Positions 1 to 64,000 of a stretch of 64,000 nucleotides of DNA are shown piece after piece. The position numbers and the translations under genes are program-made. Every line of letters begins with the position of its first letter. The stretch's first letter is position 1. The stretch spans positions 124,001-188,000 of the forward strand of contig JAGWMJ010000007.1 of the NCBI GenBank assembly GCA_028871815.1, in the 5' to 3' direction. This DNA is from Armatimonadota bacterium. GTDB lineage: Bacteria; Armatimonadota; Chthonomonadetes; Chthonomonadales; Chthonomonadaceae. Under the pieces are notes generated by a model. That model was given only the letters and a program-made list of their open reading frames with translations, was not told the DNA's origin and did not search any database.

Positions 1-819
1 GTGATCAAGTCGATGGACGCGATACAGCAGTTCATGAAATCCGAGAAGCAGCCGGCCGTTACCCAGTTTCTCATCACCGGCGCCTCCAAGCGCGGCTGGA
101 CTACGTGGCTGGCCGGCGCCAGCCAGGACAAACGGATAAAAGCTATAGCCCCTATGGTAATCGACACGCTGAACGTGGCCGCCCAGGGTCCCCATCAGCT
201 TGCAGCCTATGGAGCGTTCAGCACCGAGATCGATGATTACACGCGAGCCGGCATTTTTCCCAAGCTGAAGACCCCAATGGGCCGCAAACTGCTCGGGCTG
301 GAGGACCCATACTCCTACCGCAAAATACTGACGCTGCCAAAGTTGCTGATCCTCGGCACAAACGACCACTACTGGGCGCAGGATGCGCTCAACCTGTACT
401 GGAACGGCCTTGAGGGCCCAAAGTGGGTGATGTACGACCCGAACAGTGGGCATGGGCTGGAGGACCGCGTTCGAGTGTACAATGCACTCACTTCGTTCGC
501 CGATTGTATAGCGTCACGTACGCCGTGGCCGACGATGAAGTGGGCCTACTCCGCCGTGGCTAACGGCGCAGATCTCACGGTGTCTAGTGATACGCCAATG
601 GTTTCGGCGCGGATGTTTCACGCGGACGCTCCCACGCAAGACTTCCGTGAGTCTCACTGGAGCTCCACACCCGTAGACGTGAACGGCAGCTCCTTTACGG
701 GTCATATGGATAACCCCGCCACCGGCTATCGCGCGACATTTGCCGAGATCACCTACACTATCCGGCATAAGACGTTCACGCTGTCCACCCAAATCCGCAT
801 TCTGAAAGCCGGCAGTTGA
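1..819 (+). CDS. PhoPQ-activated pathogenicity-related family hydrolase, 5'-truncated
   Basis: This is the C-terminal part (272 codons visible) of a PhoPQ-related (PqaA-type) protein, a family with an alpha/beta-hydrolase fold that is usually secreted. GASKRGW near residues 27-33 holds the predicted nucleophile Ser. TNDHYW and SGHGL further on fit the acid and His positions of the fold. An Ig-like C-terminal segment follows, as is usual in the family. The frame is open from base 1, so the real start and signal peptide lie outside the window and the apparent GTG at base 1 is probably internal. The stop overlaps the next gene's possible TTG start (TTGA), which suggests one transcript. The natural substrate of the family is not established. 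Confidence 0.8.
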   Translation: MIKSMDAIQQFMKSEKQPAVTQFLITGASKRGWTTWLAGASQDKRIKAIAPMVIDTLNVAAQGPHQLAAYGAFSTEIDDYTRAGIFPKLKTPMGRKLLGLEDPYSYRKILTLPKLLILGTNDHYWAQDALNLYWNGLEGPKWVMYDPNSGHGLEDRVRVYNALTSFADCIASRTPWPTMKWAYSAVANGADLTVSSDTPMVSARMFHADAPTQDFRESHWSSTPVDVNGSSFTGHMDNPATGYRATFAEITYTIRHKTFTLSTQIRILKAGS

Positions 820-1631
820 AGCATTCCAGGCATCCACTCAGGATGATCTGGCTTGCCACAGCCCTGGCCTGGCCGGCAGCCGCGTTCGCGCAGAGCCCGG
901 GCGGAAAGGCGTCGCCGCCGGCGGTTAATCCCGGCCGGCCCACCGTCACGGACCCCGCCAGCCTCACGGCGCCTGGATGGCTGGAGACGGAATTTGGTGG
1001 GCAGGACAACTGGGATCGCGGCGAGCTGTGGAGCACGCCGGTCGTCTTCAAGCTGACGATGAAGAACCAGCGGGTGGAGTATCGGCTAAGCAGCGACGGC
1101 CTGCTAATTGTGCCGCACGGCGCCGACGCAATCGGCAATACCTACCTGGCCGGCGAGTACCTGTTTCGCGATCAACAACACTTTGGGTGGGACCTTACAG
1201 CACGCTACACGCTGACGCTGCCAACGGCGCCGAGCGGTTTCGGTAGCCGCAAAGTGGACCACGCGATTCTGCTGCTTGCCAGCCGCGACTTCGCCCACTC
1301 CCATCACGGCGACGTGACGGCGCACGTGGATCTCAACATGGGAGTGGCAGATCTGGCGCGTCAATCCGCCGGCGGTCGCGACACGGAACTGCTCGGCACC
1401 GCCTCATTCACCTTTCCTCTACCCGGCGGACGCTGGCAATACACCAACGAACTGGTGTACCAATCTCCAATTGCTGGCCAGCGCAGCCAGGTTACTACGA
1501 TGCACGGCGTAAGCTACGCCGTGCATGCGTGGGACGTATACGATGTCGCCCTTCAGTGGCAACTGCACGGCGACGGTCCGGTTTGGCAGCTACTGTTCGG
1601 TCGAACTTTCTTTCTGGGCCGCCTCTTCTAG
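816..1631 (+). CDS. Putative outer-membrane beta-barrel (MetA/transporter-like) protein
   Basis: The product is a 271-aa exported protein. The TTG at 816 overlaps the preceding TGA and gives a basic n-region (residues 2-9) before a hydrophobic stretch ending AAAFAQS, a good signal peptide. An ATG at 843 would remove most of the positive charge, so I prefer 816. The mature part alternates polar and aromatic residues in short strands and ends in a Phe (FLGRLF), as outer-membrane barrels do. It resembles the loosely defined phenol-degradation MetA transporter-like barrels, but that match is from memory and weak. Its role with the upstream hydrolase is unknown. Another secreted beta-rich protein is possible. 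Confidence 0.6.
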   Translation: MKHSRHPLRMIWLATALAWPAAAFAQSPGGKASPPAVNPGRPTVTDPASLTAPGWLETEFGGQDNWDRGELWSTPVVFKLTMKNQRVEYRLSSDGLLIVPHGADAIGNTYLAGEYLFRDQQHFGWDLTARYTLTLPTAPSGFGSRKVDHAILLLASRDFAHSHHGDVTAHVDLNMGVADLARQSAGGRDTELLGTASFTFPLPGGRWQYTNELVYQSPIAGQRSQVTTMHGVSYAVHAWDVYDVALQWQLHGDGPVWQLLFGRTFFLGRLF

Positions 1632-1641
1632 CGTTTATTCG

Positions 1642-2058
1642 CTACGGGTTTTGCGCAGGCGGGCCCGCTTTGCTACCGTACTTTTGCCGCATCTCGGCCA
1701 GCTTCGCCTTTGCATCCTGAAAGCTCTGATGGCGGTCAGGCGGCATCTTCAGAAGCGGTTCGCCATCGGCTTTACGGCGCGCGTTTTCGGCATTGAACGC
1801 ATCCATCATCCCTTTTTGGGCCTGGTGAATCGGGCCGTAGACGTGCCGGTACTCCCACTCCTTTTGAGCTTTCGTCTTCCAGCCACCGTTCCACGCGTAC
1901 CAGCCGCCGGCAAACAGGCATCCGGCGAGCAGCACGGCCGCTGCGATCACCACGCCACGCGGCGCTTCGCGGCGCAGTCCGTTGGGCGTTTGAGATTTCG
2001 GCTTGGGCGCGCCCGGCCCGGACGAGGAGCCTCCTCCCAGGTTGATTGTCTCTGCCAT
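1642..2058 (-). CDS. Small single-pass membrane protein beside the DUF1559 gene
   Basis: The 138-aa protein has a Gly/Ser/Pro-rich N-terminus, one hydrophobic segment at about residues 36-53 (VVIAAAVLLAGCLFAGGW), and a charged Lys/Glu-rich helical tail ending in a Pro-rich tip. I recognise no family. It lies about 100 bp downstream of the DUF1559 pseudopilin gene on the same strand. Small membrane proteins often accompany DUF1559 genes in Armatimonadota and Planctomycetota, so a linked surface role is inferred. It converges with the upstream plus-strand barrel gene (stop at 1631) with only 10 bp between the ends. Confidence 0.6.
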   Translation of the reverse strand: MAETINLGGGSSSGPGAPKPKSQTPNGLRREAPRGVVIAAAVLLAGCLFAGGWYAWNGGWKTKAQKEWEYRHVYGPIHQAQKGMMDAFNAENARRKADGEPLLKMPPDRHQSFQDAKAKLAEMRQKYGSKAGPPAQNP

Positions 2059-2161
2059 GGCGGTTTCAAACCTCCAATCGAGAAGCTATAGACAGATGAC
2101 CTGCCGGTGCGATGCCGAACGCGAAAGCACCGGCAGGTCGAACACAGCCGGCGTTGTGGCG

Positions 2162-3013
2162 CTATTCCGGCCAGTTCGGGTCGTTGGCAGGCGTGTAGTC
2201 GATATCTTCGATATCCAGGTTGTGCTGATAGAGCTGGGTGAGGTGGACATACTTGGCGTGCCCGTCCAGCCAGGCAACGTTGAACCCGTTGGTGTGCCGC
2301 CATGGGTCTTCCACCCCCTGCGCCTGGCACGCCTCCTGCACGCCTTCCCCACTCTTTTCTGCGACGATCCACGAGTTCATGGTCTCCCACGCCTCGGTGT
2401 CCCAGCCTTGCGACGGGCCGCAATTGGTGGTGGGAGCGGTCTCGAGCGCCTGGTCGTGTGAGTCGTAGAGGAACAGGCAGTCGGCCGGTGCTGAGACGGA
2501 AGCTTCCGTCAGGGCAACGGGACCATCGCCAGGATTATCCATGAACGAGCCCGGTGGCGTCGGAGGACCTGGAAAGTCATCGTCGGAGGAGTCGGTATTC
2601 ATGGCGTACCCGTTACATCCATACTGAGGACGGTCCGGGCAGCTGAACAGGTGCTCATCCTTGATGTACGGTATCAGCGGCACACCCCAGTCGACCCAGG
2701 CACGGGGCGACGTCCAGTAGCTGCTGGTCAGGCATGGGGTGTTGTTGTCGCACTCGTAGCAGATGCTCGGTGTGTGGGCATAGCGCATGCCGGCCGGCAC
2801 CACGGTTTCATCGAAATCCTCAGCGTACATCGCCGAGGCGATATTGATCTGCCGGATGTTCGATATGCATGCGATCCTGCGCGCCGATTCTCGTGCCTGG
2901 GCGAATACGGGAAACAGGATCGAAGCCAGAATAGCGATGATCGCTATGACTACTAACAACTCGATAAGCGTGAATGCGGAGCGGGTTCCTCCGCGGGCGG
3001 GCGACGTCGTCAT
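2162..3013 (-). CDS. DUF1559 / H-X9-DG prepilin-type protein
   Basis: This 283-aa protein has a type-IV pilin-like leader. After a short basic N-terminus comes the processing motif [19 protein letters not shown] (about residues 13-31) with the conserved Glu at +5, so it should be cleaved and N-methylated by a prepilin peptidase. The C-terminal H-X9-DG motif is present: His, nine residues, then Asp-Gly within [16 protein letters not shown]. This architecture is strongly expanded in Planctomycetota and Armatimonadota and has no firm function beyond surface or pseudopilus location. ATG at 3013 is preceded by GAAAGG. It is probably co-transcribed with the small membrane protein that follows. Confidence 0.9.
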
Positions 3014-3361
3014 CGTTGGAGCCTTTCTTCAAAGCCACCAATGCGGATGGTTTCAGACTGCCACAGCCAACGAGCCGGAGAAGCGGATACCGCTTCATCA
3101 TCGGCGCGGCAGTTGAATCGTATCAGCTTGCAAAGTGGATGTCAAGGAGTTTGGCGCCGTTTTGTGCGCCGGCCATACCGCCTGTTTTACGCCGAACGGT
3201 ACGGCTGTCGTCCGGCCCACAATAGTTCACAGGTCTTGGTTGCTTTATTGACTGGTGGCACGCCCGGCAGGTATACTCGCCACCGCGGGCAGGCTGATGC
3301 CTGCTGGAAAGGCCACGCCCTGCGCCCGGCAGGTTAGGCGTGCCGTTCGCGTTCTGCGCCT
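3014..3361. other. Divergent intergenic region with the menG promoter and leader hairpins
   Basis: These 348 bp between divergent genes hold no coding frame I would support. They contain a good plus-strand promoter (separate entry) and two small hairpins in the predicted menG leader: a perfect GCAGGC-TGAT-GCCTGC at 3289-3304, and CACGCC (3314-3319) pairing with GGCGTG (3337-3342). Neither is followed by a T-run. Confidence 0.5.
3248..3277 (+). promoter_or_regulatory. Sigma70-type promoter of menG-polyprenyl synthase
   Basis: TTGACT at 3248-3253, an 18-bp spacer, and TATACT at 3272-3277. Transcription would start near 3284, giving a leader of about 78 nt before the ATG at 3362. Two hairpins fall in that leader. 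Confidence 0.6.
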
Positions 3362-4144
3362 ATGCACGACACTGCCTCAAACACGGGTGATATGCCGGGC
3401 TCAAGTCTCGCAGCGCTTCTCGACGCGAGCCCGGCGAGCCGCGAGCAGTCGGTCCGCGCGATGTTCGCAGCCATCGCGCCGCGTTATGACCTGCTCAACG
3501 CGCTACTCAGTTTTAACCGGCACCACGCGTGGCGTCGCGCCGCTGTCCGGTTCGCCCGCATCTCGCCCGGCCAGGTATGTCTGGACATGTGCTCCGGGAC
3601 CGCAGACCTCGCGTTGGAAGCTGCGCACGCCACTGGACCTAGCGGCGCCGTGCTCGGAATGGATTTCTGCCTGCCAATGCTGGCAGCCGCACGCCGCAAG
3701 CCCCAATTCCGACAAAACGCCAATATCGTGTTTTCAACGGCCAATGCCTGCGCAATTCCGTGCCATAGCGGTCTGTTCGACGCAGTAACGATCGGCTTCG
3801 GCATTCGGAATGTGACGCGGATCGATACCTGCCTCCTTGAACTCTACCGGGTGCTAAAGCCTGGAGGTCGCCTGGTGATACTGGAATTTGCCCGTCCGGA
3901 GCGCGGCTGGACGCGGCCTATTGTCGACTTCTATCTGTTCCGGCTGCTGCCGCGGGTCGGCGCGATTTTTAGCCGAAGGGACGCGTACCGTTACCTTCCG
4001 GAATCGATGAAGCGCTTCTTGACGAGGGCCGAACTGCGCGACCGGATGGAGTTGTCCGGGTTTACCAACGTAACCTGGCACGATATGCACCTTGGGACGG
4101 TCTGTATCCACGTCGGTGTTCGTCCCGATGGCGGCGCATCGTGA
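3362..4144 (+). CDS. menG: Demethylmenaquinone / ubiquinone methyltransferase (MenG/UbiE)
   Basis: This 260-aa SAM-dependent C-methyltransferase performs the last step of menaquinone synthesis, methylating demethylmenaquinone. UbiE/MenG signatures are clear: MFAAIAPRYDLLNALLSFNRHHAWRR split over about residues 34-59, motif I LDMCSGTADLA at about 72-82, GFGIRNVTR, and LKPGGRLVILEFARP. The following gene makes the prenyl side chain, and the GTGA overlap at 4141-4144 couples the two, so both steps of quinone assembly are transcribed together. ATG 3362 has no obvious Shine-Dalgarno, and ATG 3392 is an alternative. UbiE and MenG cannot be told apart by sequence alone; menaquinone is inferred from the likely lineage. 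Confidence 0.9.
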   Translation: MHDTASNTGDMPGSSLAALLDASPASREQSVRAMFAAIAPRYDLLNALLSFNRHHAWRRAAVRFARISPGQVCLDMCSGTADLALEAAHATGPSGAVLGMDFCLPMLAAARRKPQFRQNANIVFSTANACAIPCHSGLFDAVTIGFGIRNVTRIDTCLLELYRVLKPGGRLVILEFARPERGWTRPIVDFYLFRLLPRVGAIFSRRDAYRYLPESMKRFLTRAELRDRMELSGFTNVTWHDMHLGTVCIHVGVRPDGGAS

Positions 4145-5160
4145 CAAACACGACATTCCTGGTGCCCCCGTGTGTAGGCGTTTCACCGGCAGCATTCCTT
4201 GAGTTCGTTCAGCCCGACCTTGTTCGCGTTGAAGCCAGGCTGCAGGAGGACGTGGGTCGAGAAGATCGACTGGTTGCACTGGTTGCGCGACACCTACTGC
4301 TGGCGGGTGGAAAGCGGTTGCGCCCGGCGATGGTGGCGCTTGCGGCGCGTGCCGTCGAGCCGGACTGCGACGGAGCTCGAATTGCGGTTATCGGCGCTGT
4401 GGTTGAGTTTGTTCACATGGCGACATTGGTACACGATGACGTGGTGGACGATACAGCGACGCGCCGAGGCAAACCGACCGCGAATGCGGTGTTCGGCAAC
4501 GGGGCGGCTGTACTCAGTGGCGACTATATACTGGCGCGTGCCATGCGCCTGCTTGCAATCGACGGCGACCTGAGGCTCTTTCGTACTGTCGCGGAGATCA
4601 CGGCCGAAATGAGCGAAGGTGAAGTTATGGAGATTGCAGCAACGGGACGCGCCGACCTCCCGATAGCGGAGTACACCGAGATTGTGCGCAAAAAAACGGC
4701 CGCCTTTGTTGAAGGTTGCTGTAGGTGTGGCGCCGTCGTGGCGCACGCCGACGAGTCCACGGAAGAGGCACTTGGCCGTTATGGATACTCCTTGGGAATG
4801 GCGTTTCAGATCGCCGACGACCTGCTGGACTACACCGGTGACCCGGAGGTAACTGGCAAACCCCGCGGAACGGATCTGCGTGACGGCCGCGCAACGCTGC
4901 CGTTTTTGCTGGCAATGCCCGCAGCGACGGAAAGCGAGCGAGCTCAGCTATTGAGCGCCCTGGGCAATGACCGGTTGGACGAGGCAGGCTTCCACGCTAC
5001 GTTTGCCATTTTGGAAGAACACGGCGCATTTGATCGAACGCGGGCTGAAGCTCGAGAGTACGTAGACCAGGCAAACCAGGCACTGTCGCAGCTGCCGGCC
5101 AGCCTCTCCGCAGACTGTTTGACTATGCTGACGGAGTTTGTGGTGCAGCGAGACCGCTGA
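4141..5160 (+). CDS. Long-chain polyprenyl diphosphate synthase
   Basis: The 339-aa trans-prenyltransferase condenses isopentenyl diphosphate onto an allylic primer to make the quinone side chain. Both Asp-rich motifs are intact: LVHDDVVDD (first, about residues 97-105) and QIADDLLDYTGD (second, about 223-234), with GGKRLRP upstream and GKPRGTDLRDGRATLP after. Length and spacing match heptaprenyl/octaprenyl synthases (HepT/IspB type). The start is GTG 4141, overlapping the menG stop. The 3' end runs 38 bp into the end of the convergent methyltransferase gene. Chain length cannot be read from the sequence. Confidence 0.9.
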   Translation: MTNTTFLVPPCVGVSPAAFLEFVQPDLVRVEARLQEDVGREDRLVALVARHLLLAGGKRLRPAMVALAARAVEPDCDGARIAVIGAVVEFVHMATLVHDDVVDDTATRRGKPTANAVFGNGAAVLSGDYILARAMRLLAIDGDLRLFRTVAEITAEMSEGEVMEIAATGRADLPIAEYTEIVRKKTAAFVEGCCRCGAVVAHADESTEEALGRYGYSLGMAFQIADDLLDYTGDPEVTGKPRGTDLRDGRATLPFLLAMPAATESERAQLLSALGNDRLDEAGFHATFAILEEHGAFDRTRAEAREYVDQANQALSQLPASLSADCLTMLTEFVVQRDR

Positions 5161-5908
5161 CCGTGGATTGTGGTTTCTGCACGACGCAGACGATGGTAAG
5201 CCCAAATGGCAGACGAACCCGCTCCGCCACCTTATTCTCTGCCCATAGGATTCCGCGCAGCAGATTGTTGACAAATGGAGGAACCATTGGCAGCGCCGCC
5301 TGTGGCGGATCGTTGGGTGGACGCCTCGCGCTAAGCGTTCGCTGGACGCGAACTACCGGATAGAGCAGCGTCATGCAGTGCGCCAGCTTTCGCCACACGA
5401 AGCCTGCATCCCCAAACAGCGAGCCTACCTCCGCAATTCTATAGCGCCGGTAGTGCATCAGCGCAACGTCATGTTCGCTCCATAAACGCGGATCAGCCGG
5501 AACGGTGGCCACAACCACGCCGCCGGGACGCAGGACGCGCATGAACTCATCAACGGCCGGGCGATCATGGGGTAGATGCTCCAGCACGTCCAGCGCCACA
5601 ACTACATCGACCGATTCGCTCTTGAGCGGTATCGCGAGCGCGTCTGCCTGAAGCATGCCCGAGAGTCCGCGACGCGCCGCAAACTGCAGGGCCAGATGCG
5701 TAAAATCGAGCGAGACCACGTGCCCCCAACGCTGCATGGCGAACGACATGGCGCCCGTACCGCACCCCACGTCCAGCAGAATGCTCCTGCCCGCCTGCGT
5801 TGAGGGTGCAAACCGGGCGATCAGGCTCTCCACCAGTTGCCTCCTGCCGGCAAACCACCAGTACGAGTCTTCCAGCCGATACATCCGCTGATATTCCGGC
5901 TCGTTCAT
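5123..5908 (-). CDS. Class I SAM-dependent methyltransferase
   Basis: The 261-aa methyltransferase has a type-11-like fold. Motif I DVGCGTGAMSFA is at about residues 46-57, VSLDFTHLAL follows as the acidic post-I loop, VVALDVLEHLPHD is typical of the family, and RVLRPGGVVVATVPA comes after. The N-terminal EYQRMYRLEDSYWWFAGRRQ is common in methyltransferases that sit beside glycosyltransferases in lipid-linked sugar or surface glycan loci. Its start overlaps the stop of the upstream glycosyltransferase by 4 nt (ATGA), so the two probably act on the same lipid or glycan. The C-terminus has a hydrophobic, Pro-rich region. The substrate is unknown. Confidence 0.85.
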   Translation of the reverse strand: MNEPEYQRMYRLEDSYWWFAGRRQLVESLIARFAPSTQAGRSILLDVGCGTGAMSFAMQRWGHVVSLDFTHLALQFAARRGLSGMLQADALAIPLKSESVDVVVALDVLEHLPHDRPAVDEFMRVLRPGGVVVATVPADPRLWSEHDVALMHYRRYRIAEVGSLFGDAGFVWRKLAHCMTLLYPVVRVQRTLSARRPPNDPPQAALPMVPPFVNNLLRGILWAENKVAERVRLPFGLTIVCVVQKPQSTVSGLAAPQTPSA

Positions 5909-6678
5909 GGCGTGGTGGGCGGCGCGGCGGACGGTCGGTACCGGGTGATACGAATGCGGACGAGCGTTTTCAGCATTCGAATGGCATCTCGGAAGAAGCG
6001 AACCTTTGAGCCTTCCTGGTGCGCCCAGCGCACCGGTACCTCGCGAATGTGAATGCCGAAGACCTGGCGCGCCACGTACAACAGTTCCACATCAAAGGCG
6101 AACGAATCGACCCGGCAAAGTCCGAATACCTGATGCGCCACGGCGCGAGGAAACAGTTTGAAGCCGCATTGCGTATCGTGTATGCCCGGCACGGCCACGA
6201 CGCGCACGATACGATTGAAAAGCTTGCCGCCGAATTCACGCAGCGGAGATTGGTGGCGAAGGAGCTGGGAGCCGGCCATATCGCGCGACCCGATCGCGAT
6301 CTCCATCGGTGTGGTAAGCGCGGCTTCGAGCTTCTCTACCTCTTCAATTGGCGTAGCAAGATCCGCATCGCTGAACAACACCAGGTCGCCAACCGCTCGG
6401 AGCACGCCGTACCGCACCGCAAAGCCCTTTCCGCGATTCGCGTGGTATGAGAGCAGATGGAACGCAGGATGCGCTGCTCCAAACTGCCGTGTGACTTCGG
6501 CGGTGCTGTCGCTGCTGCCGTCATCCACCACCAGCACCTCAAATGCTACGCCTCGCGCGTTGAGGTACTGATCGACGCGCTGGAGCGTCGCCAGAATGCG
6601 GTCAGCCTCGTTATAGGCGGGAATCACCACGGAGAGCGCCGGCGGTGGGTCCGGATTCTGCTGCATATCGGTGCTCAC
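5905..6678 (-). CDS. Family 2 glycosyltransferase, dolichyl-phosphate beta-glucosyltransferase-like
   Basis: This 257-aa GT2 enzyme (GT-A fold) opens with LSVVIPAYNEADRI and continues with VVDDGSSD and the DxD-bearing FSDADLATP. GIHDTQCGFKLFPR is characteristic of ALG5/DPG-synthase relatives, which transfer glucose or a related sugar from a nucleotide donor to a polyprenyl phosphate. No C-terminal membrane helices are visible, so it should be cytoplasmic or peripheral. The following methyltransferase is translationally coupled. ATG 6678 was chosen because it gives a normal short N-terminus. The exact sugar is not deducible. Confidence 0.85.
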   Translation of the reverse strand: MSTDMQQNPDPPPALSVVIPAYNEADRILATLQRVDQYLNARGVAFEVLVVDDGSSDSTAEVTRQFGAAHPAFHLLSYHANRGKGFAVRYGVLRAVGDLVLFSDADLATPIEEVEKLEAALTTPMEIAIGSRDMAGSQLLRHQSPLREFGGKLFNRIVRVVAVPGIHDTQCGFKLFPRAVAHQVFGLCRVDSFAFDVELLYVARQVFGIHIREVPVRWAHQEGSKVRFFRDAIRMLKTLVRIRITRYRPSAAPPTTP

Positions 6679-6812
6679 CGTAAGCGAATACGGCCGTGAA
6701 GGCTATGACCCGTAAGCGCGCGGTCGGTCAAATCGCGCTGGTGGGGCCAGCGCGCAGCCAGATCGGCCCGGCAACGGAATGATGCGGGGCCGTTGCCCGG
6801 AGAAACTATACC

Positions 6813-6842
6813 TTGACACAACCGTGTGGCACGGTGTACAGT
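6813..6842 (+). promoter_or_regulatory. lexA promoter with perfect palindrome (candidate LexA operator)
   Basis: TTGACA at 6813-6818, an 18-bp spacer, then TACAGT at 6837-6842 preceded by TG (extended -10). The spacer contains a perfect inverted repeat ACCGTG-TGG-CACGGT at 6821-6835. A palindrome between -35 and -10 of lexA is where an autoregulatory LexA box would be expected. It matches neither the E. coli (CTG-N10-CAG) nor the B. subtilis (GAAC-N4-GTTC) box, so lineage-specific specificity is inferred. Confidence 0.6.
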
Positions 6843-6885
6843 AGACTTTAGTACGCCTATATTTGACGAGCGAGGGCAAAGCGCA

Positions 6886-7524
6886 ATGACACGGGGCCTA
6901 ACCGAGAAACAGGAACGCATATTGAGCTTCCTGCTGGAGTTTGTAGACGACAAAGGGTACCCGCCAAGCATCCGCGAGATTGGCAACCATTTCCAGATAT
7001 CCAGCCTGCGCGGCGTCACCGTTCATCTTGACGCGCTGGAACGCAAGGGCTACATCAACCGCGCCAGCACATCGAGATCGATCACCGTGATCGGAAAAAC
7101 CGGTCGCACTGCCGTAGCGCGCGGCGCATCATTCGTACCGCTTGTTGGGACCATTGCAGCCGGAACACCGATTACTGCTACTCAGAACGTTGAGGGCCAG
7201 GTTCCGGTACCGGAGGAGATGGTGCGAAATGTGGATGGTGCATTTGCCCTGCTGGTGAAGGGCGACTCCATGATTGATGCGCACATTATGCCACACGACC
7301 TGGTGGTGATTCGTCCACAGGCCAGCGCCGACAGCGGTGATCTGGTAGCCGTTCTACTCGGCGACGAGGCGACTGTAAAGCGCATCCAGTTCACGCCCAC
7401 CGGCGCACGCTTGATGCCTGCGAATAACGCCTACGACCCGATTGAGGTTCGCCGGGAAGACAGCCTTATTATCGGAAAAGTTATAGGTCTTATCCGAAGT
7501 TACGACGGACTGGCGCCCCGCTAA
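6886..7524 (+). CDS. lexA: LexA SOS repressor / S24 autoprotease
   Basis: This 212-aa transcriptional repressor of the DNA-damage response has an N-terminal winged helix at about residues 5-65 (LTEKQERILSFL, YPPSIREIGNHF, GVTVHLDALERKGYI). The C-terminal S24 self-cleavage domain has the Ala92-Gly93 cleavage bond (TIAAGTP), catalytic Ser128 in VKGDSMID and Lys165 in ATVKRI, so RecA-stimulated self-cleavage should work. ATG 6886 is preceded by GAGGG; an upstream in-frame start at 6826 lies inside the promoter and is rejected. The gene stands alone and converges on rplL across a strong hairpin. It is probably autoregulated through the palindrome at 6821-6835. Confidence 0.95.
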   Translation: MTRGLTEKQERILSFLLEFVDDKGYPPSIREIGNHFQISSLRGVTVHLDALERKGYINRASTSRSITVIGKTGRTAVARGASFVPLVGTIAAGTPITATQNVEGQVPVPEEMVRNVDGAFALLVKGDSMIDAHIMPHDLVVIRPQASADSGDLVAVLLGDEATVKRIQFTPTGARLMPANNAYDPIEVRREDSLIIGKVIGLIRSYDGLAPR

Positions 7525-7554
7525 CGGCCCGGCTCGAGCTCTCGACTTGCTCGC

Positions 7555-7589
7555 TCCGGCGAGGCAAGTGGCGTGCATGCCTCGCCGGA
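7555..7589. terminator. Bidirectional hairpin between lexA and rplL
   Basis: A perfect 12-bp inverted repeat (TCCGGCGAGGCA / TGCCTCGCCGGA) with an 11-nt loop lies in the 77-bp gap between the convergent lexA and rplL genes. There is no T-run on either side, so it may act as a transcript-end stabiliser or a non-canonical terminator. Confidence 0.6.
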
Positions 7590-7601
7590 AGAGCTGCCTG
7601 T

Positions 7602-8000
7602 TCAGCCGGCGGCCGGCTTGATCTCCACGGTTGCGCCTTCGGCATCGAACTTGGCCTTCAGTGCCTGCGCTTCCTCCATATTGATGCCCTGCTTGATGGC
7701 GGCGGGCGCCGCTTCCACCTTATCCTTGGCCTCTTTCAGGCCGAGGCTGGTGACTTCGCGGACCACCTTGATGACGTTGATCTTTTTCTCGCCGATCGCC
7801 GTCAGGACCACGTCAAAACTGGTCGGAGCTTCCTCAGCGGCGGCTTCGCCGCCCGCAACTGCGCCCGGCGCGGCTGCGACAGCCACCGGCGCCATTGCCG
7901 TAACGCCGAACACCTCCTTCAGTTCGTGGGTCAACTCCGACAGCTCAAGGACGGTTATGCCCTTGATGGCTGCGATGAAATCTTCCTTGGTGAGTGCCAT
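7602..8000 (-). CDS. rplL: 50S ribosomal protein L7/L12
   Basis: The 132-aa stalk protein recruits translation factors to the ribosome. The N-terminal dimerisation region (about residues 1-45, [15 protein letters not shown]) is followed by an Ala-rich hinge. The C-terminal factor-binding domain (about 58-132) carries the signature [26 protein letters not shown]. The length is typical for the family. It lies 42 bp downstream of rplJ, so the two stalk proteins are co-transcribed and should be controlled by the rplJ leader. Unlike in most bacteria, rpoB does not follow. Confidence 0.97.
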
Positions 8001-8042
8001 TCTGTTTCTCCTGTGCCGCCCTTGGGGCGGGATCGTACGGGA

Positions 8043-8585
8043 TCAGGCAGCCTCTTTCTGGCTGACGATTGCGTCGAGTGTGTATACAAACTCTGAAATG
8101 ATGCCGTCGAGCACGCCGACGAACTCCGCGATGGGCGCTTCCAGCACACCGACCAGTTCTGCGACGAGTTGGTCGCGGGATGGCAGTTTGGAGATGCGCA
8201 CAACATCCGCGGGCGAAAGCAGCTTGCCTTCGATCCATGCGGCCTTCACCACGATCTCCGGCTTGCGTATCTCACGCACGAAGTCGAGGAGCGCTTTCGA
8301 TGCCCCCACGGCGTCGTCGCCCAGAAATACGGCGGCGGTTGGGCCTTTGAGGAAGTCCGCGAACGCTCCAGCCTGCTCCTCACCCAGAGAGCGCGTGAAA
8401 AGCGTATTCTTCACGACATGGAAGCGCGACCCATGCTTTCGGAGGCGGCGGCCAAGCGTCTCTTGCTCACTGACGGTTAAGCCACGATAGTCGATGAAGA
8501 TCAGCCCTTTGCTCTGTTGCAGCCACTCTTTACCCGCGGCCACCTTCTGCCGACGGCGGGCATGGCGGGTTTTCTTTTGAGCCAT
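8043..8585 (-). CDS. rplJ: 50S ribosomal protein L10
   Basis: The 180-aa L10 protein anchors the L7/L12 dimers to 23S rRNA and is the usual autoregulator of this operon. The N-terminal RNA-binding half contains FIDYRGLTVSEQETL and FHVVKNTLFTRSL, both diagnostic. The C-terminal helix (about residues 140-175) binds L12 dimers. ATG 8585 (MAQKKTRHARRRQK) was chosen; an upstream extension of the frame runs through the attenuator hairpin and is not credible. A promoter at 8837-8866 and a long structured leader precede it. Confidence 0.95.
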   Translation of the reverse strand: MAQKKTRHARRRQKVAAGKEWLQQSKGLIFIDYRGLTVSEQETLGRRLRKHGSRFHVVKNTLFTRSLGEEQAGAFADFLKGPTAAVFLGDDAVGASKALLDFVREIRKPEIVVKAAWIEGKLLSPADVVRISKLPSRDQLVAELVGVLEAPIAEFVGVLDGIISEFVYTLDAIVSQKEAA

Positions 8586-8836
8586 TCTCGTATCCTCTCG
8601 TGCACCGGAAGCTGTTAAGCGCCTGTGGGCAGGCACAAAAAAGCCCCGCGGTCCGCTGCGATAACGAAGCGCAGACACGGACCCGGGGCAGGCGCCTACG
8701 CCTGGCCACTTTTGCACTGTGCGGGTACCGAGCTAGCCTCGGCCGGTGGCGTCCTTGGCCATTATGCCCGCTTAACGGGCGCCGACTGTCTGCGGTGTGC
8801 TGGTAGATGAACGGCCTCTCCGACCGGTCACGATCT
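8586..8836 (-). ncRNA. Ribosomal protein L10 leader (5' UTR)
   Basis: About 250 nt of untranslated leader run from the predicted start (near 8830) to rplJ. It contains the terminator hairpin at 8637-8689 and further self-complementary G+C-rich segments upstream (around 8690-8780). The position and architecture fit the L10-leader class of autoregulatory RNA. I did not derive the full kink-turn fold by eye. Confidence 0.5.
8637..8689 (-). terminator. L10-leader attenuator (intrinsic terminator hairpin)
   Basis: On the minus strand a long stem forms from GCCCC, GGTCCG and CTGCG (complements at 8685-8689, 8678-8683, 8670-8674) pairing with CGCAG, CGGACC and GGGGC (8656-8660, 8650-8655, 8643-8647). 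It is followed at once by six T. It lies 51 nt upstream of the rplJ start, inside the leader, where L10-binding leaders of other bacteria carry an attenuator. Readthrough controlled by L10 or L10-L12 binding is inferred. Confidence 0.7.
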
Positions 8837-8866
8837 ATTATGGCACCACCAGCGCTGGAGCGTCAA
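8837..8866 (-). promoter_or_regulatory. Promoter of rplJ-rplL
   Basis: Read on the minus strand: TTGACG (8861-8866), an 18-bp spacer, CATAAT (8837-8842). It gives a leader of about 245 nt. Confidence 0.55.
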
Positions 8867-9178
8867 GCATTCGCGCCGCCTCGGGCTCAATTCGTAACAG
8901 CAGGCAGCGTCGCAGTGGCACGGTTAAGCGGCTCCGCCGTAAGGCATGTGGGCCGCTTGGGTCAATGCACCGGTGGAACCAGGACCCCATCTTGAGCGCA
9001 TCGAATGCCTTGTGGAACCGCTGCCACGCCCGTGGCGCGCTCCAGCGCCATCCGAGCATCACCGTGCGTCCATCACCGGCGCCAAAGTTCATTCGCGCGG
9101 CGTCACGGCGAAAGGCCAGGTACCCGGCGTCCGCCCAATGAGGTTCTCCGCTGGTTTAGGACGCCGCGCACGCTCAAG
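8867..9178. other. Gene-free interval upstream of the rplJ promoter
   Basis: I see no gene with a plausible start and no RNA gene between the rplJ promoter and the end of ppa. A minus-strand frame of about 84 codons (8838-9092) overlaps the promoter and lacks family features or a ribosome-binding site, so I do not call it. Confidence 0.4.
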
Positions 9179-9715
9179 TCAGCTTCTTACGTTAGGCAGA
9201 GCGGCGCCGCCGTCGGTGCGATACATTTGAATCAATCGGTGCGCCGCGGCTGTATCCTGCCACCCGAGTACATCCACCTCCTTATCTTCAAGATCCTTGT
9301 AGACATTGAAGAAGTGGTTGATCTCCTTGAGGCGGTGTTCATAGACATGCTCGAGCGAGAGAACATTTTCGTATCGCGGGTCGTGAGCAGATACACCGAG
9401 GATTTTGTGGTCCTGCCCCTTGTCGTCGCTCATGTGCAGGACACCGACCGGTCGCACCGGCAGCACGCACCCGGTGAACGTCGGTTTGGACGCCAGTACC
9501 AGAATATCTACCGGATCGCCATCTTCAAACAAGGTGTGCGGTATAAAGCCGTATTCGCACGGATAGTGAAGCGGCGAGTAGAGCACCCGGTCCAACCGGA
9601 ATACCTCCGTCGTAATATCGTATTCGATCTTGTTGCTGCTGCCCTGCGGTATCTCCACTACAACGGTTACAATCTCCGGCGCTTGCGGTCCGATCGGCAA
9701 TTCGTCATACTTCAT
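9179..9715 (-). CDS. ppa: Inorganic pyrophosphatase (family I)
   Basis: The 178-aa soluble enzyme hydrolyses pyrophosphate to phosphate and so drives biosynthetic reactions. Family I signatures are present: VVVEIPQGSSNKIEYD, YPCEYGFIPHT, and the metal-binding DGDPVDILVL with its paired Asp residues. GQDHKILGVSAHDPR supplies the later active-site Lys and Asp. ATG 9715 has AGGAGC upstream at good spacing; the longer open frame to 9868 crosses the promoter region and lacks conserved sequence. A -10-like TATACT lies at 9750-9755 on the minus strand. It is a single-gene unit divergent from trxA. Confidence 0.95.
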   Translation of the reverse strand: MKYDELPIGPQAPEIVTVVVEIPQGSSNKIEYDITTEVFRLDRVLYSPLHYPCEYGFIPHTLFEDGDPVDILVLASKPTFTGCVLPVRPVGVLHMSDDKGQDHKILGVSAHDPRYENVLSLEHVYEHRLKEINHFFNVYKDLEDKEVDVLGWQDTAAAHRLIQMYRTDGGAALPNVRS

Positions 9716-9924
9716 CACACGCTCCTGAACCGCTGGCCGCGGGAGGTTTAGTATACCTTTGCCGTAAATTCGCAATCCGATAGCGCCAGGGCAAGAACGG
9801 TGGAACTTACGCGCCGCAACGGACGTAGACAGACGTTGATGAAAAGCGCTGCGCTTGAACAACCGCAAGCGCGCCGGACTATTTAGGTATCATTAGAAAA
9901 CCGGAGCGAAAAGGAGGAGCGTAG

Positions 9925-10254
9925 ATGAGCAGTGCCGCGGCGGTAACCAAGGGCGATTTTGAGGAGGAAGTGCTCAAGTCACCGATACCGGTAATGGTAG
10001 ATTTTTGGGCCATTTGGTGTGGCCCCTGCAAACAGATAGCCCCAGCTGTAGACGACCTTGCCACCGAGTACGCAGGCAAGCTCAAGGTTTTGAAGGTGAA
10101 TGTTGACGAGGAGCAGGAGATTTCCGAGCGGTACGGCATCCAGTCCATCCCCACACTGCTGTTCTTCAAAGACGGCAAACAGGTGGATCGGATAATGGGT
10201 GCGTACCCGCGACGGCAGATCGCCGCGAAGATCGACTCCGTGCTGACGGCCTAA
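9925..10254 (+). CDS. trxA: Thioredoxin
   Basis: The 109-aa cytoplasmic disulfide reductase has its active site WCGPC at residues 31-35 within FWAIWCGPCKQ. Conserved KVNVDEEQ and the cis-Pro motif IQSIPTLLFFKDG follow, and the length is that of a classical single-domain thioredoxin. The residue two before the active-site Trp is Ala and the one directly before it is Ile, where Pro, Glu, Ser or Thr is more usual; this is a mild substitution. ATG 9925 is preceded by AAAGGAGGAGC. A long hairpin lies 20 bp after the stop. Confidence 0.95.
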   Translation: MSSAAAVTKGDFEEEVLKSPIPVMVDFWAIWCGPCKQIAPAVDDLATEYAGKLKVLKVNVDEEQEISERYGIQSIPTLLFFKDGKQVDRIMGAYPRRQIAAKIDSVLTA

Positions 10255-10273
10255 CCAGCCGGAGTTTTGGCCA

Positions 10274-10311
10274 GCGGGCGGGGATGGCGCTCAATCGCCG
10301 TCCCCGCCCGC
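10274..10311. terminator. Long hairpin after trxA
   Basis: A 16-bp stem, GCGGGCGGGGATGGCG against CGCCGTCCCCGCCCGC with one mismatch and a 6-nt loop, lies between convergent trxA and the LTxxQ-type gene. It has no T-run. A two-way transcript end is inferred. Confidence 0.6.
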
Positions 10312-10348
10312 ATTGCGTTACCGTGATGCCGGGCAGGGATTGTACCGA

Positions 10349-11020
10349 TCAGGGATTACCGTCAGATGGCGGCGATGCCGGCGCGCCGGCCGCCTTCTGC
10401 ATCTCGGTAAGCAGTGCGGCGCTGCCGGCGTAACTTACAAACTCCTGAAGTACGAAGTAGTTGAACATCTGATCGGTTGTTCCGCCCGCCCCTTTTCCTT
10501 GCGTCACCAGGTAGTCCTTGGAGAGGCCCGCAGCGGTATCCACCTGCTTTTTCGTTAATATAGCCTTCAGGGCTGTAGAGACATCCACGATATTCTGCAT
10601 GTTGAGCTTCGTACGCTCGGCCAGAAACTGATCCTCGATAGCCTTAGCCCTCTTCTCGAAGTCGGCCGGCATCGCGCCACCCACCAGCATCGTAGCCTTC
10701 AGCGCGGCTATCTCGCCCTTCATCGGCTCTACCAGCTTCTCGGCAAGCGCATTGACTTTTACGGTGTAGAGCGCTGCCTGTCGCGTAATGATGGTGGCGA
10801 TGTCGCCATCCTGCTTCGCTGTGAGGTGCAGCTTGTTCAACGCGTTGAGGCGATCGATCTGGTCGAGCTCCATGTAGGTGCTCGCCGGGCCGGCGGATGT
10901 TTGATCCGATGGGGTCTGGTTGGCATTCTGTGCGCTCGCGGCGCCGCAGGCAATAAGCGCCAAACTGAGCGCACACGAGAAGGCCATTCCAGCACGGCGC
11001 GAGAGACTTTGGACTATCAT
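10349..11020 (-). CDS. Secreted LTxxQ-motif protein (Spy/CpxP-like, tentative)
   Basis: The 223-aa protein has a signal peptide (hydrophobic core about residues 12-28, ending GAASAQ). The mature part is almost entirely helical and contains two LTxxQ-type motifs, LTAKQ (about residues 66-70) and LTKKQ (about 157-161), the hallmark of Spy/CpxP periplasmic chaperone-like proteins, although overall similarity is not obvious. The end is Ala/Pro/Ser-rich. The start has a strong AGGAGG upstream (10 nt spacing). It is a single gene convergent with trxA. An envelope-stress or metal-sensing role is only suggested by the motifs. Confidence 0.6.
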   Translation of the reverse strand: MIVQSLSRRAGMAFSCALSLALIACGAASAQNANQTPSDQTSAGPASTYMELDQIDRLNALNKLHLTAKQDGDIATIITRQAALYTVKVNALAEKLVEPMKGEIAALKATMLVGGAMPADFEKRAKAIEDQFLAERTKLNMQNIVDVSTALKAILTKKQVDTAAGLSKDYLVTQGKGAGGTTDQMFNYFVLQEFVSYAGSAALLTEMQKAAGAPASPPSDGNP

Positions 11021-11244
11021 GGCGATGGAAACCTCCTATATCTGAGCGCCCCGCACGGAGGCAACGTGTGACTGCCGCGATTATCTGCTGGTATTATGGC
11101 TTACAGTCTGCATGCCGCAACGACGCCTCATGTGCGCCGGGGCGTAAAAGATGCCGTGCATGTTGGACGACGGAGAGTGCCCGCCGGGTTACCACGTGAC
11201 TCCGGCGCGGCGAATTGGGCGGCCGGCAGGGGGCTATTGCATCC

Positions 11245-12105
11245 ATGAAGATACTTATCACCGGAGCTAAAGGCAATCTTGGCTCGTGCGTGGCGCGGCG
11301 CCTGAATACCGGCAGCAATGAACTGGTGTTGATGGACGCAGAACCGATAGAAGCCGTTGACAACTGCACGCCGGTGCAGGCCGACATTCGCGACGCCGCC
11401 GCCGTATCGTTCGCCATGACGGGCTGCCACGCGGTAGTACATGCCGCCGGTTACGATCAACGCGCCATGGATCACCACAATATCGATGACTTCTACCACG
11501 TTAACGTCACCGGAACCCACAATGTGCTGAGGTGCATGCTGCAGCACAACACGGCAAATCTTATCTACTGCTCCTCGGAGGCGGTCTACGGGGCGGGTTT
11601 GCGCGACTGCACGGTGCTGACTGAGTTGTGCGCCTGCGTGCCGAGTCAGGTTGCGGGCTTGACCAAGCACCTGGCCGAGGAGATGTGCCGTTACTACAGC
11701 CGCAGGCGAGCCGTGCGGGTGGCAATGCTTCGGTTTGGGCCCTTTTCGCACGGCGACTGGAAAAACGCCGGCCTTGCGCGGTTAGCAAACGGCCTGGATC
11801 GCGAAGACGCGGCTCAGGCGGTGGTGCTGGCGCTTGGCGCGGTCCAGGACGAGGCATTCGGCTGCCAGGCATTCGGCATTCACGCGCTGACGCCATTTAC
11901 CGACGAGGACTGGCCGGAGCTGGAAGTCAATCCCGCTGCGGTACTGGATCGATACTATCCCGGCTGCACCGATATCCTCGCCAGCCACGGTTTGCGCGTA
12001 CCGCACCTTCATACGCGATACGACATTACACGGGCCGTGACGCTGTTGGGGTACGACCCCGAATACAACTTTGAGCAGTTCCTGCGCCGCTTGCGCTCGC
12101 ACTGA
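11245..12105 (+). CDS. NAD-dependent epimerase/dehydratase (extended SDR)
   Basis: The 286-aa protein has the Rossmann dinucleotide motif GAKGNLG at its N-terminus (MKILITGAKGNLGSCVARRL). AVVHAAGYDQ follows, then NVTGTHNVL and a catalytic-type Ser-Ser pair in IYCSSEAVYG. The expected YxxxK is not obvious: the region around QVAGLTKHLAEEM has the Lys but no Tyr four residues before it, so activity may differ or be lost. The C-terminal half binds the substrate in such enzymes. ATG 11245 was chosen because it opens the Rossmann strand directly. The substrate is unknown, probably a nucleotide sugar. It converges with the amidase. Confidence 0.8.
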   Translation: MKILITGAKGNLGSCVARRLNTGSNELVLMDAEPIEAVDNCTPVQADIRDAAAVSFAMTGCHAVVHAAGYDQRAMDHHNIDDFYHVNVTGTHNVLRCMLQHNTANLIYCSSEAVYGAGLRDCTVLTELCACVPSQVAGLTKHLAEEMCRYYSRRRAVRVAMLRFGPFSHGDWKNAGLARLANGLDREDAAQAVVLALGAVQDEAFGCQAFGIHALTPFTDEDWPELEVNPAAVLDRYYPGCTDILASHGLRVPHLHTRYDITRAVTLLGYDPEYNFEQFLRRLRSH

Positions 12106-12113
12106 GAATGGAA

Positions 12114-12800
12114 TCAGGCGCCGGGACGTACGGGCGCAGGCGCGGCGGCCACGCCGTTTCCGAGATTTGCCTCATTGGCCATAGCCCACAGCGTTAGCTC
12201 CTCCCGGAAGCTCTGCCAGGGAAAGCGCCGGCCAGGACAGGAGGTCTGGTTTACGTCGCAGTGCCGCCGAACATTTCCGATTGGGATGTGGTACTTCAGC
12301 ATCAGCCTTTGGCACAGCGCCATGAGTGAGGTCATCTCCTCCACCGTTGGCCGGTGCGGCCACCAGTTTGGATTGCTGCGCGTGGAGAACGCGCCGATAA
12401 GGCAGATGCCCAACCAGTTGTTGTAGCCCCGAGCGTGGCAGCCCGGACAGTGGTCCGGGCGCCCTTGCTGGATCGTGCCGTCCGGCAAGATGACGTAGTG
12501 GTAGCCGATGTAGTAGGTTTTGCCGTGGTACTGCGTGGCCCATCCGGGGTGATCGGTGCGGTGGATCATATTGATGCGCCTGGCATCGATCGGCACGCCG
12601 TCAACCTCGGCGGGCGTATCCGAGGAGTGGATGACGATCCCGCCCGGTTCCGGCGCCAGCTTCACCCGCGTCACCTGCACGGTTGGAATTGGATCCGGCC
12701 GGGGCCTGGTTGGGCCGCAGCCCACTGAGCAAACAACGACGCAACTTTCCAGTGCAAGTAGGCCCGCGCCGATGCGTAACTGCAGCCACGGTGTGGTCAA
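12114..12800 (-). CDS. N-acetylmuramoyl-L-alanine amidase / PGRP-type, exported
   Basis: The 228-aa protein carries an Amidase_2/peptidoglycan-recognition domain from about residue 50. GIVIHSSDTP gives the first zinc His, YHYVILPDGTIQQGRP is the typical central block, and GNVRRHCDVNQTSCPG gives the second His plus the Cys ligand. It should cleave the lactyl-amide bond of peptidoglycan. The N-terminus is hydrophobic and ends CSVGCGP, possibly a lipoprotein signal though with Ser at -3. The C-terminal tail is Ala/Pro-rich. The start at 12800 is preceded by a weak ribosome-binding site. It converges with the epimerase. Confidence 0.85.
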   Translation of the reverse strand: MTTPWLQLRIGAGLLALESCVVVCSVGCGPTRPRPDPIPTVQVTRVKLAPEPGGIVIHSSDTPAEVDGVPIDARRINMIHRTDHPGWATQYHGKTYYIGYHYVILPDGTIQQGRPDHCPGCHARGYNNWLGICLIGAFSTRSNPNWWPHRPTVEEMTSLMALCQRLMLKYHIPIGNVRRHCDVNQTSCPGRRFPWQSFREELTLWAMANEANLGNGVAAAPAPVRPGA

Positions 12801-12924
12801 CGGACGATAAAACCTGCCTGTTCCAGAATCGGCGCCTCTCCATTGTAATTAAACCGGCAGCCGATGTCAAGCGCAGCGGCCATTGACCATTATGTCGCGC
12901 AGTGCGCTGAATTGCACGGATCAG

Positions 12925-12959
12925 GACAGTTTTATTCTGTAAGGACACAGAATACTGTC
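12925..12959 (+). promoter_or_regulatory. 35-bp inverted repeat, candidate DeoR-type operator
   Basis: GACAGT-TTT-ATTCTGT, a 6-nt centre, then ACAGAAT-ACTGTC: thirteen paired positions with a 3-nt bulge on one side. It ends 2 bp before the -35 of the deoR-type gene promoter, so a regulator bound here would control its own gene and glmS. Confidence 0.6.
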
Positions 12960-12961
12960 AC

Positions 12962-13017
12962 TTTACAAATAGATGTTGTCGTGGTATATTGACAAACGGA
13001 CGATATGCGGCTAAGCT
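12962..13017 (+). promoter_or_regulatory. Tandem promoters of the deoR-glmS operon
   Basis: P1: TTTACA (12962-12967), 17 bp, TATATT (12985-12990). P2 overlaps it: TTGACA (12989-12994), 17 bp, TAAGCT (13012-13017). Both lead into the regulator gene, and they rule out a coding start at 12989. Confidence 0.65.
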
Positions 13018-13066
13018 ATTGTGCGGTCGTGAGCACCGCATCGAACCACGGGGAGACGACAGGACG

Positions 13067-13942
13067 ATGGCTGAAAACACCGATGCTCGTCGAATGCGAC
13101 TCCTGGCGCGGCTTGCCGGCGCAGGTCAAGCCGTCCGTCTGGAACTGCTTGCCGACGAGGAGCGCTGCAATCTTCGTACGATCCGGCGTGATCTGGATGC
13201 CCTGCAGCGACTCTTCGAGACGGTTCGCAGCGTGGAGGTTCACCGCGGTTTCGCCGCAGTATGCACAGCTCCGTACGCATTGGGCCGGTTCCGTAACAAT
13301 CTGCAAATACATACAGAGGCAAAACGGGCAATTGCGCGTGTAGTCGCCGGCATGGTACCGAATGACGCGTCGATAGCGCTCACAGGCGGCACCACACTGT
13401 TGTACGTGGCGCAGGAATTGCGCGCCGCAGCCATCGAAGGGCGTCCACCGACTGGCTGCATTGTGTTCACCAACAGTTTGCCAGCCCTGCACGAACTGGT
13501 TGCTGCCGAGATCGCGACCGGCGTGCTGGGCGAGATTTACGTTGCTGAGGATTGTGCTCTGCACTCACCGTCGTTCCACAGCGCTTTCCAGCCCAGCCTG
13601 GCGATTGCCGGTGTAAGCGGATTGACACTCAATAGCGAGGCGAGCACGAATGCGCTGTCGCTCTACTCCTCACGAGCCGATGAAGCGACCTTTCTGCGCG
13701 ATCTCCTCTCCGGTGTTCCGGAGATCATCGTGCCGGCAGATAGCAGCAAACTGAACCGGCGCCATCCCTGGAGTATCTACCTGCCGCTTGCCGATAAGAA
13801 GGTGACTCTGGTTACCGAGAGCCTCACCGAGCGGCAGGTTGCCGAGCTTCAAAGCGTTCGACAGCGCCTGACCTCGCTCCGATGCGATTTTCAGTGGCGG
13901 GTCCCCAACTCGCCACAGCCCCACCAGATCCAACCACAATAA
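13067..13942 (+). CDS. DeoR-family transcriptional regulator
   Basis: The 291-aa regulator has an N-terminal DeoR-type HTH at about residues 6-60 (RMRLLARLAG, VRLELLADEERCNLRTIRRDLDAL). The DeoR sensor domain, which binds a phosphorylated sugar, follows; it contains IALTGGTTLLYVAQEL and the C-terminal VPADSSKLNRRHPW. ATG 13067 has GGGGAG and AGGA upstream. The gene is followed 15 bp later by glmS, so glucosamine-6-phosphate or a related sugar phosphate is a reasonable ligand guess. The inverted repeat at 12925-12959 is a likely autoregulatory site. Confidence 0.85.
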   Translation: MAENTDARRMRLLARLAGAGQAVRLELLADEERCNLRTIRRDLDALQRLFETVRSVEVHRGFAAVCTAPYALGRFRNNLQIHTEAKRAIARVVAGMVPNDASIALTGGTTLLYVAQELRAAAIEGRPPTGCIVFTNSLPALHELVAAEIATGVLGEIYVAEDCALHSPSFHSAFQPSLAIAGVSGLTLNSEASTNALSLYSSRADEATFLRDLLSGVPEIIVPADSSKLNRRHPWSIYLPLADKKVTLVTESLTERQVAELQSVRQRLTSLRCDFQWRVPNSPQPHQIQPQ

Positions 13943-13957
13943 GGAGAGTTCAAAAGC

Positions 13958-15775
13958 ATGTGTGGTATTACGGCATATTCGGGTCCGCGCTCGGCTGTAG
14001 AAACGGCATTGGTCAATCTCAAGCGGCTGGAGTACCGAGGCTACGACTCGGCCGGTGTGGCCTATGTGACTGCTGGCGACTTGAACCTGGTCCGCGCGGC
14101 CGGCAAGATTCAGAATCTGTCTGCGGCGTTAGTGGATAAGGATATCCACGCATCAGTGGCTATAGCGCATACACGATGGGCAACTCACGGTGCACCCACG
14201 GAGTTGAACGCGCATCCACATCGCGACTGCACCGGTCGCATTGCCGTGGTGCACAACGGGATCATCGAGAATTATCGTGAAGTCCGCGAGCGCCTCAGCA
14301 ACGAAGGTCACTGCTTCGCCTCAGAGACAGATACCGAAACGATTGCTCATCTCATAGAGCACGAAACGCTGCACCATGAAACGGTGCGAGATGCCATTGC
14401 TGCGGCTGTGAGGCAGCTCAAGGGCTCGTTCGCGCTCGCCATCATCCACCTTGGTGCGCCGGAGACCGTGTTCGCGGTGCGCAACGAGTCTCCGCTGGTA
14501 ATTGGCCTCGGCGACGGCGAAAACTTCCTGGCATCGGACATTCCGGCGGTGATGAACTACACACGGCGTGTGATTCTGCTTGAGAATCGCGATGTTGCAG
14601 TTATATCGCGAGACCAGGTGACGATTACCGATTGGTATGGCGAACCGGTTGAGCGCGCGGTGACCGAGATCACGTGGGACGACGCCGCCGCGGAAAAAGG
14701 CGGATGCGCCCATTTTATGCTGAAGGAGATTTACGAAGAGCCGCGCACCGTTGCGAACGCGCTCCGTGGCAGGGTCATGGGTTCATCCATCAGCCTTGAC
14801 GAGCTTCCGTTTACCGACCGCGACTGGAGGCGGTTCAAACGCCTTGCGATAGTGGGCTGCGGTACTGCATACCACGCCGGCGTGGTTGGCAAGCGATTGT
14901 TCGAGGAGCTTCTTCGAGTGCCGGTTGAAACGACGATTGCCAGCGAGTTTCGCTACAGCGAACCCATCGTGGATGATGAGACGCTGCTGATCGTGATCTC
15001 ACAATCCGGCGAAACAGCCGACACACTGGCTGCGATGCGTGAGGGGCAGCGGCGTGGCGCCACGGCCCTGGCAATTGTCAACGTTGTGGGCAGCACTTTG
15101 GCGCGCGACGCCAACGCCTCGCTGCTGACGTATGCCGGCCCGGAGATCGGCGTCTGCTCGACCAAGGCATATCTGGCGCAGGTAGTGGTGCTGGCGGAGC
15201 TCGCCGCCTTCCTTGCCGAGCGCCAGCACGAGGGACGGGCGACCAACCTGATTGATGCGCTTGCCAGGCTGCCGGAACAGGTTGCCGCCTGCTTGAAGCT
15301 GGAGTGCGAGTTACAGGATTTGGCCCGATCCCTTACCAGCTGCTCAACCTACTTTTTCCTGGGTCGCGGCTACGACTATGCCGCGGCGCTGGAAGCTGCG
15401 CTGAAGCTGAAGGAGATCTCGTATCTGCACGCCGAGGCATACCCGGCGGGCGAAATGAAGCACGGCCCTCTGGCGCTTGTGGAGTCCGGTGTGACGGTTG
15501 TAGGTTTATGCACACAAGAGCGGACGCTTGAGAAGATGCACAGCAACCTTAAAGAGGTGAAGGCGCGCAACGGCCGAGTGATAGCGGTTATCCGTGAGGC
15601 CGACGTTGCGCCCGACTCCGCAGACGACGTGATCCGGATACCCGGTTCACACGATGCGCTGATGCCGGCCCTTGCGCTGACGCCACTCCAGTTGTTTGCG
15701 TACCACATCGCATTGCAGGCGGGCTGCGAAATCGATCAGCCGCGCAACCTCGCCAAGAGCGTTACCGTGGAGTGA
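13958..15775 (+). CDS. glmS: Glutamine-fructose-6-phosphate aminotransferase
   Basis: The 605-aa enzyme makes glucosamine-6-phosphate from fructose-6-phosphate and glutamine, the first step toward UDP-GlcNAc for peptidoglycan. The N-terminal glutaminase domain (about 1-215) starts with the nucleophile Cys2 (MCGITAYSG) and contains RLEYRGYDSAG and HTRWATHG. Two SIS domains follow, with ISQSGETADTLAA and GRGYDYAAALEAALKLKEIS; the end is RNLAKSVTVE. AAGGAG precedes ATG 13958. It is co-transcribed with the DeoR-type regulator. The 15-bp gap leaves no room for a glmS ribozyme. Confidence 0.97.
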   Translation: MCGITAYSGPRSAVETALVNLKRLEYRGYDSAGVAYVTAGDLNLVRAAGKIQNLSAALVDKDIHASVAIAHTRWATHGAPTELNAHPHRDCTGRIAVVHNGIIENYREVRERLSNEGHCFASETDTETIAHLIEHETLHHETVRDAIAAAVRQLKGSFALAIIHLGAPETVFAVRNESPLVIGLGDGENFLASDIPAVMNYTRRVILLENRDVAVISRDQVTITDWYGEPVERAVTEITWDDAAAEKGGCAHFMLKEIYEEPRTVANALRGRVMGSSISLDELPFTDRDWRRFKRLAIVGCGTAYHAGVVGKRLFEELLRVPVETTIASEFRYSEPIVDDETLLIVISQSGETADTLAAMREGQRRGATALAIVNVVGSTLARDANASLLTYAGPEIGVCSTKAYLAQVVVLAELAAFLAERQHEGRATNLIDALARLPEQVAACLKLECELQDLARSLTSCSTYFFLGRGYDYAAALEAALKLKEISYLHAEAYPAGEMKHGPLALVESGVTVVGLCTQERTLEKMHSNLKEVKARNGRVIAVIREADVAPDSADDVIRIPGSHDALMPALALTPLQLFAYHIALQAGCEIDQPRNLAKSVTVE

Positions 15776-15976
15776 GGCGGAGCAGCCGGACGTCGGTTGT
15801 GCTATAATCCGCCACATCGCCACCACGGATAAACGCGCACGGAGCCAACCGTTCTGGTGGCGCTACCGACTCCAAAACGGCGCCATCCGGCCGGCAACTG
15901 GCCCGAGTTCCTTCGCCACATTGCCCCATCCAGCGTCCCCTGATTTTAACGTAACTCTACGCGGACGTGCTGCCGG
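15776..15976 (+). promoter_or_regulatory. Intergenic region with extended -10 promoter for the envelope cluster
   Basis: TATAAT at 15803-15808 is preceded by TGC (extended -10), with a weak -35. It would give a leader of about 160 nt before the DUF5693 gene. No gene lies in the interval. Confidence 0.5.
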
Positions 15977-18049
15977 ATGACCCGGCTGCATACATCGCGG
16001 CTGGTGACGGCAGCGATACTGGTTCTCACCGGTGTGTCGCTTGTTGCGGGACTGTTCGCCGTGTACCGCCGGTTTCACTGCGAACTGCGCAACCGGCGTG
16101 TGGAGATAGGCGTCGACTGGGCCGATGTGACCCAGTTGGCGCAAATGTGCGGGCGGCCGCTGCCGGTGGTTCTGCGCCGGTTCAAAACGGAGCACGTCAC
16201 TACCCTCATCATCAGCGAAGACACCGTAGTCGGGCTCGTTCAGTCTGGAGCGATCAAGGCATCCCGCACGCCGATCGGGGCCGGTGGTCGCGTTTCGGTA
16301 CTGAGTTGTGACGACGCAGCTACCGAGCAGCGTATTGTTGGCGCCCTACGTCTCCGCGCGATCCGCGTCCTTCCGTTAACCGCCGCGTCGGCGCCGGGCC
16401 AGGGCAGCACCGTGATTCAATCCACCGGCGACCCGAAATCGTGGTGGACGCCGGTATCGTACAGCAATTTGCGCAGCCTGGGAATCGGCCTACCGCCCAG
16501 CGCCGTTAGCATGGCCCACCGCATCCATCTCCTGATTCTCGGACGCGTCGCCAACTTCGCCGGCGCCAGTTCGCAAACTGCGGCCAACGTGCTTAATGCG
16601 CTCCATGCTCAGGGCGCACACGCTGTGATCTTTCAGGGCGATGAGGTTTTGGGTTACAGTGGCGCCGAGCAGGACGTAGCCGATGAACTCAGCTCCTCGT
16701 CGCTCTCGACAAGCGAAGACGCCTCACAATCCTCCGCCAACGTGCCCTCGCCTACCGGACTGACATACGGCGCCGTGGAGTTCGGCAAACAACGCGGTGA
16801 CGCACGCCTGACGTCGCTGCTTCGTGGCGACTACATCCGTGTCCACACCGTTCAACCCACCGAAATGGCGCAAATGACAGAACACGCGATCATCGATCGA
16901 TACGCGCTTGCGGTTCGAGAGCGCAACATTCGTTTTCTGTTCGTACACCCCTTTACGTATGCCGGCGCCGATCCGGTTGGTCTCAATGTGTCATTCTTCG
17001 AAAAGCTCTGGAAGGATATTGCATCCCGTCCTGCCTGGACCGGTGGCGCACTCCTGTTCGGTGAGGCCCATCCGTTCGATCGTCCGGCTGTGCCTCGGTG
17101 GGCTTTCGGCCTGATCGGCCTCGGCGCCGCGGCAGGCATCGTTGTATGCCTGTTCCTCATCGGTCCGTTCCCATCCGGCATGGCGCCTCCTCTACTTGGA
17201 GCTCTGAGTGTGGCATTCGGGGCGGTGGCGATGAGCGGATCAGTTGGTCAAAAGCTGGTCGCATTGGTTGCCGGTATCGTTTGGCCACTAGCGGCTTGCC
17301 TTCTGGTTTGGCCCGGGCCGGTTAAGCAGACTGAGACGCCTGGACGGTGCGCACTGAAAGGCATCACCCGACTTCTACTTGCCAGCTGTGTGACGGCGGT
17401 CGGCATCGTGCAGGTGGCCGGGCTGCTGGCTGCACGAAGCTTCATGCTGAAAGCCGATCAGTTTCTCGGCATTAAGGCACAGCATGCCTTGCCGGTGCTG
17501 GCAGTTGCGGCGCTGGCGCTGGTGGGTGGCGTTTCGACTCCATCGGAGCGTTGGACAGAGTTCCGTGCTCGCGTCCAAAGCCGCCTGAAAGCGGCGATGC
17601 AGGAACCTGCGCGCTATGGCGCCCTTCTTCTCATTTTGGTTGCTCTTATTGCCCTATTGATCGTCGTAGCGAGGACCGGCAACGATTCGGGTGTCGGCGC
17701 ATCATCGGTCGAGCTGCGGTTTCGCGACCTGCTCGATCGATTGATGCCGGTGCGGCCACGTACGAAGGAGTTTCTCGTCGGCCATCCGGCTTTCGTACTT
17801 GCCCTGGCCTGGTGGTTCCGTGGCCGTCGCAAGCCGGCGATATGCGCTTTCGTGGTTGGCAGCCTCGGCCAGGTATCGATCCTCAACACTTTCTGCCACA
17901 TTCACACGCCGCTCATCATCTCCGTTTGGCGCGTTTGCTCCGGCCTCGTTGTCGGCGGCGCGATTGGCCTGATTGCGTTCTTTGTGTTTGAAAAGTACCT
18001 ACCCAATCCGGCAGGTTCTCCTGCCGCTGGCGAACCCTCCAGTCAGTGA
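15977..18049 (+). CDS. DUF5693 family polytopic membrane protein
   Basis: The 690-aa protein has an N-terminal transmembrane helix (about residues 8-30) and an extracytoplasmic domain (about 35-370; EIGVDWADVTQLAQMC, TTLIISEDTVVGL, HAVIFQGDEVLGY). At least eight hydrophobic helices follow between about 375 and 680. This layout and its position directly upstream of csaB match DUF5693, known from Firmicutes and Armatimonadota beside csaB. The function is unestablished; a role in exporting or polymerising the pyruvylated wall polymer is inferred from the constant pairing. The stop overlaps the csaB GTG by 4 nt. Confidence 0.8.
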   Translation: MTRLHTSRLVTAAILVLTGVSLVAGLFAVYRRFHCELRNRRVEIGVDWADVTQLAQMCGRPLPVVLRRFKTEHVTTLIISEDTVVGLVQSGAIKASRTPIGAGGRVSVLSCDDAATEQRIVGALRLRAIRVLPLTAASAPGQGSTVIQSTGDPKSWWTPVSYSNLRSLGIGLPPSAVSMAHRIHLLILGRVANFAGASSQTAANVLNALHAQGAHAVIFQGDEVLGYSGAEQDVADELSSSSLSTSEDASQSSANVPSPTGLTYGAVEFGKQRGDARLTSLLRGDYIRVHTVQPTEMAQMTEHAIIDRYALAVRERNIRFLFVHPFTYAGADPVGLNVSFFEKLWKDIASRPAWTGGALLFGEAHPFDRPAVPRWAFGLIGLGAAAGIVVCLFLIGPFPSGMAPPLLGALSVAFGAVAMSGSVGQKLVALVAGIVWPLAACLLVWPGPVKQTETPGRCALKGITRLLLASCVTAVGIVQVAGLLAARSFMLKADQFLGIKAQHALPVLAVAALALVGGVSTPSERWTEFRARVQSRLKAAMQEPARYGALLLILVALIALLIVVARTGNDSGVGASSVELRFRDLLDRLMPVRPRTKEFLVGHPAFVLALAWWFRGRRKPAICAFVVGSLGQVSILNTFCHIHTPLIISVWRVCSGLVVGGAIGLIAFFVFEKYLPNPAGSPAAGEPSSQ

Positions 18050-19188
18050 CGAGCCGCATCGTTGCATCCGGCTACTACGGATTCGCCAATCTCGGCGATG
18101 AGGCTGTTCTTGCCGGTGTTCAAGCCGGACTAAACCAGGCAGCCAAACAGCCCGTGGCATTAACGGCGTTGACGAGCGATGTGGCATACACGCAGCGGCT
18201 GCATGCCATCGACGGCGTGCAGCGCACGTCATTCCGACAGGTTGCGGACGTGATTCGCGCGTCGGATCTGTTGGTTTCCGGCGGAGGCAGCCTCTTTCAG
18301 GACGTGACCAGCTTGCGATCGCTGCTGTACTACGCCGGCATTTGCCGGATGGCGCGCTATACCCGCACACGTTACATGTTCTACGCGCAGGGCGTTGGGC
18401 CGCTGCGCCGGCGCATTTCTCGCCGCCTGTTCAAGTGGGTGGCAAACGGTGCTGCGTTCATCACCGTTCGCGATGACGAATCGGCGCGCCTGCTGCACCA
18501 CCTTGGCGTGCACGCCCACATTGAAGTAACCGCCGACGCGGCGCTCTCGGTACAACCGGCGGCGCCCAGCGCTGCCGCCACCTTACTCACGGACCATGGC
18601 ATCGATCCGGAAGAGCCTATCCTTGGCGTGGCTTTGCGTCCGTGGCGTACTTCTCGGCCATTGGTAGCGCTGGATCGCTCCGCACAGCTTCTGCAGCAAC
18701 TGCATGCCGAGACCGGATATCGAATCTTGATGATACCGATGCATACACCGGGCGATCGGCTCTATGCCGAGTCGGTGGTCGCCCGTGCCGGCCCCGAGAG
18801 TGGTGCACTGGTTCTGCGCAATGACTGCGACCCAGCCCTCGCTCTGGCGTTGGCAGGGCGAATGAAGTTGATTGTGGCGATGAGACTTCACGCGCTGGTC
18901 TTTGCTGCCAGAATGCGGGTTCCCAGCTTCGGCCTGACGTATGACCCGAAGATCCGTGCATTTCTCGGCGGTCTCGGCGCAGACGGATTGATGGCCGATT
19001 TCCACAACTTTGAACCTTCAAGTGTTGCTTTGCAGGTGGCGGATGCGCTGAACCGGTCGGACGCGATTATGGCGGAGCAGGAGCAAAGAATAGCGCGCAT
19101 GGAACGCCGCTCGCTGCGGAGCGCTGAGCGCGCAATTGAGTGCATCCCGTCGCAGCGGGTCGTGCAGCGTCGTGCTGCCGACGTGTGA
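18046..19188 (+). CDS. csaB: Polysaccharide pyruvyl transferase CsaB
   Basis: The 380-aa enzyme transfers a pyruvyl ketal from phosphoenolpyruvate onto a cell-wall polysaccharide, creating the anchor for SLH-domain proteins. Family signatures include GYYGFANLGDEAVL near the N-terminus, VSGGGSLFQDVTSLRSLLYYAG, FYAQGVGPLRR, FITVRDDESARLL, VAMRLHALVFAARM and GLTYDPKIRAFL. GTG 18046 overlaps the DUF5693 stop (GTGA), so the two are coupled. The last 30 residues are basic and poorly conserved. It predicts pyruvylated secondary wall polymer or S-layer anchoring. Confidence 0.92.
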   Translation: MTSRIVASGYYGFANLGDEAVLAGVQAGLNQAAKQPVALTALTSDVAYTQRLHAIDGVQRTSFRQVADVIRASDLLVSGGGSLFQDVTSLRSLLYYAGICRMARYTRTRYMFYAQGVGPLRRRISRRLFKWVANGAAFITVRDDESARLLHHLGVHAHIEVTADAALSVQPAAPSAAATLLTDHGIDPEEPILGVALRPWRTSRPLVALDRSAQLLQQLHAETGYRILMIPMHTPGDRLYAESVVARAGPESGALVLRNDCDPALALALAGRMKLIVAMRLHALVFAARMRVPSFGLTYDPKIRAFLGGLGADGLMADFHNFEPSSVALQVADALNRSDAIMAEQEQRIARMERRSLRSAERAIECIPSQRVVQRRAADV

Positions 19189-19210
19189 GCCTGGCCTGCC
19201 GTGGGTGTGG

Positions 19211-19216
19211 TATAAT
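19211..19216 (+). promoter_or_regulatory. Extended -10 promoter of the large barrel gene
   Basis: TATAAT is preceded by TGG, with no good -35. It lies 86 bp upstream of the ATG at 19302, directly after the csaB stop. Confidence 0.45.
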
Positions 19217-19301
19217 TCACCCGCGCTGGCTGCAGCGCCGTCCCCTGCGCGGTCACCTTGCCGGCGCGTATGCCCCCAATCAGCTAAACAGGCCATTATC
19301 T

Positions 19302-22300
19302 ATGCGGCGGCATCGAACTGCGGCCGGCGGAACCTCGATCCGGCATACTCGGGTGACCCACCTGCAACAAGCACGCTGGCGCGTGCCGGCGATTCTTCTT
19401 GCCTTCGCCGTGTTGTCTGCCGCCGGGCGCGCATCGGCCGTACCGCCTCCCACGCTTTGGGACGCCCTGGCCTCCGGCGTCGCCGCGGAAGCGCCTGCAC
19501 CCATCATTCAACCTGGCGCCCCACCGGTGGTTGTGCGTCACGGCCTGGGTCCTGTTCCCGGCTTTACGCTGGCGGATACCAGCGGCGGCGCCGCCAACGA
19601 CCTGTTTTTCACCCACAAGCCGCGGCGCTCCGGCATTTTTGGCGCTATGGGCGATTGGGTTGACCATCTGGAGCGGGTAACCGGAACACACGTTCATGCC
19701 ACCGGCCACGAAACGCTCTCGCTGCAGTTCTCCTCGGTCTCAGGCGGCCAGGGGGCTTCGCAAACCTATCAGAGCTATAACTATCTCGGTCAGGGCAGCA
19801 ACGGAATCTACAACGACACCGATCTTACCATTGATGCCACGGTGCTGAAGTACTTCCACTACCAGACCCAGATCAGCAACAGCCTTTTCAACAATCCGGC
19901 CAACAACCGGGCGCGAATCGATTACAACAGCAAGACGCTGCGGTTTCAGGCTGGTGACATCCAGGCCGGATTCCAGGGCAACTCACTTATCGACTTCAGC
20001 CGGTACCTCAGCGGTGTAATGATCTCGGATGCGATATCGCCCCACCTGCAGAGCACCGTGCTGGTGTCGCAGACCAAAGCGCAGACGCACACGCTGGAAA
20101 TCCCTGGAAACAACTCTTCCGGGCCGTACTACGTGTATGCCGGGCAGATTGTGGATGGCAGCGACCACGTACGCGTTGACAACCACGACATGATTCGTGG
20201 CCAGGATTACACCCTGGATACATACAGCGGCGAGTTGAACTTCTTGCACGGTCAGGTGATTCTGCAGACTTCCACGATCGCCATCACCTTCGAAACGTAT
20301 GGTTCCACAGGCGCCGAAGGCAGTATCATGGGCATGCGCACCGTCTATTCGCCTCACAGTGGAAGCCAGGTTGGCCTGACCTCCGTATCCCAACTGCAGC
20401 CCGGCGGCGGCGCGACGCAGTCGCACACACAGCAGTTTGCCGGGTATGGCCAGCCAGGGGCGGTGTACATTCTGGATGCGCCGCTCGACTCCTCCAAGCC
20501 GTATACCGTAACACTGGACGGCGTTCCGCTGGTGGCCGGGCGCGACTTCATCTTCAACCCGGCATACAGCAACCAGATCGTGATGGTGAACACGATCCTA
20601 CCTACACAGACGGTAAAAATCACCTATGTACCGCTCAACAACAGCGCGACGGCCGGCAACCGCAGCGTTATGGGCCTGGATGGGCATATCGGATTGGGCA
20701 AACTCGGCTCATTGGCTCTGGAAAGCGCCTTTTCGGGTATCGCGGTTTCCGGCAAGAGCATAGCCGGGCATGCGTTCCAGCTCTCCGGCGACTTCAACCC
20801 CGCGCATAATCTGCACACCAACGTGGTGCTGCGCGACATAAACCCAACCTATACCTCGATCGAAAGTACGGGCTTTGGGCTCAACGAAAAGTCAATCACA
20901 CTGGACAGCGACTATCAGCCAACGTCGCGCCTGCGGCTCACCGGCAACTGGGAGACAGCACAGAGGCCCAACTACGGAAGCCTTCTCACGGGCGCCAATC
21001 CGACCGTATCGGTAGCCGGCAACGATCAATACAATCAGTATTCCCTCGGCGTCAACTACTCACTGGCGCGCAACAGCGCGATCAACTACTCCCGCACCAG
21101 CCTTGCAACCACCTATGCGCAGGGAGGGAACACCGACAACGTGCAGGATACACTGGGCATCAATGCAACGCTGCACCAGGTGACCCTGGATGCTGAGCTT
21201 GGTCGGAACGTAAACGACGCATCCGGCGGGGTAAACCTGTATGGCGGCGTCGCGACCACCGGCGCTGCCAGTTCAACCGGTTCTACGGTCGCCACGAACT
21301 CGCCTTCGCTCAGCACAGCATTCACCAAGCACCTCGGCGCCCACTGGCAGGCACGGCATGGGATTACGCTATCGCTCGGTTACTCCGACGATTCCATTAG
21401 TTCCGCTGCATCCGGCACGGCAACCAACACCGACGCGCGTGATGCCCAGCTGAACGCCACGTACTCGCCCAGCTCACACCTTCACCTGGATTACGGATTC
21501 GACCTTTCCGATACAGGCAACCTCGGTACGGTGACGCCGACGGTCGCGTTCCGGAACCTGCTGCATCCGGTGGCAGCAGTCGCTCCGATCGATGCGCCGC
21601 ATCCCGATCAGAGCGGTGGCGCCGGCGGGAGCGTCTACTATCCGGGACTCGGCGGCGGCTCGGGCCTTGGTTATGGCGGCACCGGCTCCTACAGCGGCTA
21701 CTACGGCAGCGCCTATGCCGCAGGCGCGGGTATTGGCAGTTATGGGGGTCGCAGTCTGACCAACCACCTGAACGTCGCCTACCAGATCGCCAAGGCGATG
21801 CAGACCTCGATTTCACTGGATCATGCCAGCAGCCTCGGCAGCTACCAGTATAACAGTACGCGAAACAGCATTGGCTTTGTGTTCTCGTGGCAGCCCGCCA
21901 AGCAGTTCCAGCTGAATGCCTCGTACAGCCTCATGGATGTGCTCTACACGGGCAATCAGGGCGGAACCAACAGCAACACGCTGCAGTTTTGGCTTCAGGG
22001 CCATCCTTTTGGTCGGCGGCTGGGCGTGCAGCTCAGCTATCAGGCGGTATTGGGGAGCAGCACCGCCAATCTGGCTCCCAGCACAACAGGCACTGCCGCG
22101 CCGCTTACCAACACATCCAGCAACCTCAACTCGATCTACCTGCATCTGGACTACCCAATCGCAACGCGCGAGGCCTTGTTTGTGGATGTAGATAACAATC
22201 TTCAGACGGGCTACGAAGGCAACCTTCAGCGCGACCTGCGCGTGGGCATGGACTACGCGCTGAGCCAGGCGCTCAAATTCTCGCTTGGCTGGCAATTCAA

Positions 22301-22385
22301 CACGCGCGTGAACAGTGACCCCACGCTGAAGCAGTACAACTACAACGCAAACTCGCTGCTTGCGCAGTTTGGCCTCCACTTTTAA
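19302..22385 (+). CDS. Large outer-membrane beta-barrel protein
   Basis: The 1027-aa exported protein has a basic N-terminus followed by a hydrophobic signal segment ending AAGRASA (about residues 30-48). From about residue 110 the sequence is rich in alternating strands with Asn/Gln/Ser/Thr and aromatics. There are linker-like domains such as YTVTLDGVPLVAGRDF and YTLDTYSGELNFLHG, the latter common in large predicted outer-membrane proteins of Armatimonadota and Bacteroidota. A Gly/Tyr-rich stretch lies at about 780-815. The protein ends in FGLHF, a C-terminal Phe typical for BAM recognition. ATG 19302 was chosen over upstream frames because it follows the promoter. The transported ligand is unknown. 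Confidence 0.7.
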   Translation: MRRHRTAAGGTSIRHTRVTHLQQARWRVPAILLAFAVLSAAGRASAVPPPTLWDALASGVAAEAPAPIIQPGAPPVVVRHGLGPVPGFTLADTSGGAANDLFFTHKPRRSGIFGAMGDWVDHLERVTGTHVHATGHETLSLQFSSVSGGQGASQTYQSYNYLGQGSNGIYNDTDLTIDATVLKYFHYQTQISNSLFNNPANNRARIDYNSKTLRFQAGDIQAGFQGNSLIDFSRYLSGVMISDAISPHLQSTVLVSQTKAQTHTLEIPGNNSSGPYYVYAGQIVDGSDHVRVDNHDMIRGQDYTLDTYSGELNFLHGQVILQTSTIAITFETYGSTGAEGSIMGMRTVYSPHSGSQVGLTSVSQLQPGGGATQSHTQQFAGYGQPGAVYILDAPLDSSKPYTVTLDGVPLVAGRDFIFNPAYSNQIVMVNTILPTQTVKITYVPLNNSATAGNRSVMGLDGHIGLGKLGSLALESAFSGIAVSGKSIAGHAFQLSGDFNPAHNLHTNVVLRDINPTYTSIESTGFGLNEKSITLDSDYQPTSRLRLTGNWETAQRPNYGSLLTGANPTVSVAGNDQYNQYSLGVNYSLARNSAINYSRTSLATTYAQGGNTDNVQDTLGINATLHQVTLDAELGRNVNDASGGVNLYGGVATTGAASSTGSTVATNSPSLSTAFTKHLGAHWQARHGITLSLGYSDDSISSAASGTATNTDARDAQLNATYSPSSHLHLDYGFDLSDTGNLGTVTPTVAFRNLLHPVAAVAPIDAPHPDQSGGAGGSVYYPGLGGGSGLGYGGTGSYSGYYGSAYAAGAGIGSYGGRSLTNHLNVAYQIAKAMQTSISLDHASSLGSYQYNSTRNSIGFVFSWQPAKQFQLNASYSLMDVLYTGNQGGTNSNTLQFWLQGHPFGRRLGVQLSYQAVLGSSTANLAPSTTGTAAPLTNTSSNLNSIYLHLDYPIATREALFVDVDNNLQTGYEGNLQRDLRVGMDYALSQALKFSLGWQFNTRVNSDPTLKQYNYNANSLLAQFGLHF

Positions 22386-22415
22386 CCGCCGCGACGAATC
22401 CGGGCAAGGCGCCGG

Positions 22416-24887
22416 CTAAAGCGACTGCTGCGCACCATCCAGCGCCCGGAGCGCAGCGGCAAGAGAGAGGATGAAGCCCTCCTGCGTTACCGTTTTCGTT
22501 CGGTGCGCGGATTGCGCCATTACCACCACGGCGCTACGTGCAGCCTCCGAACCGGCGTCGCCAGCTGCGGCTTTTTCCAACGCTCGCGCCAGGGCGTGGA
22601 GCGCCCGGCCGAGGTCGGCCTCCTCCCACGCCCTCCGGGCAAGGCGCACCGCCTGCCGAGATTGCGTGGAAGGCGCCCGCCGCTGCAGTTGATCAAATAG
22701 TCGCGCAATAGCCGCTTCCCGACCCATCGACAGTTGCGCAAGCGCTGAGTAGAGGGTCTCGCGGTCGTGAAGTGCCGCGCCTAATGACACCGCTATCTGA
22801 GCGCGGTCGACCGCCGACTGCACCCCCTCCAGTTGTACGGCAAGCTGTGGAACCGCTTCTGGAGCGGCCAACGGCTCCAGTGCCGCGGCCAGTGCGATGA
22901 GTACGTGCGTGGAGCTCTGCGCGGTGTCGGCGATACCAAGCACGGTTGCGCGGGCTAACGGGCTGGCAACTACCGCGAGAGCGTTGATGGCCGCTGCGCG
23001 CAGCCAATCCGGCGAGCGGTGGTCCTCGATCAACGCATTGGCTCGACTTTCGGCACGGTCGGGTGCGCAGCGTGCGAGTGCCGCAAGGCATGCTGCCGCT
23101 ACATCGCTGCCGTCGATACCAGCCGCGAGCGCCCGATCCATTGCCCTCTCCAGCGCATCCGCGGCCCTCGGTAGTGAGCGGCGCGCAAGCGAGCGGGCCG
23201 CAGCTAACCGCACGGCCACGGCCCAGTCGTCCAGCGCCGCGACAAGCTCGGGCTCCCAGTTGGCTGCTGTTTCACCTTCGGAAAGCGTATGGACCGCAAT
23301 GGCTCTAACCTCTGGCGCAGCGTCACTCAGCGCGCCGCTCAAAGCCCGAACGGCCTGCGGTCCGCCGATCTGATCCAGCGCCTGCGCCGCAGCCTTGCGC
23401 ACGGCCGGGCTAGGATCTTGCAGGCCGGCCGCCATCTCGTTGGAGGCGAGCCGCGTTGCCGATTCGCCAAGCGCTTCCGCGGCTCGCAGGCGGGTTGCCT
23501 CGCCGCCTGGGCGCTGCAGATTGCGGATGTGACGCCACTTGCCCGGTCGAACGGCGCCGATCTGACGGATCACAGACCGGGTGGAAGCGGCTCCAGGATC
23601 CTCCACGCCTTTGAGAAGCGGGATTGTGGCTAACCGCAAAGCAGACGCCAGCAGAAAGATGATGTGGTACCGCGTGATGTGCAGGCCGGCAAATTGCGCA
23701 TGCCAATGCGCCAGCGCCTGCATCAAGGCGCCGCCGAGCATCGGGGCTACGCCGCCTGCGACGCCTGTGGCAGCAGCCATGAGCGCCGCGTAGACCGGCA
23801 TTTTGCCGGCCGGAGCAATGGCGATCACCAGGTTGAACTGAACCAGAGCGATTCCGGCCCAGAAGATGCCGCTCCCGATATTAAGCTCGGTGAGAAGAGT
23901 GGCGTTGAGAAGCGCATGGCCGGGCTGCGTTGCTGCCCAGCTGACGGGCAGCGTTACGACGCCGAGCGCGGCGATAACCAGGAGTGGTCGATTGCCGAAT
24001 TTGTCACTGAGGTAACCCCAAAGCGGCAGCGCCAGCAAAGTTGCGCCGGAGACGATCGCCGCGTAAACCTGCAGCGCAAAATACGAGAGGTGCAGCACCT
24101 GGAGCGCGTAGACGTTGAAGAACGGCGCCGCTATAAACTGCCCGACGGCGAACATTGTACTGAAAACGACGAACCGCCGAAAGTTCCTGTCCTCCAGCGG
24201 CTGCAGGAGGTACGACCACGGATTGGATGGGCGACTCTCATTGTCGGGCGGCGTTGGCGGCGGCTCAGGCTGGCGCATTGTCACAGCAAAGGCCGCAGCG
24301 GCGGCTACCAGCGAAACACCAAATACCGTGCCGAAGCCCATTATGGTGTGCCCGTGCCTCTGGCAGCGATCCAACCAGAGCGCAGCGGGCAGCGATACGG
24401 CCATGGCCGCTAAGCTGGCCACCATATTGCGCCGGCCAAAGAAGCGTCCGCGGAAGTCGCTCGGTACCAGGTCGGACAGCCATGCCACAAACGCGGCTTG
24501 CGGCACATTGACAAGGATATTGGAAGCCGTGAACAGCGCCAGGAACAGAATCAGCGCAGCCGGCGCCGGCAGAACGAGCGGGAAGATCAGGATGGGCAGC
24601 CACAGTGCGCGTCCCGCCGCCGTGTACCAGGCAGTGAAGGGCCGTCGCGCTGAAACGTCGCGAGCAAACCAGGATGCGAGGAGCTGTACCAGGCCCGCGA
24701 ACGCCGGAATGGCGGTGAGAAGCCCGATCTCAACGCTGCCCGCGCCAAGCCACAAACCGAAACCTGTAAGGAAAGCGCCGGAAACCAGCGTCCCCCAAGC
24801 ATTTGAAAGGCCGGATTCCCAGACCGAGAACCGCATCGCGCGGAGCGTTTCAAACCGGCTGAGTTCGTGAGGCGCGTTGTCTGTCAT
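22416..24887 (-). CDS. MFS transporter fused to a C-terminal HEAT-repeat domain
   Basis: The 823-aa protein has two parts. Residues about 20-430 form a major facilitator fold with roughly twelve hydrophobic segments and a cytoplasmic loop motif VPSDFRGRFFGRRN. Residues about 455-820 are helical repeats of HEAT/PBS-lyase type, e.g. RLRAAEALGESATRLA, AVRKAAAQALDQIGGP and VRLAAARSLARRSLP. The C-terminal part should be cytoplasmic and may bind a partner or regulate transport. ATG 24887 is preferred to an upstream TTG at 24908. It is a single gene and the substrate is unknown. Such fusions are rare but not unique in large-genome bacteria. Confidence 0.8.
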   Translation of the reverse strand: MTDNAPHELSRFETLRAMRFSVWESGLSNAWGTLVSGAFLTGFGLWLGAGSVEIGLLTAIPAFAGLVQLLASWFARDVSARRPFTAWYTAAGRALWLPILIFPLVLPAPAALILFLALFTASNILVNVPQAAFVAWLSDLVPSDFRGRFFGRRNMVASLAAMAVSLPAALWLDRCQRHGHTIMGFGTVFGVSLVAAAAAFAVTMRQPEPPPTPPDNESRPSNPWSYLLQPLEDRNFRRFVVFSTMFAVGQFIAAPFFNVYALQVLHLSYFALQVYAAIVSGATLLALPLWGYLSDKFGNRPLLVIAALGVVTLPVSWAATQPGHALLNATLLTELNIGSGIFWAGIALVQFNLVIAIAPAGKMPVYAALMAAATGVAGGVAPMLGGALMQALAHWHAQFAGLHITRYHIIFLLASALRLATIPLLKGVEDPGAASTRSVIRQIGAVRPGKWRHIRNLQRPGGEATRLRAAEALGESATRLASNEMAAGLQDPSPAVRKAAAQALDQIGGPQAVRALSGALSDAAPEVRAIAVHTLSEGETAANWEPELVAALDDWAVAVRLAAARSLARRSLPRAADALERAMDRALAAGIDGSDVAAACLAALARCAPDRAESRANALIEDHRSPDWLRAAAINALAVVASPLARATVLGIADTAQSSTHVLIALAAALEPLAAPEAVPQLAVQLEGVQSAVDRAQIAVSLGAALHDRETLYSALAQLSMGREAAIARLFDQLQRRAPSTQSRQAVRLARRAWEEADLGRALHALARALEKAAAGDAGSEAARSAVVVMAQSAHRTKTVTQEGFILSLAAALRALDGAQQSL

Positions 24888-25707
24888 CGGGGCAACCCGT
24901 CGACGCAATCGCGAATCGTCCGGGATGCGTTGAGTTTTACGCGCAGCGGAGGAGGTACTAGAGGGTGACTGGGCACGGTGGTTCCATCATCAGGATACCA
25001 GCCGAAATAGGGCATCGGAAGCGCACCGCAGCGAGGACGTGTTGCGGTTTCAAAGGTGCGAGCGCGATTGGCCGGTGGCGATGTTGGCGGGTACCGGCAA
25101 CCGGCGTGACCGCGGTAGGATTGGCGCAGGCAGTGGGCTGGTTGGCGGCTGACCGATAGCCTTGTGGTAATCGGTCGGCAGCACCTTACAGCCTGTCTGC
25201 GGCCCTTAAGTACTTGAGCCGGAGGAACCGGATACCACGGTATGCGGCTATTTCTCAGCGATGGAATAGGGATCGGAGCCACACAAACAGACCGGCTTTC
25301 TATTCCGACCGGTCCTTGCAGGCGGCGTGCCGGCGCCTCCACGTGTACACAGTCGCATCGCTCGCACGGTACGAAACGCAGATCTCTTTCATCGACAAGC
25401 GGGCCTTAAGCTCGCCCAGAACGCACGCGATCTGCTCTTCAGTAAACTTCGACCTCTTCACCGTAATCCTCCACTGTCAGTTTCGAGAGGATCCTAAGTT
25501 CCCCGTGTTCAAATCCGGGGGGCAGACTAGAGGAGCTAGCCGAGGCGTAAGCCGCTGCGGAGCCGGATCATATGACTGCGCTCCTGTTGACCGCGGCGGT
25601 AAAGTAGATACACGGCTAGCTTGACCGCTGTACCCTGGCGCGTGAGACGGCGTCGTCGCCGGTCATCTGCCGCGTCGTATTGACCAGCAACGGGAATTGA
25701 GGTGACG
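24888..25707. other. Gene-poor scar region with an IS3-type remnant
   Basis: 820 bp with no intact gene. It holds the 53-codon OrfA fragment at 25300-25461 and an upstream segment (about 25462-25530) that reads like the left end of an IS3-type element on the minus strand. A T-arm-like motif (CCCCG, a loop with TTCAAAT, CGGGG) at about 25499-25518 does not fold as a tRNA. Open frames on both strands have no recognisable content. Confidence 0.5.
25300..25461 (-). pseudogene. IS3-family transposase OrfA fragment
   Basis: The 53-codon frame has the HTH_Tnp_1 fold of IS3-type OrfA. The N-terminus KRSKFTEEQIACVL is the classic start of these proteins, followed by SMKEICVSYRASDATVYTWR as the helix-turn-helix. 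A stop follows just after that helix, where a full OrfA continues into a leucine zipper and the OrfB frame. GTG 25461 has GGAGG seven bases upstream, so translation signals survive. No OrfB or right end is present. It is a relic of an insertion, too short to transpose. Confidence 0.75.
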
Positions 25708-26859
25708 ATGTTTGGGTTTTCGCAACCACCGATCGTTCGGCATGCACTCGGCGCGGTAGCGCCAGCGGCCAAGCCCAGCGTGCAGGACGTGTTTGTCAGC
25801 CGTACGCTGGATGCGGCACAGCCATGGGAGATCGTACGGATACCCGCGTTGTGCCGCACGTCGACCGGAACGCTATTGGCGTTTGCGGAGGCCCGGCAAG
25901 CCGTCGCAGACCAATCCTCGAATATGATCGTTTTGCGGCGGCGGTTGGCTGGCTCGTCTAAGTGGCAACCGGCTCAGATAGTGGCGCACGATGCGCCTGC
26001 GTCGCTGAACAACCCGTGCGTGCTTGTTGTGCATGACCGGATTCTCTTGATGTACCAGAGATATCCGCAGGGAACTACCGAGCGGACGGCCGCCACCGGG
26101 CCTGTCTCGGCACAGACGTGCCGCACGCTCCTCCAATCGAGCAGCGATGATGGTGTAACCTGGAGCGCGCCGCGCGACATAACCTCCGCGGTTCGGAGCC
26201 CCGAGTCGCGGTCGGATGCATGCGGTCCCGGTATCGGTATCCAGCTTCAGCATGGGCCGCATGCCGGCAGGCTGCTGTTTCCATTCAATGAGGGTGTGGG
26301 CGGACGATGGCGTGTCTTTGCGGTCTATAGTGACGACGGCGGGAGCGTGTGGCAGAGGGGCGAAACGGCGCCCACTGCGCCGGCCATGCTGCCGAACGAG
26401 ACGCAGTTTGCCGAACGGTCGGACGGCAGCGTTCTGATCAACTCACGCGATCAGGGCGGCTCACACACGCGACTAGTCGGCATCAGCAAGGACGGCGGCG
26501 AAACCTGGAGTCCACTGCAAAAATCCCCTGGTCTGCCCGATCCGGAGTGCATGGCATCGCTGCTGCGTTTCTCGTTCCATCCCGACCTATTAGTGTTCTG
26601 CAATCCCGCCGACCCGGTTCACCGCCGAAACGGCACGATCCGGCTTTCCCACGACGGGGGCGGAACATGGCAGATGATCCGCGTGGTAGCGCCCCGATCA
26701 TTTGGCTATTCCTGTATGTGCGTGCTGCCACGGTCGCGAGTTGGACTGCTCTATGAGGTTGCCGAGCGATCTGGGGCCGGTTCAGCCGGTTACCGCATCG
26801 TTTACACCACCGTACCAATAACCGTTCCGCGCCGCTCGCCGAAGCAACCCGACAACTGA
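25708..26859 (+). CDS. Sialidase-like (BNR / Asp-box) glycosidase
   Basis: The 383-aa protein has the six-bladed sialidase fold. A RIP motif occurs near residue 43 (VRIPALCRT; its Arg binds the sialate carboxylate). Four Asp boxes follow: SSDDGVTW, YSDDGGSVW, SKDGGETW and SHDGGGTW. It should cleave terminal sialic acid or a related sugar, but many bacterial BNR proteins act on other substrates. No signal peptide is visible, so location is uncertain. ATG 25708 has GAGG six bases upstream, better than the GTG at 25702. It is a stand-alone gene next to the IS scar, so acquisition by transfer is possible. Confidence 0.8.
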   Translation: MFGFSQPPIVRHALGAVAPAAKPSVQDVFVSRTLDAAQPWEIVRIPALCRTSTGTLLAFAEARQAVADQSSNMIVLRRRLAGSSKWQPAQIVAHDAPASLNNPCVLVVHDRILLMYQRYPQGTTERTAATGPVSAQTCRTLLQSSSDDGVTWSAPRDITSAVRSPESRSDACGPGIGIQLQHGPHAGRLLFPFNEGVGGRWRVFAVYSDDGGSVWQRGETAPTAPAMLPNETQFAERSDGSVLINSRDQGGSHTRLVGISKDGGETWSPLQKSPGLPDPECMASLLRFSFHPDLLVFCNPADPVHRRNGTIRLSHDGGGTWQMIRVVAPRSFGYSCMCVLPRSRVGLLYEVAERSGAGSAGYRIVYTTVPITVPRRSPKQPDN

Positions 26860-26881
26860 ATTCGCCTTGGCGGGCGATCTG

Positions 26882-27355
26882 TTAAGCGGTATCCTCGTCG
26901 CGTGCCCGCAGCAGGGTATCTTGCGCATCGAGTTCGGAGAGAACTGCGAGCGCGGCTGTGCGCAGTGGCACGGAGGGGTCCGCTGCATAGCTCTGGCACA
27001 GCCGGCGGACATGCACGTCGAGCCGTCGCAGATGCAGAATGGCTTCCACTGGAGCCTCAAGCAGCACGGCCGCAGCTGGCTCCGCTGCCTCGAGCACGGC
27101 GGAGCGCACGAGATCGGGTATGGGGCTGAACGGCATCACAGGCAGCTGACCCGTCACCATTGCCAGACCGCGTGATGCCGTGATCGACTCCATCAGATCT
27201 GCGAGCCTCATGAGCGTGGGAAATGGCTCCAGCGGCCCTCTCAGCTCCATCCACGTCACGGGCTCGGGTCCCTGCAACCTTAAGACAAGCTCGTTCAGCG
27301 CTATGGAGTCGCTAAGGTCTCCATCGTGCTCTCCGGCCGGTTGGCGTTCGGTCAC
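26882..27355 (-). CDS. Hypothetical protein coupled to uridine kinase
   Basis: The 157-aa protein is of unknown family. It is helical and Leu/Ala-rich, with a C-terminal half (about residues 80-150) that reads like two HEAT-type helical pairs (LVRSAVLEAAEPAAAVL, VPLRTAALAVLSELDAQ). There is no signal or membrane segment. GTG 27355 overlaps the uridine-kinase stop (GTGA), so it is translationally coupled and may modulate that enzyme. No catalytic motif is seen. Confidence 0.65.
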   Translation of the reverse strand: MTERQPAGEHDGDLSDSIALNELVLRLQGPEPVTWMELRGPLEPFPTLMRLADLMESITASRGLAMVTGQLPVMPFSPIPDLVRSAVLEAAEPAAAVLLEAPVEAILHLRRLDVHVRRLCQSYAADPSVPLRTAALAVLSELDAQDTLLRARDEDTA

Positions 27356-27996
27356 GCTTCTGGAGCCACGGTACCGGCGCGCCCGGCAGGTTGGCCGGCC
27401 GCCATCACGCTGCGCAGGCGCTCGCGGACGCAGGCTGCAGCCAGCGCAGCCGTGCGGCCAAAGTCACCATCTCCGCGAATGATCAGGTCAGCATGCACAC
27501 GTGAAGGCTCAACGTACAGCGTGTGCCCGGCGCGAGCACACTCACGATAGTACGTAGCGATCCACGCCGGGTCGGTACTGCCTCGACCGCCGCGCATATC
27601 CCGGAGCAGCCGCCGCAGCGCCCGAAGATCGTCCTCGAGTTCCACGTAGATCCTCAGATCGAAGCGGCGCCGCAGTTGCGCCACATGCAGCGCCATTAGT
27701 CCCTCAACCAGAACGACTTCGGCGGCAGAGTCATCGGCCGCCATTGCGTCCAGGTCGGCCAGGAGCTTGTCGTTATCTGCAGATTCAGGATGGTTGTTAT
27801 CGGGCAGCACCTCACCCGTGGCGGGCGAGACAAACGTTGGACCACCCGGCGCTCCACGATAGAAATACCGGTCCATGCCGATCACGTCCACCGAAACAGG
27901 CGGCGCGCCATCCTGAAGCGCCTGCCGCAACTCAGCCGCAAACGTTGTTTTTCCGGACGCCGATCCACCGGCGATAGCAACAAAAATGGTGGACAT
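27352..27996 (-). CDS. Uridine kinase-like P-loop kinase
   Basis: The 214-aa nucleoside/phosphoribulokinase-type kinase has Walker A GGSASGKTT at about residues 10-18, MDRYFYRG as the substrate-binding loop and VVLVEGLMAL as the Walker B region. RIYVELEDDLRALRRLLRDM is typical of uridine/cytidine kinases. It phosphorylates uridine to UMP in pyrimidine salvage, if the assignment is right; a related kinase is possible. The C-terminal tail (about 195-214) is low-complexity. The gene ends with GTGA overlap to the next frame. Confidence 0.85.
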   Translation of the reverse strand: MSTIFVAIAGGSASGKTTFAAELRQALQDGAPPVSVDVIGMDRYFYRGAPGGPTFVSPATGEVLPDNNHPESADNDKLLADLDAMAADDSAAEVVLVEGLMALHVAQLRRRFDLRIYVELEDDLRALRRLLRDMRGGRGSTDPAWIATYYRECARAGHTLYVEPSRVHADLIIRGDGDFGRTAALAAACVRERLRSVMAAGQPAGRAGTVAPEA

Positions 27997-28008
27997 CGGC
28001 GTCGAAAC

Positions 28009-29058
28009 TCAGGGCGAGTAGTGACCGGGCGCCACGGGTCCCGGCGGCTCGAAGAGGTAGAGCTTGCGATCCAGGTCGTGATTCTCTGCTGTCAATACCA
28101 TCAGGGCCGGCTTCCCATCGTTCCGCGCATCGCCAACGGCAACATCCAGCACATGCCCGTTCAGTGGCACACTCGTCCACGTAGTCTCGAGGTCATCGCG
28201 AGAACATGCCCAGAACGATTTGGTACGCGCATCCAGGCGTGGCGTCATCACCACCACCTGATCTCCCGGCGTGTTTTCGGCGCCATCGGGTCCTGGTTGA
28301 GCCTGCTTTACGCAGACGTACCAGCGATACTGATCGCTCCAGTAAGATTGTACAAACCGGCTCGTCTCGCCAACCGACATAGCCGCCGAACCGGGAAATG
28401 CCTCGGTGCCCATACCGAACTCCACATAGCCGCTGCCATCGTGAGGCGGATTGAGATTAGACAGGTGGCAGTCGGTGGCGCCGATTTCGTACGGCGCCGC
28501 TTTGTCACCATCGCCACAAACTATGGCGTCGGTGGCGGCTCCCAGCACCAGAGCAAGGCGACCCTGTGGCGGCGCCGCAAACAACCTCAAGAGGGCGTGG
28601 CCATTCCACTCGTAGATGCCTTCGGTGGTGATGAGCTGCTCACTTCGTGCAGGCGTTGTGATCTTCTTCTGCTTTCCCTTTTTATCCACCAGTTCGGTCA
28701 CACTGCCCGGCGTCGTCCGCAAGTGTGCAATAAGAAGCGTGTCAGAGGCAGCGCCAAGAAACGACACCGACTCATCCAGCGAGAATTTGCTGCCATCCCA
28801 GTGCGACAGGACCACCGAACGCTGATAATCGTTGGCATTCTTGCCACCGATAAGGAACGCCACCTCGCTATCGGATCCGCCTTTCAACGGGCCAATTGCG
28901 ATAAGGCGTGTGCGGTCCGGCGCGGCGCCGCTCCATACCTGTTGAAGTTGCGCGGAGTACGGGTTGAACAGGTGCGTACCGGCCACTTGAGCCCGGCTGA
29001 GACCTGCGGGCAGCAGGAGCGCCAATATCCACGCGGCAGCTGCAAATCTCGAACGCAT
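28009..29058 (-). CDS. Secreted hypothetical protein, beta-rich
   Basis: The 349-aa protein has a clear signal peptide (about residues 1-23, ending LSRAQ). The mature part is beta-rich with FG-GAP/propeller-like motifs such as DVAVGDARNDGKPALMVL near the C-terminus and GPLKGGSDSEVAFLIGG near the N-terminus. I recognise no defined family. It precedes the uridine kinase by 12 bp and follows the propeller gene at 29098 on the same strand, so it may be part of a longer transcript. Confidence 0.7.
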   Translation of the reverse strand: MRSRFAAAAWILALLLPAGLSRAQVAGTHLFNPYSAQLQQVWSGAAPDRTRLIAIGPLKGGSDSEVAFLIGGKNANDYQRSVVLSHWDGSKFSLDESVSFLGAASDTLLIAHLRTTPGSVTELVDKKGKQKKITTPARSEQLITTEGIYEWNGHALLRLFAAPPQGRLALVLGAATDAIVCGDGDKAAPYEIGATDCHLSNLNPPHDGSGYVEFGMGTEAFPGSAAMSVGETSRFVQSYWSDQYRWYVCVKQAQPGPDGAENTPGDQVVVMTPRLDARTKSFWACSRDDLETTWTSVPLNGHVLDVAVGDARNDGKPALMVLTAENHDLDRKLYLFEPPGPVAPGHYSP

Positions 29059-29097
29059 GGCACATTGTACCAGCCGAAAACGGCGCGCGCCGAGGCA

Positions 29098-30237
29098 TCA
29101 CGGGGCGGGTCGGCCCGGTATCGGCACTGCTTCAGGTCCCACCGGCCAGAGGTTCTGCGCCTGCACCGTTCTCCAGTCGATTACCGAAACACCGCAGTCT
29201 TTGGTATCCCGATTCTGCCAGCCAAATGCCAGCTGTGAGCCATCGCCGGACCACGCTGGCGCCTGACAGTCGATCTGTGGCGGAGACTGCGCCAGCATCT
29301 TGTTGGAGTTGACATCGTAAATCTGAATTCGCTTGTGCAGGTCCACAGTCACAACCGACACGGCCAGTTGTCCTTTCGGATTGGCTACCACAGGGAGGTA
29401 AAACCAGGGTCGACGAACGATGGTGCTGCGCGTCCAGCTGCTTAGGTCCAGCTTCTGCAGCGTCTCATCACGGCCCGATTTGGCCAGATACAGGATACGC
29501 CTCGAATCTGGTGTGAAGGTCGCATCGAACACCTGCTGCCTCACCGGCGACGTGTAGAGCAGTTTGCCGCTGCGATCCACCACAGCCAACGAGGTTTGCC
29601 GAGTGGATTGTGCGATAAATGCCAGATACTTGCCATCGCTGGAAGCAACGGCGTTCGATGCATGGATTGTCACTTGCGTTTCGGGCGTGCGCTTGCCGGT
29701 CGCGGGATTCCACGCCTCCACCAACCAGCCGTTTTTGCCGTCGGCGGCGGCCAGGACCATGCCGTCGTGCGGCAGCCACACGCCGTCATTGCGCGTTGCC
29801 CATTCCGGACCTTGCATGGGGATTGGCGTCCGAGCGCCCGCCGGCGGCGGCGCCCACACCCCGGCGGCCAGGTTTCGACCGTGCAGATCGGCAAAGTAGA
29901 GCGTGTTTGCAGTTTGCGCCCACACCGGCTCCACATCGAAAGGACCTTTCGACTCCCACGCGACGTCGCCGGTTTTGGCATTGAGGACATCAACCACGTA
30001 TACGTTACCAAGTTGTGAATCGGGTCGACTGACCTGACAAGCCAGCCAGGGGCCGTTGGGATCGAAAGCCAGCGCCGCTACCTGGGTGCGGCCAAGGCTG
30101 TTGGTAAAGACCTGGCCCGGCACGCGTTGCGCTCGCTGCCGCGCCACCCACCAGACCAGCACCAAAGCTGCCGCCACAGCCAGGCCAATCAAGCGTCGCC
30201 GGCGTGCGCCTGGCGGTGCTCCTATGGTAACCGACAT
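29098..30237 (-). CDS. Membrane-anchored WD40-like (TolB-type) beta-propeller protein
   Basis: The 379-aa protein has a basic N-terminus and one hydrophobic segment (about residues 15-32, LIGLAVAAALVLVWWVA), so it is a signal-anchored extracytoplasmic protein. The rest forms propeller repeats of PD40/TolB type: VAALAFDPNGPWLACQVS, AVASSDGKYLAFIAQ, DATFTPDSRRILYLAK and APAWSGDGSQLAFGW. ATG 30237 has GGAGGTGG directly upstream, so the in-frame TTG at 30252 is rejected. The function is probably binding or scaffolding. No catalytic domain was found. Confidence 0.8.
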   Translation of the reverse strand: MSVTIGAPPGARRRRLIGLAVAAALVLVWWVARQRAQRVPGQVFTNSLGRTQVAALAFDPNGPWLACQVSRPDSQLGNVYVVDVLNAKTGDVAWESKGPFDVEPVWAQTANTLYFADLHGRNLAAGVWAPPPAGARTPIPMQGPEWATRNDGVWLPHDGMVLAAADGKNGWLVEAWNPATGKRTPETQVTIHASNAVASSDGKYLAFIAQSTRQTSLAVVDRSGKLLYTSPVRQQVFDATFTPDSRRILYLAKSGRDETLQKLDLSSWTRSTIVRRPWFYLPVVANPKGQLAVSVVTVDLHKRIQIYDVNSNKMLAQSPPQIDCQAPAWSGDGSQLAFGWQNRDTKDCGVSVIDWRTVQAQNLWPVGPEAVPIPGRPAP

Positions 30238-30470
30238 GATCCACCTCCGCAATGAACGCGACGGTACAAATACAGGAGTCGCCGGAACTCTCGCACCGTG
30301 ATTACGCGGAACGCTCCGGACCCGTCAACCAGCTTGAGAAGCCGGTTCGACGCCAGCCTCGCCAATGCCTGCGGTGTTTTGATGACCAGGTAGCACCGGT
30401 CAAGGTTCGAAGCTTGCCGGCGGTCAGTGCAGCTCCGGCAGCCAACCGGCGTGGGCGTCCAGAAGCTCAT
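30222..30470 (-). CDS. Possible small overlapping protein between GH4 and propeller genes
   Basis: An 82-codon frame overlaps the last 47 bp of the GH4 gene and the first 16 bp of the propeller gene, bridging both. The central part (about residues 23-60, YLVIKTPQALARLASNRLLK then VITVREFRRLLYLY) looks like a folded helical protein, and the composition matches neighbouring coding DNA. The first 20 residues are Cys/Arg-rich and may not be real. There is no strong ribosome-binding site. The 170-bp gap it fills has no other content. Confidence 0.35.
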   Translation of the reverse strand: MSFWTPTPVGCRSCTDRRQASNLDRCYLVIKTPQALARLASNRLLKLVDGSGAFRVITVREFRRLLYLYRRVHCGGGSCRLP

Positions 30471-31719
30471 CCACCATGCTGTGGATCTGCTCCAGGGTCA
30501 GCTCGGCAGCGGTGTGCGGGTCGAGCATCGCCGCGTGGTAGACGTGCGCGCGTGACTGCTCCAAAACGGCAGCCACGGTGACGGCCTGAACATTGACGTT
30601 GGTTTGAATGGTTGCCGCCAGTTGAACCGGCAGTTTGCCGATGCGCGTTGGCTGCAGTCCATTCTTATCCACCAGTACAGGAACCTCAACACAGCAATCC
30701 GGCGGAAGGTTATCGATGAGGTCGCCGTTTGGCACGTTGCCGTAGATGACTCTGGGCGTACCGGTTTCCATGCTGTGAATAATCAGCGAGCCGTACTCGT
30801 GGCTGCGCTCAACATGAACCGGCGCATCACCCTCAAACTGCGCCTTCATGGCGTGCCAACCCGCGATTTGCGCCTCGCAGCGCCGGATATACTCATCCAA
30901 CGGTACATTGAACTGCTCAATGAGGTCTGGACGGTCGCGCCGGATAAACCACGGACAGTATTCGGCAAAATGCTCGCTGGATTCCGTAACGAAGTAGCCA
31001 AGACGCGTCAGCATCTCGTACCTTACCCGGTTCCAGGCCGGAACCCGACCCTCTTCGACCACGCGACGGATGAGCGGGTAGAGATCCTCGCCGTTCCGCT
31101 CGTACCGAAGGTAAAAGGCCATGTGGTTGATGCCGGCGCACAGGTAGTTAATCTGATCGATCGGTACGCCGATGTCTTTGGCCAGCTGGTGCGCGGTTCC
31201 CTGGACGCTGTGGCACAGGCCCACCGTAGATATGCTGGAACTCGCTGCCACCGCCCAGCAGTTCATCGCCATCGGATTCACATAGTTGAGGAATGTGGCC
31301 GTTGGCGCAACCGCTTCCATATCGCGGCACATATCCAGCATGACCGGAATGGTGCGCAGCGCTCGCATAATGCCACCTATGCCAAGCGTGTCGGCGATGG
31401 TTTGACGCAGTCCGTATCGGGCCGGTATCTCGAAGTCGATAACCGTTCCAGGTCGATAACCGGCTACCTGGATCATATTGATCACGTAGTCGGCGCCCTC
31501 GATGGCAGCGCGCCGGTTGGTGGTCACGGAAATGGTTGGGTGCGCATTGAGTGAGCTCGCAACCTTGTTGGCCACGATTTCGGAAGTCAGCAGCCGCTCG
31601 GCGTCGATATCCATGAGTGCGACGTCGCTCTCGGCCAGCTCGGGAAACGAGAGGATATCGCCCAGCAGATTCCTTGCAAACACGGTACTTCCGGCGCCGA
31701 TCATTGCTATTCTGGGCAA
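30424..31719 (-). CDS. Family 4 glycoside hydrolase (alpha-galactosidase/alpha-glucosidase type)
   Basis: The 431-aa NAD+- and Mn2+-dependent glycosidase has an N-terminal Rossmann motif IAMIGAGSTVF. INMIQVAGYRPGTVIDFEIP and LNYVNPMAMNCW are family blocks (the Asn is a sugar ligand), GLCHSVQGTAHQLA holds the metal-binding Cys-His, and LCAGINHMAFYLRYERNG has the second His. The GLCHSVQ sequence resembles MelA-type alpha-galactosidases. The start is TTG 31719 with GGGGGAAG upstream; a later Met would break the Rossmann strand. It is cytoplasmic and acts on imported oligosaccharides. The substrate is likely but not certain. Confidence 0.9.
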   Translation of the reverse strand: MPRIAMIGAGSTVFARNLLGDILSFPELAESDVALMDIDAERLLTSEIVANKVASSLNAHPTISVTTNRRAAIEGADYVINMIQVAGYRPGTVIDFEIPARYGLRQTIADTLGIGGIMRALRTIPVMLDMCRDMEAVAPTATFLNYVNPMAMNCWAVAASSSISTVGLCHSVQGTAHQLAKDIGVPIDQINYLCAGINHMAFYLRYERNGEDLYPLIRRVVEEGRVPAWNRVRYEMLTRLGYFVTESSEHFAEYCPWFIRRDRPDLIEQFNVPLDEYIRRCEAQIAGWHAMKAQFEGDAPVHVERSHEYGSLIIHSMETGTPRVIYGNVPNGDLIDNLPPDCCVEVPVLVDKNGLQPTRIGKLPVQLAATIQTNVNVQAVTVAAVLEQSRAHVYHAAMLDPHTAAELTLEQIHSMVDELLDAHAGWLPELH

Positions 31720-31773
31720 AACTTCCCCCTGGTTCTCGCTGAGAGGCCGTCGCCACCCCCCGCGCTGACGCGG

Positions 31774-33675
31774 CTATGGATTCTGCTTGATCCCTGCCCG
31801 TTTCCGGCGAAACAGCTTTCCTGGGAACAGGTAGGTGTCACGGCGCTGCTCGGACTCCATGACGCGGACGCGCGCCTTCAAAAGGTCCTCCAGACAGACC
31901 ATGCCGGCTACACGTCTTGAGGCGTGATTATCGAGCACCGGCATACGCGTGCGGCCCTGCTCCGCCATGCGCTGCGCAACGCGCTTGAGCGTCTCGTGCG
32001 AATATGCCACCGTGTATTCGTTGCTTGCAACGTCCCCCACCGTACGGGCACCGGCGGTGGCGACGCTCTCTTCCAACAGATGCGCACGAGAGATTACGCC
32101 AACGATCTTTCGCTCGTTGTCCACGACCGGGAACAGCTTTTGACTCCGGTCTGCGTTATGGGCCGGGTGACGGGGAAAATCTGCGAGGGGCAGATTCTGC
32201 TCCAGGACGGCTGCGTTGGCGCGCATCACTTCACGGGTATAGAGCACTTCGAGCGGATCGATAGCATATTCGCAACTCAGGTGGTATCCACGGCGCGCAA
32301 CCTTTTCGGTGAGGATGGATCGGCGCAAAACGAGCGCACTCACGGCGTAGGCGCAGGCAGTAGCAACCAGGAGGGGACCCAGCATCGAAAAGTTGTGCGT
32401 GATTTCGCACGAGAACAGAACCGCTGCCAATGGCGCCCGCATGGCCGCGCCGAGGACGCACGACATGGATACCATGGCCCAGAATCCGGCGCCGGCTGGC
32501 GGCAAAAAGTGTGCCTCCAGCGCCCCAAGCGCCCCGCCAATCATCAAAAGCGGCGCCAGCACGCCGCCGGAGGTGCCGCTACCCAAGGAAAAGGACCAGA
32601 TAACGGTTTTGACGATAAGCACACCAGCGATCAGGCTGTAAGCAACTTGCGACTGTGTGAGCAGCAAGCCGATGGTGTCGTAGCCCACACCCAACGCCCG
32701 CGGGAAGAGCAACCCGCCCAAGCCAACGGCGGCTCCGCCAATGATCGGCCACACGGCCCAGTGGACGTTGAACCTCTTTCCGAATACCACGAACACATCT
32801 TCGGACGCATATACCATTCGTGTTGCCACTACCGCAATAAGTCCGCCGAGCAGGCCTGCAACGGCGCATCCAACAAACACAATGGGGGTAATGGCGCGCA
32901 GCAGGTGATCCGGCGGCGCGACCCTCACGCCGTGCATTACCAGGCCGAAGTCGAACCGGCTGCCCAGCAGCGGTACCCGGGCGGCAGCAGCCACCACGCT
33001 GGCCAACACCACAGGGACCAGGCTGCGCGGCTTCCATTCGAACAGCATCACTTCCACGGCCAGCAGGACCGCTGCAGCCGGCGTGCCGAACGTTGCTGCC
33101 ATGCCCGCGGCGGCGCCGGCGACCAACAGCGTTTTGCGCTCGGCGCCGGTCAGGTCAAAGAACTGCGCCACCAGCGAGCCAATGGCTCCGCCGGTCATGA
33201 TGATGGGGCCCTCGGCGCCAAAGGGTCCGCCAGAGCCGATCGATATGGCCGATGAGATCGGCTTGAGCACCGCCACCCGAGGCTCAACGCGGCTCCCTCC
33301 GACCATAATCGATTCTATCGCTTCTGGAATGCCGTGACCCCGTATCTTTTCCGAGCCGTACCGGGCCATCACGCCCACGATGGCGCCGCCAACAACAGGC
33401 GCCAGAATGGCTGCGGGTCCCAGGTGGTTCAGTGCCGGAGAGCGATTCAGAAAGCTGACCTGATGGAAGAAGAACAGGTTGGTGAAAAGCCGGATCAATT
33501 GCATCAACGCCCACGCCACGGGAGCGGCAACGAGGCCAAGCAAAACGGCGATACCTGAAATCAGCACTACGCGGAGCGTAAGGGTGAAGTCACCGGGCTC
33601 GGGAGCGTCGCGATGGCCGGTGTTGTACGAATCCGGGTCCGCTTGTAATGGCAATTCGGCATCTCCACTCCACAC
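31774..33675 (-). CDS. ClC-family chloride channel/antiporter with CBS domains
   Basis: The 633-aa protein has a ClC transport domain at about residues 30-460. The selectivity motif GSGGPFGAEGP keeps the gating Glu (as in GxEGP), which favours Cl-/H+ exchange over passive channel activity. GHGIPEAIESI and GTPAAAVLLAVEVML are other ClC blocks, and GSGTSGGVLAPLLMIGGALG is also typical. Two CBS domains (about 475-610) may sense adenine nucleotides. GTG 33675 opens the frame with weak signals, so the start is uncertain. It is a single-gene unit that may serve acid or volume homeostasis. Confidence 0.9.
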   Translation of the reverse strand: MWSGDAELPLQADPDSYNTGHRDAPEPGDFTLTLRVVLISGIAVLLGLVAAPVAWALMQLIRLFTNLFFFHQVSFLNRSPALNHLGPAAILAPVVGGAIVGVMARYGSEKIRGHGIPEAIESIMVGGSRVEPRVAVLKPISSAISIGSGGPFGAEGPIIMTGGAIGSLVAQFFDLTGAERKTLLVAGAAAGMAATFGTPAAAVLLAVEVMLFEWKPRSLVPVVLASVVAAAARVPLLGSRFDFGLVMHGVRVAPPDHLLRAITPIVFVGCAVAGLLGGLIAVVATRMVYASEDVFVVFGKRFNVHWAVWPIIGGAAVGLGGLLFPRALGVGYDTIGLLLTQSQVAYSLIAGVLIVKTVIWSFSLGSGTSGGVLAPLLMIGGALGALEAHFLPPAGAGFWAMVSMSCVLGAAMRAPLAAVLFSCEITHNFSMLGPLLVATACAYAVSALVLRRSILTEKVARRGYHLSCEYAIDPLEVLYTREVMRANAAVLEQNLPLADFPRHPAHNADRSQKLFPVVDNERKIVGVISRAHLLEESVATAGARTVGDVASNEYTVAYSHETLKRVAQRMAEQGRTRMPVLDNHASRRVAGMVCLEDLLKARVRVMESEQRRDTYLFPGKLFRRKRAGIKQNP

Positions 33676-33747
33676 ATCGCTGAGTTCTACGCGTGGGGTG
33701 GCTTAATTCTACCTGTGACGTAAAGGACGCCGGACGAGGCCGAACGG

Positions 33748-35775
33748 TCAGCGAATTGCGAACACCAGTTTGAGCATCAGGCGTGGAACAAATGCCGTAG
33801 CGTTGGGATCACCCAGAATCACATAGGTGTTGGTGCCCAGGCCGCCGGCATTGTGGTACTGCAGAAATGCATTGAACCGGCCATTTTGCCACACGGCCCG
33901 GCCGCCCCAACTACGCTGCGGACTCATGGCGTAGTTAAACGTGAAGATATGCTGTTGTGTAACGCCCTGATAGTTCTGCACAAACGACATCAGGCCAAGA
34001 TCGAGGTGGCGAAACAGCCGGACTTGCACCGACGGTCCGACCGAGGTGTAGGGTAGATCCGCCTCAACGCCCGTTTGAAAGTTGATGCCCCAATTGCGGT
34101 AGTTGTCGCCGGCGCCCCCACCTACCGCCATTCCCCAGGTGGCGTCGGTTTGGGCGTCGAACATCGCGTAGCTGCCGAAGGTCTCAATGGAGTAGTTTCG
34201 CCGCGTTACCAGGCTGGCATCCGCCGAAACGCCGCGTTGAAATGGAACGCCATCCAGATGCCAGTTCCAGGTGTATCCACCGTTGACGTCAGCTCGTCGG
34301 AAGAAGCCGTGCTTCCATTTGGGTGAATAGTCGGTAAAGCCACCGGCACCCTGATAGTCGGTAAAGGGAATGAATCCCAACCGGTCGAGAAATGCGCCAT
34401 CAACACGCGCCACACTCATAACGCCGAAAAGATTCGTGTCGTTGAAGTTGACATCGGCATAGTAGCCGCGGCCGCCGGCCTGTGGACCCAGCGACTGCGC
34501 AAGGTTGGCATCAGCGCCCCACTTTCGGTGCTGCCAGGATGGCGTAAGTGCGATCACGGTGTTATCGGCGCCGGCGGCAGAGTGCTGCATCAGTAACACC
34601 GACGTGGTGGTGGCGGCATTGAAGTTCTGGCGAAACGACGCCACCAGATCGCTTTCGCTGCCAAACGCGGCATCTCCAAGCATGCTGAACGATGTATGCG
34701 GGCTCAGTTGGCCGTAGGCATTCACCCCGGCATCGATGCGGCCAATCAGCTGCGAATCGAAGAACGGCCCGATGGCATAGTTGCTTCCTACATTGCGAAA
34801 GTCGCTACCTTCCTGAAAGAACGGCCGTTCATCCGGAACGAAGTGGCCACTTCGCGAGAAGGCAATGCTGGCCACAGCGCCTTCAATGCTCTGGAAGTCG
34901 GGGTTAATTGTAGCTACAGTGGTTATCTCAGGAGTTGGTTGCAGCCTGGCATCCAACCCCGCCTGCAGCTCCGCGCGACCACCGGCATTCATGCCAACAG
35001 ATGGCAGTAGGTACGGCAGCAGCGAAAGCCGCGGCTTCCAGGTGCGAAGCGGTGGCACCACGCCAAGCCACTTTCCCTCGCGCGATTGCGAACCTTCGGG
35101 TCCGAGGTCGGACCACCAGGAATCGACGTGAGCGTGCTGCTCATGCCGCTGAAAGTTGATCCCCATTACCATCGCCGCGGCTCGCGCCGGGTAGGGAAGA
35201 ATGCGCCAGGGAATACGCATCTCAGCGGTCCATCCACCGGCGTCGCGCTTCGTGGCTGCCTGCCAGTCTCCCTGCCACTCCAGCTTGTCGGCGCGGCCGC
35301 CGGCGATCGATGCCGATTGCGTGCCTATGGCGTTTACCGTAAAAGTCGATCCATCCGCCCACTGCATTGTGTCGAAGGTATCGATGCGAAACGCAACGTT
35401 GTCGTCGTTGGAAAGATCAACGTTACGAATTGATTCATTGGCTACAATAGCAGATGGTTTGGAGTCGCGGCACCGGAACGCGATGAAGATATCGGTGGCG
35501 TTATAGATCAACCAGGCTTCTGTCTGATCGGGTGCCGGTTGATGCGCGGAGGTCTCTATGAACACAGTCGCGTGGGCTGCAACCTTCCACGCGGCATCGC
35601 GCAGAGAGCCGTCGATGACTGGCGGGGCAACGCCGGCAGGCAACCTTACAGCGGCCAGAGTTCGCTTTGACCAGCGCTGGGCAAATGCCGTTGAGGTAAT
35701 TGTGGCCAGCATTATAAGGATGGCAGCCGCCAATACCCGTTTGAGAGAAGGCGTGTACGACTCGGAAAAATGCAT
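33748..35775 (-). CDS. DUF5916 protein: CBM9-like domain plus barrel
   Basis: The 675-aa protein has a signal peptide (about residues 12-33, ending TAFAQR). The N-terminal region about 40-240 resembles family 9 carbohydrate-binding domains, e.g. APPVIDGSLRDAAWKVA and MRIPWRILPYP. A DUF5916 region follows with FVPDERPFFQEGSDFRN. The remainder is strand-rich and barrel-like, ending VFAIR. Such proteins are outer-membrane associated and linked to glycan or hydrolase loci in other phyla. A -10-like TATACT lies only 10 nt upstream of the ATG (see findings). The function is unproven. Confidence 0.82.
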   Translation of the reverse strand: MHFSESYTPSLKRVLAAAILIMLATITSTAFAQRWSKRTLAAVRLPAGVAPPVIDGSLRDAAWKVAAHATVFIETSAHQPAPDQTEAWLIYNATDIFIAFRCRDSKPSAIVANESIRNVDLSNDDNVAFRIDTFDTMQWADGSTFTVNAIGTQSASIAGGRADKLEWQGDWQAATKRDAGGWTAEMRIPWRILPYPARAAAMVMGINFQRHEQHAHVDSWWSDLGPEGSQSREGKWLGVVPPLRTWKPRLSLLPYLLPSVGMNAGGRAELQAGLDARLQPTPEITTVATINPDFQSIEGAVASIAFSRSGHFVPDERPFFQEGSDFRNVGSNYAIGPFFDSQLIGRIDAGVNAYGQLSPHTSFSMLGDAAFGSESDLVASFRQNFNAATTTSVLLMQHSAAGADNTVIALTPSWQHRKWGADANLAQSLGPQAGGRGYYADVNFNDTNLFGVMSVARVDGAFLDRLGFIPFTDYQGAGGFTDYSPKWKHGFFRRADVNGGYTWNWHLDGVPFQRGVSADASLVTRRNYSIETFGSYAMFDAQTDATWGMAVGGGAGDNYRNWGINFQTGVEADLPYTSVGPSVQVRLFRHLDLGLMSFVQNYQGVTQQHIFTFNYAMSPQRSWGGRAVWQNGRFNAFLQYHNAGGLGTNTYVILGDPNATAFVPRLMLKLVFAIR

Positions 35776-35785
35776 CTGTTGCTAC

Positions 35786-35791
35786 AGTATA
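35786..35791 (-). promoter_or_regulatory. -10 element very close to the DUF5916 start
   Basis: TATACT on the minus strand, 10 nt before the ATG at 35775. If used, the mRNA would start about 4-5 nt before the codon, with no room for a Shine-Dalgarno sequence. Confidence 0.4.
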
Positions 35792-35864
35792 CAAACCATT
35801 GAAACCGTGGGTTTTTGCAGTCCCGAAAGTCTACCCGGTTTGCGACTGAGCCCAACCCGTCGGA

Positions 35865-36521
35865 TCAGTCGGCAGCTGCGGCATCCATAATCTGTTTGAC
35901 AAGTGTATACCGAGTCCGCGGTTCAACGTTGAGTTTGGTCATAACGCGCTCGGTGGCATGCCGAACCGCTCCGGTAGAAACAGGCGCTTCCATCTCTGCG
36001 GTGAGCACCTCCGCGATCGCGTCGGTGCCTAATTCGCTGCCGACCAGTTTGCGAGCTACCGCAAGCTCGAGAGCCGAGAGCCCCATCCTTCGGCCCAACC
36101 TTACCATAGTGCGATCCGGTTCCGCCAGGTTTGCCTCAAGGCGCAACGCCACTATCTCGGCTGCGGCACGCCTCACTGCTTCGGTAACATCACTCGGGCT
36201 GCAGTTTTTGGGTAGCGCATCTACGGCGCCGGCGGCCCGCGCCACGGAGAGCAGGTGCGTATGTGAAGTCAGAAGGATGATCGCGGTTTCTGGCCGTGCC
36301 CGCAGAATAGCCGCGCACGCCTCAGTTCCATTCACCAGAGGCATAGAGAGGTCCATGAGGACGACGTCCGGCGCTAAACTCTCTGCCAATGAGATGGCTT
36401 CGCTGCCATCCATCGCCTCGCCGCACACAACCATGTCGGGCTCGGCGTTGATGTGCGCCGCCAACATCTGGCGCAGCAGATCGAAGTCATCGGCAATGAG
36501 AACGCGTAACGGTTCCGGCAT
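35865..36521 (-). CDS. Response regulator with LuxR/NarL-like output
   Basis: The 218-aa protein has an N-terminal receiver (about 1-125): LRVLIADDFDLLRQML with the acidic pair, DVVLMDLSM with the phospho-acceptor Asp at about 56, IILLTSH with the Thr/Ser, and VDALPKNCSP with the Lys. The output half (about 150-215, LSALELAVARKLVGSELGTD then HATERVMTKLNVEPRTRYTLV) is a divergent LuxR-type HTH. ATG 36521 has AAAGGAA upstream; a frame running to 36611 overlaps the previous gene and is not needed. No kinase is adjacent. It is the third gene of the ParA/DUF499-like operon. Confidence 0.82.
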   Translation of the reverse strand: MPEPLRVLIADDFDLLRQMLAAHINAEPDMVVCGEAMDGSEAISLAESLAPDVVLMDLSMPLVNGTEACAAILRARPETAIILLTSHTHLLSVARAAGAVDALPKNCSPSDVTEAVRRAAAEIVALRLEANLAEPDRTMVRLGRRMGLSALELAVARKLVGSELGTDAIAEVLTAEMEAPVSTGAVRHATERVMTKLNVEPRTRYTLVKQIMDAAAAD

Positions 36522-36585
36522 GCGCGTTCCTTTCGTTGTGCGAAAAGGGGACCGTGCAGATCGTGCCGCCACGCCCACAGCTGGG

Positions 36586-37809
36586 CTAGGTGGCGGGATT
36601 CTCCTTCTCAAACTCTGCCATGACGAACCCTAGCGAACGGCAACGCTCGCCCACACTCTTCACCAGGCCCGGCGAGGCGCCCTCGCGAAATCGCGCATTC
36701 ACGTGGAGACGCACCCTTACGGCTGCACCAGGCGCCGCGCCAAGATGCTGCAGTACCTCCGAGCGAATGCGGCCAAAATCGCGTATGAACGCTGCCGCGG
36801 TGCCATCCCAAACCGCGTGGAACTGTACCGGCCCACGCGCGTCGATATCGGCGAGATTCGGAAGCGCTTCGGTTCGGCCCGCCAAACCGTGGGGGATTGC
36901 GTCGTTCAACGTCCGGCTGGACTGGAGGCGTGGCAGGTAGAGATACGTTGCGAAGCAGCCGGGCAACTGCGCAATGGGAACCGGCGAGCCCAACCAACCC
37001 GTCAACCGGTCATATTCGTCGCGCAGCACGGTCGGCGGCAGCTCCAAGAGCAGAAGATCCTCGGCACACAAACGCGCGGAACATCGGCTGGCGATTCCAT
37101 CTCCGGCTTCCAGCGCCAGCTCGCGCCATTGAATCGGAGCCGCAGGATCGGCCTGTGTTGGAACCAGGAGCCATTTCCACGCCTCGCCGATCTGTCGATT
37201 CACAACGGCATCAGCATCGTCGGCCTGTGCGCGAGCGTGGGCAAGCTGAATCGCATCCAGGCTCAGGGCAGCGCCCTCATGCGCGATGGATCGCCACGCC
37301 AGAAGCGCGCGTATCGACTCGTACAGCGACTTCACCTTGCGTGAATCGGGCGCAAGAAAAACGAGGGTGTTGCGGTACCGGCGCGGACCGCTGCCGCGAA
37401 AGTTGAGAAAGCTGTCGCTGATGTGCAGTGCCGGATCGGAAGCTGCATCCGGCGTTTCGTGAGGATGGTGCGGGCTAAGAATGACCAACGACGTAGCCAG
37501 CGTATCGGGAACGTCGGCAGTAAACGCCGGTGCCACGTGAATGGCGCTAAAACAGCCGGTATCTCGCGATGACAACAGCAGTCGTTTGCGCGTTTCGGCG
37601 AGCAGCATGGCGTCGCGGACTGCCTCTGCGCGTTCGGCAGCGAGGTGGAGCACCACCTTCAGCGGACCGTCATCAGACTGCGGATCATCGGCGGAACGTA
37701 CCGTCCGCGCCTCAGAAAAGATGCTTCTCAGCGGGTCGCCGGAGCCTTCGCCGTCACCAGGTTCCGGATTAATCCAATCGGGCGGCGGACCCAGCGGCTT
37801 TTTACGCAT
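36586..37809 (-). CDS. Stand-alone DUF499 C-terminal-like protein
   Basis: This 407-aa protein matches, from memory, only the second half of DUF499 ATPases, which are normally about 1000 aa with an N-terminal P-loop domain. Recognisable blocks in order are FSAIHVAPAFTADVPD, RRYRNTLVFLAPDSRKVKSL, LLAWRSI, EAWKWLLVPTQ, FATYLYLPRL, and a final region VRVRLHVNARFREGASPGLV then CRSLGFVMAEFEKE. No Walker A is present. The N-terminal 45 residues are Pro/Asp/Glu-rich and look like a genuine start. ATG 37809 lies 8 bp inside the ParA gene's end, so the two are coupled. DUF499 proteins are known in putative antiphage islands. The function here is unknown. Confidence 0.65.
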   Translation of the reverse strand: MRKKPLGPPPDWINPEPGDGEGSGDPLRSIFSEARTVRSADDPQSDDGPLKVVLHLAAERAEAVRDAMLLAETRKRLLLSSRDTGCFSAIHVAPAFTADVPDTLATSLVILSPHHPHETPDAASDPALHISDSFLNFRGSGPRRYRNTLVFLAPDSRKVKSLYESIRALLAWRSIAHEGAALSLDAIQLAHARAQADDADAVVNRQIGEAWKWLLVPTQADPAAPIQWRELALEAGDGIASRCSARLCAEDLLLLELPPTVLRDEYDRLTGWLGSPVPIAQLPGCFATYLYLPRLQSSRTLNDAIPHGLAGRTEALPNLADIDARGPVQFHAVWDGTAAAFIRDFGRIRSEVLQHLGAAPGAAVRVRLHVNARFREGASPGLVKSVGERCRSLGFVMAEFEKENPAT

Positions 37810-38779
37810 CCAGTATCTCCTTCACCAACGCCTCGTAATCCTGTGTCGCCGGGTTATTGGGGAACAGGGCCGGCAGTGGCTGCCGGTACATCTGCGCTCG
37901 GCTCACGTCCACCGCCTTTCGTATAACGGTATGGTAGACGCGCGACCCGTAGTGCCTCCAGAGTTGATCCAGCACGTCGTCGCTAAACTGATTCGATTCC
38001 ACGCGGCAAGCCAGGAAGCGATGTGTCGGCTGCTCGGGCAACTGTTCAGCCACGTGCCGTACAATATCCAGGAGCTTGACGGTGCCACGCAGGCTGAATG
38101 CGCCCATATCTACCGGAACAATGACGTCGGTTGAAGCTGCTATGGCATTGCAGGTTATCGCATCCAGGCTCGGCGGACAATCGATGACGACATAGTCGAA
38201 TTCCGGCAGAATCGGCTTCAACGCATTGCGCAGGAGGTTGACCCACCAGGGGCGACCCGTCACCTGAAGTGTGGTATCTGCCAGCTCCAGGTTACTGCCT
38301 ACGATGTAGAGCGACGGTGGCAACGGCAGCGCGGAGGTCTCGGGACCGGATGCGGTACCCATATTCGCTACGGGCTGCATCACTTCCTGAATCGGCATGC
38401 CCTTGACCAGGATTTCGTAGAGCGTCTTCTCCAGTTTGTCGCTGTCGATGCCATAAACCTGCGTGAGGTGAGCTTGCGGATCGGCATCGATCATCAGCGT
38501 GGGACCACGCTCAGCCAGGAGCCATGCCAGAGTGGATGCCGTGGTCGTTTTGCCCACTCCGCCCTTATGGTTGCAAACCGAAAAAATGCGAGGCGCCCCG
38601 CGTACGGCCGGCTCTGGCGTACCAACGCGGGCGAACACGCTTTCGAGCTCCGCCCGATCGACGCGGAGACGCCGGCCGCTTGGATAGCTCGTAAGCTGAC
38701 CCTCGCGGATGTAGTTGCGCAAGGTCTGGGCGCTCACATGGACCAGTGCGGCCGCATCGGCCAGGTCCATCAGGTCCAT
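37802..38779 (-). CDS. ParA-family ATPase with N-terminal HTH
   Basis: The 325-aa protein is a fusion. Residues about 1-50 form an excisionase/MerR-type helix-turn-helix (LADAAALVHVSAQTLRNYI, YPSGRRLRVDRAEL). A ParA/Soj ATPase follows, with the deviant Walker A CNHKGGVGKTTTAS, the switch region MIDADPQAHLT and Walker B YVVIDCPPSLD. ParA proteins dimerise on ATP and bind DNA nonspecifically, and the HTH may add a specific site. No parB is nearby. ATG 38779 has GGGAGG at good spacing. It is the first gene of an operon with the DUF499-like protein and response regulator; a positioning or regulatory function is inferred. Confidence 0.88.
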   Translation of the reverse strand: MDLMDLADAAALVHVSAQTLRNYIREGQLTSYPSGRRLRVDRAELESVFARVGTPEPAVRGAPRIFSVCNHKGGVGKTTTASTLAWLLAERGPTLMIDADPQAHLTQVYGIDSDKLEKTLYEILVKGMPIQEVMQPVANMGTASGPETSALPLPPSLYIVGSNLELADTTLQVTGRPWWVNLLRNALKPILPEFDYVVIDCPPSLDAITCNAIAASTDVIVPVDMGAFSLRGTVKLLDIVRHVAEQLPEQPTHRFLACRVESNQFSDDVLDQLWRHYGSRVYHTVIRKAVDVSRAQMYRQPLPALFPNNPATQDYEALVKEILDA

Positions 38780-39117
38780 GAGCAGTACCTCCCTACGGGA
38801 GTGAGTATCATTACAATATGGCCGCAAACGTGGCAGAATGCCCAGAATACCTTGCCACAAGGCGTGCGCGAGGGGTTAGCTTGGAAGTATACAGCGTGGG
38901 CTTCCACCGTGTCAAACGTGGCAACGGGTCGAGACCGCACAGCGGCGAAGGTTTCCGGCGAAGAAACGAGCAGATTCTCCCGGAACGCTGTAACAGGCAA
39001 ATGCCTTGACAGCCTGAACGAATTAGTGGATACTTGTCCACTAGTACGTTGTGTTCATCGGTTATCGCATCGAGCCGGCAAACCAATGGACCGTGACCGT
39101 TCAACAAGGAGAAGACG
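38780..39117. other. Divergent intergenic region between ParA and VOC genes
   Basis: 338 bp with no supported gene. A frame at 38818-39009 is Arg/Gly-rich and lacks signals. The right end holds the VOC promoter and operator, and the left end holds the ParA ribosome-binding site. Confidence 0.5.
39006..39043 (+). promoter_or_regulatory. VOC gene promoter with operator over the -10
   Basis: TTGACA (39006-39011), 17 bp, GATACT (39029-39034). A perfect inverted repeat TAGTGGA-TACTTG-TCCACTA (39024-39043) spans the -10, where a bound repressor would block polymerase. No regulator gene is adjacent. Confidence 0.7.
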
Positions 39118-39876
39118 ATGGCAAAGTTTGGTCATTTTGATCTGAAGGCGAAGGATGCCGCGCGGGCGCGAGGCTTCTACGAGTCGGTATTCAACTGGAA
39201 GTTTCATCGCTGGGATGGTCCTATGGAGTACTGGCTCATTCAGACAGGCGCTGGGAAGTACGGGATCGACGGCGGCATGTCGCTCCGAAATGAGAGCGAC
39301 AAGAGTAATGTAACGTTCACAGCTGCCGTACCGGACGTGGATGCCTATCTGGAGCGCGCACTTTCGGCGGGAGCCAGCCAGTTGCTGGACAAGCATACGA
39401 TTCCCGGCGTGGGCGACATGGTACTTGTCGCGGACCGTGAGGGGCTTCCGTTCGGCATGCTTCAGTTTCTCCCCGGGGCTGAAGGCCAGGCGATGCCGGG
39501 CGCGCCTGCCGAGGGCCGACGCCCTGTTCACTTCGAGTTCTGCGCCACCGACGTGGAAGCCGCCATGAAGTTCTACACCGCGGTTCTCGACTGGACCTTC
39601 GACAAGCACGGCGGCGAGCAAACGTACTATCTCGCGAAGGGTGGCGACCAGGATGCACCCGGCATCAACGGCGGCCTTATGCCCGAAATCGAGAACTGCC
39701 CGAACATGTTCCTTGCGGTCATCGAGACTCCCGATGTGGAAGCGACGGCCGGGGCAATAACGGCAGCAGGCGGCAGCCTCGTGACCGCTCGCATGGATAT
39801 TCCCCACGTTGGCAGCTGTTACTACTGCACCGATACCGAGTGCAATTCGCTGGCGATCATGCAATTCACCCGCTAG
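39118..39876 (+). CDS. Two-domain VOC (glyoxalase/bleomycin-resistance) protein
   Basis: The 252-aa protein has two vicinal-oxygen-chelate repeats. The first (about 1-120) begins MAKFGHFDLKAKDAARARGFYESVFNW, shown here in two parts: FGHFDLKAKD and ARGFYESVFNW. The second (about 130-250) has PVHFEFCATDVEAAMKFYT and VLDWTF. His and Glu at the expected metal positions occur in each half (GHFDL, HFEFC). Similar proteins are annotated as glyoxalase-like but their substrates are mostly unknown. AAGGAG precedes ATG 39118. It is a single gene under an operator-bearing promoter. Confidence 0.88.
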   Translation: MAKFGHFDLKAKDAARARGFYESVFNWKFHRWDGPMEYWLIQTGAGKYGIDGGMSLRNESDKSNVTFTAAVPDVDAYLERALSAGASQLLDKHTIPGVGDMVLVADREGLPFGMLQFLPGAEGQAMPGAPAEGRRPVHFEFCATDVEAAMKFYTAVLDWTFDKHGGEQTYYLAKGGDQDAPGINGGLMPEIENCPNMFLAVIETPDVEATAGAITAAGGSLVTARMDIPHVGSCYYCTDTECNSLAIMQFTR

Positions 39877-39983
39877 CGGGCTAGTGTGATGCGCTATAGC
39901 CAACCTGGCGCCGGCCGGCATCCCGTGCGTGCGACGCCAGGTAGGCATTCTCGAACAGCCCGGCAGGTATGTCTGGAGGAACC

Positions 39984-41720
39984 ATGAGGCTCGCCGCACC
40001 GACTGCTCTCGCACTGATTCTGCTGACGCTTTGTCCGCGAGTGCATGCTCAAACCTATCCGCTCGGCCCGGACTCGATGGTCCAGGTCGGCGTGCCTCAC
40101 GGCACCGTGACGCACAGCACGTTCACCAGCAAAACGGTGTTTCCGGGCACAGTTCGCGACTGCTGGGTCTACGTTCCCGCAGAATATGACGGCAAAACGC
40201 CGGCGTGCCTGATGGTTTTTCAGGATGGCGGCTGGTTTGCCGATACAAACAGCAGCTTTCGGGTTCCAGTGGTGTGCGATAACCTGATCTACCACCACCA
40301 GATGCCTGTGACGATCGTGGTGATGGTGAACCCAGGCGTGGTTCCGGCAGCGAACTCACACGCCCTGGCGCGATACAATCGCAGCCTGGAATACGACTCC
40401 ATGAGTGGTCGGTACGTCCGGTTTCTGAACGAGGAGCTGCTGCCGGCGCTTATCGGCAAGTACCATATCAGCTCAGACCCGAGCGACCGAGCGATTGGCG
40501 GCATCAGTTCCGGCGGCAGCTGCGCGTTTACCGCTGCCTGGGAGCGGCCCGACTGCTTCCGGCGCGTCCTATCGTTCGTCGGGAGCTTCACCGACCTGCG
40601 AGGCGCCGATCGCTACCCGAGTCTGATCCGCAAGAGCGCTCCGAGGCCAATTCGAGTCTTCATGCAAGACGCTACTCACGATCTGGACATCTACCCAGGC
40701 AGTTGGTACTTGAACGCCCAGAGCATCGCCGACGCATTACGCTATTCCGGCTACGCGGTGAAGTTTGTGGTGGGCAGCGGCGGCCACGATGGCATTCAGG
40801 GTGGTGCGATAATGCCCGACGCACTGCGGTGGCTATGGCGCGGCTACCCGGACGCAGTTCGGGCCGCAGCCACGTCGCCGCAACATGATACCGATGCACT
40901 GATGCCCCGCCGGGCCTGGTCGAGGGTAAGCTCGGCCGGGTTCGCAGCCGGGGCCGTGGCCTCCGCACCGGATGGCAGCCTCTACCTGGCGGTTCGGAGC
41001 GGCGGTATCGAACGGTTCAACCCGCAAGGTAAGCCAGCCGGCTGGCTGGTGCGAGCGGGTAACTATACCGCTCTCGCATGCAAGGCCGATGGAGTCGTGG
41101 TTGGTGCATTGAACCGGTCCATCGTTGAGATCGACGGAAACGGTAACCGCCGCACGGTAGCCAGGGGATTTACCGCTGGAGGACTCGTGGCAAACCATGC
41201 CGGCGACATCTATGCATCAGACCCCGGGCACGCGACCATCTGGCTCATTCCGGAACATGGTCACGCCACAGCCGCGGTTAAGGGCGCAAACGAAGCGGGC
41301 GCGCTCGCGCTAAGTCCCGACCAGACGCTGCTTCTGGCCGCGTCCCGGTCTCCGGGCCGATACATCTGGTCGTACCAGATAGGGCAGGAGGGACAGCTTC
41401 ATTTCGGCCAGCCGTACTTCGATCTGTTCGTAAGGCACGATCATCCGGAGGACACAGTATCGGCTCTCACCACGCTGACGGATGGCGAACTGGTGGCAAC
41501 CACGCCCGCTGGTTTGGATCTCTTTGACCAGGCGGGACGCACAACCGGAGTCGTTCCACTTCCCGCCCGCAAGGGAGCTGCCGGAGCGGCGTTTTGCGGC
41601 GGAAACGGTCAAACGCTCGTGGCAGTTGCTGCAGACGGAGCGGTGTACATCTGGCCCACCCAGATTGCTGGAGCCATGCCGTTTGCAACTCCATCGGAAC
41701 CTGCCGCGCCGATTCTCTAG
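39984..41720 (+). CDS. Esterase (enterochelin-esterase-like) fused to an NHL/SMP-30-like propeller
   Basis: The 578-aa exported protein has a signal peptide ending RVHAQ (about residue 23). The N-terminal half (about 45-290) is an alpha/beta-hydrolase of esterase D/enterochelin type: CLMVFQDGGWF, the nucleophile elbow GGISSGGSCAF (Ser in GxSxGG) and a terminal His in GSGGHDG. The C-terminal half (about 310-560) is a propeller of the gluconolactonase type, with AVASAPDGSLYLAV and GLVANHAGDIYASD. ATG 39984 has GGAGGA upstream; the earlier in-frame ATG does not. The substrate is probably a carbohydrate ester. Fusions of these two folds occur in several phyla. Confidence 0.82.
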   Translation: MRLAAPTALALILLTLCPRVHAQTYPLGPDSMVQVGVPHGTVTHSTFTSKTVFPGTVRDCWVYVPAEYDGKTPACLMVFQDGGWFADTNSSFRVPVVCDNLIYHHQMPVTIVVMVNPGVVPAANSHALARYNRSLEYDSMSGRYVRFLNEELLPALIGKYHISSDPSDRAIGGISSGGSCAFTAAWERPDCFRRVLSFVGSFTDLRGADRYPSLIRKSAPRPIRVFMQDATHDLDIYPGSWYLNAQSIADALRYSGYAVKFVVGSGGHDGIQGGAIMPDALRWLWRGYPDAVRAAATSPQHDTDALMPRRAWSRVSSAGFAAGAVASAPDGSLYLAVRSGGIERFNPQGKPAGWLVRAGNYTALACKADGVVVGALNRSIVEIDGNGNRRTVARGFTAGGLVANHAGDIYASDPGHATIWLIPEHGHATAAVKGANEAGALALSPDQTLLLAASRSPGRYIWSYQIGQEGQLHFGQPYFDLFVRHDHPEDTVSALTTLTDGELVATTPAGLDLFDQAGRTTGVVPLPARKGAAGAAFCGGNGQTLVAVAADGAVYIWPTQIAGAMPFATPSEPAAPIL

Positions 41721-41788
41721 TCGGCGCCGCAGAACTGCGCCGTTTCGCGACGGAAAGCGGATCGGCCACGTGCGTCTTTACGGAGCGG

Positions 41789-42376
41789 CTAGTGCGGCTC
41801 CCAGCCCGCAGCACCCTCTTGCAGCAGGTCAAAGAGATGCCAGATTGCGCAGAACTCGTCTCCCGGACCAAACGTTGCGCTGGAGATACGGTGTACGCCG
41901 TGATGGGGCTCGCGATGAAACGACGAAACGCCGGGCCAGACCATTCCCTCATCGTCGAGGAACCCACAGTCCGCGGCGAAGGTGGTTCCGGCAATGGACA
42001 CCATGGGAAACTGCCAGCCGCGACGAGCCGATATGGCGCTCATCTCCTCGGGTGAGTCTGGCGAAGAGACGGCGAACGCCGTCCTCCTCAGGATGTGGGG
42101 CAATACGCCATTCAGACCGTCCGCCCAGAGCGAACAGTAGTTACAGCGCTGGCCCATGTTGTGAACAACAAGCAAGTCGGACCGATCACCAAAGAGCTGG
42201 AGGAGCGTTACCGGGCCATCAGACTTGTCGCGGAACGTGTAGTTACTCATGGTCATCGCCGAGTGCAGTCGGCGCAATTCGGTCTGGCGCTTCCTAAGAG
42301 CCGCTATTTGTGCGTCTAGCGCTTCCAGTTCCCCAGCGACCGAGGCGTCGCGCGCATCGGCGTTTATTGCTTCCAT
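41789..42376 (-). CDS. DUF899-like thioredoxin-fold protein
   Basis: The 195-aa protein has a coiled-coil-like N-terminus (about residues 10-40, LEALDAQIAALRKRQTELR) followed by a DUF899-type thioredoxin fold: YTFRDKSDGPVTLLQLFGD and VVHNMGQRCNYCSLW. The CNYC could be a redox pair, but in many DUF899 proteins these residues vary. ATG 42376 has GAGGGGG upstream. It is the last gene of the operon at 41.8-44.6 kb. The function is unknown. Confidence 0.78.
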   Translation of the reverse strand: MEAINADARDASVAGELEALDAQIAALRKRQTELRRLHSAMTMSNYTFRDKSDGPVTLLQLFGDRSDLLVVHNMGQRCNYCSLWADGLNGVLPHILRRTAFAVSSPDSPEEMSAISARRGWQFPMVSIAGTTFAADCGFLDDEGMVWPGVSSFHREPHHGVHRISSATFGPGDEFCAIWHLFDLLQEGAAGWEPH

Positions 42377-42404
42377 TTTGCCCCCTCTGGCCGGCACCAC
42401 CGCG

Positions 42405-43919
42405 CTAAGCGTTTCGCTGTTCTTCCCACCGCCGCTCCTCGGAACGGATATGCGCAGACCCTGGATCCATATACCAGTACGCTACGCTGCGGTAGACGCC
42501 GCTGCAGTTGTTGCCGGTGCCGTGCTCCAGCGTAAACCGTCCGTGTCGGTGAAATGGAATCGGATCAGATGCATGGAAGCGGTAACCGTAGATCCTGATC
42601 CCCTCGTTCCACGGTCCTTCGGCGTCATCGCCCGAAACCGGACCGGAATAGCCTCGGATACCCCACGCGTCGTTGAGGTAATCCTCGAGGCCCGTACCGT
42701 AAAGCGTCCTTTCGGGGTCATCGTCGATGTAGAACATCTCATCGCCCTCGCAGGCAGCGCGGTCCGTGGGCGCATCGCTCATATCCACCTCGAATGCGGT
42801 GCCGACAAAGTGTCCGGCCGCGCGCGCATTCAGGAGCTCCACGTTGTCGCGACCATCCAGATTGAGCAGGCGACAAGCCACGCCGCCGTAGTCGCGATGG
42901 TCGGGGCCGTGAGGAGTTTCGTGGTGCCATGTGGCACGGAATCGGAAGAGGCTTCGCGCCGTAACAGCCTCCAGGGGTTCCCAGGTCTCCGCGATCCTGC
43001 AGGTTACCGGCAGGATGCTTCGGTTCTGAAGGGTCAGAGTGGCGCGATGTGAGTGCGGCATGGCGAAGCGACACCACCCAGCGGCCACTCCCGTAGTACC
43101 GATGAACGTTGAGGTCGGCAACTTCTGCTGGCCAAAGTTCATGAAGAACGGACCGAGTGGCGCCCGGATGGAAGGATCGCGTGGTTCGTCGTCATCAAAG
43201 TGTCCGGCAATCCACATGTTTTCCCAAAGGTGGCGCATGTGCGTCGGACTTAGATCCGACGGCAGCTCGATCCAAAGACCGGTTATTACTCCGGGGCCGT
43301 CATAGCGGGTCACCTCAACCGACTCGCCGGGCGCCACGGTTACGTCGCGCATCGCAGGCGCCAATGGCGGCGCAGCTTGCCAGACTGCTGCAGTCCGGGC
43401 TATCTCCGGCTTGTTAAGGCCGGCTGCGTCAAAGCTGGAAACCGGTGTTTGGTCTGGCAGTTGCAGGTAGTCCAGATGGTAGTAGAGATAGTCATCGGCA
43501 GGGTCGATAGTTACGAGACAGTGGCTGCGGAATGGGATGGGGCAGTAACTTGTGTGCCCCATCGCAAGCCGTTCGGAGCGCGAGCGCTGCGAGTTGAGTT
43601 CACCTTCGCCGCCTACACCGAAACTCAACGGCAGCAGCCGAAAGAGTTCTGCGAATGGTAAGTCAAGAACCGGCTCCGGTGATCCATCCAGACGGATGCG
43701 GATTGCGCCAGACCGTGGATCGGCGGTCCAGATGCGGCAGATAGCCCCGGGGCCATCAGCCTCCATGAGGACCGCCTCCGACCCGCTATGGCGAACGTAG
43801 TTACTCCAATCGCGGTTGCCGCCTCGTCGGTCATAACTCGAGGCAAGCCGCATGGAACCAGGACGCGCCGCCGCGAGAGCGATTGGGTTCCAATACGGCT
43901 CGAGCAAATGCCGGTACAT
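42405..43919 (-). CDS. DUF2961 protein (glycan-active, putative)
   Basis: The 504-aa protein begins near YRHLLEPYWNPIALAAARPG and contains ASSYDRRGGNRDWSNYVR, DGPGAICRIWTADPRSG, GEGELNSQRS and EGDEMFYIDDDPERTLYGTGLEDYLNDAWG (in two parts: EGDEMFYIDDDPERTLYG and GLEDYLNDAWG). These are DUF2961 blocks, a family found in polysaccharide-use loci and recently linked to fructan/arabinan-type glycosidases (from memory). There is no clear signal peptide. ATG 43919, 14 bp after the upstream stop, was preferred to an earlier overlapping start. It is likely co-expressed with the DUF899-like gene. Confidence 0.82.
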   Translation of the reverse strand: MYRHLLEPYWNPIALAAARPGSMRLASSYDRRGGNRDWSNYVRHSGSEAVLMEADGPGAICRIWTADPRSGAIRIRLDGSPEPVLDLPFAELFRLLPLSFGVGGEGELNSQRSRSERLAMGHTSYCPIPFRSHCLVTIDPADDYLYYHLDYLQLPDQTPVSSFDAAGLNKPEIARTAAVWQAAPPLAPAMRDVTVAPGESVEVTRYDGPGVITGLWIELPSDLSPTHMRHLWENMWIAGHFDDDEPRDPSIRAPLGPFFMNFGQQKLPTSTFIGTTGVAAGWCRFAMPHSHRATLTLQNRSILPVTCRIAETWEPLEAVTARSLFRFRATWHHETPHGPDHRDYGGVACRLLNLDGRDNVELLNARAAGHFVGTAFEVDMSDAPTDRAACEGDEMFYIDDDPERTLYGTGLEDYLNDAWGIRGYSGPVSGDDAEGPWNEGIRIYGYRFHASDPIPFHRHGRFTLEHGTGNNCSGVYRSVAYWYMDPGSAHIRSEERRWEEQRNA

Positions 43920-43932
43920 GAGATTTGGCGAA

Positions 43933-44355
43933 TCAGCCTGCCAGCTGCTGTGGCGCGGCCGAAACGGACATCGCATCGATGAGAATATCCAGGTGGCCCG
44001 CCGCTTGATCCCAGCGTGAAACGAATCTGACCGCCTCTCCACAATCCCGAAAAAAGCCGGTCAATCGGCAAACGTCGGCATCCGGTATGGGTTGTGCGAA
44101 CGCCCGCGCGCGGCAACGACCGTCGGTATCCACAGTCACAAAAACTCCGAATCCCGGCCAGCTACGGGGCCCCGATGGCGCCTCCTCCTCGGTGTGCCCA
44201 CAAAGCGGGCACACCGATACCGCGCGAGCGCCATTGCCTTGCCCACGGCGGTCACATACCGCTTCGGAGTGGCCGCACTGAACGCAGGTGCGCATTTGCG
44301 TCTCAACGATGCGCAGCGGAGTCGGATCGGGGGTATTGGCCATCTGTCTAATCAT
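43933..44355 (-). CDS. Zinc-ribbon protein
   Basis: The 140-aa protein has a four-Cys zinc ribbon near the N-terminus: CVQCGH (about residue 22) and CPLCGHTEEE (about residue 45), spacing C-x2-C-x22-C-x2-C. The C-terminal half (about 62-130, GFGVFVTVDTDGRCRARAFA and DADVCRLTGFFRDCGEAVRF) is a small alpha/beta fold of unknown family. ATG 44355 overlaps the upstream stop (ATGA), which supports coupling. It may bind nucleic acid or a partner protein. No known family was assigned. Confidence 0.7.
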   Translation of the reverse strand: MIRQMANTPDPTPLRIVETQMRTCVQCGHSEAVCDRRGQGNGARAVSVCPLCGHTEEEAPSGPRSWPGFGVFVTVDTDGRCRARAFAQPIPDADVCRLTGFFRDCGEAVRFVSRWDQAAGHLDILIDAMSVSAAPQQLAG

Positions 44356-44606
44356 CCCATCATGCGGGCGTACTCCGTATCGGCACAGTCGCGGCTGCAA
44401 GATGCGCGCACCTCGAAGTCGACGTGACGAAACGGACAGTGATACTCGGCAACACCGGCAGCAGTCATTGTCGGAATGTACGCCCGGACCGGTCGATACC
44501 GGGGGTCATACCAATCGGCTGCTTCAAAACGGCCTGCCGGCAAATACGCGGATCGTATAAGCGCAAAGAGAGCGGAATGCCTCGATTCTCGCTGCCTTTG
44601 TGCCAC
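44352..44606 (-). CDS. Small Cys-containing protein coupled to the zinc-ribbon gene
   Basis: An 84-codon frame starting at GTG 44606 or, more conservatively, at ATG 44468 (38 aa). The C-terminal part EYHCPFRHVDFEVRASCSRD has paired Cys residues and reads as coding. The stop overlaps the ATG of the zinc-ribbon gene by 4 nt, good evidence for translation. The N-terminal 45 codons are less certain. Function unknown. Confidence 0.45.
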   Translation of the reverse strand: MAQRQRESRHSALFALIRSAYLPAGRFEAADWYDPRYRPVRAYIPTMTAAGVAEYHCPFRHVDFEVRASCSRDCADTEYARMMG

Positions 44607-44845
44607 CAGTCCGGGCCGACAACCCGTTCACCACTGTACCAAGATTCTATATCTTTGGCAAGAGTAGAAGTTTAACCACGACTTTCTGATTCGTGTGGTT
44701 CGCGGCAAGGAAGGGCGTATACATGCCGGACCGCCGACACGGCTTAGATCGACTTATGTCGGTGTAAAACTGTTCGATGGATGGAGACTGAACTAGTTAT
44801 AACGCCGTTAAGAGGTTCATCGAATCATCAAAATCCTATTAACAG
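44607..44845. other. A+T-richer divergent intergenic region
   Basis: 239 bp with no gene, noticeably A+T-richer than its surroundings. An imperfect inverted repeat (AACCACGA ... TCGTGTGGTT) lies near 44675-44702. Confidence 0.4.
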
Positions 44846-44887
44846 TTGACATCTGGTCTTGACAACCGATTCAGCTTTTGGTAGAAT
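44846..44887 (+). promoter_or_regulatory. Near-consensus promoter for the 112-aa protein
   Basis: TTGACA (44859-44864), 17 bp, TAGAAT (44882-44887). A second TTGACA lies 13 bp upstream at 44846-44851. This is the strongest sigma70-type promoter in the window. Confidence 0.7.
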
Positions 44888-44907
44888 GAAAACTGAGGAA
44901 ATACACC

Positions 44908-45246
44908 ATGCGGAAGCGTTCGCAAATCACTCGCAAATCCATTGTGGAAAGTACGGAAGCGCTTATCTCGTCCGACGCGGCGGGTCAGAGCGTGAGTGAC
45001 GCGGAGTGGCAGCAACTCGTTGGGCGTCTATTGCCAGATATGCTGACGCCGGACCGCGAAGCGTTGCGCAATGAGTTAATCGCGCTCTACCATGAATACG
45101 CGAAGGACGCCCAGGTGGCCCAGGCGATTGTGGCCGAACACGAAGAGGTTGCCACCGAGGCGCGCGAGACCATGAAGCGGGCGCAAATCGGCGGTGAACT
45201 GGTCGAGAAGCTGTTGCGGATGGAGTTTCCCGACTTCGCGCCCTAG
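44908..45246 (+). CDS. Small helical hypothetical protein
   Basis: The 112-aa acidic protein is almost wholly alpha-helical by eye, with heptad-like spacing at about residues 50-100 (LRNELIALYHEYAKDAQVAQ, AEHEEVATEARETMKRA). The basic N-terminus (MRKRSQITRKS) is followed by an acidic body. There is no Cys, signal or membrane segment. ATG 44908 has GAGGAAA upstream and a near-consensus promoter, so high expression is expected. It converges with the PhyH gene, overlapping its stop by 4 nt. No family was recognised; a coiled-coil adaptor is possible. Confidence 0.7.
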   Translation: MRKRSQITRKSIVESTEALISSDAAGQSVSDAEWQQLVGRLLPDMLTPDREALRNELIALYHEYAKDAQVAQAIVAEHEEVATEARETMKRAQIGGELVEKLLRMEFPDFAP

Positions 45247-46121
45247 TTGTGGCCCGGCTGTGTAAGCTGCGGCGCACGCCCCGCCGGCCCCCACGCATCC
45301 AACCCAAGCAGTTTGCGCCCAAGCGCGGTAAGCTTTGCTGGTTCCCCGGTGCTCTGTTCGATCCGTCGCGAATCGCCGGGAAAGTACGGCGCCACCGGTG
45401 GATTTCGCTCTCTCCAGCAGGCAATGCGGGCCTCCCGTGCTCCGGCGTTTGCCTCGTCTGCCGGGCGCATTGCGATATACTGGGCGAACCGGGCAGCGCT
45501 CCCGCGGTTCTGCCCGTTTCCGTGGGCTAAAAGCCGGTCCCAAATGATCAGGTCGCCGGCACGTGCCGGAATCGGCTCAACGTGCAGGCCGGCAAGATCC
45601 GGCACGCGCGGGTTTCTCGCCTTTGGCTGCGTGGCAATCCAGGCCTCGAGGTTGCGATGAAACCCCGGTATGCACTGAAAACCACCCATGGAGGCATCGG
45701 TATCGGCGAGGCACAACACGCCCTGAACCCAGAACGGGATCGAAAGGTCGGAGGTGTCCACGTCCCAGTGAATAAACCCTTTGTGGTCATACTCGGGATG
45801 CGCCCGGGAAGTCGGCGGCTTCATGTTCACCCGATCGATCGTCACCCATAAGTGCGGCTCACCAATCAACTCGGCAAACACTTCATAAAGCCGTGGATTC
45901 TGCCGGTTGTTCCACTCGCTCTGGTGGTGGTACATCTCCACCATTCCGCCCGGCGTGAGTGGTGGCCGGTACCAATCTTCCGGTTCGTCCGGATCCATGC
46001 CGAGAAACGCAAAGATTGCTGCAATAACGGCCCGGCAATCGGCCTCGGCAACCACGCCGGGTACTACGATGTAGCCATTATCGCGAAAGAATGCGTGGTC
46101 ACCCACTGTCAGCCGTGTCAT
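45243..46121 (-). CDS. Phytanoyl-CoA dioxygenase (PhyH) family protein
   Basis: The 292-aa Fe(II)/2-oxoglutarate-dependent oxygenase has a double-stranded beta-helix fold. The metal triad is visible: His118 and Asp120 in FIHWDVD and distal His199 in LLAHGNGQN, with Arg at about 211 (SAARFAQY) to bind 2-oxoglutarate. The family oxidises varied small molecules; phytanoyl-CoA is not implied. ATG 46121 overlaps the stop of the GH38 gene (ATGA), so the two are translationally coupled and may act on the same sugar-derived compound. Confidence 0.87.
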   Translation of the reverse strand: MTRLTVGDHAFFRDNGYIVVPGVVAEADCRAVIAAIFAFLGMDPDEPEDWYRPPLTPGGMVEMYHHQSEWNNRQNPRLYEVFAELIGEPHLWVTIDRVNMKPPTSRAHPEYDHKGFIHWDVDTSDLSIPFWVQGVLCLADTDASMGGFQCIPGFHRNLEAWIATQPKARNPRVPDLAGLHVEPIPARAGDLIIWDRLLAHGNGQNRGSAARFAQYIAMRPADEANAGAREARIACWRERNPPVAPYFPGDSRRIEQSTGEPAKLTALGRKLLGLDAWGPAGRAPQLTQPGHN

Positions 46122-49100
46122 CGCGCGTTACCGGCTCCGTGCTCGATGATTACGGTGCGAACTTGCCACGGCGCGAAGTCCAGATGGATCCGGCCGTCGA
46201 GGATTTGGACCGGTTCAACTCGATCCTCCACGATGTTGGCGGTCCACGCATTAGCGCCGGCGGGCAGCCCGCACAGCCGTACGCCCTCGCTTCGCCCACT
46301 ACTCTCGTACATTCGCACCACCATGCCGTCGCCGTGCCGCGCCGGCTTGAGGCACTCGATGCGCACGCTCTGCGCCTCCAGCAGCTTGGGCGCAAAAGCG
46401 CCATCTTGCGGCGTCGCAGCCGCCGCACCGCCGTCTGCAGACCGCCTTTCGGTGGGGTCACGGACAACTAGTGGAATGTTGAGCGATGCCGCAGCGGTCG
46501 GTACCCGAGCCAGGCACCAGTCTTCCGGATAAAAGAGCAGACTGTAGATGATGGAGTGTTGGCCAACATCGGAGATTGCGTCGGGATCGTAGCCGCTGCG
46601 TAAGAGTGTGATCCGCAGCCGCGATCCGAGCGCGTCGTATCCATACTTTCCGGTGTTGAGCAAAGCAAACCCGTAGCTCGGCTCTCCCACGGCGGCCCAG
46701 CGAAGCGCCGGCGATTCCTGGCCACTGGCGGGCCGACACGCCGCGCCAAACGGAGTTTCGAACCACGCCTCACACGCTGCCAGGCTGGCCGTAAATGCAG
46801 CCTTCAGTGAAGGCACTCCCGCTTCCGGCGTACCCAACTCCTGCCAATCCACATTCGTCACGAAGTCCACCTGTGGCAGCTCGGAGTAGAAGCGCATCCG
46901 CTGTACGATGCTCGACTTCCGCACTTTGTGGCGCACCTGAAGCTCGACGAATGCCGGCCCGGCGGCAGTGACGCTAGTTTCGGCGCCACGAATCAGACTC
47001 TCCTCACGGTACACCTCATCGAGATGCCATGCCGACATGCCGTGCGGGTGCTCGTCGACGATCTGAAAAACGTTCAATCCGAGATCGGGCCGTGCCGTGT
47101 CCAGGTAGTCGCTGCCACGTTTCATCCCAAAACCTACCAGTTCGCGACGCACGCGCTTGTCGAAGAGTGAGACAATCACACCACTGTCTCTGCGGACGTG
47201 CGCCGTGTAGGCCGCAGTCTCCACCTTAATGTAGGGAGCGCTCGTTTGCCCTTCGCTGTCAAACTCCGCCGGCCGATCGTCGACCGGCGCGTACGCTGGT
47301 CGCACGGTAACTCCCTCGACTCCATTTGCCTCACCATCCACGATCCAGCCCGCCGTTTCGAATGGCTTCATCTGAGGCGCGAAAAGAAGCCCGCTCTCAC
47401 TGTATTGCCCCAGGGCTCTCCGACCTTCCGGTCCCAACATCCACACGGCGCCCGAGCCTCGCATTCCGGGAGACTCGACAACCGCGCACCGCTCCTCTCC
47501 CAGTGGGTTTGTAACGGCAATCGCGTCTGCCGGAACGCCGGCCTGCAAAGCCGCCAGCGACTGCTGGATGGAGCGGGCCGCAGCGTCGCACGCGTCGCGG
47601 ACATCGATGCGGTTTTGCTCGTACGCCTCGTGGATCGCCGAACCGTCCAGGATGTCGTGAAACTGGTTGAACAACACCTTCCGCCACGCTGCAGTGAGCC
47701 CGTCCGGCATACCGGCCAGAGCCGCCAGGGTGTCGGCTGCGATCAGCTGGTTTTCGCCGTGGCGATTGTATTGCTTGGTATCGGCGTGGGTGGTATAGCA
47801 GCCTTCGAAGATCGTGGCCGACTCGCCCACCGCTTCCGGCAGGACTGCGCTGCTCTCTACAACCGCTTGCGTCCAGCCGGCCAGCGTGCCGCCGAGCGTG
47901 GGCGGCAGTAGCGGATCGGCAGCAAAACGCCTCCGAGCCTCCAGACTCTGCCGCGCAGGTCCGCCGCCATGGTCTCCGATACCATGAAAGTGAATCCCTG
48001 CGGGCAGGCCCCAGGCGTGCGCGCGGATGGCTGCCATCGTGATGTCATGCGCCGTGATCTCACCATTGTACGACGGTGTGGAAAAAGCCAGGACTCTGTC
48101 GCCGTTTTGGCCCTGCCACCAGTACGCAGGCCAGGCGTTGGCGCCACCCGGATTCGCCCGGTGGTGGTAGTACCGTGACGCACCGCCGGAGGCCACCAGT
48201 TGCGGCATGTTTCCGACATGCCCAAAAGTATCTGGAGCGTGATAGACCGTCGGCGATATGCCGAAGTGTTCACGCGTCCAGGTAACCCCTTCAAGAATCT
48301 GACGCGCATGAGCCTCGGAGCCCGACATGTTGCTGTCGTTTTCAATCCAGGCGGTCGTCAAAAGCTCCCAACGGCCCTCCCGTACCAGCCTCCTCACCTC
48401 CTCGAAGAGATCTGGCTCGTGCCGCTTCAGTACTTCATAGGTTGGCGGCTGGCTGTGCGAAAACGTAAGCTCATCAAACTCGCGCATCAGCGCCAATACA
48501 CTCCGGAAGTCCCTGAGGATCACCTGCTCGGTATCCGGCCATTGCCACAACCAGTTCATGTCGATATGGCTGTGTCCGATTAGATGCACGGGCAACGAGG
48601 AGACTCTTGATGCGAACGGCGCCAGTATTCTCGAAACAGTGTCGGCCATCTCGGCTGCCACAGGCGGAGTGACACCTGCCAGGTCAGCCGGTACGGCGCG
48701 AGCCGCCTCGTCAACCAGGGCCCGCTCCGCGTCCGTTGCGGCCAGAGCCGCAGCCAACTTCATGTGCGACCACGTAACATCCAGCAGTTCGTACATACGG
48801 CGCAGCCCAGGCGTAGTGAGATGCAGGTTCACCCAACCGGTCATCTGCTGGTCTGGAGTGCTGATCGCAAAAAGCAGCTCGCCATTTCGGCCCGATGAGA
48901 GGGTCGGCGTCACTTCAAACAGGGATGGGCCGCTTGCGACCGGCGGCAGTTCGTCCTCAAAGACTGAACGGCCGTTAAACCGGACGCTGGTTGGATAGAT
49001 GCAGAACAGGGTTGCCTCAAGCACGTCGCCAGCCAGTTGTACGCCGCAGGCGGCCTCCGGCAGGTCGAGCATACATTTCAAGGTTATAGTAGCGTTACGG

Positions 49101-49261
49101 CTAACTTCCAGTCCGTGAAAAGTTCCTCCCCCGTCAAGGTGAACCGTGCGATTGACGGCGCCGCTCACAACTTGCCACTCCGTCTCCGGAAAGCCGCTGT
49201 TTACGGCATCGGCAGCCTGGCGCAACACGAGAAGGGCGCGCACACAGTTGTCGGAAACCAT
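46118..49261 (-). CDS. Family 38 alpha-mannosidase
   Basis: The 1047-aa glycosidase has a GH38 catalytic domain from about residue 220: the zinc motif HSHIDMNWLW, nucleophile region AWIENDSNMSGSE (Asp as nucleophile) and HAPDTFGHVGNMPQL, with HDILDGSAIHEAYEQ in the second domain. The N-terminal 210 residues form a beta-sandwich typical of the longer GH38 enzymes. The C-terminal part holds the usual beta domains. It lacks a signal peptide. It probably trims alpha-mannosides from imported oligosaccharides. It is co-transcribed with the PhyH gene that follows. Confidence 0.9.
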   Translation of the reverse strand: MVSDNCVRALLVLRQAADAVNSGFPETEWQVVSGAVNRTVHLDGGGTFHGLEVSRNATITLKCMLDLPEAACGVQLAGDVLEATLFCIYPTSVRFNGRSVFEDELPPVASGPSLFEVTPTLSSGRNGELLFAISTPDQQMTGWVNLHLTTPGLRRMYELLDVTWSHMKLAAALAATDAERALVDEAARAVPADLAGVTPPVAAEMADTVSRILAPFASRVSSLPVHLIGHSHIDMNWLWQWPDTEQVILRDFRSVLALMREFDELTFSHSQPPTYEVLKRHEPDLFEEVRRLVREGRWELLTTAWIENDSNMSGSEAHARQILEGVTWTREHFGISPTVYHAPDTFGHVGNMPQLVASGGASRYYHHRANPGGANAWPAYWWQGQNGDRVLAFSTPSYNGEITAHDITMAAIRAHAWGLPAGIHFHGIGDHGGGPARQSLEARRRFAADPLLPPTLGGTLAGWTQAVVESSAVLPEAVGESATIFEGCYTTHADTKQYNRHGENQLIAADTLAALAGMPDGLTAAWRKVLFNQFHDILDGSAIHEAYEQNRIDVRDACDAAARSIQQSLAALQAGVPADAIAVTNPLGEERCAVVESPGMRGSGAVWMLGPEGRRALGQYSESGLLFAPQMKPFETAGWIVDGEANGVEGVTVRPAYAPVDDRPAEFDSEGQTSAPYIKVETAAYTAHVRRDSGVIVSLFDKRVRRELVGFGMKRGSDYLDTARPDLGLNVFQIVDEHPHGMSAWHLDEVYREESLIRGAETSVTAAGPAFVELQVRHKVRKSSIVQRMRFYSELPQVDFVTNVDWQELGTPEAGVPSLKAAFTASLAACEAWFETPFGAACRPASGQESPALRWAAVGEPSYGFALLNTGKYGYDALGSRLRITLLRSGYDPDAISDVGQHSIIYSLLFYPEDWCLARVPTAAASLNIPLVVRDPTERRSADGGAAAATPQDGAFAPKLLEAQSVRIECLKPARHGDGMVVRMYESSGRSEGVRLCGLPAGANAWTANIVEDRVEPVQILDGRIHLDFAPWQVRTVIIEHGAGNAR

Positions 49262-49493
49262 GATGAGTGTGACTCCGCAAATGCGATGCGTCCGGCTCGG
49301 CAGAAGCGCCGCCGTCGCGCCGGCGTGTTCCGCGAGTCACCGCAGTTCTCCTGCCGCTGCGCGCGGTTCTTACACAGCGTGGCAGGTTACTGCATCGCCG
49401 ATGTCGAATCGAGGGGCTGTTAGCCGCTGCCGACCGCCATATGATTTGCCGGACCGCTATTGATTGCCCGCCTGGTGTGAAGGAGAGAGACTT

Positions 49494-51011
49494 ATGCCGC
49501 TGTTGCCATACGTGCTGGCTGCACTGAGCCTGGCACAACAAGGTCGCCGCCCGATGCCTGCTGGTCAGGCGCCGCCACCGAAACAGACGGTAGCGGCGAA
49601 GGCGGAGACGAAAGCGGAGACTGCGCCGCCGGTTGTAACGCACCACACCATCATGCTGGATGGCGCCCCGCTGCACTATACAGCAACAACCGGAATGCTT
49701 CCGCTCAAGAATGACGTTGGGGTAACCGAGGCGTACGTTTTCTTCGTTGCGTACACGCGTGACGGAGAGGATGTGACGAAGCGGCCACTGGTATTTGCAT
49801 TTAACGGAGGTCCCGGCGCGGCGTCGGTATTCGTGCATCTTGGCTTCCTCGGACCAAAGCGCGTGGTCACGCTGCCGAACGGGCACTTTCCACCACCGCC
49901 ATACGGTTTGGCGGATAACCCCAGCACGCTGCTCACCGATGCAGACCTCGTGTTTCTGGACCCGGTTGGGACTGGCTTCAGCCGCCCGGCGACGCCGGAA
50001 CTTGGTCCGAAGTTCTGGAGCCTGGACGGCGATATTCAGAGCGTCGGTGAGTTCATCCGCATGTACCTGACGCGGTACGACAGGTGGAGTTCACCCCTGT
50101 TTGTGCTTGGAGAGAGCTACGGCACCACGCGTGCTGCCGGCCTCTCGCTGTATCTGGCAGACAACGGCATCAACCTCAATGGCGTGGTGCTGGTTTCCAC
50201 CATTCTCAAGTTTCAGGGCGCAGGAGATATGTCTTTCGCACTGGACTTTCCTACGGAGTGCGCCACGGCCTGGTACCACCACAAGTTGGCGCCGAGCCTG
50301 GAGACCAGCGTACAGGCCACAGTCGACGAGGCGATCAAGTGGGACAAAGCGGTGTACGAACCGGCGCTCATGGCGGGCGACACCATGAGTCCTGCTCAAA
50401 AGGCGGCCGTCGTCGCAGGACTGCAAAAGTATCTTGGTCTGCGCCGATCCTTTATCGTCGACTCCAACCTGCGTATCAGCATGCCGGCGTTCCAGAAGGA
50501 GCTGCTGCGCAGTGAGGGCAAAACCGTGGGCCGGCTGGATGCACGTTTTACCGGACTGGATAACGACAACGCCGCACCGCGTCCGGAATACGATCCTTCG
50601 GATGCCGCAGTTGAGGCGCCATTCACATCGGCGTTCAACAGTTACGTCCGCGACAAACTGGGCTTTCGCACCGACGCCGTCTACGACGTCATGGGCCAGG
50701 GAGTGCATGGCTGGCAGTTTCCGCGAGGTGGCATCGATGTCGCGGTGCGTCTCCGCGAAGCGATGGCCAAGAACCGGTACATGAAAGTGTTTATCGGAGA
50801 AGGCTATTACGATATGGCTACTCCCTTCTATGCCGTGGACTACACGTTCAGCCACATGAATCTGGATCCCAGCCTCAGAGCAAACGTAGAGACTCACCGA
50901 TACGAATCGGGCCATATGATCTATCTGAAGGTATCGCAATTGCAGAAGATCATCGGTGACCTGAAAACGTTCGTCAATTCCGCCACGCACGAGGCGCCCA
51001 AAAGTGAGTAG
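49494..51011 (+). CDS. Serine carboxypeptidase (S10 family)
   Basis: The 505-aa peptidase has a hydrophobic N-terminal segment (about residues 3-14) and a Pro-rich linker, so it is probably exported. The S10 blocks are clear: FNGGPGAASVFVHLGFLGP, the nucleophile motif GESYGTTRAAG, Asp in GEGYYDMATPFYAV and His in YESGHMIYL, making a complete Ser-Asp-His triad. It removes C-terminal residues at acid pH in characterised members. ATG 49494 has AGGAGA upstream. It overlaps the next PhyH gene by 8 bp. The substrate is unknown. Confidence 0.9.
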   Translation: MPLLPYVLAALSLAQQGRRPMPAGQAPPPKQTVAAKAETKAETAPPVVTHHTIMLDGAPLHYTATTGMLPLKNDVGVTEAYVFFVAYTRDGEDVTKRPLVFAFNGGPGAASVFVHLGFLGPKRVVTLPNGHFPPPPYGLADNPSTLLTDADLVFLDPVGTGFSRPATPELGPKFWSLDGDIQSVGEFIRMYLTRYDRWSSPLFVLGESYGTTRAAGLSLYLADNGINLNGVVLVSTILKFQGAGDMSFALDFPTECATAWYHHKLAPSLETSVQATVDEAIKWDKAVYEPALMAGDTMSPAQKAAVVAGLQKYLGLRRSFIVDSNLRISMPAFQKELLRSEGKTVGRLDARFTGLDNDNAAPRPEYDPSDAAVEAPFTSAFNSYVRDKLGFRTDAVYDVMGQGVHGWQFPRGGIDVAVRLREAMAKNRYMKVFIGEGYYDMATPFYAVDYTFSHMNLDPSLRANVETHRYESGHMIYLKVSQLQKIIGDLKTFVNSATHEAPKSE

Positions 51012-51843
51012 TCGACTTTCGCCGGAACAGATCGCACGGTTCCGCCAGGATGGGTTTCTGTTGTTCCCGGAGGAGGTGGTTGGTGGTCCAGAACTCGCCG
51101 AGTTGAACGCGGCGCTTACACGCGTCATGGCCGGTGAAAGCGTGGCAGCGCCGGAGCGGATAACCAACCTGACAGGAGACGAACGCAACGTGGTGGTTCA
51201 GGTGGTCAACATCTGGGAGGCAGAACCGGCCTTCCGCCGGCACCTCTCGAACCCGGCGATCGTGGGTATGGTTGCCGATCTGATGGGCACCGACACCGTG
51301 CGGGTGTGGCATGACCAGATCCAGGTCAAGCCGGCCGGGAATGGCGGACCCACGGTCTGGCACCAGGACCATCCGTACTGGCCGATCGTGGAACCGGCCG
51401 ATTTGGTCAGCGCCTGGGTTGCGCTGGAAGACGCCACGATTGAAAACGGCTGTATGTGGATGACCCCCGGCAGCCACAAATGGGGTGCGTATAGAAACGG
51501 GACCGTTGGACTGAAAGACGACGGTCTGTGGCCGGATTGCGACATGGCGAAGCTGCCGGAAGGCGCGAAGGTGGAGATTGTCCCGTGTCCGGTGGCGGCC
51601 GGCAGCGTGGTGTTCCACCACTGCCTGACGTGGCACGGCGCGCCGCGAAATGGGTCAAGCTGGGCGCGTCCGGCAATTGCCGTCCACTATATGCCCGGCC
51701 ATACGCGCTACGTGAAGGAAGCAGGCCGATCTCACCTTGTGGAGCACCATGTGGAGGTGGCCAGTGGTGACGTTCTGCGCGGCAAACACTTTCCGACAGT
51801 GCTGGAGGATGGAGTGCTGCTAGAGGTAGCGACCGCGGCGTAG
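51004..51843 (+). CDS. Phytanoyl-CoA dioxygenase (PhyH) family protein, second copy
   Basis: The 279-aa Fe(II)/2-oxoglutarate oxygenase has its triad at His120-Asp122 (WHQDHPYW) and distal His211 (CLTWHGAPRNG), with Arg at about 222 (WARPAIAVHY). GTG 51004 lies inside the end of the S10 gene, so it is coupled to it. It is not closely similar to the copy at 45243-46121, so the two are likely old paralogs. The substrate is unknown. Confidence 0.87.
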   Translation: MSSRLSPEQIARFRQDGFLLFPEEVVGGPELAELNAALTRVMAGESVAAPERITNLTGDERNVVVQVVNIWEAEPAFRRHLSNPAIVGMVADLMGTDTVRVWHDQIQVKPAGNGGPTVWHQDHPYWPIVEPADLVSAWVALEDATIENGCMWMTPGSHKWGAYRNGTVGLKDDGLWPDCDMAKLPEGAKVEIVPCPVAAGSVVFHHCLTWHGAPRNGSSWARPAIAVHYMPGHTRYVKEAGRSHLVEHHVEVASGDVLRGKHFPTVLEDGVLLEVATAA

Positions 51844-51846
51844 CCG

Positions 51847-52218
51847 CTAGTACGGCTCGGCGATTTGTTCCTGGACCTGTTCAAGAGCGTCGCCTGTCGG
51901 CGTGAGTCTCCGGTAGTAACAGGTTCTGTAGCCTTCGTGACACGCGGCGCCTATCTGTTCCGCCTCAATCAGAAGGCTGTTGTTCTCGCAGTTTACATAG
52001 ATGGCTTTGAGATACTGCCTGAAGCCGCTCGTTTCGCCTTTTACCCAGAGTTTCCGCCGCGACCGGCTCCAGTACGTCACGCGGCCGGTTGCAATGGTGC
52101 TCTCCAGCGCCTCGCGGTTCATGAAAGCCAACATCAGCACGTCGCGGGACTCGTAGTCCTGCACGGCCACAGGCACCAGACCGTCGGCATCGTATTGCAG
52201 GGTTGCCGGTATGCTCAC
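51847..52218 (-). CDS. hisI: Phosphoribosyl-AMP cyclohydrolase
   Basis: The 123-aa histidine-pathway enzyme opens the adenine ring of PR-AMP. The family core is present: VTYWSRSRRKLWVKGETSG, and the zinc Cys residues at 77, 93 and 100 (NCENN, ACHEG, TCYYR). The metal motif usually written DCDxD reads NCENN at 76-80, so the Asp ligands for Mg2+ are replaced (see findings). GTG 52218 follows the hisF stop directly. There is no fused HisE domain. Confidence 0.92.
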   Translation of the reverse strand: MSIPATLQYDADGLVPVAVQDYESRDVLMLAFMNREALESTIATGRVTYWSRSRRKLWVKGETSGFRQYLKAIYVNCENNSLLIEAEQIGAACHEGYRTCYYRRLTPTGDALEQVQEQIAEPY

Positions 52219-53016
52219 TCAGTCCGCTCCTTGTTCTACGGGTGACTCCGCATGCATTCGCACCGGTATCCCGGCATCGCGCATTGCGGCCTTGATCTGC
52301 CGGACGGTGAAAATGCCGTCATGCACAATACTTGCCACCAGCACCGCATCTGCCTGACCGCGCAATACCGCGTCAACGCAATCGGCCGGCGAGCCTGCGC
52401 CGCCGGAGGCAATTACGGGTATTGATACGGCATCTGCCACGGCTCGCGTCAGGGCAAGGTCAAAGCCATCCTTACCGCCGTCGCGATCCATGCTGGTAAG
52501 GAGAACCTCACCGGCGCCGAGCGCCTCACCACGCTGCGCCCACTCCACAGCATCCAGACCGGTTGCGCGCCGCCCACCATGGCTCCATGCTTCCCAGGCC
52601 GTACCAGGGCCAGACCGTCTTTTCGCGTCGATCGCCAACACCACGCATTGGCTTCCAAAAGTAGCGGCGGCTTCCTTGATGACATCGGGACGGGCAAGCG
52701 CGGCGGTATTCACGGCAACTTTATCTGCCCCTGCACGCAGCAGGATCTGGAAGTCTCCGACCGACGACACGCCACCGCCGACCGAAAACGGGATGAAGAC
52801 CTGCTCTGCCACGGCCTCAACCCATGCACGCATCGTTTTGCGCTCTTCATGGCTGGCAGTAATGTCTAAAAACACCAACTCGTCGGCGCCGGCTGCGTCG
52901 TAGCGGCGCGCCAGGTCAACCGGGTCGCCCGCGCTCCTCAGGTCCTGAAACTGTACTCCTTTGACCACCTGGCCGGCACGCACGTCCAGGCAGGGTATAA
53001 CGCGGCGCGCCAGCAT
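52219..53016 (-). CDS. hisF: Imidazole glycerol phosphate synthase cyclase subunit
   Basis: The 265-aa TIM barrel closes the imidazole ring with HisH. Both catalytic Asp residues are present: Asp11 in [13 protein letters not shown] and the Asp in [11 protein letters not shown] near residue 130. Phosphate loops [14 protein letters not shown] and [12 protein letters not shown] are typical, as is [18 protein letters not shown] 53016 was chosen; the longer frame crosses the promoter. hisI follows without a gap. The rest of the his pathway is not in the window. Confidence 0.95.
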
Positions 53017-53023
53017 GTTCACC

Positions 53024-53029
53024 AGTATA
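53024..53029 (-). promoter_or_regulatory. Extended -10 directly upstream of hisF
   Basis: TATACT preceded by TGT on the minus strand, 7 nt before the hisF ATG. If used, transcription starts at or beside the A of the codon (leaderless mRNA). Confidence 0.45.
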
Positions 53030-53188
53030 ACACAAGCCCAGTTCGGCGCCGGCGCGCTCAAACTGCGTGGAATGAGCCTATCCGGTGTACAATAGTGCTG
53101 TTGACTGATGTTTGTTTAAGGGTGCTGCCGGCCGTGAACTGAACTGTGTGCACGTCCGGCCCATTACAATTGACCGGAGAGTGGAATA

Positions 53189-53914
53189 ATGCGTACGTTA
53201 GCCGCTATAGTTGCGATTGTTTTAGGAGCTATTGCTTTGGCGTGGATCACAACGCGGCTGCATCCCGGCGGGGCGCTACCTCCGCAGGATCAGCCGACGT
53301 CAACCACCACGCCTGTATCGAACAAGAAAGCGCTAAACGGGAGCCAAAAGAAGGGAACGACCAGTTCTGCGAGCCCGAGCCATAGCAGCGCTGTACAATC
53401 TGGGCAAAGCCATACGGCAGGAGATGCATCTGTGTTCGCAAATTACGAAAAGACCGCCATTCACGCCACGCTTACCATCGCCGGGAAGGGTTCGATGGAG
53501 TTGGAACTCTATCCTGAGGCCGCGCCGAAAACGGTGGCGCATATCGAATCGCTGATCAAGTCTGGCTTCTACGACGGGATCAAGTTTCACCGAGTCGTGC
53601 CCGGCTTTGTATGTCAGGCCGGCGACCCACTCTCCAAGGGGCTGCAGGCGGCCATGTTCCAACAGGCCGGCGTCGGTCAACATGGCTCCGGTAAAACCGT
53701 GCCGCTGGAGGCCAAGCTGCCCAACCTCACGAATACGTTGGGGCTCGCGCGATCGAGCGACCCGGATTCAGGAGACAGCCAGTTCTACATCAATCTCAAC
53801 GACAATGCCAATCTGGACGGCCAATACTGCGTATTTGGGCGCGTGGTCAAAGGCACCGATCTGCCGGCACGAATCGACATCGGCGACATCATTCAGACAT
53901 TCACCATCCCGTAA
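53189..53914 (+). CDS. Exported cyclophilin-type peptidyl-prolyl isomerase
   Basis: The 241-aa protein has an N-terminal hydrophobic signal or anchor (about residues 4-22), a Ser/Thr-rich linker (about 30-80) and a cyclophilin domain (about 85-240). The active-site Arg lies in FHRVVPGFVCQAGDP, followed by ATTP-like GLARSSDPDSGDSQFYINL and GQYCVFGRVVKG. It catalyses proline isomerisation during folding of envelope proteins. It is followed 42 bp later by a second cyclophilin. Confidence 0.9.
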   Translation: MRTLAAIVAIVLGAIALAWITTRLHPGGALPPQDQPTSTTTPVSNKKALNGSQKKGTTSSASPSHSSAVQSGQSHTAGDASVFANYEKTAIHATLTIAGKGSMELELYPEAAPKTVAHIESLIKSGFYDGIKFHRVVPGFVCQAGDPLSKGLQAAMFQQAGVGQHGSGKTVPLEAKLPNLTNTLGLARSSDPDSGDSQFYINLNDNANLDGQYCVFGRVVKGTDLPARIDIGDIIQTFTIP

Positions 53915-53956
53915 TACCGGCGAAGTAGCTTCACACCCATGAAGGGGCATCCGATA

Positions 53957-54592
53957 ATGCGTTACGCTCTCAATCTTCACGTGGCTTCGTTCGGTTTGGC
54001 CACACTTCTCCTTGCCGCCAGTGCGGGCACCCTGCAGGCGGCGCCACCGGCCAGAAGCACCGCAAACCCGCAGCTCACCATGGTGATAGCCAAGCGTGGG
54101 ACGATTCAGATCGAGTTGTTTCCAACGGCCGCGCCAAAGACCGTGGCGCACATTCTAGCGCTCGTGAAGCGCCACTTCTACAACGGCATCCGGTTTCACC
54201 GCGTCGTTCCTGGTTTTGTTGCCCAGGGCGGCGACCCGGGAACGCGGAAACTGACGCGTCAGCAGGTTAACGACCCTGCGGTTGTGGCGTCGCACAATAT
54301 CGGTGACGGTGGTTCCGGCACCACGGTTCCTCTCGAAGCGACGATGCCACACACGCGCGGTACGCTCGGATTGGCACGCTCCAATGACCCAACGTCCGGA
54401 GACAGCCAGTTCTTCTTCAACCTGGTGGATAACCACCGTCTCGACTCGCAGTACTGCGTATTCGGTAAAATCCTGAAGGGCCTAAAGGTGATGGATAGTA
54501 TCAAACAGGGCGACAGGATTGTGTCACTGACGCTCACGAAGCAGTCCAAAGCCACGAAGCCTGCCAGGAAAAGTACTGCGCATCACAAATAG
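53957..54592 (+). CDS. Second exported cyclophilin-type isomerase
   Basis: The 211-aa protein has a signal peptide (about residues 1-27, ending LQAAPP) and a cyclophilin domain. The Arg-containing FHRVVPGFVAQGGDPG and LARSNDPTSGDSQFFFNL are intact. The C-terminal tail is Lys-rich. ATG 53957 has GAAGGGG upstream, better than the ATG at 53939. It shares its 3' end with folD (10-bp convergent overlap). It is a tandem duplicate of the preceding gene, since diverged. Confidence 0.9.
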   Translation: MRYALNLHVASFGLATLLLAASAGTLQAAPPARSTANPQLTMVIAKRGTIQIELFPTAAPKTVAHILALVKRHFYNGIRFHRVVPGFVAQGGDPGTRKLTRQQVNDPAVVASHNIGDGGSGTTVPLEATMPHTRGTLGLARSNDPTSGDSQFFFNLVDNHRLDSQYCVFGKILKGLKVMDSIKQGDRIVSLTLTKQSKATKPARKSTAHHK

Positions 54593-55467
54593 CCGGACTT
54601 GTCTGCAGCTGCCCGCCGCGCCGCCTTCAGCGTGTTGCTTAACAGCATGGCAATCGTCATTGGCCCCACTCCGCCGGGGACAGGCGTGATAAACGAAGCC
54701 ACGGAAGAGGCAGATTCGAATTCCACGTCACCGACATCCGTGGTCCGGCCCGCCACGCGGTTATAACCGGCATCGGCAACGATCACGCCGGGCTTGAGCA
54801 TCTCTCCGGTGATCAATTCCGGCCTACCGACTGCCGCTACCAGGATATCGGCTGTGCGCGTTACACTTGCCAGATCACGTGTTTTGGAATGGCACACGGT
54901 TACCGTGGCGCTGGCGTTTAGCAGTAGTAACGCCATCGGCTTGCCGACGATAATGCTGCGGCCAACCACCACGGCATGCTTGCCCTCAATAGGCAGAGCG
55001 TAGCGGCGCAACAACTCCATGATGCCTGCCGGCGTGCAGCATTCAAACCCCTCCTCGTTATTTACCAAAGCGCCCAGGCTTGCGCGGCCAATACCATCCA
55101 CATCCTTCCCGGGCGAAACCAGGTCGAGCACGGCGGGCTCGTTCAGATGTTTCGGCAGCGGGTGCTGCACCAGGATGCCGGTAATATCCGGATTCGCGTT
55201 GAGCCCTGAAACAAGATCCTCGCACTGGCTTTGCGATGCCGTAGCGTTCAATCGGTGAACGCTGGAGGCCATTCCGACTGCCCTGCATGCGCGCCGTTTC
55301 ATGCTGACGTAGGTGTGCGATGCCGGGTCTTCGCCGATCAGCACTGCAGCCAGATGCGGGGGTGGCAATCCGTTAGCCACGAACGCAACTACACTCTCAG
55401 CCACTTCCGCTCGGATCAGCGCCGCAGTCGCGCTGCCGTCCAGAATCTGCGCATTCAACGCAGACAT
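54583..55467 (-). CDS. folD: Methylene-tetrahydrofolate dehydrogenase/cyclohydrolase
   Basis: The 294-aa bifunctional enzyme interconverts 5,10-methylene- and 10-formyl-tetrahydrofolate for one-carbon supply. YVSMKRRAC contains the catalytic Tyr-x3-Lys. HPLPKHLNE, PGKDVDG, CTPAGIMELLRRY, VVGRSIIVGKP (cofactor loop) and PVPGGVGPMTIAMLL complete the FolD signature. ATG 55467 lies 13 bp inside the nusB gene, so it is the third gene of the Nif3-nusB-folD operon. Confidence 0.95.
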   Translation of the reverse strand: MSALNAQILDGSATAALIRAEVAESVVAFVANGLPPPHLAAVLIGEDPASHTYVSMKRRACRAVGMASSVHRLNATASQSQCEDLVSGLNANPDITGILVQHPLPKHLNEPAVLDLVSPGKDVDGIGRASLGALVNNEEGFECCTPAGIMELLRRYALPIEGKHAVVVGRSIIVGKPMALLLLNASATVTVCHSKTRDLASVTRTADILVAAVGRPELITGEMLKPGVIVADAGYNRVAGRTTDVGDVEFESASSVASFITPVPGGVGPMTIAMLLSNTLKAARRAAADKSGYL

Positions 55468-56465
55468 TCCAGCTCCTCCGCTGCCTGTCTTTCTGCGCTC
55501 GCCTCACACGCGCCCGTTTGGGCGCGCAGCAGCGCCCCAAGCACGCCGTTGACGAAACTTCCGGAGTCGGCGCTGCCGTAGCGCTTCGCTAGCTCCACGG
55601 CTTCGTTGATTACTACCCTGGCCGGCAAATCCGGGAACCACCGGAGTTCGCAGTAGGCCTGGCGGATTATGTTGCGATCCGGCGCGGCCAGCCGGTCCAT
55701 GGCCCATCCCTTGCAAGCGACGCGCATCGCAGAATCGATCTCGCTCAGGTGTGTCTGAGTACCGGTAACCAGCCGCCGGGCATAATCGGACGTTTCAAAC
55801 CAGTCAACTACCTGGCGGGCCGCCGCACGACCGGCATGTCGCCAGCGTTCTACGGACGTAGTGCGCGCCTCCTCGCGCAGGCTGCGGATGGCGCCGGCAG
55901 CAGTCTGTGGCGCCTTGAGGCATGCTCGAGACTGCGCCACAAACCGGCGGGCCGACGCGGCCAGTTCGGCATGTGCAGCCAGGGATACCTGCTCGCGCAC
56001 GTCGGCAAGCGGCGTGTGGAGCAGTTGCAGCACATCACCCGGTTCGGATATGGCGGTGTTCCAGTCTGCGGCACGCTCATCACCAAACAGTGCCACGGGC
56101 GCAACACGGGCCAAGCCCGCCCGGCACAATTGCTCCTGTCGCCGCGGTAAATCGATAAAGAGCGCCTGTACCCAGGCAGGCAAATCCCGCACGCGTAAAG
56201 TAGCGCCTGCGGCCACTTCAGCCGCGAGGGCAGCAGTGATGCACTCCAGAGCCGCACGCTCGGTTACCGGATCGGGGCTGCCGGTCCGCACGTTCTGCAC
56301 AAACTCATGACGCAGCTGCTCCATAGTGCCGGACAGAGCATCGTCCACAGTCACGCCGCCTACGTCGATCTGATACAGCGTACGCAGCGACCAGTCGCGT
56401 GCACGACGCCGTACCTCCCGCGGGGAGGCGTGGCGCACTTTAACGGTTTCCGACTCAGTTGACAA
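55455..56465 (-). CDS. NusB-domain protein with a large internal insertion
   Basis: At 336 aa it is more than twice the usual NusB length (about 140). The N-terminal NusB helix REVRRRARDWSLRTLYQIDVG (in two parts: RRRARDWSLRTLYQID at about 19-34) and a C-terminal half at about 227-315 (RLAAPDRNIIRQAYCELRW, VVINEAVELAKRYGS, FVNGVLGALL) match NusB. Between them lie about 170 residues, Ala/Arg-rich and helical, with no recognised domain. NusB acts in antitermination of rRNA operons with NusE. The operon Nif3-like/nusB/folD is compact, with overlaps of 11 and 13 bp. Confidence 0.82.
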   Translation of the reverse strand: MSTESETVKVRHASPREVRRRARDWSLRTLYQIDVGGVTVDDALSGTMEQLRHEFVQNVRTGSPDPVTERAALECITAALAAEVAAGATLRVRDLPAWVQALFIDLPRRQEQLCRAGLARVAPVALFGDERAADWNTAISEPGDVLQLLHTPLADVREQVSLAAHAELAASARRFVAQSRACLKAPQTAAGAIRSLREEARTTSVERWRHAGRAAARQVVDWFETSDYARRLVTGTQTHLSEIDSAMRVACKGWAMDRLAAPDRNIIRQAYCELRWFPDLPARVVINEAVELAKRYGSADSGSFVNGVLGALLRAQTGACEASAERQAAEELECLR

Positions 56466-57567
56466 AGGCTACCTCCACGCCGTGTGGGCCGAACAATTCA
56501 GTTGCGCCGCGGGCAAACTCGGCAAGTCCCGGCGCCACAGACACCGCGAACCCAACTTCGATCAACGCGACGCCGGCAGCACGAGCAAGAGACTCCGCTT
56601 TGACCGAATGCCCGCAGCAGACGACTGCGCTTACGCCGAAACTGGCGGCGGACCTGATCACCGCTTCATTTGCACGGCCGGCTGTGATCGCCAACCACTC
56701 GGTCACGCTCGTTTCGGCCCCACTGCAGCGGGCCGAAGTAACGCCGGCCAGGCCGAGCGCGCGGTTGACCAGGCCGACCAGCGCCGTCCGATCAACCGGC
56801 TCGTTCAGCCGTCCGACCCGCCCGGCCCCATCCGACATTGCCCGGTTCTGGAGCAGGTAGACATCGAACGCCACCTCCTCGTAGGGATGCACACTACGGA
56901 CTGCATCCATGATGCTACCGATGTTGCATGCAGCTGCCGTCATTTCCAGGCGCACCTCGTCAATCCGTGCGAGCGTTCCAACCGACCCGAACCACGGTTG
57001 GGCGCCTTCGCCGGGCGTAAATGTACCGCAGCCTGAAGTTGCGAAGCTGCACTCGCGATAGTTGCCGATTGACCCGGCGCCGGCATGAGCCGCGGCGGCG
57101 CGTACCCGATCGAGATGTTCGGTGGGCACGAATATCGCCAGTTTCACAAGTCGCGGCCCACGATGTGGCGCCAGTGCCCGGATATCTGCCAGGCCCAGGC
57201 GCTCTGCCAGAACCGCGCTTGCAAACGAGCGACGCCAGCGGCCGGCGAGCACCAGCAGTGCAGCACGGGAGTGGAGAAGGTCGCGGATGCATTCGACCAG
57301 GAACTCGTCGGACAGCAGAGAGCGCACGGGCTGCCGGATCAACGAAGCAGCCGTCACGAGCAGTGTGTCCTTCCGGCTGCACGCTGTTGAGATGGCCGGA
57401 CCGGAGGGATACGGCGCTATCACCACCCGTTTGACGGTACCGCAGAGTCCGCCGACCTGCAGGGTGCGGTTGTCAATCTTACCGGAAATGCTATTCGGCG
57501 CCGAGCTCTGAATGAATCGAAGCGCTTGTATGCGCGAGACGCCCTCAACAGGGCCGGCCTCACTCAT
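56455..57567 (-). CDS. Nif3-like protein lacking the metal motif
   Basis: The 370-aa protein belongs to the Nif3/YqfO family by its middle YqfO/CutA1-like insertion: SIGNYRECSFATSG, CGTFTPGEGAQPWFG and VHPYEEVAFDVYLL. In normal members the N-terminal THHPL supplies metal ligands; here the corresponding LVTAASL (about residues 70-76) has no His. The C-terminal block has CCGHSVKAES then IEVGFAV where AGHxxxE is expected. It is thus likely metal-free or pseudo-enzymatic. ATG 57567 was chosen. It heads the nusB-folD operon. Confidence 0.8.
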   Translation of the reverse strand: MSEAGPVEGVSRIQALRFIQSSAPNSISGKIDNRTLQVGGLCGTVKRVVIAPYPSGPAISTACSRKDTLLVTAASLIRQPVRSLLSDEFLVECIRDLLHSRAALLVLAGRWRRSFASAVLAERLGLADIRALAPHRGPRLVKLAIFVPTEHLDRVRAAAAHAGAGSIGNYRECSFATSGCGTFTPGEGAQPWFGSVGTLARIDEVRLEMTAAACNIGSIMDAVRSVHPYEEVAFDVYLLQNRAMSDGAGRVGRLNEPVDRTALVGLVNRALGLAGVTSARCSGAETSVTEWLAITAGRANEAVIRSAASFGVSAVVCCGHSVKAESLARAAGVALIEVGFAVSVAPGLAEFARGATELFGPHGVEVAFVN

Positions 57568-57695
57568 GCGTGGTAGCCGCACAGCGGGTCAGTGGGCGGC
57601 GGGATGCGCGGATTCCCAAAACAGCGGGGCGCGCAAGCCGCATACGCGGTTGGCGCGCCCCGCTGACGTTGATCGCTTGCAGGTCCAGCGACGGC

Positions 57696-58784
57696 TTAGG
57701 CGCCACCGCTCCCGCCCGCTGCGCGAGGCAGATTGCGTCCGCCCACAGTCCCGCCGCCGAGCACTCCGCCTGGCCTACCGCCACCGGGCATCCCCATGCC
57801 CATGCCGGGACGTCCGCCGGTGGAGGCCAATTGCGCGGCGAGGCCAAGTGCCTCCGGCTGGTTTTCGCGCAGGAATATCGCAATGCTGGTTACTTTGCTG
57901 TTCACCACCTCGAACTGCGCGTGTGCCTTCTGGTTGTAACGCAGCAGCAGTGTGTTCGCGTCCTTCTGGAGGATGCCATCCGGCCAGCCATAGGCGCCGT
58001 AGAGCTTACGAACGGAATCGGCCAGACCAACGCCGCGCCGGGTGCGGTATCCGCCGTGCGCGCCGCGCTCCACGATCATCTCAACGCGGCCATCCTTGTT
58101 GAAATAGAACTCAAAATCGATATGCTTTGCCGGGTAGAAGTAGACCCACGTAAACCCACCGCTATCCCGAAATGTAACGCCCGGCAGTGTTCCGGGAGCA
58201 ACGCCCTGAGCGCCGGCCGCGCCACCTGGCCCTGCGGCGCCCATCAGACCGCCGGCACCACCCGCCATGGATGGCAAGCCACCAGGCCCGACGCCCATCA
58301 TTCCCGCGCCACCTTTAGCGGGCGTCATACCGCTTGCGCCGGGCAAACCGCCGGGGCCCGGAAATCCACCGGGTCCAAGCATTCCGCCCTTCATCGGCGT
58401 CATTCCGCCTGGTCCGGGCATACCGCCTTTCATCGGCGTCATTCCGCCTGGGCCGCCGGGCCCGCCGAAGCCGGGCATTCCGCCGGGGCCCGGAGCACCA
58501 CCGCCGGCTGTGAAGCCGCCCGCGGTAGGACCGGAGGTGAGATCTGCGAGGCCACTGACGGCGCCATCGGGCACGCCCAGTGCATTAACCATCAACGTTA
58601 CGGGCACGGGTTGCCCCGCATTGAACACTTCCGTGGGCTGACCGTAGCGGTGCAAAACGGTTTGGTACGACGACAGCACGCGGATGCCGAGAAGAGCGTT
58701 CTCGGTCTGGGCAGCTGCGCCCGGCGCCAGCGCAACCGAGCCAACGGCCGAGACTGCGGCAATGAGAGCTATATTTCGCATCAT
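57696..58784 (-). CDS. Secreted Gly/Pro/Met-rich protein, paralog A
   Basis: The 362-aa protein has a signal peptide (about residues 1-25, ending GAAAQ). The N-terminal block ENALLGIRVLSSYQTVLHRYG-like (about 28-47) and a C-terminal block (about 205-320, WVYFYPAKHIDFEFYFNKDG and RTRRGVGLADSVRKLYGAYG) are conserved with the next gene. They are separated by about 125 residues of Gly/Pro/Met repeats such as GGMTPMKGGMPGPGG. A second Gly-rich tail ends the protein. ATG 58784 has AGGAACC upstream. The family is unknown to me. Surface location is inferred. Confidence 0.72.
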   Translation of the reverse strand: MMRNIALIAAVSAVGSVALAPGAAAQTENALLGIRVLSSYQTVLHRYGQPTEVFNAGQPVPVTLMVNALGVPDGAVSGLADLTSGPTAGGFTAGGGAPGPGGMPGFGGPGGPGGMTPMKGGMPGPGGMTPMKGGMLGPGGFPGPGGLPGASGMTPAKGGAGMMGVGPGGLPSMAGGAGGLMGAAGPGGAAGAQGVAPGTLPGVTFRDSGGFTWVYFYPAKHIDFEFYFNKDGRVEMIVERGAHGGYRTRRGVGLADSVRKLYGAYGWPDGILQKDANTLLLRYNQKAHAQFEVVNSKVTSIAIFLRENQPEALGLAAQLASTGGRPGMGMGMPGGGRPGGVLGGGTVGGRNLPRAAGGSGGA

Positions 58785-58839
58785 AATTGGAATGGTTCCT
58801 GCATGACGTTCGAAAGCGAAGACCACGCGGCCAGTCGGA

Positions 58840-59706
58840 TTAGTTCACTTTGGCCAGGGTTATGCCGACGACCTTGTTGTTGACCAGTTGGAAAACGAGC
58901 ACGGTATTGCCGCCATAGGGCAGTGTGAGACGTGCGCCTTCGCGCACTCCGTCGCCGCTCCATCCGTACTTTTTGAGCACAAGCCCGAGCGACGAGCCGA
59001 GGCCCACACCCTGCCTTGTTTTGCCGCCGCCGGTCCAGCCATATTCCTGGATCTGAACGACACGGCCATTTGAGTTAAACAGGAACGAATAGTGGCGGCC
59101 GGCTCGGACGAAGTGGTACCACCAGGTGGTTACGGCGCTCTCTGCCGCGGCAGCGGATCCAACACTTGCGCCGGCGTTCAGGCCCATGCCAACTGGCGTG
59201 CCACTGAAAGGTGATGCGCCGCCGCCGGCGCCCAAAAATCCCGGTAATCCGCCCGCTTTGCCGCCGGATGGCATACTCATGGGTCCGGACATGCCTCCGA
59301 GACCTCGCGGCATACTCATTGGGCCAGACATGCCGCCCAGGCTGCCCATGCCGCCACGAGGCCCACCGACACCGATGCTCCCCATGGTGCCGCCCATCTG
59401 CTTCTTCATGCCGAACATGCCGCCGCCACCGAGCGGCGATGCACCGCCGAACCCGGGTGAACCGAAGCCTGTGTTTGTGGCTTGTGTGGCAGGCTGTCCC
59501 TGGTTGGGCAACTGGGGCTGGCCCGCCTGGATTTCGCCCGGTTGGCCAAATCGATGGAGCACCTCCTTGAAGGTGCTGTTCAAATGGATACCGAGCAGGC
59601 TGACTTCCGGAGCTGGAAGGCCCGGCCGCGCTTGCGCCGCTTGAGCAACAAGTAGCAGAGCCAAACCGCCGCCTGTGATGGTAAGAGTGGCGCGAGACTT
59701 GCGCAT
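58840..59706 (-). CDS. Secreted Gly/Met-rich protein, paralog B
   Basis: The 288-aa tandem paralog of the downstream gene has a signal peptide ending AAQARP (about residue 27). N-block VSLLGIHLNSTFKEVLHRFG and C-block WWYHFVRAGRHYSFLFNSNG and TRQGVGLGSSLGLVLKKYG match paralog A. About 110 residues of Gly/Met/Ser-rich sequence separate them (GGMSGPMSMPRGLGG type). There is no Gly-rich tail after the C-block. ATG 59706 has GGAGG upstream. It is probably co-transcribed with paralog A (55-bp gap). Confidence 0.72.
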   Translation of the reverse strand: MRKSRATLTITGGGLALLLVAQAAQARPGLPAPEVSLLGIHLNSTFKEVLHRFGQPGEIQAGQPQLPNQGQPATQATNTGFGSPGFGGASPLGGGGMFGMKKQMGGTMGSIGVGGPRGGMGSLGGMSGPMSMPRGLGGMSGPMSMPSGGKAGGLPGFLGAGGGASPFSGTPVGMGLNAGASVGSAAAAESAVTTWWYHFVRAGRHYSFLFNSNGRVVQIQEYGWTGGGKTRQGVGLGSSLGLVLKKYGWSGDGVREGARLTLPYGGNTVLVFQLVNNKVVGITLAKVN

Positions 59707-59896
59707 GCTTTCCTCCCAGCCGGCCGGCGTATTGCGCCGACCGGAAACCAGTCGAGATTGATCAAACCTCAGTTTGGACGGAGCCTTCCGTCATTGGGTT
59801 CACGCGGCGCGACCGGTCACGTGTGCTTTACACACGCGAAGATGCGAATCCTGCAGCCGCACGACACAGAATGGTGTTCATTGTACCACGTCGTTC

Positions 59897-61714
59897 CTAC
59901 TCGGCCCGGCGCGAGTTGGTGATGGCGGCGCGGGTCGCCAGAGCTCGCGCGCTCGGAGAGGCGCTCTGCAGCCGCCGGCTCAGTTCGGCGATGGTAACAA
60001 ACCGGTACCCGCGGGCTCGCAGGCCCGAGACAATCCGTGGCAGAGCTTCCACGGTGCTCAGTTTGCCGTTGTGAAGCAGCAGGATCGAGCCGGGCCTCAC
60101 TCTCTTGAGCACGGCATCGGCGACCGCCCGCGAGCTTATACTCTCGTACTCAAATGCGTCTACCGTCCAGAACGTTGGCGTCAACCCCTCGCCGCGAACC
60201 AGTGAATCGATCCTGTCGTTCCAGTCGCCGCCCGGTGGCCGCATGTATTGCGGGATCTGCCCCGTATCCAGGGCAACGGCGGCCTGAGTACGCAAAAGCT
60301 CCTGCCTGGCGCGCATCGGAGAAAGCGTCGTGAGATCGGGATGTGTGAACGTATGGTTTGCCAACTCCATCCCGTCCGCTGCAATCAGCCGCGTTAGCGC
60401 CAGATTCTCCACGACGTGGCGGCCAATTACAAAGAATGTGGCCGGAACGTGTTCGCGCACCAGTGTGGCCAGAAGCGGTTCGGTGAGGCCGGGTTTGGGG
60501 CCATCATCAAATGTGAGGGCAACCAGTTTAGGAGTTGGCAGTCCGCCCCACACGTCGGCCATCCCCTCCGCCGCAATGCCGATGGCGCGCATGGCCTTAC
60601 GCGCGGGCGCGTAATCGGGCCGGAGGGCGAGGGATCGTAGAAACTGAGCTCCGGCTGCTCGGCGGTCGCCGCTGGTGAGTTGCCATGCTCCGAGCCGCCA
60701 CGAGCAAACGCAGCAACTCGGCATCGGCGTAAGCAGCTTCCAGATACCTGCACGCGCGCCGGCCAATGCCGCTGTATCCCGCGAGCCGGCGGTAAGCCGA
60801 CGCGCGTTCAGCACTTGAATCGTGCGGGATGTCGACAGTATCTCGGTCCCCTGAGCGTCTTCCACCACTATGACAACCTTGTGAGGTCCGTTGGGAACGG
60901 TGGTTGTGTCCCACTCATAGTCGAAGGGCGATACATTGACCAGGCCGGCCGACGAGCCATCGATTTGATACGTTACGTAGGCTGTCTCCGACGGCGGTTG
61001 ATCGGGCTGCAGCCGCACAGTTCCAGACACCGAAGTGCCCGCTCGAGCCACGCCTAGCGGTCGCTCCATCGGTAACACAGGGGCCTCGATGGGCGACGCG
61101 CGATCAAACGTCATCAGGGGAGCGGCCGGCTCTTGCAGTCCCAAGCCGGGATACTGATCAAGAGCCGCACTCATAGAAGCCTCCGCTGCCGCGATGTGAC
61201 GTGCAGTCGCCTGCTCCATCGCCTGTACCGCCAACAGCGCGGGCCCGCCCGGCGCGGCGCCGATTGGCGGATTGGCGCCATTCAACCACGCCAGGTAGGC
61301 ACGCGCCGTTTCGATTGCCGTCTTATCTCCACCAGCGGCAAGCGCATGTGCAAAGCTGGTCACCGCTCCGGCGTTGCTGTGAAGCGCTATTTGGCAGATA
61401 CCGAGGCCGTACCAAGCCAGTGCGTCATGCGGGCGCGCTGCAGTGACACCCTGAAAATCGGCCATCGCACTGGCCGTATCACCGCTCAGCAGCTCGTCGG
61501 CAGCTGCCAGCAAGCGGAATGTCGGTTCTGCCGGCGCCGCCAGCAGCGCTCTTTGCGTTAGCGATTCGGCCTGGGCTGATCTACCGGCTATCAGCAGTTG
61601 TACAGCCTTAAGCGCGTCTTGAGACGGCGTTTGCGCCAGCGTAGACCCGACCGACAACACAGTTCCGCCGATAGTCAAAAGCGTGAACGCGGATCGGCGC
61701 CAGCGGGCTCTCAT
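59897..61714 (-). CDS. TPR protein with NodB-type polysaccharide deacetylase domain
   Basis: The 605-aa exported protein has a signal peptide (to about residue 28). TPR-like helices (about 35-175) are followed by a beta-rich module (about 225-305, VTYQIDGSSAGLVNVSPFDY). Another TPR segment (ALRPDYAPARKAM) precedes a NodB domain at about 395-575: LVALTFDDGPKPG (catalytic Asp-Asp), HTFTHPD (metal His pair), RPPGGDWND and SILLLHNG. It should remove N-acetyl groups from GlcNAc-containing glycan or peptidoglycan. ATG 61714 overlaps the previous gene's stop by 4 nt. Confidence 0.87.
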   Translation of the reverse strand: MRARWRRSAFTLLTIGGTVLSVGSTLAQTPSQDALKAVQLLIAGRSAQAESLTQRALLAAPAEPTFRLLAAADELLSGDTASAMADFQGVTAARPHDALAWYGLGICQIALHSNAGAVTSFAHALAAGGDKTAIETARAYLAWLNGANPPIGAAPGGPALLAVQAMEQATARHIAAAEASMSAALDQYPGLGLQEPAAPLMTFDRASPIEAPVLPMERPLGVARAGTSVSGTVRLQPDQPPSETAYVTYQIDGSSAGLVNVSPFDYEWDTTTVPNGPHKVVIVVEDAQGTEILSTSRTIQVLNARRLTAGSRDTAALAGARAGIWKLLTPMPSCCVCSWRLGAWQLTSGDRRAAGAQFLRSLALRPDYAPARKAMRAIGIAAEGMADVWGGLPTPKLVALTFDDGPKPGLTEPLLATLVREHVPATFFVIGRHVVENLALTRLIAADGMELANHTFTHPDLTTLSPMRARQELLRTQAAVALDTGQIPQYMRPPGGDWNDRIDSLVRGEGLTPTFWTVDAFEYESISSRAVADAVLKRVRPGSILLLHNGKLSTVEALPRIVSGLRARGYRFVTIAELSRRLQSASPSARALATRAAITNSRRAE

Positions 61715-62277
61715 GGCAAGGCCGCGCGCAGCGCCTCCAGCAGCTCTGACGCATGGATGAGCGCACTGGCAGTACCCGCCGCATAGGCCCGCTCAGCCGC
61801 GATAGACCTGCCGCCGCCGGCGATCTCCGAGCGGTACAGTGCGTCAAGCCGCCGAGAATCGTGTTCCAACCCCTGCGCGGCGGTTGTTGCGGATGCCCAC
61901 TGAGAGAGATTTGCGGCACTGGTTATGTGCGGCTTTACCGGCATCACCAAGCACTTGGTAGCTCGGGCGGCACTTTGAATAAGTCGCTGCCACAGCGCCT
62001 GGCGCTTTTGCCAGACTGCAGGCGCCTCTTTCGGCAGCTTGCCGGCCATCCTAAGGCAGTACGCTTCGATCGGTTCTCCGGGCATGCGAGCATGCGGATC
62101 ATCCACCAGGGAGCGGTGCAGTTGATCCAGCGCGGCCGCCATTTCGTTCACGCGGTGCTGCGTTATGATGGGACAAGGCGCTTGCGCACACGCGAAAGCG
62201 CCGGTGAGCACCAACGCCATGACCAGCACGGCGTCGCGTCCACGCCGGAAAGATGTAAGCCCTAAGGGCGATGACAT
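61711..62277 (-). CDS. Secreted hypothetical protein coupled to the deacetylase
   Basis: The 188-aa protein has a signal peptide (hydrophobic about residues 17-29, ending FACAQA) and a helical mature part with four conserved-looking Cys or His positions (CPIITQHRVNE, AYCLRMAG, KCLVMPVKPHI). It resembles helical four-bundle secreted proteins, but no family was recognised. ATG 62277 has AAGGA adjacent; ATG 62220 would leave a signal of about 14 residues. The stop overlaps the deacetylase start (ATGA), so the two probably work together in the envelope. Confidence 0.6.
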   Translation of the reverse strand: MSSPLGLTSFRRGRDAVLVMALVLTGAFACAQAPCPIITQHRVNEMAAALDQLHRSLVDDPHARMPGEPIEAYCLRMAGKLPKEAPAVWQKRQALWQRLIQSAARATKCLVMPVKPHITSAANLSQWASATTAAQGLEHDSRRLDALYRSEIAGGGRSIAAERAYAAGTASALIHASELLEALRAALP

Positions 62278-62424
62278 TCCTTCAGAATTCAAGACAAGCA
62301 AAACCTGCACGATATCCCACAGCAATTGGCAACGGTATGTGCAGTATACCGCTCACTGCACCGCCGGTACCGCGTCAATTGAGTGGCCAACCCTGGCAAT
62401 TTCGCGGCCGTGAGGTTACAATCG

Positions 62425-62455
62425 TTACAAAATGCTGGCTAGTTTCTGCTAGAAT
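62425..62455 (+). promoter_or_regulatory. Citrate synthase promoter
   Basis: TAGAAT (62450-62455) preceded by TGC (extended -10), with TTACAA at 62425-62430 as a weak -35 at 19 bp spacing. The leader is about 50 nt. Confidence 0.45.
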
Positions 62456-62510
62456 CCTGTTTTGGATACCGTTGCGATGCGGGTCACTTTTGCAAACGAG
62501 GCTCCGATTT

Positions 62511-63671
62511 ATGAATGCTGGTTCAAGTGGATTGCGCGGTGTTGTTGTTGGTGACTCCACGATTTGTGATGTGCATGCAAGCGGCGACCTGTTCTACCGT
62601 GGGTACAACATCCACGACCTGGCCGACAATGCAACTTTTGAGGAGACGGTGTTTCTGCTGTGGAATGGCATGCTGCCCACGCGGGGGGAGCTTGCCGGAT
62701 TCCGGACAGCGCTTGCGATGGAAGCAGCGCTGCCGGCCGGCCTGCTGGACGTGTTGCCTGCCCTCCATAAGGAGTGCTCCGCCATGGACGCACTTCGAAC
62801 GATGGTGTCTGCGCTTGCGACATACGACCCGGATGCCAACAAGAACTCCGAGACCGCCAACCGGCGGAAGGCCCTACGTCTGCAGGCTAAGATGCCAACT
62901 ATGGTGGCGGCGATCGAGCGCTGGATGCAGGGCAAGCCACCCGTAGCTCCGAGGGCCGAACTGGGGCTGGCCGCCAACTTCCTCTGGATGCTTTTTGGAA
63001 CAGAGGCCGATCCCGTGTTTGTACGCGCCATGGATGTAGACTTTACTCTCCATGCCGATCACGAGCTCAACGCCTCTACATTCGCCGCTCGGGTTACCGT
63101 AGCCACACATGCCGATATTTACTCCGGAGCCGTAAGCGGCATCGGCGCCTTGAGTGGAGCGCGGCACGGCGGTGCAGCAGAAGAGACGATGCGCATGCTG
63201 TTGGAAATCGGCGACGTGGAGAACGTGGATGGGTGGGTGACCGAGAAGCTGTCCGGAGAGAAGCGGTCGGCCGTGCCCGGATTCGGCCATGCCGTTTACC
63301 GCGCGCCGGATCCGCGGGCACGCCATCTGCACGGAATGAGTGCCGAATTGGCGGATAGTCTCGGCGATAGGCGCTGGCTGAACATGGCCGAGGCCGCGGA
63401 GGCCGTGGTGGATGCGCTGAGCAACACCCCGGAGAGGATGGCCGCCGGCAAGCAGCCGATCTACGCGAATGTAGACTGCTTCTCGGCATTGTGCTACCAC
63501 CAGATGGGGCTGCCGATGCGGCTCTTTACGCCGATCTTTGCGATCAGCCGTACGGCCGGCTGGTGCGCCCATATGATGGAGCAGTACCAACCCGATCAGA
63601 AGATCATCTGGCCACGCTCTGAGTATGTTGGCGCCCGAAACCTGACGTGGACACCCATTGAGGATCGCTAG
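62511..63671 (+). CDS. Citrate synthase family enzyme
   Basis: The 386-aa enzyme condenses oxaloacetate with acetyl-CoA (or a 2-methyl analogue). Catalytic regions are present: LHADHELNASTFAARV with the first His, PGFGHAVYRAPDPRA with the second His, and YANVDCFSALCYH with the Asp. In most members the loop reads GHRVY, so Ala replaces the usual Arg, and DCFSA replaces DFYSG; both are mild. ATG 62511 has GAGG nine bases upstream, and the longer frame to 62271 is not needed. It could be a 2-methylcitrate synthase. Confidence 0.9.
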   Translation: MNAGSSGLRGVVVGDSTICDVHASGDLFYRGYNIHDLADNATFEETVFLLWNGMLPTRGELAGFRTALAMEAALPAGLLDVLPALHKECSAMDALRTMVSALATYDPDANKNSETANRRKALRLQAKMPTMVAAIERWMQGKPPVAPRAELGLAANFLWMLFGTEADPVFVRAMDVDFTLHADHELNASTFAARVTVATHADIYSGAVSGIGALSGARHGGAAEETMRMLLEIGDVENVDGWVTEKLSGEKRSAVPGFGHAVYRAPDPRARHLHGMSAELADSLGDRRWLNMAEAAEAVVDALSNTPERMAAGKQPIYANVDCFSALCYHQMGLPMRLFTPIFAISRTAGWCAHMMEQYQPDQKIIWPRSEYVGARNLTWTPIEDR

Positions 63672-63699
63672 TCACGGGACGTAGCGATAGCATATCGTC

Positions 63700-64000
63700 T
63701 TGAAGAAGATTGAGGCTGTTATAAGGCCATCACGCATGGATGCCGTGCGAATCGCCCTCGGTGAGCTCGGCGTTTCGGGCATGTCGGTGTACGATGTGCG
63801 TGGTAGCGGCCGTCACGGGGGGCATCGAGAGTGGTATCTCGGTCACGAGGACGTAATCGACCTACCCATGAAGATGAAGCTTGAGATTGTTGCGCGCGAC
63901 GAGGACGCCGACGCGATCGTCGAGGCAATTATGCAGCACGCTCGAACCGGACAGGAAGGCGACGGCAAGATCTTTGTGCTGCCGATGGAGGAAGCGGTTC
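63700..64000 (+). CDS. Nitrogen regulatory protein P-II, 3'-truncated
   Basis: About 100 codons of a GlnB/GlnK protein, running off the window. The start is TTG 63700 giving LKKIEAVIRPSRMDAVR, the family N-terminus; the first ATG (63736) would remove the first strand, and an in-frame TAG lies at 63688. GVSGMSVYDVRGSGRHGGH leads into the T-loop with its Tyr in REWYLG, and KIFVLPMEEAV is the C-terminal strand. P-II binds ATP and 2-oxoglutarate and controls nitrogen assimilation. Its regulated partner (amtB or glnA) must lie beyond the end. Confidence 0.9.
   Translation, partial: MKKIEAVIRPSRMDAVRIALGELGVSGMSVYDVRGSGRHGGHREWYLGHEDVIDLPMKMKLEIVARDEDADAIVEAIMQHARTGQEGDGKIFVLPMEEAV

Follow-up and report, generated by a model that had tools for sequence, protein, structure and literature searches.

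An HTH-ParA ATPase co-encoded with a free-standing DUF499 C-terminal half: a candidate chromosomal positioning pair in Armatimonadota

In a 64,000-nucleotide stretch of an Armatimonadota genome (Chthonomonadaceae; assembly GCA_028871815.1, contig JAGWMJ010000007.1, positions 124,001 to 188,000; hereafter, the window), a gene for a ParA ATPase with an HTH domain overlaps the gene of a 407-aa protein that corresponds to the second half of DUF499 (HmaC) ATPases. The DUF499 half sits in the slot where plasmid versions of this ParA encode their DNA-anchoring partner. We consider it probable that the two proteins form a chromosomal ParA-type positioning or partition pair, in which the RHH-like centromere-binding partner has been replaced by a DUF499-derived nucleic-acid-binding module. 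A fuller account, in which ParA acquired a recognition module derived from defence as the partner that binds cargo or DNA, with the plasmid centromere-binding protein replaced and the ParA-contact tail kept, giving a chromosomal positioning system of an undescribed kind, is in our judgement evenly poised between right and wrong.

Table 1. Features of the pair and its surroundings, with positions in the window.
Feature	Position	Strand	Remarks
HTH-ParA, 325 aa	37802-38779	-	Excisionase/MerR-type HTH (residues 3-50) and deviant Walker A ATPase (KGGVGKTTT)
Free-standing DUF499/HmaC C-terminal half, 407 aa	36586-37809	-	Proposed ParA partner/adaptor; AF2 mean pLDDT 87
Overlap of parA 3' end and DUF499-C start, 8 bp	37802-37809	-	
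Response regulator, 218 aa	35865-36521	-	64 bp downstream of the DUF499-C gene; not conserved with the pair
N-terminal tail, residues 1-47 of the 407-aa protein	37669-37809	-	LGPPPxWI and DPLxxIFxxxRTxR; low pLDDT; candidate ParA-contact segment
Bi-helical connector and alpha+beta domain, residues 48-232	37114-37668	-	Model secondary structure fits the description in PMC12839542
Winged-helix region, residues 233-312	36874-37113	-	From the model; domain naming after PMC12839542
RRM/ferredoxin-like C-terminal part, residues 326-407	36589-36834	-	Sequence homology to full-length DUF499
Promoter-like TTGACA-18-TATACT upstream of parA	38886-38915	-	
Direct repeat CAAACGTGGCA, copy 1	38825-38835	no strand	Candidate operator/anchor site
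Direct repeat CAAACGTGGCA, copy 2, overlapping the -35 element	38913-38923	no strand	Candidate operator/anchor site

As the original prediction had it, three open reading frames lie on the minus strand, with the parA and DUF499-C genes overlapping. The domain assignments of the first and third genes were borne out by Pfam: the ParA, described as fused to an excisionase-type HTH, matched HTH_17 (E 1e-8) and AAA_31 (E 3e-39), and the proposed response regulator matched Response_reg (E 1e-21). The deviant Walker A motif of ParA proteins (KGGxxKT) was present, as KGGVGKTTT or KGGVAKTTT, and the best matches of the ParA in the PDB were ParA/Soj proteins. In the window, the parA promoter is flanked by a perfect 11-bp direct repeat, CAAACGTGGCA. 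A sequence akin to the window promoter, TTTGAC...TATAAT, was found upstream of parA at the two other loci with the pair, L062 and L063; parA is preceded by a similar strong promoter at all three.

The 407-aa protein had been taken for the stand-alone, P-loop-free second half of DUF499 ATPases. This identification holds, although not through the Pfam profile: PF04465 (DUF499) gave no match to the protein at E<=1, and a Pfam scan of it returned no families above cut-off, but the PADLOC profile of HmaC, the DUF499 ATPase of Hma, was matched at E 3.1e-52 (residues 59-311 on profile positions 515-770 of 941). In a search of 291 genomes of the phylum, residues 17-403 could be aligned with the second half of DUF499 proteins of about 1,100 aa, the alignment starting only at about residue 500 of the full-length proteins, and no P-loop/AAA+ domain match was obtained for the 407-aa protein. 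The closest full-length proteins were approximately 35-42% identical to it over residues 17-323, with residues 326-403 also alignable; a segment of ca. 80 aa that lies ahead of the RRM in full-length DUF499 proteins is missing. A sub-threshold Pfam match to DUF6910 (E 4e-4) was seen at residues 138-244, and DUF6910 may be related to the DUF499 alpha+beta domain.

In the AlphaFold model of the 407-aa protein, residues 50-310 mostly scored above 90 in pLDDT, and residues 1-47 were poorly ordered. The elements follow one another as two connector helices, strands, two long helices (residues 156-177 and 186-210), two strands, a helical winged-helix region, and a C-terminal part of two helices. According to the published account, DUF499/BrxC proteins consist of AAA+, wHTH, alpha+beta, wHTH, further wHTH, and RRM domains (PMC12839542). 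The order of elements in the model fits this account, and the 407-aa protein therefore appears to be the connector, alpha+beta, wHTH, and RRM-like part alone. Searches of the PDB and of viral models turned up no convincing structural counterpart, either of the full model or of residues 233-407; a new fold is not thereby proven. By sequence, residues 326-407 are homologous to the C-terminal region that has been published under the name RRM; a structure search covering them gave no match.

Among the three stand-alone proteins known from the window genome and its relatives, no conserved stretches are longer than the two tail motifs listed in Table 1. These motifs lie beyond the DUF499 homology or just at its border, and are absent from full-length proteins. 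Similar tails are found in the small partners of plasmid-type ParAs (e.g. RRKPLIEPGSFL...DILSRIIERDR). The stand-alone tails were not separated from background by a profile HMM of the plasmid tails (not significant), and a two-block score, whose blocks were picked after both tail sets had been viewed, was equalled by 1, 6, and 2 of 551 background N-termini for the three stand-alone tails, respectively. The resemblance to plasmid partner tails is thus suggestive, a lead and not proof. Partners of ParA/MinD proteins contact their ATPase via a charged, disordered N-terminus (PMC10241942). The stand-alone tails start with MRKK or MNRRK, have low pLDDT, and are net acidic overall except for the first residues; their likeness to the plasmid tails would fit this rule, though the full-length tail is not basic.

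The ParA/DUF499-C pair, with an identical 8-bp overlap, recurs in G043 and G044, two Chthonomonas MAGs that belong to another genus of the same family. The pair was found in three genomes only, all Armatimonadota, from two genera. A scan of 84,980 genomes with the ParA alignment returned the two Chthonomonas MAGs and, apart from them, only one weak ParA match; its two peptide patterns were strict, and may have overlooked distant copies. Between G043 and G044, dN was 0.10 for ParA and 0.34 for the DUF499 half, while dS was saturated; from the low dN at saturated synonymous sites we conclude that the pair is old and under constraint. Of the three-gene unit that had been envisaged, only this pair was conserved. 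The response regulator is absent beside it in G043 and G044, and the nearest relatives of the regulator (L191 and L185) sit elsewhere, without ParA. The three-gene operon was therefore rejected as a conserved unit. No pair was found in phages or viral contigs, where ParA loci mostly lack the HTH, and a phage or virus origin was likewise rejected. Among the plasmid records listed, matches of the DUF499 part were mostly genes annotated as full-length-type DUF499/Swt1-HEPN; a few were annotated as hypothetical or not annotated, and inspection of one of these revealed nothing.

Type Ia SopA and P1 ParA are the classical HTH-ParAs. The ParAs next closest to those of the pair (35-43% identity) also bear an HTH, and are encoded on contigs of 11-40 kb. 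In these plasmid-type loci, the next gene overlaps parA by 1-14 bp (8 bp, as in the window, in L035, L036, and L042, and also in the plasmid-type pair L182) and encodes a protein of 150-230 aa with a basic start and a C-terminal stretch that we call RHH-like on the strength of its pattern, the best RHH match being Antitox_RHH at E 0.2. A PDB search with these partners gave no match. Replication-initiation proteins are encoded further downstream in several of the loci, and a complete Chlorohelix plasmid of 54,957 bp has a like arrangement with an 8-bp overlap. The module of HTH-ParA, small RHH-like partner, and replication initiator, seen on Armatimonadota contigs and the Chlorohelix plasmid (L035-L042, L044, and L182), possibly represents a little-described plasmid family.

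In a ParA tree that took in eight RHH-partner loci, all HTH-ParAs formed one group (100/100), apart from Soj-type ParAs. Within it, the three DUF499-partnered ParAs formed one clade (100/100), which grouped with L035, L036, L040, and L041 (98/98). The three stand-alone DUF499 halves also formed one clade in their own tree (97/92), to be read with caution in view of long branches. The small-partner profile (A5) had no match in the window genome, G043, or G044, where the DUF499 half is found in the partner slot instead. The simplest history has a DUF499 half taking the place of the RHH-like partner once.

The plasmid-type origin of the ParA clade, together with the 11-bp repeats upstream of parA, would also suit a genuine partition system, one belonging to an integrated element or a former plasmid, whose replicon it would stabilise through binding of the DUF499 half to a centromere-like site close to parA. 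We regard this as unlikely. No replication gene or integrase was found near the pair, and the repeats were seen in the window only, none being present upstream of parA in the two relatives. Two of the pair-bearing contigs, of 219 and 290 kb, carry ordinary metabolic genes, and the gene order around the pair is kept between two species: flanking genes common to G043 and G044 encode a Gfo/Idh-type oxidoreductase, a malic-enzyme-like protein, and a ferritin-like protein (names read from translations). The surroundings of the pair in these genomes look conserved and chromosomal, and the flanking genes at the window, L062, and L063 resemble those of ordinary metabolism. ParB-type genes are present elsewhere in all three genomes, and the window genome has a separate, ordinary ParAB pair; the HTH-ParA pair is therefore a second system.

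A defence device, with the DUF499 half as a sensor of foreign nucleic acid and ParA in place of the lost AAA+ motor, appears to us more doubtful still. The half does derive from Hma/BREX-related defence ATPases (PMC12839542), and a Hma-type locus is present in the window genome away from the pair. However, no PADLOC match was obtained in the ten flanking genes, ca. 8 kb on each side, and no helicase, methylase, or nuclease was seen next to the pair in the three genomes. No PF04465 proteins were found in G043 and G044. Since two of three genomes lack a full-length DUF499 protein, we conclude that the pair does not need a Hma/BR system. Its surroundings, chromosomal and conserved in two species, are not those of a defence island. 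The defence role raised in the original prediction has no direct support, and the accompanying proposal, that ParA supplies the ATPase function lost from DUF499, was rejected: ParA belongs to another NTPase family, two of the genomes lack any DUF499, and the clade of this ParA is a family of plasmid partition proteins with a small partner of their own, whose slot the DUF499 half now holds. That the two genes are mere neighbours serving separate functions, with the DUF499 half a decaying HmaC remnant, is very improbable, for although the HmaC gene of the window genome bears an in-frame stop and the stand-alone protein lacks ca. 80 aa of its parent, the frames are open in three genomes despite saturated dS, the overlap is identical, the proteins form one clade, and their conserved N-terminal motifs are not found in full-length proteins.

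For the positioning pair, what we infer beyond co-encoding in the partner's slot is the following. ParA-ATP dimers would coat the nucleoid by non-specific binding, and the HTH may repress the promoter of parA itself; HTH-mediated autoregulation is an established property of type Ia ParAs (PMC9178275). With its flexible N-terminal tail, the 407-aa protein would contact ParA and stimulate its ATPase. The cargo bound by the alpha+beta/wHTH/RRM module would be a DNA site, some other nucleic acid, or a protein, and ParA would place or distribute it. DNA is our first guess for the cargo, because the alpha+beta and wHTH regions of BrxC, which the pair has in common with it, contribute to dsDNA binding (PMC13326643); BrxC differs in having AAA+ and coiled-coil parts, and the relatedness is one of architecture, as described in the literature. 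Rather than a split ATPase, the pair resembles a ParA-based positioning system that has borrowed its cargo adaptor, and positioning, one of the roles originally suggested, is the best reading. No paper linking DUF499 to ParA was found in the open-access literature.

The partners of ParA proteins vary widely, and for many ParAs, termed "orphans", the partner is unknown. As in McdAB, ParC/ParP, PpfA, and other orphan ParA positioning systems, the partner of the ParA in the pair is not a ParB, and the genome has a chromosomal ParAB besides; partner and cargo are unrelated as far as is known. Type-I HTH-ParA/small-partner systems share with the pair the HTH and ParA ATPase, the overlapping downstream partner gene, and candidate operator repeats at the promoter; the pair differs in having the C-terminal half of a DUF499 protein as partner, in lacking a replication gene nearby, and in its chromosomal-looking setting. 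If our reading is correct, the pair represents a new class of ParA partner whose origin can be traced to an exchange of partners on a plasmid-type ParA. It would also present a part of DUF499/BREX-related proteins thought to recognise nucleic acid in isolation from its motor, so that its target could be studied with a 407-aa protein.

DUF499/HmaC of Hma, that is, of type-1 BREX-related (BR) systems, has the alpha+beta, wHTH, and RRM-like regions in common with the 407-aa protein, whereas the pair has no AAA+ domain in its DUF499 part, no ca. 80-aa segment, and no methylase or helicase partners; no Hma/BR operon with N6-methylase and helicase was seen around the pair in the window, L062, or L063. 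The single full-length PF04465/HmaC gene of the window genome (L064:7336-10692; G000:C4:175335-178691) contains its in-frame TAG after approximately codon 474, which may reflect a pseudogene, a sequencing error, or a mixed population. Near the Hma-type locus, a stretch beginning ADPARELAYRLYSICERKKRSADGQRYNALVSSWPAL... seems to be repeated (L064:3845-4129 and 5928-6533), as if the end of a gene had been duplicated.
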